A DNA stretch of 31,237 nucleotides from an actinobacterium SCGC AAA015-D07 (lineage in GTDB: Bacteria; Actinomycetota; Acidimicrobiia; Actinomarinales; Actinomarinaceae): positions 1 to 31,237 of the forward strand of contig ARQR01000008.1 of NCBI GenBank assembly GCA_000384495.1, written 5' to 3'. Within the stretch, counting starts at the first letter, position 1. Every line of letters starts with the position of its first letter. The position numbers were made by a program, and so were the translations under genes. Positions 1-31,237 of the stretch are shown piece by piece. The notes under the pieces were generated by a model that worked only from the letters and a program-made list of their open reading frames with translations, ran no database searches and had not been told where the DNA came from.

Positions 1-95
1 TCAACTACCTCTGAGGTCGGTGGTGTAGTCCAGGTTAAAGAACTAAAATCATTTCCCGTTTCAGACACTTTGTATCTCCACGTTATTGCTTGTCC
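1..95. repeat. 95-bp terminal inverted copy of 1894-1988 (probable assembly overlap)
   Basis: Positions 1-95 are a perfect reverse complement of 1894-1988 (position p pairs with 1989-p); identity stops at 96, where the window has A and the partner predicts C. The copy happens to stay open in the frame of the large surface-protein gene, but it is the antisense of one of that gene's own repeat modules. Its exact length equals that of the right-end repeat, which suggests a k=95 graph vertex joined through an inverted chimera, not a biological repeat. Confidence 0.9.
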
Positions 96-3000
96 ATATA
101 GTTTAGTAACAGTAGAAGCACAATATTCAAGTTGTGGATCGAATTTCAGAGCAGCAACATTTAAGGTAACTAATACCGGCGCTTCTACATCTGCTGCTAA
201 ATTCCGTGTTCAATACAAAATTGTGACGCCTACTACAACAGTCACAGATTGGACAAACTCCTCGTTAATAGATACTGTAGTTGCTCCAGGAGCTTCTCAG
301 GTAACTTCAAATAACCTACAAATAACTGAAGGACAGAAAATTATCTGGAGATACGAATCTGTCAATACTTCAGCAGACTTCTTAAACAACTGGACAGAAG
401 ATGATACAAGTGGTTATGTGAACTGCGTAATAAATGTAACAGTCACTAATTCAATGGGTTCTTGTGATAACGGATCTCAAACAGCGACACTTAATGTAAC
501 AAATGATGAAACAAACAATACTGTTTATTTCAAGGTTCATTATAAAACTGGCAATACTTGGATTTTAAAAGATGCAAATTTAGAAGTTGGTCCCAATTTT
601 ACAAATAGAACATTAACCGTTGATGTTCCACATGATAAAAATATTCAATGGAAATATCAGGTTAGTAATACACCTAATGATTATGCAAATGCGGAAGTCG
701 TAGAACTCACGGCTTCAGCTACTGTTAATTGTGTAATTCTTGATGCAACCGGCTCTTCAGCATTTGGGTCTTGTATAAGTGGTCAGAGAAGATCGACTTT
801 TACTATGGAAAACTCTTCTTCTGCCAATGATGGAGCATACTTTTATGTTCAATATGATTTGAGTGGCGATAATCAGTCTTGGCAATATCACACGAGCGGC
901 CAAGCAAATTTCGTAGGTGTGGGAGCGCAAAATGTGATACATCAAAGTGTCCCTAATGGAGAAACAATTCAATGGAGATACTATCCAATGACCTCAGCTA
1001 CAGCTCCTGCTGAAAGTGACTGGATAAATGAAAGTACTCAAACTCCCGAGGATTGCTCATTAGATACACTCATCAGTCATACATTAGATACATGTATAAG
1101 CAATAGCCAAGTATCTAATTTTGTCCTAACCAACAACACGGCTGGAGACGTACATTATCATGTCCAGTATTTTATTGAAGGTACCTCAGCATATGCTGAC
1201 GCAGATAATGACTTAATACTTACCGCGGGTTCACCACAGGCATTTACACAGACTGTAGCTTCTGGAAAATATATCCAATGGCGTTATAAAGCAGCAACTT
1301 CTAATGCTGGTTTGGCATCTGCAACCTGGGTTGATCACACTGCTAACTCCGCATTTAAAAAGACTATAAATTGTGAAAATATTGATCCGAGTGTTGTTCA
1401 ATCATTTGGTCTTTGTTATAACGACACAAAGAATGTGAAATTCATAATAAAAAATAGCTCAAGCGCTACAACTTCAGCATATTTCAAAGTTCAGTACAAA
1501 ATTGGTTCTGGAGAATGGATTGATAAATCAGACCAAGAAATAAGTATAGGTGGTCAATTTTCACATTCACAAAATGTTCCAGCTGGACAGACGATACAGT
1601 GGCAATATAAAGTTGCAAAAACTCAAGCAGATCTTCCAACTGGATGGACAACTTTAAATGCGACAACTATTACCTGTAATGGTGAAGATATCTCTATTAC
1701 AATGGATCCCGCCTGTGATGCTAATGGCTACAAGACCTCTAAGTTAAATATATTCAACTCAAGTTCGGGAAATTTATACTATCAAGCCCAATACACATTT
1801 GAAGGAGCTAATAGCAACAACTGGACTACTGCAGCTGAACAAGTTGTGGTATCGACTGGAAATTCAACATTTGTACCAATATCTGTCCAACAGGGACAAG
1901 CAATAACGTGGAGATACAAAGTGTCTGAAACGGGAAATGATTTTAGTTCTTTAACCTGGACTACACCACCGACCTCAGAGGTAGTTGATTGTACAGGGGT
2001 AAGCATTTCCACTCCATATACTTCATTAAGTCAATGTGTCTCTGGTGCAAAGACTTCAACTTTCAACTATTCCACATTGTCATCAAGCGCAAACGCAGCT
2101 TATTTCCACATACAATACAGAATTGATGGTGGAGCATGGATTAATAAAGTAACATCCTCTGATGGAACGCTTGCTGCAGGGCAAGCTAATTCGGTTACAC
2201 ATTCTGTAACCTCTGGTACTACTATCGAATGGCAATATAAAGCTGCTTACAACACCACAGCTTTAACAAATGCAAGCTTTATTTCTCTTGCAGGAGGAGC
2301 TGAAGAGGTTGATTGTGGAGTTCAACTAACAGTAAGTCATGGATTCAGCACATGTACAAATCAAACAGCAACTTCTACACTTTTATTAAAAAACACAGGC
2401 GCAACCCCAATGCTTGTTACGGTACAATCTAAACTCAATACTGGAGATTGGGCTACCGAAGTATCGACATTTGAAATAACTGCTGGTAATGAATTATCGT
2501 TAACCAAAACAATAGTAAGTGGTCAAACGATTAGCTGGAAGTATAAATATGCTGGAACGGTCGTAAAACTTACTTCTGCATCAGAGACAACAATGGACAC
2601 GATACCGGCACTAGATTGTGAAACACCTATTCTTAATCAAGTCGCTGTTAGTAATGTTCTTAAAGAGTGTGTTGCAGGAAAGAGAATATCAGAATTAACA
2701 TTTACAAATAACTCAAATGAGACAGTGTATGTTGAGGCTTTGTATGACACAGGGTCCGGTTACCTTCTTAAAGGAACTTATTCTGTTACTAATGGAACCC
2801 CAAGGGTCCTGGAGTCTCCTAGCGTTCTTAGTGGTTCAAGTGTTAAATGGAAATATCGATTGGGACTTTCCAGTACATTAACTGGAAACTATACAGAGCT
2901 CGAAGCTTTATCGGTTAGTTGTATACAGACATCTGACGTTACAGCTGCTTTTGACGCTTGTACAAATCTAACCAGAGATTCCAGAGTCACGATTAAAAAT

Positions 3001-5073
3001 ACTGGATCATTAACCCAGTATTATCAACTCTTTTACTCAATAAGTGGTGGTTCCTATCAATTCCTAACAGAGGTAACTGTTGGAGTAAATCAGGAAAATA
3101 CTTCTAATTATCAAAATTTAACCTCTGGACAATATATCAACTGGAAATGGAAGTCATCTATTGTTCAGGGTGATTTTGCTAATTCACAGGATAACTTCCT
3201 CACAAGATCTACATCAGTGAACTGTATCGATGATAGCTTGTCAGCATCAGCAACTCCCACGTGTACCCCAAATGGAGCTACCTCAACGAAGACATCTGGA
3301 TTTACAATTACAAGTAGTTCAACCGACTCAAAACAAGTTGAAGTTCAGTATTCAACAGATAGTGCTACCTATCTTGCAATGGGTACACATACTGTTAGTA
3401 GTTTGCAGCCGTATGTAGATAGTAGACCATTTACTACAAACTACTACACCTATAGATATCGAATTTCTGGCACAACAAATTGGTCTCAACCAGTAGTTAG
3501 CGTAGCTCCATCAGACTGTTCTATAGTTACAAATGTTATCAGTGCATACAATACAAATGAATGTGTAGACGGTAGCTCATTTGCTAAATTGTCTATTGTT
3601 AACCCCGGTCAAGTTGCAACTGTAATTTATGACATCAATATCAATAACGCAGGTTGGCAGAGTGTTGGATCACCCTCTGTAAATGGTACGTATACTTCAA
3701 CTGGAGGTGTAAAAATACCAGCAAATACTCCTTTCCAATGGAGATACAAACTAGCTACTGATACAGATTATAAATTCGTTTCCGGCACAGGAAACGACTG
3801 TTCTCAAGCTAACGCAATTACTGCTGTTACAGAAATTATATGTCCTGCTGACAACAGTAGTAAATCAGCAAAATTGCGAATTATAAATGTTGGGCCTCAA
3901 TCAGTTAGTGCGATGTACAACTACTCCATCAATAATGGACCTTCACAGTCTGGTCCAGCACCGGTTTCAATAAATCCAACTTCATCGAATTACTCTATTG
4001 AAGTTCCTTTAAATGATGGAGATCAAATTGTATTTGAATATAAGCTCACAAGTGACGCAAGCTATCAACAAACACCGGCTAAATCAACTTCAGAATGTGG
4101 AGATGGTTTAATCTCAAATCCTCAATTGATTCAAACTATATCTGAATGTACTGAAAGTGCTGCCGTATCTACAGTAGAAATGAGAAACCTATCTGATCAA
4201 GTTAAGACATTTTATCTTGAATATAAATTAAATAATGGACCATGGACCAACTATGACACAGTCACAGTTAACGCATCAAGTCCTGTAACGAGAAAATTAA
4301 CGGTATCTGATAATACAACTATACAGTGGAGAGCAGTTGAAAACAGCTTTACACAGTTCGACCTCAACTCTCCTTATCAGTTATCTCAAGCAGAAACAGT
4401 TATATGTCAGTCAGTCACTACTACAACATTGCCACCTGTGAAATATATATTTGAGCCAATTGTTTCAACTAATAGGGTTTGTGACTTCGAAGACGGTGGA
4501 GCAGAGTTTGGTATTACAGTAGATAATTCAAGATCTAATGTTTCTGCAAAAGTTCTAAAGAAAATCTGGATCAACACAACACTCATTGCTCAAGAGACTG
4601 TCAACGTCCCAGCAGGCCAAACAATAGATTTCTCCTCTATAGAAGTAGGAGAAAATAAATTCTTTACGGTTGCTCTTGAAGTAACAAACAATGAAAATGG
4701 TAAAGTTCAAAAAATGATTAAGAACAAGGATGCTGATTGTATCGAGGATGAGCGTCCAATTAATGAGGAACAGAATCCTATCGATGAAGTAGAAGTTACT
4801 GAAAATACAGATAATGTTATGGAAGGTGATGGCGACGATCAAGAAATGGAAGATAATGGTGAATCACTCTTGTTCCTTCCAGGTGATGATTTCGTTGAAT
4901 TTGTTTATATAGAGGATGCATCGAATCCATTTACACCACAATTTACTGATGATTCCCCTCCAACACCAGGAATACCATTTACAGGTCGAAATGTTGGTGG
5001 TTTAATCATTTCATTTGGATTGATGCTAATCGGATTTGGTGCTTTTATACTAAGAAGAGCATTCAAATTTTAG
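1..5073 (+). CDS. Giant tandem-repeat surface protein with C-terminal sorting signal (5' partial)
   Basis: A cell-wall-anchored or secreted surface protein, probably adhesive or structural. The frame is open from base 1, but bases 1-95 are an inverted copy of internal sequence, so genuine coding starts near 97 and the true N-terminus and signal peptide are missing. The TTG at 70 lies in the copied segment and should not be taken as the start. About 14 diverged modules of roughly 100 residues each carry an N-terminal Cys, a VQY-type strand, a W-[RKQ]-Y-K motif (near nt 340, 643, 970, 1276, 1597, 1906, 2227, 2533, 2845, 3139, 3451, 3736, 4033, 4324) and a closing Cys, consistent with a beta-sandwich (inferred). 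The end has a Thr linker, an acidic stretch, then IPFTG, a hydrophobic segment and RRAFKF: a sortase signal. Its TAG directly abuts the sortase ATG, so the two are probably co-translated. The ligand is unknown. Confidence 0.85.
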   Translation, partial: STTSEVGGVVQVKELKSFPVSDTLYLHVIACPYSLVTVEAQYSSCGSNFRAATFKVTNTGASTSAAKFRVQYKIVTPTTTVTDWTNSSLIDTVVAPGASQVTSNNLQITEGQKIIWRYESVNTSADFLNNWTEDDTSGYVNCVINVTVTNSMGSCDNGSQTATLNVTNDETNNTVYFKVHYKTGNTWILKDANLEVGPNFTNRTLTVDVPHDKNIQWKYQVSNTPNDYANAEVVELTASATVNCVILDATGSSAFGSCISGQRRSTFTMENSSSANDGAYFYVQYDLSGDNQSWQYHTSGQANFVGVGAQNVIHQSVPNGETIQWRYYPMTSATAPAESDWINESTQTPEDCSLDTLISHTLDTCISNSQVSNFVLTNNTAGDVHYHVQYFIEGTSAYADADNDLILTAGSPQAFTQTVASGKYIQWRYKAATSNAGLASATWVDHTANSAFKKTINCENIDPSVVQSFGLCYNDTKNVKFIIKNSSSATTSAYFKVQYKIGSGEWIDKSDQEISIGGQFSHSQNVPAGQTIQWQYKVAKTQADLPTGWTTLNATTITCNGEDISITMDPACDANGYKTSKLNIFNSSSGNLYYQAQYTFEGANSNNWTTAAEQVVVSTGNSTFVPISVQQGQAITWRYKVSETGNDFSSLTWTTPPTSEVVDCTGVSISTPYTSLSQCVSGAKTSTFNYSTLSSSANAAYFHIQYRIDGGAWINKVTSSDGTLAAGQANSVTHSVTSGTTIEWQYKAAYNTTALTNASFISLAGGAEEVDCGVQLTVSHGFSTCTNQTATSTLLLKNTGATPMLVTVQSKLNTGDWATEVSTFEITAGNELSLTKTIVSGQTISWKYKYAGTVVKLTSASETTMDTIPALDCETPILNQVAVSNVLKECVAGKRISELTFTNNSNETVYVEALYDTGSGYLLKGTYSVTNGTPRVLESPSVLSGSSVKWKYRLGLSSTLTGNYTELEALSVSCIQTSDVTAAFDACTNLTRDSRVTIKNTGSLTQYYQLFYSISGGSYQFLTEVTVGVNQENTSNYQNLTSGQYINWKWKSSIVQGDFANSQDNFLTRSTSVNCIDDSLSASATPTCTPNGATSTKTSGFTITSSSTDSKQVEVQYSTDSATYLAMGTHTVSSLQPYVDSRPFTTNYYTYRYRISGTTNWSQPVVSVAPSDCSIVTNVISAYNTNECVDGSSFAKLSIVNPGQVATVIYDININNAGWQSVGSPSVNGTYTSTGGVKIPANTPFQWRYKLATDTDYKFVSGTGNDCSQANAITAVTEIICPADNSSKSAKLRIINVGPQSVSAMYNYSINNGPSQSGPAPVSINPTSSNYSIEVPLNDGDQIVFEYKLTSDASYQQTPAKSTSECGDGLISNPQLIQTISECTESAAVSTVEMRNLSDQVKTFYLEYKLNNGPWTNYDTVTVNASSPVTRKLTVSDNTTIQWRAVENSFTQFDLNSPYQLSQAETVICQSVTTTTLPPVKYIFEPIVSTNRVCDFEDGGAEFGITVDNSRSNVSAKVLKKIWINTTLIAQETVNVPAGQTIDFSSIEVGENKFFTVALEVTNNENGKVQKMIKNKDADCIEDERPINEEQNPIDEVEVTENTDNVMEGDGDDQEMEDNGESLLFLPGDDFVEFVYIEDASNPFTPQFTDDSPPTPGIPFTGRNVGGLIISFGLMLIGFGAFILRRAFKF
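1894..1988. repeat. Internal partner of the left-end 95-bp inverted copy
   Basis: This stretch encodes part of a W-R-Y-K module of the surface protein on the + strand. Its exact reverse complement forms bases 1-95. Here it sits in an uninterrupted reading frame with matching modules on both sides, so this is the authentic copy. Confidence 0.9.
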
Positions 5074-6732
5074 ATGGCATATTTTTTTATATATTTACTG
5101 ATAATAATTATCAACATCTTTGCCGTTCTATTTGTATTAAAAATTAGAAGAAAAAGATCTACTGATCCAGATGTCATTTCCGATGCAACACTTGTAGAAG
5201 AAAATTCAATCGAACCAATAAAAGCTAAAAGGCCTTTTTCACGTTTCAAGAAAGAAGATCCTAGTACAAATATTTTTGTTGAATATGAAGAAATTGAAGA
5301 AGATGTAGCTGAGCAAATATTTGATGGTAAGTTTCTAGATATTGCTGTAAGTGAAAAAATTGTAACAAAAAAAGGTAATTGGTTTTTATATGGCGAAGAA
5401 AAACTCGGGTATGGAAAAGAAAAAGCTAAATTATATTTGCTTGAGAATCCTGATATAGCAACTGAAATAAGGGATCAATTAAGTAGTGCTAAAGAAATAG
5501 AAAATTTAATAAACCAAAAAGACTTAAAAAAAATAAATTCTGATGATTCCGGAAATGAAATAAATCTATCTTCAGACGAAATTGAAAATCAAAAATCGCT
5601 GAGCTATGTTAATCAGAATTTTGAGGTAGAACTTTCAGAAATTTATGTAAAATCAAATATTTTAAAAAAAGTACTTGAGAATGCCATCGGCACAGAAGTT
5701 ATTATCAGTGTAGATGTAGGTGAGAGATTTAATCCTTTAATTGCTGAGCCTGATAATTTCACAGACGACATCATGACAATGCTTAAGGAGATAGACTATC
5801 TAACATCTGCAGTCAAAAATATATCTAAAAATGCAAAGTACTTAGGAGTTGATGTAACAAAAGAAATGTTATTAGAAAAGCTGGCATTGATGACATCTGA
5901 TCGATTTTCTATTGTCTTTTCAAAAAAACCAGTTGAGAAACATAGAAACATTCCAAGACTTAAATTTGATTTACCAGTAAAAAAAAACCAAAGACAAAGA
6001 GAAGTAACAGAAACTAGAAAATCATTTGAAAGTACAAATACAAGATCACTTCTTCCACTTGGTGTAGGTCTATTAATAGTAGGTTTTTTAATTTTGATTT
6101 ATTCAATTAATCAAACATTTTTTTCTACTTCAGTAATAAATGATGAGCAATATCTATTAGAAAATAAATTTAATGTTAGTGATGTTAAACTTTCTGAATT
6201 AAGAAATAAAAATATCGCGACTGATAGTTCATTAAATAATTTATCACAAACAGATGAATTTCAAGAGTCTGTTATCTCAATTGCAACAAAAACTCTTACT
6301 AATCAAGCAGCAAAGGCAAAGTTTCTTCCAGATGTTGTTGGAAGGTTAACAATCCTATCTGCAAATATAAATCATTATGTGGTCTTTGGCGCAACGAGTA
6401 ACAAATTAGAGTATGGACCCGGTTATATACTTGGAACTGCACTTCCAGGTTCGGGAGGAAACTTCGCAATTGCTGGACATAGAACTACATACGGTGCACC
6501 ATTCGGCAATCTTGATAAAGTTCAGATTGGTGAAACAATAATATTTCAAACAAATACAAATCAATATGAATACCGAGTTATAGATGTGAAGATCGTATCT
6601 CCCGAAGATAATTATGTACTGGAGGACTATGGTGACGACAGAATAACGTTAACCACATGTCATCCAAAATTCTCTGCAAGAGAAAGGCTTGTAGTTATTG
6701 GACAACTGGAAAGGGTAGAGGTATTTGGATAA
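5074..6732 (+). CDS. Class E-like sortase with two TM segments and a RecA C-terminal-domain-like cytoplasmic region
   Basis: A transpeptidase that would cleave a sorting signal and join the protein to the cell envelope. The catalytic domain is at about residues 410-548. Visible active-site residues are His469 in AGHR, Cys529 in LTTCH, and Arg536/Arg538 in SARERL. TM1 is at about 3-23, followed by RRKR, and TM2 at about 326-345; this predicts a cytoplasmic loop of about 300 residues and an outside sortase domain. Residues about 80-137 of the loop closely resemble the RecA C-terminal domain (GNWFLYGEEKLGYGKEKAK, then ENPDIATEI), unexpected in a sortase and much longer than usual sortase N-termini. 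Residues 190-285 are unrecognised. The ATG follows the surface-protein stop with no gap, and the stop overlaps the next ATG by one base. The upstream IPFTG protein is the obvious substrate. Sortase call firm; class and loop role less so. Confidence 0.9.
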   Translation: MAYFFIYLLIIIINIFAVLFVLKIRRKRSTDPDVISDATLVEENSIEPIKAKRPFSRFKKEDPSTNIFVEYEEIEEDVAEQIFDGKFLDIAVSEKIVTKKGNWFLYGEEKLGYGKEKAKLYLLENPDIATEIRDQLSSAKEIENLINQKDLKKINSDDSGNEINLSSDEIENQKSLSYVNQNFEVELSEIYVKSNILKKVLENAIGTEVIISVDVGERFNPLIAEPDNFTDDIMTMLKEIDYLTSAVKNISKNAKYLGVDVTKEMLLEKLALMTSDRFSIVFSKKPVEKHRNIPRLKFDLPVKKNQRQREVTETRKSFESTNTRSLLPLGVGLLIVGFLILIYSINQTFFSTSVINDEQYLLENKFNVSDVKLSELRNKNIATDSSLNNLSQTDEFQESVISIATKTLTNQAAKAKFLPDVVGRLTILSANINHYVVFGATSNKLEYGPGYILGTALPGSGGNFAIAGHRTTYGAPFGNLDKVQIGETIIFQTNTNQYEYRVIDVKIVSPEDNYVLEDYGDDRITLTTCHPKFSARERLVVIGQLERVEVFG

Positions 6733-8312
6733 TGAAAAAAATAATTATTTCATTAATCTTTTTCTTTTCTTTTTTTAACGGTGCATACCCCAATGGATAT
6801 TTAGATACAAATTTACATGATACTGATGAAGCAACTATTGAAATAGAATCTGCAAGATTAGATGAAAATAATTTACAAATTTCATGGTTAGTTAGTGGTC
6901 TTGAAAATATTGATGAATTGATTATTTCAGTTCGTGAACTTACATCTGATGGATTGCAAGGAGAACCATTGGAGATTATCGATTACTCTGAAAAAGGACA
7001 AAAAATTATTCAATGGGATGGGACTACAGATCTTTCGATAATTTTAAAAATTTTATCAACTAACTACACACAATATAGTGGACCGGACTGCGCTTCGGTT
7101 TATTGTTATAGAGACATTACTACTGAAATTACTTCAGATGAGTATATAATTAATAAAATTCCTGATCTTCCTGTAATAACTACTACTGTTCCCGTCGATG
7201 ATTTTATTATTGAAGAAACAGTAATTGATACATCAACAAATATAACATTCACAAATGAGCTCATTACAACTATTCCACTCTTCAGTGATATTGATTTTTC
7301 AGATCAGGCTAAAAATGCTTTTGCATTTCTTATAACTTCTGGAATTATATTTCTATTTTATGGAGTTTTACTCGCCCAGGAGTGGTTCAACAGAATAATT
7401 GCATACTATAGAGTCAGGTGGTCAAATCGTGAAAGCAAATTAAGAAATAAAACAAGGCTTGAGACAGCAATGGAGATAACGCTTGTGGCTCTAATTACAT
7501 CTCTATTATATGCATTTGTTGAGGAGGGCTTCACATTTCAAGTACGGCAAGAGAATTTAGCAATTTTTGTGGGTGTCTTATTTGGACTTATTATTGTTAC
7601 CTTCTTTTATGAGGGTATAGAATCTTTAATTGAATATTTTCTGTATGACCAAATTGTGAAATTTGATTGGAATCCACAAGCCATGTTTTTTGCAGTACTT
7701 TCAACAATACTCTTCATTGTTATTGATCTTCCTTTTGGATTTATTCTTGGTTTTATAGCAGCAATACATGTAGTTTCGAAGAGACCAAAAGCGGAATTGT
7801 CACCTAAATTTTATTCAATGATAAGTCTTTCAATTGTTGGATATTTTTTCTTCTACGCAACATCATTTGAATCGGTTAGCTCTTCAGGTGTTTTAATGGC
7901 AATTTGTAAACTTACTTACTTAATGTGTTTAGAGGGAGTTATATTTAAAGCAGTTCCTTGGGGAGGGAATGAGTTATTTGATGCAATTGGTGACTCAGAT
8001 GGAATTTATCAGGCAATGCCAATTGTTAGCTTTTTGATAAGTATCTGGCTATTTATAAGAATCCTTGTCTTACCACCTGACAGTGAGTTTAATGAATTAC
8101 AACAAACTTTATTACAGAGTGGAGAGCTAGCTTACAGATTCATGCTTGTTTTATTAATTTATATATTCATAATTTTACTACTAGGTAACTTCATGAAAAA
8201 ATATGCTGAATTGAATAGACCCGCTGACTATGAAGAAAGTTTAAAGATTGATGATGAAGAAATTATAGATTTAGTTGATGATGATCTTAGCGAATCAGTA
8301 AATGAGTGGTAA
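6732..8312 (+). CDS. Secreted-domain polytopic membrane protein, unknown function
   Basis: The start is set at the ATG overlapping the sortase stop (TAATG), giving 526 residues; a longer reading from 6657 would run inside the sortase and lacks the signal peptide. Residues 1-21 look like a signal peptide (MKK plus a hydrophobic run). Residues 25-185 form an extracytoplasmic domain with QWDG and a Cys120/Cys125 pair, ending in a TTTVP stretch. Around six to seven membrane segments follow (about 196-216, 245-263, 276-294, 317-348, 360-378, 427-447, 468-486), with acidic membrane positions (VEEGF, YEGIES) and an acidic C-terminus. The EGVIFKAVPWGGNELF segment near 401-416 loosely recalls the FGLLP-motif membrane proteins of actinobacteria; this is a weak resemblance. 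The position between sortase and secreted HExxH protein suggests a role in surface-protein export or processing. No function is assigned. Confidence 0.8.
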   Translation: MKKIIISLIFFFSFFNGAYPNGYLDTNLHDTDEATIEIESARLDENNLQISWLVSGLENIDELIISVRELTSDGLQGEPLEIIDYSEKGQKIIQWDGTTDLSIILKILSTNYTQYSGPDCASVYCYRDITTEITSDEYIINKIPDLPVITTTVPVDDFIIEETVIDTSTNITFTNELITTIPLFSDIDFSDQAKNAFAFLITSGIIFLFYGVLLAQEWFNRIIAYYRVRWSNRESKLRNKTRLETAMEITLVALITSLLYAFVEEGFTFQVRQENLAIFVGVLFGLIIVTFFYEGIESLIEYFLYDQIVKFDWNPQAMFFAVLSTILFIVIDLPFGFILGFIAAIHVVSKRPKAELSPKFYSMISLSIVGYFFFYATSFESVSSSGVLMAICKLTYLMCLEGVIFKAVPWGGNELFDAIGDSDGIYQAMPIVSFLISIWLFIRILVLPPDSEFNELQQTLLQSGELAYRFMLVLLIYIFIILLLGNFMKKYAELNRPADYEESLKIDDEEIIDLVDDDLSESVNEW

Positions 8313-8952
8313 ATTAACCGTTACTATTGTCATTTTAATTGTTTTATTCATTAGTTTGTCTTATATATATGTAATAAATAATCCAATTGAGATAAGTATT
8401 CAAGCTAATATTGGAAGTACTGAAACATCTACTACCTCATCATCAACTACTACTACCTCATCTTCGACGACAACTACCATTCAACTTACTACTACCTCAT
8501 CTTCGACGACAACTACTATACCAACTACAACTACCTCCTCAACTACTACATCAACTACAACGACAATTCCACGGACGACAACAACAATTGAAGTACTAGA
8601 AAAAGAAGACTCAGTTGCCTTCAATTCGGATAATTCGGAAAACATAAAAATTTACGAGGGTGAATTTATATCATTTGATGGATTTGAGGGTGAAAATCAA
8701 TTCAACCTTGATACATTAGTTGCCAATTTACCTTTAGAGTTGAGAAAATCTGTAGAAAATAATGTGATATTTGTAAACGGTTGTCACTCTTACGCGGCTA
8801 CAATTTTGGGCAGATGTCCTTTTGGTGTATGGGATTCAGCTGGAACATTTGCTGATGGCTCAACAAATTCAAATTGGAAATTATCAGTCTGGGTTTCAAA
8901 CAAAGCATTTGCTAACAATAGAGCTTACAATAGCCACATGGCCTGTCGCTGA
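8302..8952 (+). CDS. N-terminal part of a secreted Thr-rich HExxH protein (3' end misjoined)
   Basis: Start overlaps the preceding gene by 11 bp. Residues 5-27 are a signal anchor; residues about 40-95 are almost pure Thr/Ser with Ile-Pro, a flexible, possibly glycosylated stalk typical of actinobacterial surface proteins. A small domain with Cys161 and Cys172 follows. As assembled, the protein ends after residue 210 in a short out-of-place tail (SHMACR). The last 95 bp before that (8838-8932) recur inverted at the window's right end. There the frame continues without a break into HETSH and a further 70 residues. The joined product, 8302-8932 plus reverse strand 31142-30907, is 288 residues with a natural stop. 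The tail from 8933 to 8952 is therefore probably spurious. Function: putative membrane-tethered zinc metallopeptidase in the sortase operon. Confidence 0.75.
   Translation: MSGKLTVTIVILIVLFISLSYIYVINNPIEISIQANIGSTETSTTSSSTTTTSSSTTTTIQLTTTSSSTTTTIPTTTTSSTTTSTTTTIPRTTTTIEVLEKEDSVAFNSDNSENIKIYEGEFISFDGFEGENQFNLDTLVANLPLELRKSVENNVIFVNGCHSYAATILGRCPFGVWDSAGTFADGSTNSNWKLSVWVSNKAFANNRAYNSHMACR
8448..8516 (+). repeat. Direct repeat (2 x 30 bp) in the Thr-rich stalk
   Basis: Positions 8448-8477 and 8487-8516 are identical 30-mers offset by 39 bp (13 codons), inside the Thr/Ser codon tract. This is a coding repeat that could change stalk length in frame by slippage. Confidence 0.85.
8838..8932. repeat. 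Internal partner of the right-end 95-bp inverted copy; branch point
   Basis: This segment is the exact reverse complement of 31143-31237 (p pairs with 40075-p). The two copies diverge at 8933 (G here, C in the other continuation). One continuation leads into korA coding repeats, the other into the HETSH end of the same secreted protein. Confidence 0.92.
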
Positions 8953-11575
8953 AGTTGAAGAGGTTATTGAAGAACCTGTAGAAGAACCTGTAGCTGAAGT
9001 TGAAGAGGTTGTTGAAGAGCCAGTCGCTGAGGAAGAACCTGTCGCTGAAGTTGAAGAGGTTATTGAAGAACCTGTAGAAGAACCTTTAGCTGAAGTTGAA
9101 GAGGTTGTTGAAGTTGAAGAAACAAATCAGGAAGTAAGCATTGAAAATAAAACTGTTGAGTCTATACCAGCTGTAACAATTCGTTTTGCCGGTGATTCAG
9201 GTGATGGTATGCAATTAGTTGGTACTAGATTTACCGACACTTCTGCATTATTTGGAAACGATCTTGCTACTTTGCCTGCGTTTCCTGCTGAAATTAGAGC
9301 TCCTCAAGGAACAGTTGCAGGTGTATCTTCTTTCCAAGTACAAATTGCTGACTTTGATATTTTGACACCAGGAGACGCCCCTGATGTTTTAGTTGCTATG
9401 AACCCTGCTGCTTTGAAAGCTCACCTACAAGATTTAACACCAAACGGAATGTTGATATTAAACGAAGATGCTTTTGATGAAAAAAACATTAAAAAAGCAG
9501 GTTATGAAATAGATCCAAGAGAATCTGAAGAGCTTGATGGTTATAGAGTTTTTCAAGTCCCAATGGAAAAACTAACAAAAGAAGCTTTAGAGGAATTTGA
9601 TTTACCTGGAAGAGCAGTCCTTCGTTCCAAAAATATGATTGCTCTTGGTTTAATTTCTTGGACGTTTAACAGAGATCTTAAAGATACTGAAAATTGGATA
9701 AACGATAAATTTAAGAACCTACCTGAAGTAGCAAAAGCAAACATCAAAGCTCTTAAAACTGGTTACAACTTTGGCATTACAGTTGAGGCATTTCACCATA
9801 CTTATAAAGTAGACAAGGCCTCATTACCAGCTGGAGAGTATACAAATATCAATGGAAATATCGGTTTAAGTTGGGGGCTTATTGCGGGTGCTAAAAAAGC
9901 AAACCTAGATTTATTTTACGGTAGTTATCCTATCACTCCTGCATCAGATATATTGCATGAGCTATCAAAACACAAGAATTTCAATGTTTTAACTTTCCAA
10001 GCCGAAGATGAAATTGCAGCCGCTGCAGCAGCTGTGGGTGCTTCATTTACAGGCAAGCTTGCAGTTACAGGAACCAGTGGACCTGGTCTTGCTCTTAAAA
10101 GCGAAACGATATCCTTAGCACTGTCTGCAGAATTACCGTTAGTAGTAGTTAATGTCCAAAGGGGTGGACCATCAACTGGACTACCTACAAAACCAGAACA
10201 ATCTGATCTAATGTTTGCAATGTATGGACGTCACGGAGAGGCTCCTTTACCAGTAATTGCAGCTAAATCGCCATCTCATGCTTTTTATGCAGCATTTGAG
10301 GCAACACGTATCGCTCTTAAATATATGACACCCGTTATTTTATTGTCGGACAACTATGTTGCTACAGGTTCTGAGCCTTGGAAACTACCTGAGATTGAAA
10401 ACCTTGATGAATTGGGAACGAATTTAACCACGACATACAACACTGAAGATAGTTTTTTACCATTTTTTAGAGATTACGAAACTAATGCTCGACCATGGGC
10501 TATTCCGGGGACACCAGGTTTAGAGCATCGCGTAGGTGGTCTAGAAAAAGAAGATGGAACTGGAAATGTTTCTTATGACACTGATAATCACCAATATATG
10601 ACAGATATGAGAGCATGGAAAATTGAAAATATAGCAAATGATATTGACCCGCTTGAAATAAATGGAGACATATCATCAGATACTCTCATTTTGGGTTGGG
10701 GATCAACTTTTGGTGGTATCACACAAGCTGTAAACAGACTCAATTCAAAAGGTGTAAAGGTAGCAAGTGCACACTTCACACATGTCAATCCTTTCCCAGA
10801 CAACACAGCTGAAGTTTTGAGTCAATTTAAATACATCATTGTCCCTGAATTAAACACTGGCCAATTGTCAAAACTTTTACGTGCACGTTATCTTGTCGAT
10901 ACTGTCGGAATCAATAAAGTTGAAGGTTTACCTTTTACAGCTCAAGAATTAGAAGAAAAAATCGAATCTCTCATAAACTCTTTTGGAACAAAACTTGAGC
11001 CTATTGTAGAAGAAGTTGTAGCTGAGGAAGAACCAGTAGTTGAAGAGGTTGTAGAAGAAGTTGTAGCTGAGGAAGAACCAGTAGTTGAAGAACCAGTAGT
11101 TGAAGAGGTTGTAGAAGAAGTTGTAGCTGAGGAAGAACCAGTAGTTGAAGAGGTTGTTGAAGAACCTGTAGTTGAAGAGCCAGTTGAAGAACCTGTAGTT
11201 GAAGAGGTTGGAATACCAGAACACCTCATAATGAGATCTGCTGAAGCACGCGCAAAAGCATTAGGTATACCGGTTGAGCAAGTTTTAGAAGAGATGAGTG
11301 CAGATAAACCAGCAGCAGAAACCCAGGAGCCAGTTGTTGAAGAAGAGCCAGTTGTTGAAGAAGTAAAATCAGATACGTCTGAAGAACCAGCAGCAGAAGC
11401 TCAAGAACCTGTAGTAGAGAGAGTTGTTGAAAGGGTCACTGAAAGAGTAACTGAGAGAATTATCGAAAAAGTTGATGAGACTTTACCTGAGAATAAAGAA
11501 CTTGTTCAAGATGTCGAAGAAGAAAGAAACAAGGTAGAGGAAGAGAAAAAAGAGGAAGTAAAGACTGATGAGTAA
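8933..11575 (+). CDS. korA: 2-oxoacid:ferredoxin oxidoreductase, alpha (gamma-alpha fused) subunit, 5' truncated
   Basis: Subunit of KorAB, which oxidatively decarboxylates 2-oxoglutarate (or a similar 2-oxoacid) to the acyl-CoA while reducing ferredoxin. The gamma domain starts near 9173 with VTIRFAGDSGDGMQL. The alpha (pyrimidine-binding) domain begins near 9845 with NGNIGLSWGLIAGA and includes YGSYPITPASDIL, QAEDEIAAA and GTSGPGLALK. Two features are odd. About 60 residues of V-E-P/A-E-V repeats precede the core, and a 190-residue acidic tail follows it from about 10997. No ATG, GTG or TTG occurs in frame between 8933 and the core. The only upstream candidate (TTG at 8822) lies inside the secreted-protein gene, across the suspected misjoin. 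The true start is therefore missing. The stop overlaps the korB start by 8 bp, so the two are translationally coupled. Confidence 0.9.
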   Translation, partial: ATWPVAEVEEVIEEPVEEPVAEVEEVVEEPVAEEEPVAEVEEVIEEPVEEPLAEVEEVVEVEETNQEVSIENKTVESIPAVTIRFAGDSGDGMQLVGTRFTDTSALFGNDLATLPAFPAEIRAPQGTVAGVSSFQVQIADFDILTPGDAPDVLVAMNPAALKAHLQDLTPNGMLILNEDAFDEKNIKKAGYEIDPRESEELDGYRVFQVPMEKLTKEALEEFDLPGRAVLRSKNMIALGLISWTFNRDLKDTENWINDKFKNLPEVAKANIKALKTGYNFGITVEAFHHTYKVDKASLPAGEYTNINGNIGLSWGLIAGAKKANLDLFYGSYPITPASDILHELSKHKNFNVLTFQAEDEIAAAAAAVGASFTGKLAVTGTSGPGLALKSETISLALSAELPLVVVNVQRGGPSTGLPTKPEQSDLMFAMYGRHGEAPLPVIAAKSPSHAFYAAFEATRIALKYMTPVILLSDNYVATGSEPWKLPEIENLDELGTNLTTTYNTEDSFLPFFRDYETNARPWAIPGTPGLEHRVGGLEKEDGTGNVSYDTDNHQYMTDMRAWKIENIANDIDPLEINGDISSDTLILGWGSTFGGITQAVNRLNSKGVKVASAHFTHVNPFPDNTAEVLSQFKYIIVPELNTGQLSKLLRARYLVDTVGINKVEGLPFTAQELEEKIESLINSFGTKLEPIVEEVVAEEEPVVEEVVEEVVAEEEPVVEEPVVEEVVEEVVAEEEPVVEEVVEEPVVEEPVEEPVVEEVGIPEHLIMRSAEARAKALGIPVEQVLEEMSADKPAAETQEPVVEEEPVVEEVKSDTSEEPAAEAQEPVVERVVERVTERVTERIIEKVDETLPENKELVQDVEEERNKVEEEKKEEVKTDE
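8942..9085 (+). repeat. 48-bp coding direct repeat, KorA N-terminal extension
   Basis: Positions 8942-8989 and 9038-9085 are identical 48-mers at a 96-bp offset, encoding P-V-A-E-V-E-E-V-I-E-E-P-V-E-E-P. The first copy begins 9 bp after the suspected misjoin, so more copies may have existed upstream or been collapsed in assembly. Confidence 0.85.
11006..11155 (+). repeat. 45/60/45-bp tandem repeats, KorA acidic C-terminal tail
   Basis: Three head-to-tail units at 11006-11050, 11051-11110 and 11111-11155 share the same 45-bp core of V-E-E-V-V-A-E-E-E-P-V-V-E-E-V; the middle one has a 15-bp internal duplication. Near-perfect nucleotide identity implies recent in-frame expansion. Degenerate V-E-E-P-V repeats continue to about 11209. 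Confidence 0.9.
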
Positions 11576-12584
11576 AATTCCTCTCTCATATAAAAGAGCT
11601 GACTTTGCTAGTGACCAAGAGGTTAAATGGTGCCCAGGGTGTGGTGATTATACAATTCTTGCTTCTGTACAAAATTTTATGACTGAATTAGGTATCAGAA
11701 AAGAAAATATTGTGTTTGTATCTGGTATTGGTTGTGCAGCAAGATTTCCTTACTACATGAACACATACGGTTTACATTCAATTCATGGTCGTGCTCCTGC
11801 AGTAGCAACTGGAGTAAGTGCATCTAACCCAGATCTTTCAGTTTGGGTTGTTTCAGGTGATGGTGACGCACTATCTATTGGAGGAAACCACTTAATTCAT
11901 GCATTGAGAAGAAATGTAAACATGAAGATTTTAATGTTCAATAATCAAATATATGGACTTACCAAAGGACAGTATTCCCCTACCAGTGAAGAAGGAAAGA
12001 AAACAAAATCTTCTCCTTTTGGTTCTGTAGAGCTTCCACTAAACCCAATGAGTTTAGCCTTAGGAGCTGAGGCATCATTTGTTGCAAGGTCAATTGATAT
12101 GGATAGAGATCTCACAGCAGAGGTACTTCGAGCAGCATCTGAACATGAAGGTTCAGCTTATGTTGAGATTTATCAAAACTGTAATGTGTTTAATGACAAA
12201 GCTTTTGAGCAGCTAACTTCTAAGGAAGGAAAAATAGCAAATCGTATAAATCTAAAACATGGTGAGAAAGTTATCTTTGGAGCAGAAGATGAAAATGCTG
12301 TAACAATTCGTGATGGAGAAGCAGTCATTGTCAAAAGATCTGAAATAGATGATAGTGAGATTTATGTTCATGACATTACAAAAGATAATCCTTCAATTGC
12401 TTTTTCATTATCAAGATTATCTCATGGACCTTATGGACCAACACCAGTAGGTATCTTTAGAAAAGTTGAAAGAGATACTTACAATGATGAAGTCAGAGAA
12501 CAAATTGACTCATCTATTGAACAAAAAGGTGAAGGAGAACTTGATAAGCTTATAAGATCTCTTGGAACCTGGAACGTAAATTAA
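11568..12584 (+). CDS. korB: 2-oxoacid:ferredoxin oxidoreductase, beta subunit (TPP and 4Fe-4S binding)
   Basis: The 338-residue TPP-binding subunit partnering KorA. Cys22 and Cys25 (WCPGCG), Cys56 (GIGCAARF) and Cys205 (NCNVF) match the four ligands of the [4Fe-4S] cluster in beta subunits of this family. The TPP/Mg motif runs from GDGDALSIGGNH (97-108) to NNQIYGLTKGQ (125-135). GLTKGQYSPTS is typical of the 2-oxoglutarate enzyme, so KorB is preferred over pyruvate or indolepyruvate enzymes, though substrate cannot be settled by sequence alone. The start overlaps the korA stop by 8 bp. The gene ends one base from the convergent phoU stop, with no visible hairpin between them. Confidence 0.95.
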   Translation: MSKIPLSYKRADFASDQEVKWCPGCGDYTILASVQNFMTELGIRKENIVFVSGIGCAARFPYYMNTYGLHSIHGRAPAVATGVSASNPDLSVWVVSGDGDALSIGGNHLIHALRRNVNMKILMFNNQIYGLTKGQYSPTSEEGKKTKSSPFGSVELPLNPMSLALGAEASFVARSIDMDRDLTAEVLRAASEHEGSAYVEIYQNCNVFNDKAFEQLTSKEGKIANRINLKHGEKVIFGAEDENAVTIRDGEAVIVKRSEIDDSEIYVHDITKDNPSIAFSLSRLSHGPYGPTPVGIFRKVERDTYNDEVREQIDSSIEQKGEGELDKLIRSLGTWNVN

Positions 12585-12585
12585 A

Positions 12586-13218
12586 TTATTCGTCTAGATA
12601 ATCTATTTGATCGGTTGGCATAATTAAGGCAGTGCTCGCATTCACAATATGTGAAACAATCCTTTTAAGATAACGATAAAGTAACGTTGTTGCGACTGGA
12701 TATTGAACTTTTTCCTTATTTTCAAGGAGTGCAGTAATCTTATCATCAAGACTTGTTGATAGGGATGATCCAAGTGTTATTAAATCCTGTACTTTTGACT
12801 CATCATCAAGATTCAAACAGGACTGTAAATATACAATAAGTTTTCCTATGTCATTTCTCAATTCAATATAATTATCAAGCTCATCACCTTGGGTAAATGT
12901 ATTTCCAGTTTCTGCGATTTCAAATAAATTTTTACAATAATCGCCAATTCTCTCAATATCTTTTGACATGGTCATATAGGAGAGAAGAAGGGGAATATCT
13001 AGATTTCTTGAGTTGACTGCGGAATGAATAATCATTTCTCTTCTAACATCACGATGTAATTCATTGATTTTTTTATCTGTTGAATATAGGTCATCTCTTA
13101 CCGAATCTAGGTTTGTATCTCCAAGAAGACAGTTCATTGCAAGATCATAAATTCTCATACTATTTGTAAGCATCTCACTTAATTTTGCGTCAATACTATC
13201 TAATGATTCATTACTCAT
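12586..13218 (-). CDS. phoU: PhoU-domain protein
   Basis: A 210-residue all-helical PhoU-family protein. It begins with a DSIDAKLSEMLTNSMRIYDLA helix and contains the metal-site-like segment MTMSKDIERIGDYCKNLFEIAE (E/D-rich ERIGDY motif, about residues 90-112), typical of PhoU repeats. It lies 9 bp downstream of the Na/Pi cotransporter gene. In related bacteria PhoU-like domains accompany NptA-type transporters, either fused or as neighbours, and restrain phosphate uptake or modulate the PhoR kinase. The nearby two-component pair fits that role. The symbol follows the family; a transporter-specific PhoU homologue is equally possible. Confidence 0.85.
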   Translation of the reverse strand: MSNESLDSIDAKLSEMLTNSMRIYDLAMNCLLGDTNLDSVRDDLYSTDKKINELHRDVRREMIIHSAVNSRNLDIPLLLSYMTMSKDIERIGDYCKNLFEIAETGNTFTQGDELDNYIELRNDIGKLIVYLQSCLNLDDESKVQDLITLGSSLSTSLDDKITALLENKEKVQYPVATTLLYRYLKRIVSHIVNASTALIMPTDQIDYLDE

Positions 13219-13227
13219 ATTTCTCCT

Positions 13228-14364
13228 TTAATTTGATATTACTACTCCCAGTAATGGAAGTAACAAAAATGTTACCAATACATACAAAATTGCAATATAT
13301 CTTCTTTTGGCCACCACATTGCTGAAGGTCACGGCCAGATTAACAGGTAAGTTCCTGATAAATTTGACCGGGTAAACAATCATGACACCTATTGTGTTAA
13401 AAAATACATGATGCAATGCAATTGTTAATCCAGCAGTGTTATCTACAACAAAGCTTGCTAGAACCGCAGTTATTGTGGTTCCAATATTAGCGCCAAGCGT
13501 TATGGGAAATGCATTTTGTATGGATAATATGCCTGAACCAACAATTGGAACAAGTATAGATGTTGTGATACTTGAACTCTGAACTGAGAAAGTAATAAGA
13601 ATACCTATCAAAATTGCAAATAGTCCACCACCTCTTGCAAGTGCTCTATCTAAGCCCATTTCGATTTGATTCATCATTAATGACTTCATATTTGAAACTA
13701 CATTTTTCAAGCAAAGAAAAATTAATCCAATTGCTATGACTATCAACAAGACTGCATAAACTCTATAAGAGTTTTCACTCAAATTACCAATGAATGGGAT
13801 TGACGATAATCCATCCAAAATATTGTTTGAACCCCATTTAATCGCTGCCTTAATAGGGCTATTTGGCTTGGTGGCTGTGAAACCAGATGCAATTATAAAC
13901 TCTGTACCATTTTCGGCCATTTTTGTAATGAACCCAGTTATGTGATCTAGTGGAAACAAAATTATTACAACAAATACATTAAAAAAATCGTGCATTGTAG
14001 ATGCTGCAAAAGCTCTTTTAAATTCTCCTTCCCTTCTAACATGGCCAAAAGAAACAAGAGTATTTGTTACAGTTGTTCCAATATTTGCACCCATGACCAT
14101 AGGTATTGCATACTCTAGGCTGAGGACACCACTACCAACTAAACCGACAATTGTAGATGTTGTAACTGATGAGGATTGAACTAAAACGGTACACAATATT
14201 CCAACGAGCAGTCCTGCGAATGGATTTGAAACAGATTCAAAAAGTTGATCGGTATATTCTGCACCAAGAGTTTTGATACCTTTTTCAAGAAGTTTTATAG
14301 ATACAAGAAAGAAGTATAAGAAAAATAATGCGAAGCTTAAGTTTTTAACGACTTTTAAATTCAT
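13228..14364 (-). CDS. Na+/phosphate cotransporter (NptA/PF02690 family)
   Basis: A 378-residue integral membrane protein importing phosphate with sodium. It shows the inverted duplication of the family: QSSSVTTS at 63-70 with GANIGTT at 92-98, repeated as QSSSITTS at 262-269 with GANIGTT at 291-297. Around eight hydrophobic segments are visible. The C-terminal PhoU domain present in longer homologues is absent and is supplied by the separate phoU gene 9 bp downstream. Three 11-bp direct repeats resembling a Pho box lie 46-78 bp upstream of its start, after the kinase gene, so it is probably induced by phosphate limitation through the adjacent regulator (inference). Confidence 0.92.
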   Translation of the reverse strand: MNLKVVKNLSFALFFLYFFLVSIKLLEKGIKTLGAEYTDQLFESVSNPFAGLLVGILCTVLVQSSSVTTSTIVGLVGSGVLSLEYAIPMVMGANIGTTVTNTLVSFGHVRREGEFKRAFAASTMHDFFNVFVVIILFPLDHITGFITKMAENGTEFIIASGFTATKPNSPIKAAIKWGSNNILDGLSSIPFIGNLSENSYRVYAVLLIVIAIGLIFLCLKNVVSNMKSLMMNQIEMGLDRALARGGGLFAILIGILITFSVQSSSITTSILVPIVGSGILSIQNAFPITLGANIGTTITAVLASFVVDNTAGLTIALHHVFFNTIGVMIVYPVKFIRNLPVNLAVTFSNVVAKRRYIAILYVLVTFLLLPLLGVVISN

Positions 14365-14409
14365 ATTCCGTATGAATTATATATGAGTTTAAATAAAATT
14401 AAATTCTGA

Positions 14410-14442
14410 TTTACTGTTCGTTTACTTTAAGTTTACTTTTCG
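14410..14442 (-). promoter_or_regulatory. Triple 11-bp direct repeat, candidate Pho box
   Basis: TTTAC recurs at 14410, 14421 and 14432 at exactly 11-bp spacing (units TTTACTGTTCG, TTTACTTTAAG, TTTACTTTTCG on the + strand). OmpR/PhoB-family regulators bind 11-bp direct repeats, and Pho boxes of actinobacteria have this spacing. The third unit overlaps the kinase stop codon, and the array ends 46 bp upstream of the Na/Pi transporter start. Spacing and context support it; the consensus itself is AT-shifted. Confidence 0.65.
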
Positions 14443-15128
14443 AAAACAATCGTAAAAATTGAACCGTGGTCCAATTCACTAACAATTTCAATAACAGCAT
14501 TGTTTCGATCAAGTGCATGTTTAACGATTGCGAGACCCAGTCCTGTTCCACCTACTTTTCTTGATCTTCCTTTATCAACTCTATAAAATCTCTCAAAGAT
14601 TTTTTCTTGATCTGATTCAGAAATACCAGAGCCAAAGTCTTGAAATGAGCATCTAACTGATTTAACATTTTCTTCAATTTGAACCAAAATATTTTCTTCT
14701 GGGGGAGAATATTTTAAAGCGTTCTTTATCAAATTTTTCACAGCCAGTGAAATATCATCAAAATTTGCATTTATTTCAACTTTCTTCTTTTTATAACTAA
14801 TTCGTTTTTTATTTTGTTTAGATAAGTAAGAAATTTCATTTGCTATAACATCATGCAAATCAAATGCTTCCATAAATACATCTGAGGATTCCATAGCTGA
14901 TAAATCTAATAAATCTGAAATAAGTTCATTCATCCTGTCAGAATCTCTTAAAATTTGCTCTAAAAAACTTTTAGTCATTCCGTCATCACGCTCAAGAGAT
15001 GTGAGTGCCGATTCGGCAGCTAATCTTACTGATGCAATTGGAGTTTTTAACTCATGAGAAGCATTTGCTATAAACTCTTCTTTAATTCTTGTAATTTCTA
15101 TAAATTCATCTTTACTGTTATTAGTCAT
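14433..15128 (-). CDS. Sensor histidine kinase lacking a sensor domain (PhoR/SenX3-like core)
   Basis: A 231-residue kinase consisting only of the catalytic core. The H box is NASHELKTPIAS with His25, the N box NLIKNALKYSP, the G1 box DFGSGIS, the F box IFERFYRVDK and the G2 box GGTGLGLAIVKHA. Typical PhoR-like kinases have an N-terminal membrane and PAS region of 150 residues or more; here the H box starts 20 residues in, with no membrane segment. The start overlaps the response regulator's stop by 8 bp (ATGACTAA), so there is no room for a missing N-terminus within this gene. Input probably comes from a partner such as PhoU or the transporter (inference). It would phosphorylate the regulator encoded immediately upstream. 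Confidence 0.92.
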   Translation of the reverse strand: MTNNSKDEFIEITRIKEEFIANASHELKTPIASVRLAAESALTSLERDDGMTKSFLEQILRDSDRMNELISDLLDLSAMESSDVFMEAFDLHDVIANEISYLSKQNKKRISYKKKKVEINANFDDISLAVKNLIKNALKYSPPEENILVQIEENVKSVRCSFQDFGSGISESDQEKIFERFYRVDKGRSRKVGGTGLGLAIVKHALDRNNAVIEIVSELDHGSIFTIVFEK

Positions 15129-15828
15129 TTAATTTATATCCTACACCTCTTATGGTTACTAATCTTTTTGGCGACTTTGGATTTACTTCAATTCTTTCAC
15201 GTATTCTTTGGATGTGTACATCAAGAGTTTTAGAATTACCAGCAAAACTATATCCCCAAACTTTACTGAAGAGTTTGTCTCTAGGAACTATATTTCCAGC
15301 ATTTTCACAAAGATAATAAAGTAATTCAAATTCCCTAGGTCTCAATTCAATTACTTCATTATCTATTTTTGCTTCATACCTTAAAGGATTCATGGCAATA
15401 TTTCCTATAGTTATTTCTTTGGCAAAATTTAAGCCTTCATCTCCGTCGTGCAAAAATTCTGAGTTTTTCGTCCTTCTCAAAACAGCTTTTACTCTACTTA
15501 TTAGCTCTTTAACTGAAAATGGTTTAGTTATGTAATCATCTGCACCCATCTCTAAACCACTGATTTTATCGTTTTCATCATCTTTTGCAGTCAACATAAT
15601 TATTGGTACGTTTGAAGATTTTCTTATTGCTTTGCAAATTTCAAGACCAGAAACTTTCGGAAGCATAATATCTAATATGATTAGATCAAAATGTTCTTCG
15701 TCAAAAATATCAAGAGCAATTTTTCCATCATCAACATGGGTAACTTTTAAACCTTCATTTTTAAGATTATAAATAATTCCATCTGCGATACTTTTTTCAT
15801 CTTCTACAAGTAAAACTTTAACTGACAT
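15121..15828 (-). CDS. OmpR/PhoB-family response regulator
   Basis: A 235-residue two-domain regulator. The receiver domain (1-118) has the acidic pair Glu9-Asp10, phospho-acceptor Asp53 (LIILDIMLP), Thr80 and Lys102 (TKPF). The winged-helix domain (about 130-234) has RPREFELLYYL, the recognition-helix region SKTLDVHIQRIRERIE and a terminal VRG-like GVGYKL. It resembles PhoP/RegX3/PhoB, and the neighbouring Na/Pi transporter, PhoU and 11-bp repeat array support control of phosphate uptake. It sits 3 bp after the Mca/MshB-like gene and is co-translated with the kinase. The exact orthologue name is not assigned. Confidence 0.93.
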   Translation of the reverse strand: MSVKVLLVEDEKSIADGIIYNLKNEGLKVTHVDDGKIALDIFDEEHFDLIILDIMLPKVSGLEICKAIRKSSNVPIIMLTAKDDENDKISGLEMGADDYITKPFSVKELISRVKAVLRRTKNSEFLHDGDEGLNFAKEITIGNIAMNPLRYEAKIDNEVIELRPREFELLYYLCENAGNIVPRDKLFSKVWGYSFAGNSKTLDVHIQRIRERIEVNPKSPKRLVTIRGVGYKLND

Positions 15829-15831
15829 TAA

Positions 15832-16662
15832 CTAAATTAGTTCAGATGGAGAGGACCATTCACCTCGATTAAAGGCTAAAATATAATTTTCATAACCTAA
15901 AAAATCTTTTTGAAATTCAACCGGTATATTGAAACCCCACCAATCATCTTTAAACTGACTTCGATGAGCTTTCATGGAATTAATTTTATGTTCAATATAC
16001 TTCGTTCCATCTATTTCAACATCAATATCCTCGTTGTCACTTCCGATAGGATTAAATGCATTAAACTCGTCTTCAGTTAATATGCCAGCCTCATACATTT
16101 GAGTTCGTCTTGCTTGAATTCTAGATTTTGACCACGCATTAAAATAAAGTCTTTCTGGAATCCATACCTCTTCTCCATCTTTTAATGGAAACTTGTCGAC
16201 ATCACCAGCTGCAAAAAACGCAGCTGTTCCAACTCTATGTGTCTGAATATGATCAGGATGTCCATATCCCCCAAATGGATCATAGGTTATTAAAACATCA
16301 GGTTTATATTTTCTTATTTCTGTCACAAGCTTTCCTACAGGTCCAAAATAGTCTTGTCTCCAAAAACAATCAGGATCATTATTTTCCTCTGTGCCCATCA
16401 TTCCAGAGTCTTTATATCCAAGCCACTCAAATTCTTTTACACCTAGAGCATCTAAACTTTTTTCAAGTTCCTCTTTTCGCATTTCAGCCAATTTTGGAAA
16501 TAACTCTTCAGGGTTTTCATAGTTATGAATTTCTCCAGCTGATCCATCAGTTGCTGTAACAACAACAACTCTGTGACCTTCATCTGCATATTTAGCTAAG
16601 GTAACACCTGTTGATACGCTTTCATCGTCAGGATGTGCGTGAAAAGCAAGAATTGTTGCCAT
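15832..16662 (-). CDS. LmbE/PIG-L deacetylase, mycothiol-type (Mca or MshB-like)
   Basis: A 276-residue zinc-dependent N-acyl hydrolase. AHPDDE (9-14) and HPDH (135-138, within GGYGHPDHIQTH) supply the zinc ligands and catalytic Asp of this family. In actinobacteria such proteins are mycothiol S-conjugate amidase (Mca), which detoxifies mycothiol adducts, or MshB, which deacetylates the mycothiol precursor. Length and overall pattern do not separate the two here. It overlaps the atpC stop by one base and is followed by the response regulator after 3 bp, so it is carried in the ATP synthase transcription unit. Substrate uncertain; family certain. Confidence 0.88.
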   Translation of the reverse strand: MATILAFHAHPDDESVSTGVTLAKYADEGHRVVVVTATDGSAGEIHNYENPEELFPKLAEMRKEELEKSLDALGVKEFEWLGYKDSGMMGTEENNDPDCFWRQDYFGPVGKLVTEIRKYKPDVLITYDPFGGYGHPDHIQTHRVGTAAFFAAGDVDKFPLKDGEEVWIPERLYFNAWSKSRIQARRTQMYEAGILTEDEFNAFNPIGSDNEDIDVEIDGTKYIEHKINSMKAHRSQFKDDWWGFNIPVEFQKDFLGYENYILAFNRGEWSSPSELI

Positions 16663-16979
16663 TATTCGTCTGAGGTAAATGTCTTCTTTGCTAACTCTTG
16701 ACCGAGTTCGATGGCTTTATCATGATCACCGTCAATTTTTTCAACTAACTCACCAAGAACAATTACTTTTTCACCAGTAATTTGAAGTATTCCACCAGAA
16801 ATTGCAAAAGACGTTCTTTGATTATCATGCTCTATAGTTAATCCACCTGGAACTAATGTAGCTACGGTTGGTTCGTGGCCTTCTAGTATACCAATCTCTC
16901 CGTTTGGAGTTCTTGATATGACCATTGTTGCATCCCCTGTAAAGCAACTCTCTTCAGGAGAAACGACCTCTACATACAT
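16662..16979 (-). CDS. atpC: ATP synthase F1 epsilon subunit (short form)
   Basis: A 105-residue epsilon subunit with the N-terminal beta-sandwich domain intact (VEVVSPEE, GEIGILEGHEP, FAISGGILQI) and only a short C-terminal helix (DKAIELGQELAKK). E. coli epsilon is about 139 residues, so the second regulatory helix that brakes ATP hydrolysis is largely missing, a reduction seen in some other lineages. The start abuts the atpD stop; its own stop overlaps the next gene by one base. This is the last subunit gene of the operon. Confidence 0.93.
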   Translation of the reverse strand: MYVEVVSPEESCFTGDATMVISRTPNGEIGILEGHEPTVATLVPGGLTIEHDNQRTSFAISGGILQITGEKVIVLGELVEKIDGDHDKAIELGQELAKKTFTSDE

Positions 16980-18398
<1,419 letters not shown>

Positions 18399-18409
18399 TT
18401 AGTTTCTCC

Positions 18410-19279
18410 TTACCCGGCTAAAGCTTCCGCTCCACCAACAATTTCTGAAATCTCTGTTGTAATCTCAGCTTGTCTAGCTTGATTACTTTGTCTTGATAAA
18501 ATCTTGATTAACTCTTCTGCGTTCTCGGTAGCAGCTTTCATTGCTCTCATTCGTGACGCATGCTCTGATGTTGAAGCATTCAGTAATGAAGAGAAGATTG
18601 TTGCATTTGTGTATTTTGGAATGATATTGCTGAGAACCTGACTTGCTGAGGGTTCGAATGTATACCCACCAACTGACTCTATTTCTTTCGCTATCTGCTC
18701 TACTTCGAAAGGAAGTACTGTCTTATACAACGCCGTTTGAGTCATTGCAGATTTATATTCTGTGTAGACAATTTCAATTTGATTTGTTTTTCCATCATAG
18801 AATTCTTGTACAAGAGGTGTCATAATCTCTAATGCATTCTCGAAATTTGGCTCATCTGTAATGCCTTCATAGTTTTGTTTAGGTTCAATATTTCTGTACT
18901 TAAAGTAACCATTTGCTTTTTTTCCAACGGTCACAATCTCAACTTTGTTATTCAAATTTTCATATTCAGCTTTTCTTACCTCAGCGAGTTTTAAAATATT
19001 GGTGTTATATGCACCAGCAAGTCCTCGATCTGAAGTAATAACAACTAATGTTATTTTTTTTGTTCCTTCAACTGGTGGTGAACTTGGCATCTCTCCACTT
19101 CCTGTTAATTCCTCAACAATTTGTGAGAGTAGATTTGTGTAATTATTTGAAGATGTAAGTCTTTGTTGTGCTTTTACGATTCTTGAAGATGCAATAAGTT
19201 CCATTGCACGTGTTATTTTCTTAGTGGATTTAACACTCTTTATTCTTCTATTTATGATTCGTAATTCAGCACTTGCCAT
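18410..19279 (-). CDS. atpG: ATP synthase F1 gamma subunit
   Basis: The 289-residue central rotor stalk. N-terminal helix carries RIKSVKSTKKITRAMELIAS, including the near-invariant ITKAMxxVA-like motif, and the C-terminal helix carries ASRMRAMKAATENAEELI, both diagnostic. The middle holds the Rossmann-like segment with TSDRGLAGAYN. It lies 3 bp after atpA. Length and motifs are normal for the family. Confidence 0.97.
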   Translation of the reverse strand: MASAELRIINRRIKSVKSTKKITRAMELIASSRIVKAQQRLTSSNNYTNLLSQIVEELTGSGEMPSSPPVEGTKKITLVVITSDRGLAGAYNTNILKLAEVRKAEYENLNNKVEIVTVGKKANGYFKYRNIEPKQNYEGITDEPNFENALEIMTPLVQEFYDGKTNQIEIVYTEYKSAMTQTALYKTVLPFEVEQIAKEIESVGGYTFEPSASQVLSNIIPKYTNATIFSSLLNASTSEHASRMRAMKAATENAEELIKILSRQSNQARQAEITTEISEIVGGAEALAG

Positions 19280-19282
19280 GGT

Positions 19283-20800
19283 TTATTCTTCTTTTTTCTC
19301 CAATGTACTTACAAAGGCTTCAACAGCTGTTTTTAATTCTTCTTCAGGCAATTCACCTGTTGTTTTTATTGAATTAATAACATCTGAATGTCTTGTTTTA
19401 ACAAAATCAATCAAATCTAACTCTGTCTGTGGGATGTCAGCTGGGTCAACTACATCTAAAAATCCCTCTGTTACTGCATAGAGTGAGATGACTTGCTCTT
19501 CCATTGGCACTGGTTGATATTGTGGTTGCTTTAATAGCTCGACAACTCTTCTTCCTCTATCAAGCTGTGCTTGTGACGCAGCATCCAAGTCTGATCCAAA
19601 CTCTGCAAAGGCTTCTAACTCTCTAAACTGTGCAAGGTTAATTCTTAAAGGTCCTGAAACTTTCTTCATAGCTTTAGTTTGTGCAGCACCACCCACCCTT
19701 GATACTGATGTACCTGGATTTACTGCAGGTCTAACACCGGAATAAAAGAGTTCTGATTCCAAATAAATCTGTCCATCTGTAATGGAAATAACATTTGTTG
19801 GGATGAATGCCGATACGTCTCCAGCTTTTGTTTCTATGATTGGTAGTCCTGTAAGTGAACCACCACCTAACTCTTCACTAACTTTTGCACAACGCTCTAA
19901 TAGCCTTGAGTGAAGATAGAAAACGTCACCAGGATAAGCCTCTCTTCCAGGAGGTCTTCTTAGTAGAAGTGATATCTGACGATATGCGATGGCTTGTTTT
20001 GATAGATCGTCAAAAACAATTAATCCATGTTCACCGTTATACATCCAATGTTGGCCAATTGCTGACCCAGCATAAGGAGCATACATCTGCAATGCAGCTG
20101 CAGCTGAGGCGGGTGCGTTTACAATTACTACTTTATCTAAAACACCCTCTTGCTCAAATCTCTCTACTACTTCTGCAACAGTTGATGATTTTTGACCAAT
20201 AGCAACATAGATACATTTAACATCTGTGTCTTTTTGATTGATTATTGTATCAACTGCAACAGCAGTTTTTCCAATCTGTCTATCACCAATAATTAATTCT
20301 CTTTGTCCACGACCAATTGGAATCATTGAGTCAATAGCTTTAATACCAGTTTGTAGTGGCTCCCCAACGGGTTGTCTTTCTACAACAGAAGGAGCTTGAA
20401 GTTCTAATCGTCTTCGTTCAGTAAATTCAATAGGTCCTTTGCCATCAATTGGATTTCCTAGGGGATCAATAACTCTTCCTAAAAAGCCATCACCAACACC
20501 AATTGACAACACCTCTCCAGTTTGTTTTACAGGCATGCCCTCTTCTATGTGATTTGAGTCACCCATCAAAACAACACCGATAGAATCCTCTTCAAGGTTA
20601 AGTGCTACTCCAACAAGTCCCCCTGGGAATTCAAGAAGCTCTGATGCCATAACATTTTCTAAGCCTTTAACTCTTGCTACTCCATCAGCTACCGCAGAAA
20701 CGTAACCAACAAGATCGTCTTTTACAGAATCCTGCCAATCACCAAGAGTCTCTTTTAATGAATCTGATATTTGTTTTGCATCAATATTAAATTCGCTCAA
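19283..20800 (-). CDS. atpA: ATP synthase F1 alpha subunit
   Basis: The 505-residue regulatory nucleotide-binding subunit that alternates with beta in F1. The P-loop GDRQIGKT is at 172-179; the N-terminal crown domain ([16 protein letters not shown]) and the conserved [14 protein letters not shown] segment precede it, and the alpha signature [17 protein letters not shown] follows. Length is normal. It follows atpH by one base and precedes atpG by 3 bp. Confidence 0.98.
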
Positions 20801-20801
20801 T

Positions 20802-21329
20802 TTACCTACTTTCTAAAACTGTTTTTATCTCTGAGATTTTTGAGGAAATCAATCCATCAAATGTTCTCTCACCAACACTTACGCTAAGTCCACCCAATAC
20901 ATCTGGATTAACTTCAACTTTTATTTCCACATCGGTGCCTAATTTTTTCTTGAGGGCACTTATTAAACTTTTTTCAGTTTTTGCATCTAATTCAACAGCT
21001 GAAACAACTTTTGCAACTGATGCCCCTCTTTTTTCAGCAATGTAATTTGCGACCGAACTCTCGATATCAGAGAGGTTATCTCCAAAACCTTGAGATATTG
21101 TCAAGGTTATTAGATCAAGAGTGAGTGGTAACACTCTTTTGTCGAGTAATGAATTAACTGCCTCTATCTTCTTTTCAACAGGAATACCAAAATTTCTAAA
21201 CACATCTAATGCTTCAGAGCTTTTTGAAAGTGCATTGAAAACTTGGAGGATTTCATTTTCAACTCTTTCAGCATCTTTAGATGAAGAAATAATTTCAACA
21301 ATTCCTTTTGAGAAAGAATCAACAGACAT
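20802..21329 (-). CDS. atpH: ATP synthase F1 delta subunit
   Basis: The 175-residue peripheral-stalk cap joining the F1 head to the b subunits. It has the N-terminal helical bundle pattern and the C-terminal delta signature with [22 protein letters not shown]. It is a separate gene, unlike the fused b-delta of mycobacteria. Spacing is 4 bp from atpF and 1 bp to atpA. Confidence 0.93.
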
Positions 21330-21333
21330 TTAC

Positions 21334-21870
21334 TTAATTCAACTCCTTAATAAACTTTTCAATTAATTTTTTTTGATCAGCTTTTGACATTGAAGAAGCT
21401 ACTTTTTGAGAAATCTCAAGAGATAGATCAGCTACCTCACTTTTAAGCTCAGTTGAGACTCTTTCTTTTTCAGCATCTGAGTCTGACTTTGCTTTTTCAA
21501 TTATTGCTTCTGCTTCAGCTCTTGCTTCAGTTAAAACATCTTCTTTAAGTTTTTCTGCAGCTTGCTTACCTTCATCAATAATTTTTTGAACTTCTGCGTC
21601 AGCGTTTGAAACTAAAGCATCATATTCTTGCTTTGATTTCTCAGCTTCTGATTTAGTATCTTCAGCTTCCTTTATCTGTCCTTCTATTTCAGCAGATCTT
21701 TTATCAAGTGTTTCGTTCATGGCAGGTAAAGCCCACTTCCAAACGAAGAAAAATACTACTGCAAAAGCTACTACTCCAGCTACTAATTCTGAAGTTGCAG
21801 GCAGCAATAAGTCAACACCTGAGCTTGATTCTTCTGCTTCCGCTAAAAATGTATCCAAATAAAACATCAT
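21334..21870 (-). CDS. atpF: ATP synthase Fo b subunit
   Basis: The 178-residue peripheral stalk: an N-terminal segment rich in Glu/Ser, one membrane helix (about 29-48, VAGVVAFAVVFFFVWKWALP) and a long charged coiled coil (about 50-175) rich in Ala, Glu and Lys. The KRSAEIEGQIKEAED segment after the membrane is typical. Two adjacent ATG codons offer alternative starts three bases apart. It begins 2 bp after the atpE stop. Confidence 0.95.
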   Translation of the reverse strand: MMFYLDTFLAEAEESSSGVDLLLPATSELVAGVVAFAVVFFFVWKWALPAMNETLDKRSAEIEGQIKEAEDTKSEAEKSKQEYDALVSNADAEVQKIIDEGKQAAEKLKEDVLTEARAEAEAIIEKAKSDSDAEKERVSTELKSEVADLSLEISQKVASSMSKADQKKLIEKFIKELN

Positions 21871-21872
21871 TT

Positions 21873-22088
<216 letters not shown>

Positions 22089-22092
22089 TTAA

Positions 22093-22899
22093 TTAATGCT
22101 CTGGATGCAGAGACGTCTGTATATAAACTGCTGACAACAAAGTAAATATGTATGCCTGCAGAATAGAAACTATTAATTCAAAACCATATATTGCGAGACC
22201 TAATGTAAACCATGCGAGACCAACAGGTGCTTTTGATACAATATATTCGCCTACTCCAGGTTGTACAACAAAGAAATATGCCGAAGCCAAGAGAAGACTT
22301 AACATTACGTGACCCGCTACAAGGTTAGCGAATAATCGAACAGCTAAACTAAATGGTCTTACAAGTAGAACTGAAACTAACTCAATTGCGCCAACAAGAG
22401 GTTTTAATGCTACAGGAACTCCTGGTGGCCATAATAAGTTTGTAAAGTATTTTATTCCCTCTGTTTTGATTCCGACAAAAAGAAATATTACGTAAGTGAC
22501 AAGACTTAAGAAGAGAGGAAGTGCCATGCGGGAAGTAACTGGGAAATTAATAAGTGGAGTCACTTCAAATAAGTTACCAACCAAGATAAACATAAAAACT
22601 GAAATTAGATACGGTGTAAATTTCTCACCACCTCGGCCAATAACACCGAGAGCTATTTCATCTTTTACGAAAGTAAAGATGCTTTCAACTACTGATTGAA
22701 GTCTTCCAGGAACAACTGATTTTTTTCTAAGCCCAAAAAACATTAAAACTACTGGGATAATGGCAGCTAAAAGTATAAGAATTTCTGTTCGGGAGATATC
22801 TGAAGAACCAAAGTTCCCAAATTCGAACAAAGAGTTTACATTTTCAGGTTTGCAAACAACGTTGTTTATAAAATCACAAGTCTCAGCTGCTGTTATCAT
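22093..22899 (-). CDS. atpB: ATP synthase Fo a subunit
   Basis: The 268-residue stator channel subunit, with several membrane helices. The essential Arg lies in the conserved RPFSLAVRLFANLVAGH block, and helix-5 residues follow in GLAIYGFELIVSILQAYIFTLL. The start overlaps the end of the upstream small membrane gene by 17 bp. Function: proton path to and from the c ring. Confidence 0.97.
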   Translation of the reverse strand: MITAAETCDFINNVVCKPENVNSLFEFGNFGSSDISRTEILILLAAIIPVVLMFFGLRKKSVVPGRLQSVVESIFTFVKDEIALGVIGRGGEKFTPYLISVFMFILVGNLFEVTPLINFPVTSRMALPLFLSLVTYVIFLFVGIKTEGIKYFTNLLWPPGVPVALKPLVGAIELVSVLLVRPFSLAVRLFANLVAGHVMLSLLLASAYFFVVQPGVGEYIVSKAPVGLAWFTLGLAIYGFELIVSILQAYIFTLLSAVYIQTSLHPEH

Positions 22900-23287
22900 T
22901 TGCCCAATCTAAGTCAGTGTCTTTTCTTTTAATTACCATAGCCATTTCTAAGAATAACATACTTAAAAACACGATTGGCACTGTCAAAGACATTGCCAAT
23001 TCATCAATAGAATATAAGCTTCTCAGTAATAAGAGAAGTCCAAAAATGAAAATTAATCTAAATAAATATCCAAAAATTGCGGCGAAGTAATAGAAATTCA
23101 ATGAGACTTTTGCTGCATATGACATGATGACTGCACCCAAATAAAATCCAATTGCAACAATTATTGAAGACGCTAGAGATGTAACAAATGCATTTTGTGA
23201 TCTAATTAAAAAAAGAAGTGGGCAAAGGATATAAATTATTGATGCCCTTTTAAGCATTCTTGTAGCTAGTACTAATTCAACATTCAT
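22883..23287 (-). CDS. atpI: ATP synthase-associated membrane protein (AtpI-like)
   Basis: A 134-residue protein with about four hydrophobic segments, in the position of AtpI at the head of the operon between the small AtpZ-like gene and atpB. Sequence identity to AtpI is not strong by eye; the call rests on size, membrane pattern and place. AtpI-family proteins aid c-ring assembly or Mg2+ supply. It overlaps the preceding gene by 4 bp and atpB by 17 bp. Confidence 0.7.
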   Translation of the reverse strand: MNVELVLATRMLKRASIIYILCPLLFLIRSQNAFVTSLASSIIVAIGFYLGAVIMSYAAKVSLNFYYFAAIFGYLFRLIFIFGLLLLLRSLYSIDELAMSLTVPIVFLSMLFLEMAMVIKRKDTDLDWANDNSS

Positions 23288-23496
23288 TGATCTTGTTCAA
23301 GTTTTTTTGAAATTTTCCACATTCTTCTGAAACCATCATAAATTCCAACAAACAAAAAGATGATGACTGTGTACGGCTCAAACCCGATAAAATTTTGGAC
23401 TAGTAAACCCACTAACAGACCGCTAATTATTGAAGTTGAAAACGAACTTACTGGACCGTAATCTTCTAAATTTAATTTTCTTCGATTGTTAGACAT
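23284..23496 (-). CDS. Small membrane protein, AtpZ-like (ATPase gene 1 family)
   Basis: A 70-residue protein with two hydrophobic helices (about 22-36 and 41-53) separated by a short loop, ending in a basic FRRMWKISKK tail. The pattern GLLVGLLVQNFIGFEPYTVI followed by GIYDGFRRMW resembles the PF09527 family encoded at the start of many atp operons. It overlaps glyA by 8 bp upstream and the AtpI-like gene by 4 bp. Confidence 0.7.
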   Translation of the reverse strand: MSNNRRKLNLEDYGPVSSFSTSIISGLLVGLLVQNFIGFEPYTVIIFLFVGIYDGFRRMWKISKKLEQDQ

Positions 23497-24751
23497 ATGG
23501 CTTGTATTGTGAAGCTAACTCTTTGACTTCATCTTTTAATTCATCAAGCTTGTTTGAATCTGATCTATGTTTGAGAATTTCTGAAATTAAGTATCCTACT
23601 TTTATTAATTCACTTTCCTTCATTCCACATGTTGTTGCAGCTGGTGTACCCATTCTTATACCTGATGTAATAAATGGTGATCTCTCATCAAAAGGAATGG
23701 CATTTCGATTTAGCGTAATTCCCATTTCATTGAGTAAAATACCAGCATCTTTACCGGTTAATTCTTCGTCAACACTGTTTGTATCAACTAATACAATGTG
23801 ATTAGTTGTTCCCCCACTAACGACTCTTAGACCTTCATTTATGAAAGAGTCGGAAAGGGCTGAAGCATTCTTTAAAATTTGAGCTGTATAATCTTGAAAA
23901 TCTTTTGATAGTGCTTCTTTAAAGCAAACGGCCTTTGCTGCAATCTGGTTATTTAATGCCCCACCTTGTGCTCCTGGGAAAATATTTTTATCTACACCTT
24001 TTGCAAATTCCTCTGTTGACAAAATCATTCCACCCCTTGGACCTCTCAGTGCTTTATGAGTTGTTGCAGTCACAACATCAGCATATTTCATTGGATTCTC
24101 AACAACTTTACCGGCAACAAGGCCAATAAAATGTGCGGCATCAACCATAAAATAAGCTCCAACTGAATCAGCAATCTCTCTAAATGCCTTGTAATCAAGC
24201 TCCTGAGAATAAGATGAATAACCTGCAATTAGTAATTTTGGTTTTGTTTCCTCTGCTAATTTTGCAACATCATCCATATCGATCAGTTCAGTTTCTTTAT
24301 CTAATCCATAACCAACAAAGTTATACATTCTTCCAGAAAAGTTAACAGGAGAACCGTGTGTTAAATGCCCACCTTGGTCAAGAGACATACCCATAACGGT
24401 GTCCCCAGCTTCTAGGAGGTTTAGGTAGACTGCCATGTTTGCTGATGATCCTGAATGAGGCTGGACGTTTGCATGATCTGCCTCAAATAATTCACATGCT
24501 CTGTCAATTGCGAGTTGTTCTATCTCATCAACAGTCTCACAACCCTCATAATATCTTCTTCCTGGAAAACCTTCTGAATACTTGTTTGTAAGAATAGAAC
24601 CTGACGCCTGCATCACTGCCTTTGATGCAAAGTTCTCTGAAGCAATTAAATGTATATGTGAGTTTTGACGTGCTAAATCATTATCAATTAATGATGCTAT
24701 CTCATTATCTGATTCAAATAATTCAGTGTTTAATGCGCCAGTATTTTCCAT
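23489..24751 (-). CDS. glyA: Serine hydroxymethyltransferase
   Basis: A 420-residue PLP enzyme that interconverts serine and glycine and supplies one-carbon units to tetrahydrofolate. The PLP lysine is Lys233 in TTHKALRGPRGGM. Other signatures are ENFASKAVMQASGS (40-53), NKYSEGFPGRRYYEGCE (56-72), NVQPHSGSSANMA and VDAAHFIGLVAG. Length is normal. It follows tsaC by 9 bp and overlaps the AtpZ-like gene by 8 bp, linking it to the ATP synthase genes, an arrangement common in actinobacteria. Confidence 0.97.
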   Translation of the reverse strand: MENTGALNTELFESDNEIASLIDNDLARQNSHIHLIASENFASKAVMQASGSILTNKYSEGFPGRRYYEGCETVDEIEQLAIDRACELFEADHANVQPHSGSSANMAVYLNLLEAGDTVMGMSLDQGGHLTHGSPVNFSGRMYNFVGYGLDKETELIDMDDVAKLAEETKPKLLIAGYSSYSQELDYKAFREIADSVGAYFMVDAAHFIGLVAGKVVENPMKYADVVTATTHKALRGPRGGMILSTEEFAKGVDKNIFPGAQGGALNNQIAAKAVCFKEALSKDFQDYTAQILKNASALSDSFINEGLRVVSGGTTNHIVLVDTNSVDEELTGKDAGILLNEMGITLNRNAIPFDERSPFITSGIRMGTPAATTCGMKESELIKVGYLISEILKHRSDSNKLDELKDEVKELASQYKPYV

Positions 24752-24760
24752 ATCTACACT

Positions 24761-25348
24761 TTAACAGTAACTTGGAGGCCATTTAAGTGGCCCTTGCCTT
24801 AAAATTTCCCCACCTGTAACTCTAAAATCGACAACTGTAGATCCATTTCCATGGATTGATGTTCCCTCTAAATAATATCCAATATTGTCTTTAAACATTT
24901 CATATGCCTCACTGTCGTTCTTTGCTTCTTCGTCGCCAGAGGTATTTGCACTTGTAACTGCTAGTGGACCAATTTCATTTAATAGTTGTATAGTTATTTC
25001 ATTATCAGGAACTCTTAATCCAATTGTGTTTGGATTTTTCGTACCGACACCATCAACATATTCTTCATTGGTTTCAACAACTGCAGTCAGAGGTCCTGGC
25101 CAATAGAGATCTACAATTTCAGGTACTTGTGTAACAAGATCAAGTTGTTGTAAATATGTGTATGAGGGAATAAGTAATGAAATAGGTTTTGAGTCATCTC
25201 TTTCTTTTAATTCGAATAATTTTTCTACAGCTTCTTTAGAGTTTGGATTGACGCCTATACCGTAAACGGTTTCTGTGGGAATACCAACAACTTCATTTTT
25301 ATTAATTGCATCTATTGCTTGTGAGATATTATCGCCTTGCATAAACAT
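24761..25348 (-). CDS. tsaC: Threonylcarbamoyl-AMP synthase (YrdC/Sua5 family)
   Basis: A 195-residue YrdC-domain enzyme that makes threonylcarbamoyl-AMP from threonine, bicarbonate and ATP for the t6A37 modification of tRNAs. Signatures are GIPTETVYGIG (near 22-32), KERDDSKPISLLIP, YWPGPLTAV, TIGLRVPDN and PLAVTSANTSG. It lacks the extra C-terminal domain of Sua5. The start overlaps prmC by 20 bp; a second ATG two codons in gives a 14-bp overlap. The prfA-prmC-tsaC-glyA order is standard in actinobacteria. Confidence 0.93.
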   Translation of the reverse strand: MFMQGDNISQAIDAINKNEVVGIPTETVYGIGVNPNSKEAVEKLFELKERDDSKPISLLIPSYTYLQQLDLVTQVPEIVDLYWPGPLTAVVETNEEYVDGVGTKNPNTIGLRVPDNEITIQLLNEIGPLAVTSANTSGDEEAKNDSEAYEMFKDNIGYYLEGTSIHGNGSTVVDFRVTGGEILRQGPLKWPPSYC

Positions 25349-26081
25349 ACCTATCTTTGTCTGCCAAGTCTTTAATTAATTCTACATCGTCATAGTTATT
25401 CAATAATTCAATTACTTTCTGACCAAATCTCTCATCAATCTCAAGAAATATTTCAAAGTCTTTGTATTTTTTATCTTCAATTTGATTTATGAGGTTTTGA
25501 ATAATGTTAATCCCGTCATTATCTCCACCATCAAGTGCATTTAAAGGTTCGTAATTTAGGACTTCCAAATCAAGAGTTTCAATTTCACTGCTGGGTATAT
25601 ATGGTAAGTTTGCAATAATTAAGTCAAAATTACTATTACTTACTTCATTAAGTAAATCTGATTGGATGAATTCAATATTCATTCCATTGAGAGTTGCGTT
25701 TTCAGTAGCTAATTGAATAGCAAAAGGTGAGATATCGATTCCTTTTACTTCAGCTTCTGGATATAAATGTTTCATCATCAGACTTATACAACCAGAACCA
25801 GTACCAACATCTAATATGCTTTTTGGTTTTACAACCTTGTTTTTAATTATCTCGATCAAATACTCTGTTTCAGGTCTTGGAATTAATGCACGTTCATCTA
25901 CTTTTAACTGAACAGTATAAAAGGGCATGAATTCTTCAATATATTGAATTGGTTCATGATTTAACCTGCGTGTAAGTAATGTTGAATATTCGTTTTGATA
26001 TTCTGTTTTACTACCAGAGATTTCTTGAGCTTTTTGTTTTAACCTCTCAAGTTCATGATTTGGAATAGATTTTATATCCAA
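25329..26081 (-). CDS. prmC: Release-factor glutamine methyltransferase
   Basis: A 250-residue SAM-dependent enzyme that methylates the Gln of the GGQ motif of peptide release factors. The SAM-binding motif is DVGTGSGCISL (91-101), and the PrmC-specific RPETEYLIE block is at 69-77. The catalytic NPPY motif reads NLPY (158-161), a Pro-to-Leu change that keeps the essential Asn and Tyr. It directly follows prfA, its substrate gene, with no spacer, and overlaps tsaC by 20 bp. Confidence 0.93.
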   Translation of the reverse strand: MDIKSIPNHELERLKQKAQEISGSKTEYQNEYSTLLTRRLNHEPIQYIEEFMPFYTVQLKVDERALIPRPETEYLIEIIKNKVVKPKSILDVGTGSGCISLMMKHLYPEAEVKGIDISPFAIQLATENATLNGMNIEFIQSDLLNEVSNSNFDLIIANLPYIPSSEIETLDLEVLNYEPLNALDGGDNDGINIIQNLINQIEDKKYKDFEIFLEIDERFGQKVIELLNNYDDVELIKDLADKDRYVYARR

Positions 26082-27164
26082 TTATTCCTCTAAAGTTGCG
26101 AGTCTTGTTGTTTCATTATCTGCTATCAGAGCGTCAATAAAATCACTTAAATCACCATCTAATACCTGGTCTAGTTTTTTCAGGGTTAAGTTGATTCGAT
26201 GATCAGATACCCTGTTGTCTTTATAATTGTAAGTTCTAATTTTGTCAGATCGCTCACCGGAACCTACTTGTTCTTTTCTATTCTTTGCTCGTTCAGCTTC
26301 AGCTTCGTCTTGACGTGCTTTTAATAATCTTGCTCTTAAAATTCTCATAGCTTTTTCTTTATTTTGTAATTGTGATTTTTCATCTTGGCAGGAGACAACA
26401 AGCCCGGTAGGAACGTGGGTGATTCGTACGGCTGAGTCTGTTGTGTTGACACTTTGGCCACCTGGTCCACTTGATCTGTAGACATCTACTTTTAAGTCAT
26501 TTTGATCAATATCTATATCTACTTCCTCTGCTTCAGGTAAGACAGCTACGGTTGCAATAGAAGTATGGACTCTTCCTTGTGACTCTGTTTTAGGAATTCT
26601 CTGTACTCTATGTGCACCAGCTTCAAACTTTAGTTTTGAATAAACACCTTTAGATTTTATAGCAAAGATAACCTTGCTATATCCACCCATATCAGAATCA
26701 GTCATCTCTATCTTTTCAACATTCCATGAGTTACGTTCCGCAAAACGTGAATACATTTTGAATAGATCTCCAACCCAAATGGATGCTTCCTCTCCACCTG
26801 CTCCAGGACGTATCTCTACAAGAACATCCTTCTCATCAGATGGATCTTTTGGTAGTAAGGCAACTTTTATTTTTGTAACAATGTTTTCAATTTCAGCAGT
26901 TGAGTTTTTAATGATGTCTTCATATTCACTCTTCATCTCTTCGTCGGTTTCCTCATTAAGCAACTCTTCAGCATCTGATATATCTGAAGTTAGTGTTTCC
27001 CATTGTCTGAAAAGCTCAACAATTGAAGACATATCACTGTGTTTTTTTGCCATCTCTGCATATTTATTTGGATCACTTGAGATATCAACTTTTGATAAAT
27101 CATCTTCTAATTGTTTTTGTGATTCAACTATTGCAGTAAGTTTTTTAATTAATGTTTCATCCAT
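26082..27164 (-). CDS. prfA: Peptide chain release factor 1
   Basis: The 360-residue class I release factor recognising UAA and UAG. The stop-codon-reading PxT motif is PKT (191-193) in RIPKTESQGRVHTS, and the peptidyl-tRNA hydrolysis motif GGQ is at 235-237 in SSGPGGQSVN. Length is normal. It overlaps the DUF1385 gene by 8 bp and abuts prmC. Confidence 0.97.
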   Translation of the reverse strand: MDETLIKKLTAIVESQKQLEDDLSKVDISSDPNKYAEMAKKHSDMSSIVELFRQWETLTSDISDAEELLNEETDEEMKSEYEDIIKNSTAEIENIVTKIKVALLPKDPSDEKDVLVEIRPGAGGEEASIWVGDLFKMYSRFAERNSWNVEKIEMTDSDMGGYSKVIFAIKSKGVYSKLKFEAGAHRVQRIPKTESQGRVHTSIATVAVLPEAEEVDIDIDQNDLKVDVYRSSGPGGQSVNTTDSAVRITHVPTGLVVSCQDEKSQLQNKEKAMRILRARLLKARQDEAEAERAKNRKEQVGSGERSDKIRTYNYKDNRVSDHRINLTLKKLDQVLDGDLSDFIDALIADNETTRLATLEE

Positions 27165-28068
27165 GAGTTACCTCTTTTGTATTTTCAAGAAAAGTATCAA
27201 GTTCATCAGTATTTTCACTATGTTTTATACAGTTTGCCATAGCAACTCTTGCGACCTCAATCTGGTCATCAGATGGAGGTTTTGTTGTCATTTTCTGCAT
27301 CCATATTCCAGGAGTACTAAAAAATCTTGAAAAAAGTGAGCCTGAGTATTGAAAATTTAATTTAAGTATTTCGTAGGAAATCATTGCAACGACAAACACG
27401 TGAAGAATACGTGTTACAAGTGTCATAAAAATACTCAATGTGGGAATAAATGGAAGCGTTAACAAACTAACAAAAACTATCAAAAATATGAATGCGGTTC
27501 CACATCGAATGTGTTCTTTAGGGAAAGTTTTGATGTGATCAAGATTAAGATCTCTGTTATTTTCAAAAGCTGCAATGGTCATGTGCTCTGCACCGTGGAA
27601 TTCAAACAGCTCTTTTGCGTCTTTTGTTTTACCAATAAGGAAAATGTAAAGAACAACGATTACACCACGTAAAAGTCCCTCATATAAACCTTTCGATGTC
27701 TGATCTGTTTCAATCAAATCGATCAGTAATCTTGGTCCTGCAATAAGAAGCGAGAGAAACACAACAATAAAAACGTAGTTAAAGATTTTATTAATAAGTG
27801 TTGGTTCTGGCTCATCCTCATAATATATCTCATCAGACATTGTTAAACCTTGATAACCAACATATAAAGAATCAATAAGTGCTCCAATACCACGCATTAA
27901 TGGAAGTTTGAATATACCAGGCCTTCTAACCAAAGGCGTTCTCTCTTTAAAGAACTTTACAATTTCATTATTTTGATTTCTTACAGCAAGTGACCAACCC
28001 TTTGGGCTTTGAATTAGGACACCACTTATTACAGCTTGTCCACCATAAGAAATATCATTTTCAGACAT
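27157..28068 (-). CDS. DUF1385 (YqhQ-like) membrane protein
   Basis: A 303-residue protein of the DUF1385 family. It opens with YGGQAVISGVLIQSP (family hallmark GGQAV-GVMMR-like) and LPLMRGIGALIDSLYVG, has membrane segments at about 95-115, 132-148 and 190-235, and contains FHGAEHM (the usual HGAEHK-like motif). The biochemical role is unknown. It lies between rpmE and prfA, where actinobacteria commonly encode it, and overlaps prfA by 8 bp. Confidence 0.88.
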   Translation of the reverse strand: MSENDISYGGQAVISGVLIQSPKGWSLAVRNQNNEIVKFFKERTPLVRRPGIFKLPLMRGIGALIDSLYVGYQGLTMSDEIYYEDEPEPTLINKIFNYVFIVVFLSLLIAGPRLLIDLIETDQTSKGLYEGLLRGVIVVLYIFLIGKTKDAKELFEFHGAEHMTIAAFENNRDLNLDHIKTFPKEHIRCGTAFIFLIVFVSLLTLPFIPTLSIFMTLVTRILHVFVVAMISYEILKLNFQYSGSLFSRFFSTPGIWMQKMTTKPPSDDQIEVARVAMANCIKHSENTDELDTFLENTKEVTHG

Positions 28069-28089
28069 GAGAAAAAGGGATTAAAGAAG

Positions 28090-28383
28090 TTATTCTTCTT
28101 CTTGAGAAGAAACTTCTTGCTTAGGTGCTTGTCTTGTACTTGTTGAACCGTATCGTTGTTTGAATCTTTCAACTCTACCTGTAGAGTCAACAAGTTTTTG
28201 TTTTCCAGTAAAAAAAGGATGGCTTGCACTAGAGATTTCTAGTTTTACAAGCGGATATTCTTTTCCATCTTCCCAAGTAATTGTTTCAGATGTCTTAATG
28301 GTTGATCTTGTAAGAAATGCAAAATCAGCATCTTCATCTCTAAAAACAACTTCTTTATATTCGGGATGTATATCTTTTTTCAC
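28090..28383 (-). CDS. rpmE: 50S ribosomal protein L31 (zinc-free type B-like)
   Basis: A 97-residue L31. [33 protein letters not shown] and TGRVERF are diagnostic. It has no cysteine at all, so it lacks the CxxC zinc site of classical RpmE and resembles the type B (YkgM/RpmE2) form, yet it stands in the classical rho-rpmE-prfA locus. A charged C-terminal extension (about 78-97, ending SSQEEE) is unusual. It follows rho by 15 bp. Confidence 0.92.
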
Positions 28384-28398
28384 AATTTCTACTTTACT

Positions 28399-29748
28399 TT
28401 ATTTGTTGGTTTTTGCGACATCCTTTAAGAATGCGTCATTACTTTTTAGAGTTTTAAGCCGATCTATTAATAATTCTGTTGCTGCGCCACCCTCAAGACC
28501 AACAAGAACTCTTCTTAGAGTCCATAATGATTCAAGTTCTTTTGGTGAAACGAGTCGTTGCTCTTCACGAGTTCCAGATGGTGTAACATCTATCGCTGGG
28601 AACACTCTTTTATCTGCAAGTTGTCTATCTAAACGAAGCTCCATATTTCCAGTTCCCTTAAACTCTTCAAAGATAACTTCATCCATTTTTGAGCCAGTCT
28701 CAACCAGTGCAGTACCAAGAATTGTTAGGCTTCCTCCACCTTCAATGTTTCTTGCTGCACCAAAGAATTGTTTTGGAGGAGTTAAAGCAGTCGAATCAAC
28801 ACCACCTGATAAGATTCTTCCACTAGCTGGAGTTGCTAAGTTATGAGCTCTCGCAAGTCTTGTAATGGAATCCAATAAAATTACAACGTCCTTACCTTCC
28901 TCTACTAATCTTTTTGCTCTTTCAATAGCTAATTTGGAGACTTGAGTGTGCTCATCTGGTGGTCTATCAAAGGTTGAAAAAACAACTTCACCATCTACTG
29001 AACGTTGCATGTCGGTTACCTCTTCTGGTCTTTCATCAACTAAAACAACCATTAAATAAACCTCTGGGTTGTTAGCAGTAATTGAATTTGCAATTTCTTT
29101 TAATATTGTAGTTTTACCTGCTTTCGGTGGAGAAACAATTAATCCTCTCTGACCCTTTCCAATAGGTGCAATAAGGTCTACGATTCTTCCAACAAGTCGT
29201 TCTGGTTCGCCATCAATTTCAAGCTTTAATCTCTCATCTGGAAATAGAGGTGTAAGTTTATCAAAATCTACTCTACGAGCTAACAGTTCGGGATCGCCAC
29301 CATTTACAGTTTTTGGTTCGACTAATGCTGGATATTTTTCTTTTGCACGAGGTGCACGGATTGGACCTGTTACAAGGTCTCCTTTTCTCATTCTAAATTT
29401 TTTGATTGCTCCTGCTGGAACGTAGACGTCCATTTCACTGGGTTTGTAACCACCGCATCTTAAAAATCCATATCCTTCTGGGAGAATGTCAAGAATACCC
29501 TCTCTAATTTCTCCTTCTTTAATTTGGCTGTCGCCAGAACTAACTACTGAAGGACCATCATCGTTATTTGATTTACTTATAACTTCAGCTACTTCAGTTT
29601 CTTCTGGGTCTAAGATTTCATCGCTATGTTCAACTAATAGATCGATTAGTTTTGCTTTTTGTAGTCCTTTATGTTCAATGCCTAAACTTTCAGCAATTGA
29701 TCTAAGGTCTGCTACCGGTTTTGATTGTAATTGTGATCTTGCGGACAT
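28399..29748 (-). CDS. rho: Transcription termination factor Rho
   Basis: The 449-residue hexameric RNA helicase that ends transcription. Residues 8-42 form the SAP-like Rho_N domain; 43-78 an acidic linker, far shorter than the Arg/Asn-rich insertion of high-GC actinobacteria; 80-150 the RNA-binding cold-shock-like domain (EGYGFLR). The P-loop SPPKAGKT is at 206-213 and Walker B VVILLDSITRLARAHN follows. An AGGAGA Shine-Dalgarno lies 5 bp upstream of the ATG, one of the clearest in the window, and a -10-like TATAAT lies about 70 bp upstream. Confidence 0.97.
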   Translation of the reverse strand: MSARSQLQSKPVADLRSIAESLGIEHKGLQKAKLIDLLVEHSDEILDPEETEVAEVISKSNNDDGPSVVSSGDSQIKEGEIREGILDILPEGYGFLRCGGYKPSEMDVYVPAGAIKKFRMRKGDLVTGPIRAPRAKEKYPALVEPKTVNGGDPELLARRVDFDKLTPLFPDERLKLEIDGEPERLVGRIVDLIAPIGKGQRGLIVSPPKAGKTTILKEIANSITANNPEVYLMVVLVDERPEEVTDMQRSVDGEVVFSTFDRPPDEHTQVSKLAIERAKRLVEEGKDVVILLDSITRLARAHNLATPASGRILSGGVDSTALTPPKQFFGAARNIEGGGSLTILGTALVETGSKMDEVIFEEFKGTGNMELRLDRQLADKRVFPAIDVTPSGTREEQRLVSPKELESLWTLRRVLVGLEGGAATELLIDRLKTLKSNDAFLKDVAKTNK

Positions 29749-29817
29749 TCTTTCTCCTATATAAAATCATATTTTTTGGAAATGATTTGTGAATTGTTTT
29801 GCCTGAAAGACACTTTC

Positions 29818-29846
29818 ATTATATACATACTTTTTGTAAAGATGCA
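29818..29846 (-). promoter_or_regulatory. Candidate promoter of rho and downstream genes
   Basis: On the - strand, TATAAT occupies 29823-29818. A weak TGCATC at 29846-29841 lies 17 bp upstream as the only reasonably placed -35. Transcription would start near 29811, leaving a leader of about 60 bases before the rho ATG. The 110-bp gap between the SBF transporter and rho is one of the few real spacers in this strand. Confidence 0.45.
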
Positions 29847-29858
29847 GTTTTTATTTTT

Positions 29859-30719
29859 TTAATTTAATGGCCTAGTTATTGAATAAGGAACAATTATAAC
29901 CAAAGTAGCTAGATAATAAAACACCCCAAATACTGCCATTTGTGGTAAATCGAAAAGTATAGAAAAAGTCAATACAATTGGAAAATTCTGACATAAGGCC
30001 TCTATGGAAACTGTTACTGCATCCTTTTTTTCGATCTTTATAAGTCGAGAGGTGCTTTCTACAGCAATAAAGACTGTCCCAATTGCAACCAATACAATAG
30101 TTATAGCTTCAGAAAAATAATCAAATAATGCTTCCCTAAGTTCAAAAGGCCCAGTTATAGAAATAACCGCTATGTATAGTTTTAGAAATTTATCTAAGAA
30201 AGAAGATAATCTATTAACTGTTCGAATGTCTTTTGAATTTAAGAAATACCCAACTAGAAAAGGAATAAATATTAATAAAGTTAGCTGTGTTAACGTCTCT
30301 AAGAAGTTAAAAGAAAATCCTTCTGCATCAATTGAAATAATGCTTAACCAAAAAACTGTTGTAAATGGAGTAATAAGTGATGTTAATGAAGTTAACGAAA
30401 CCGAAAGAGGGATGTTGCCTTTTTTATAATGAGTTAAAATTCCAGATATAAATCCACCAGGTGCCAATAAAACGATAGCAATTGAAATTGCAAATATACT
30501 TGTGTTAAAAACTAAATATAAAGTTAATCCAATCAAAGGTAATACAAAAATTTGAAAAAATAATGCGTAAGAAAATGATATTTTGTTTTCTATGGTGTCT
30601 TTAATGTCTTGATAATTAGTTTGAGTACCTAAAAAGTAAAACATAACTGGAATCATTGGTGTTATTGTCTTAAATGCGAGAGATGAAGAGATCAGATTGT
30701 TTAACTCTTGAATTGACAT
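29859..30719 (-). CDS. Sodium-dependent SBF/BASS-family transporter
   Basis: A 286-residue membrane protein with eight to nine hydrophobic segments. The segment LAPGGFISGILTHYKKGNIPLSVSLTSLTSL (given here in pieces: APGGF, GNIPLSVSLT, SLITPF) matches the conserved GG-x-S-N-x-x-T and G-x-x-ALSV-x-LT pattern of the bile acid:sodium symporter family. Bacterial members import diverse organic anions, such as sulfonates, pyruvate or pantoate; substrate here is unknown. It ends 110 bp before rho. If the metallopeptidase end at 30907 really continues from 8932, this gene is its downstream neighbour. Confidence 0.85.
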   Translation of the reverse strand: MSIQELNNLISSSLAFKTITPMIPVMFYFLGTQTNYQDIKDTIENKISFSYALFFQIFVLPLIGLTLYLVFNTSIFAISIAIVLLAPGGFISGILTHYKKGNIPLSVSLTSLTSLITPFTTVFWLSIISIDAEGFSFNFLETLTQLTLLIFIPFLVGYFLNSKDIRTVNRLSSFLDKFLKLYIAVISITGPFELREALFDYFSEAITIVLVAIGTVFIAVESTSRLIKIEKKDAVTVSIEALCQNFPIVLTFSILFDLPQMAVFGVFYYLATLVIIVPYSITRPLN

Positions 30720-30786
30720 ATTAAGATTTTATTATTTTAAAAATTATTTACAAGTACCAAAAGCTTTATAAATATATCATTTAGAT

Positions 30787-30883
30787 TAGAATCTATTCTA
30801 ACCAAACTGAATTAGAATGAGTTCCAATTAAAGTTTAATTAGAATCTATTCCATTTGAATCTATTCCATTTGAATCTATTCTA
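30787..30883. repeat. Array of GAATCTATTC boxes in intergenic region
   Basis: The near-palindromic decamer GAATCTATTC occurs at 30789-30798, 30842-30851, 30857-30866 and 30872-30881, with a variant GAATGAGTTC at 30815-30824. The last three are spaced exactly 15 bp, in a repeated CCATTTGAATCTATT context. The first is part of the inverted repeat TAGAAT-CT-ATTCTA. It lies in the 187-bp gap (30720-30906) between the transporter start and the end of the secreted HExxH gene, so it may be operators for the transporter or a noncoding repeat. No other feature was seen in the gap. Confidence 0.7.
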
Positions 30884-30906
30884 GTCAAAATATATTTTTT
30901 TAATTT

Positions 30907-31237
30907 TTAATCCTTTATACACAGGGATGCATAATTCTCTAGGTATTCTCTCTCAGATACCTGCAAAATAAGATCATCTCTGTAATAAAGATAATCTCCC
31001 CCATAGTAAAGGACTAATGCGTCAGCAAATAATTCTTCACTTCCAAAAAATTCTTGAGCTTTTTTTCTTTGATTCTCACCTTCTGAGTTAACACAGTTTC
31101 TTGTTAAATATGAAAGTGCGTGAGATGTTTCATGAAGCAATGTATTGTAAGCTCTATTGTTAGCAAATGCTTTGTTTGAAACCCAGACTGATAATTTCCA
31201 ATTTGAATTTGTTGAGCCATCAGCAAATGTTCCAGCT
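30907..31237 (-). CDS. C-terminal part of the secreted HExxH metallopeptidase-like protein (5' partial)
   Basis: The frame is open from the window edge. Bases 31237-31143 repeat residues 180-210 of the protein encoded at 8302, inverted, and then run on in frame: NNRAYNT-LLHETSHALSYL and on to a TAA at 30907. HETSH fits the HExxH zinc-binding motif with catalytic Glu. A second acidic cluster 28-33 residues later (SEELFAD) could supply the third ligand as in gluzincins. Numbered in the joined protein, the motif is His214-Glu215-His218 and the length is 288. A TTG at 31140 is not the start. No family name is assigned. Confidence 0.75.
   Translation of the reverse strand, partial: AGTFADGSTNSNWKLSVWVSNKAFANNRAYNTLLHETSHALSYLTRNCVNSEGENQRKKAQEFFGSEELFADALVLYYGGDYLYYRDDLILQVSEREYLENYASLCIKD
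31143..31237. repeat. 95-bp terminal inverted copy of 8838-8932 (probable assembly overlap)
   Basis: Perfect reverse complement of 8838-8932; identity stops at 31142. The length is identical to the left-end copy. In reverse it codes for the same peptide as 8838-8932 and stays in frame with the HETSH segment, so here the copied sequence probably reflects the real gene order. Confidence 0.92.

What the first reader, a model, noticed from the sequence alone, without database searches (positions are those of the whole stretch)
5311..5484. RecA C-terminal-domain-like segment inside a sortase
Sortase residues about 80-137 (FLDIAV, IVTKKGNWFLYGEEKLGYG, KEKAK, ENPDIATEI) line up by eye with the RecA C-terminal lobe, where the pattern is DLAV-x-GIV-KSGAWYSY-GE-IGQG-ENAK-x-L-ENP-x-A-EI. 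Two TM segments (3-23, 326-345) would place it in the cytoplasm with the sortase domain outside. In RecA this lobe contacts double-stranded DNA. A membrane protein carrying a DNA-binding-type lobe inside and a surface transpeptidase outside is not a known architecture to me, and could link envelope anchoring to nucleoid or division.
Basis: partly seen in the sequence, partly recalled or inferred. Interest (0 to 1): 0.78.

Follow-up and report, generated by a model that had tools for sequence, protein, structure and literature searches.

The report
RecA DNA-binding lobe inside a sortase
In tiny ocean bacteria, the membrane enzyme that probably fixes a giant protein to the cell surface carries, on its inner side, the lobe that the DNA-repair protein RecA uses to hold double-stranded DNA, which suggests that surface anchoring may be physically linked to the chromosome.

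The parts
5074..6732 (+). sortase gene with RecA_C domain (552 aa): TM1, linker, RecA_C, linker, shared cytoplasmic domain, TM2, stalk, sortase
   Evidence: ORF; Pfam; relatives
5326..5484 (+). RecA C-terminal domain (residues 85-137)
5356..5418 (+). stretch holding K95, K99, K115, equivalents of E. coli RecA K282, K286, K302
   Evidence: alignment; role of the RecA lysines from PMC4666392 (passages)
5083..5139 (+). TM1 (residues 4-22), followed by KIRRKR
   Evidence: Kyte-Doolittle; charges
5614..5943 (+). cytoplasmic domain (residues ~181-290) shared with the fused-type sortases; no known family found
   Evidence: match from 171-190 on in the fused type; no significant family
6052..6108 (+). 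TM2 (residues 327-345)
6346..6708 (+). sortase domain (residues 425-545) with His469, Cys529, Arg538
   Evidence: PF04203 E=1.6e-29; conservation
1..5073 (+). C-terminal part of a giant surface protein (frame open at the window's left end), probable sortase substrate; the G057 counterpart has 3,745 aa
   Evidence: ORF; G057 and others
4972..5070 (+). sorting signal IPFTG + membrane segment + RRAFKF tail; stop codon 5071-5073 directly followed by the sortase ATG
6732..8312 (+). multi-pass membrane protein of the same cassette (no Pfam family at E 0.01)
   Evidence: start codon placed by eye
8302..8952 (+). Thr-rich protein of the cassette with an N-terminal membrane segment in its relatives, cut short in this window by the junction near 8935

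Best explanation
This is a membrane sortase of Candidatus Actinomarina that acquired a RecA C-terminal domain, probably once, together with an extra N-terminal membrane segment. The RecA lobe hangs in the cytoplasm and most likely still binds nucleic acid (dsDNA) through a lysine-rich face. It holds the sortase near the nucleoid side of the membrane, probably close to where the neighbouring giant surface protein is transcribed, translated and exported. The sortase outside then cleaves that protein's sorting signal and fixes it to the cell wall. SHOWN by computation: domain identity, predicted fold, topology signals, conservation, selection, adjacency to a protein with a sorting signal, alternation with a fused form at what looks like the same locus. 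INFERRED: dsDNA binding, the tethering role, the identity of the substrate. Confidence: RecA_C homology about 0.99; retained nucleic-acid binding about 0.55; tether for placement about 0.35.
Against: No binding experiment. The isolated RecA lobe is a weak dsDNA binder (recalled). A basic face can also bind anionic lipid or RNA. In the window's own lineage two face positions are not Lys (S93, T98), and in 2 of 32 rows the K302 equivalent is Leu. In SrtE1 the basic stretch of the cytoplasmic tail could be deleted without loss, so class E sortases do not generally need one. The lobe evolves faster than the sortase domain (0.05-0.18 against 0.02-0.08), and in 2 of 11 comparisons no slower than a linker. 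E. coli RecA already has Lys at all four sites, so their presence is retention or parallel gain, not proof of a new role. Foldseek gave no match at E 0.001 or better (best 1.4e-3). Rows are related, so counts are not independent events. A low-GC genome favours Lys. Nothing shows that the sortase stays near its own gene.
Confidence: 0.45

Rival explanations
1. The lobe binds anionic phospholipid at the inner membrane face and serves as a membrane-position anchor, not a DNA tether.
For: Basic face next to a membrane; RecA assemblies are reported to associate with anionic phospholipids of the inner membrane (passages of PMC6363387 citing Rajendram 2015).
Against: The protein is already held by two TM helices, so lipid binding adds little; the lysines cluster in the two stretches that hold the DNA-contact sites of RecA. 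The passages do not assign the lipid contact to the CTD.
Confidence: 0.15
2. The lobe was re-used as a protein-docking module, for example for the basic tail of the giant substrate, the export machinery or another cassette protein; DNA binding is lost or incidental.
For: The class E SrtE1 cytoplasmic tail is speculated by its authors to contact other proteins; invariant non-basic residues also exist, some unlike E. coli RecA (Y113 for Q300, L123 for K310).
Against: Many of the invariant residues are shared with E. coli RecA (W103, Y106, E109, L122, N125, P126, E131) and expected from the fold; the lysines at 100, 110 and 117, where the 8 compared RecAs mostly have A/S/G, Q and N, suggest an anionic partner, whereas the substrate tail is itself basic.
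Confidence: 0.25
3. The lobe catches incoming phage DNA or senses DNA stress next to a giant surface protein that may act as a phage receptor.
For: Alternative surface cassettes scattered among close relatives, a pattern often linked to phage or grazer pressure (recalled).
Against: No phage link found: a viral-contig scan with the window's lobe gave 0 relatives, though it reaches close relatives only. Pfam named no defence gene among the neighbours tested; PADLOC was not run.
Confidence: 0.05
4. Neutral passenger: a RecA fragment captured in a tolerant linker with no function.
For: Flanking linkers are poorly conserved (0.57 and 0.47 mean pairwise identity); fused-type sortases lack it.
Against: Lobe conservation 0.74 between those linkers; dN/dS 0.05-0.18; kept in every full-length relative listed.
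Confidence: 0.05

Closest known systems
RecA C-terminal domain (PF21096; PDB 1aa3, 2zr9)
   Same: Sequence (31-42% in the Foldseek rows shown), order of elements, fold, K282/K286/K302 equivalents, W290, Y293, G301
   Different: No RecA ATPase core in the chain; sits between two TM helices of a sortase; more basic than the 8 class RecAs compared; forms its own clade outside the class RecA rows
Class E sortases (SrtE1 of Streptomyces coelicolor; NCBIfam NF033747)
   Same: Best-scoring sortase class (114.3 bits); cytoplasmic N-terminal extension before the last TM (PMC5148588); fused-type relatives carry LAxTG, the class E motif
   Different: Below the class E cut-off of 160 bits; extra TM1 and RecA_C; the abutting substrate ends IPFTG, LPVTG, AITG or GPTG rather than LAxTG
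Actinomarina fused surface protein-sortase (20 genomes, this work)
   Same: Homologous cytoplasmic domain, TM2 and sortase; shared flanking genes where the loci reach them
   Different: Surface protein, sorting signal and sortase are one chain (2,245-2,890 residues in the four loci read whole); no RecA_C

Membership tests
RecA C-terminal domain (PF21096) | Profile score above curated cut-off | tested here: met
   64.1 bits against 27, E=1.3e-17
RecA C-terminal domain (PF21096) | RecA CTD fold | tested here: met
RecA C-terminal domain (PF21096) | dsDNA-contact lysines K286 and K302 | tested here: met
   K99 31 of 31 rows, K115 30 of 32 rows
RecA C-terminal domain (PF21096) | Binds dsDNA | not testable with these tools
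   needs a binding assay
RecA recombinase | ATPase core and full-length RecA model | tested here: not met
   TIGR02012 matches only positions 267-319 of 321 with 39.4 bits against 325.3
Sortase (PF04203) | Profile score above cut-off | tested here: met
   102.6 bits against 26.6
Sortase (PF04203) | Catalytic His, Cys, Arg | tested here: met
   H469 invariant, C529 and R538 at 90% or more in 32 rows; their catalytic role is recalled for the family
Sortase (PF04203) | Sorting-signal substrate | tested here: inconclusive
   abutting protein ends IPFTG-TM-RRAFKF; cleavage not shown
Class E sortase (NF033747) | Model score above cut-off 160 | tested here: not met
   114.3 bits, the best of the sortase classes

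The most novel reading that the evidence does not exclude
The RecA lobe tethers the sortase to the chromosome, so that it stays at the export site of the giant surface protein encoded just upstream (transertion-coupled anchoring in cis). The alternative cassette solves the same problem by fusing sortase and substrate covalently. Two interchangeable ways to keep a single sortase with a single giant substrate: a DNA tether or a peptide bond.
Probability: 0.18. Interest if true: 0.88.

Novelty: new variant of a known kind. Interest (0 to 1): 0.7.

Why it matters
Sortases are treated as outward-facing enzymes; what the cytoplasmic extension of class E sortases does is open (PMC5148588, section 5). 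A RecA-type DNA-holding lobe on one of them makes a link between envelope anchoring and the chromosome directly testable, in streamlined marine cells. It would also be a case of the RecA lobe used apart from recombination. The alternation with a fused surface protein-sortase gives a natural comparison for what the lobe is for.

Tried and rejected
Assembly error as cause of the fusion: rejected (238 of 240 listed relatives from many contigs). Recent copy of the organism's own recA: not supported; the 9 sortase lobes form one clade (100/100) apart from 32 RecA rows, though 62 columns resolve little. In that call my Walker A pattern hit 17 of the 32 RecA rows, and rows L059 and L060 were labelled 'class' by my script but are the Actinomarina genomes already present as L030 and L029. 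Phage source: viral-contig scan with the window's lobe gave 0 relatives; it reaches close relatives only. Other RecA_C fusions in the class: of 296 genomes, eight (all Actinomarina) have two matches and none has more; two genomes without a match were not listed. One of the eight, G005, has a cut sortase and a recA frame that runs into another gene inside the lobe. Function of the shared cytoplasmic domain: no significant Pfam or PDB sequence match; the fold list was filled by the RecA lobe, so this domain's fold was barely tested. The first full-length model was poor (mean pLDDT 45.6). Fused surface protein-sortase elsewhere in the class: in 139 genomes the non-Actinomarina matches listed lie in frames of at most 849 residues and none starts before residue 157 of the 398-residue query, i.e. 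they lack the shared domain (further matches not listed). One fused protein with LAYTG outside Actinomarina was seen, P0248. Literature: 10 searches; those on this point showed no description of the fusion; one search listed 15 of 78 papers. Passages of PMC11077077, PMC3834820 and PMC10107303 gave nothing used. Subscription papers are not held.

Full report
WHAT IS THERE. The ORF at 5074-6732 (+) encodes 552 residues. Pfam finds RecA_C at residues 85-137 (64.1 bits, cut-off 27, E=1.3e-17) and Sortase at 425-545 (102.6 bits, E=1.6e-29) and nothing else above a cut-off. NCBIfam ranks class E sortase first (114.3 bits, below its cut-off of 160) and matches RecA only over positions 267-319 of 321. 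Against solved structures the segment aligns without gaps to E. coli RecA; most single-copy RecA chains score E about 3e-10 to 6e-8. Hydrophobic segments lie at 4-22 and 327-345. Basic residues follow TM1 and precede TM2 (5 K/R in 20 residues each, 1 in the 20 after TM2), so the loop with the RecA lobe should be cytoplasmic and the sortase outside. H469, C529 and R538 are kept.

NOT AN ARTEFACT. A database search gave 792 relatives, of which the 120 listed all carry both domains. A search from a ~50% identical relative gave 790, of which 118 of the 120 listed carry both; the two without are N-terminally short (415 and 370 residues). Unlisted relatives were not seen. Named contigs include four isolates of uncultured Candidatus Actinomarina (AH-321-L10, AH-287-A16, AG-447-L16, AG-333-M17). 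Names of that AG series are given as single-cell genomes in PMC7771536 (AG-915-F11, AG-913-K07; passages), but three of these four titles also carry the word MAG. Three further hits bear titles of other groups (Flavobacteriales, Euryarchaeota, Gammaproteobacteria MAGs; 83, 80 and 49% identical), which I take as mis-binned contigs because they match over the full length.

DISTRIBUTION. In 42 genomes of the genus, RecA_C occurs twice in eight (G004, G005, G015, G022, G023, G042, G049, G057), once in RecA and once in the sortase. In G005 the sortase is cut by a contig end and the recA frame runs into another gene inside the lobe. In 296 genomes of the class, no genome outside these eight has more than one RecA_C match. 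The sortase family hits 27 of 42 genus genomes, exactly once each; two of the eight genomes at least 90% complete have none (G017, G046).

TWO CASSETTES. In type A (window and the eight genomes) a giant surface protein, 3,661-3,757 residues in the four loci where it is complete (L070-L073), ends in a short TG motif (IPFTG, LPVTG, AITG; GPTG in L074), a membrane segment and a basic tail. It is followed at once (gap -1 to +6 bases in the six loci read: window, L070-L074) by the RecA_C sortase. In type B (20 genomes) the sortase match starts only at residue 171-190 of the query and mostly lies in long open frames, some cut by contig ends, and these genomes show RecA_C at most once. In the four loci where the gene is complete (L068, L069, L076, L077) it is one chain of 2,245-2,890 residues with an N-terminal hydrophobic segment, surface part, sorting motif, membrane segment, basic stretch, about 145-160 further residues, TM and sortase. 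The motif is LAxTG in 17 of 20 and MADTG in 3 of 20. LAxTG is the class E motif (PMC5148588, passages). Flanks agree where the loci reach them: a threonine-synthase-like gene upstream in type A L073 and in type B L068, L069, L076, L077, and a 448-residue Rho-like gene downstream in type A L071, L072, L073 and in type B L075 (these two names are recalled from the sequences, not from a search). A TetR-type gene (Pfam on L071 only) is upstream in type A; a gene similar to it by eye is downstream in type B. The domain before TM2 is common to both types; RecA_C and TM1 are only in type A. In 139 genomes of the class, non-Actinomarina matches listed do not reach that domain.

HISTORY. The sortases of types A and B are two clades (28 rows: window, 7 type A with the cut G005 copy left out, 20 type B; 100/100; the program warns that long branches meet there). 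On an rpoB tree of 23 of these 28 genomes (dropped: G015, G044, G048 no match; G022, G045 fragments) the types are intermixed: five changes, at least four forced by well-supported branches, and 216-217 of 500 shuffles as low. G057 (type A, 98% identical to the window's sortase) has nearly the same rpoB as G001, G012 and G056 (type B). Exchange of whole cassettes between lineages is the simplest account; old polymorphism with losses is not excluded. The lobes of 9 sortases form one clade apart from 32 RecA rows of the class, so a single capture is likely, and not a recent one from Actinomarina's own recA; 62 columns cannot name the donor.

CONSTRAINT AND THE DNA FACE. Across 32 aligned type A proteins (the 31 complete lobes are 16 distinct sequences) mean pairwise column identity is 0.74 in RecA_C, 0.57 and 0.47 in the linkers on either side, 0.77 in the shared domain and 0.82 in the sortase. 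In nine pairs, dN/dS of the lobe is 0.05-0.18 in six, 0 in one and without value in two; within the six it is below a linker's value in 9 of 11 comparisons (above linker 1 in two pairs); linkers 0.08-0.50 (0 in one), sortase domain 0.02-0.08 (several dS values are saturated). In RecA, K280, K282, K286 and K302 are named as dsDNA contacts by docking and simulation and by older mutant work (PMC4666392, passages). Their equivalents are Lys in 23 of 31, 30 of 31, 31 of 31 and 30 of 32 rows. All ten basic-majority columns of the lobe fall in the two stretches 280-287 and 297-306. Eight RecAs of Actinomarina and its class (8 of the 32 rows) have D/E at 280 and no Lys at 282, and a net charge of -2 to -5, against 0 to +5 in 31 sortase lobes; E. 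coli RecA is +1. This fits retention, even strengthening, of a surface for an anionic polymer. It does not prove DNA binding.

HOW IT MOST LIKELY WORKS. The cytoplasmic lobe binds nucleic acid and keeps the sortase at the nucleoid-facing membrane, near where its giant partner is made and exported; outside, the sortase cuts the partner's TG motif and fixes it to the wall. The fused cassette would reach the same end by a peptide bond. Precedent for a functional cytoplasmic part: S. coelicolor SrtE1 needs its first ~80 residues in vivo, though its basic stretch is dispensable (PMC5148588, section 5 read). Rivals: lipid anchor (RecA bundles meet anionic phospholipid; PMC6363387 passages), protein docking, phage-DNA catching, passenger.

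NOVELTY. Ten full-text searches were run; those aimed at this point showed no paper on a sortase with a RecA lobe, and no paper in the library holds both 'Actinomarina' and 'sortase'. The Actinomarinales genome paper has no mention of giant, surface protein, LPXTG or RecA in its main text (PMC7771536, find). Both domains are known; their union and the A/B alternation are new to me: new variant of a known kind.

Noticed in passing
L039-L058; L068, L069, L076, L077 read in full: Alternative cassette in 20 of 42 Actinomarina genomes: surface protein, LAxTG/MADTG sorting signal, membrane segment, cytoplasmic domain and sortase in a single reading frame, i.e. a sortase fused in cis to its own probable substrate.
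   Followed up: partly
P0248 residues 2127-2370: A 2,370-residue Actinomycetota protein (source name 'sortase') with DUF11 repeats, LAYTG, membrane segment, RRRR, second membrane segment and sortase: a similar fusion outside Actinomarina.
   Followed up: partly
window 8930-8945: The window joins two places: 5000-8932 matches G057 contig C2 (98%), 8942-14384 matches G057 contig C7 (92%); in G004 both lie on one contig but about 11-21 kb apart and on opposite strands. Chimeric join or true rearrangement; the Thr-rich gene is cut here and the oxidoreductase frame starts across it. The sortase is not affected.
   Followed up: partly
L111 (G005 C16:1500-5500): The recA frame of G005 runs, inside the C-terminal lobe, into a frame that looks like an ABC transporter ATPase (563 residues in all): deletion or chimeric contig.
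   Followed up: partly
P0126: A type A protein whose N-terminal half resembles the G049/G023 group and whose C-terminal half resembles the G004 group by eye: recombination inside the gene, or a chimeric contig.
   Followed up: no
G017, G046: Two Actinomarina genomes at least 90% complete with no sortase match; a third kind of cassette may exist.
   Followed up: no
window 5614-5943: Cytoplasmic domain shared by both sortase types, seen in Actinomarina sortases only among the class matches listed, no known family found.
   Followed up: partly
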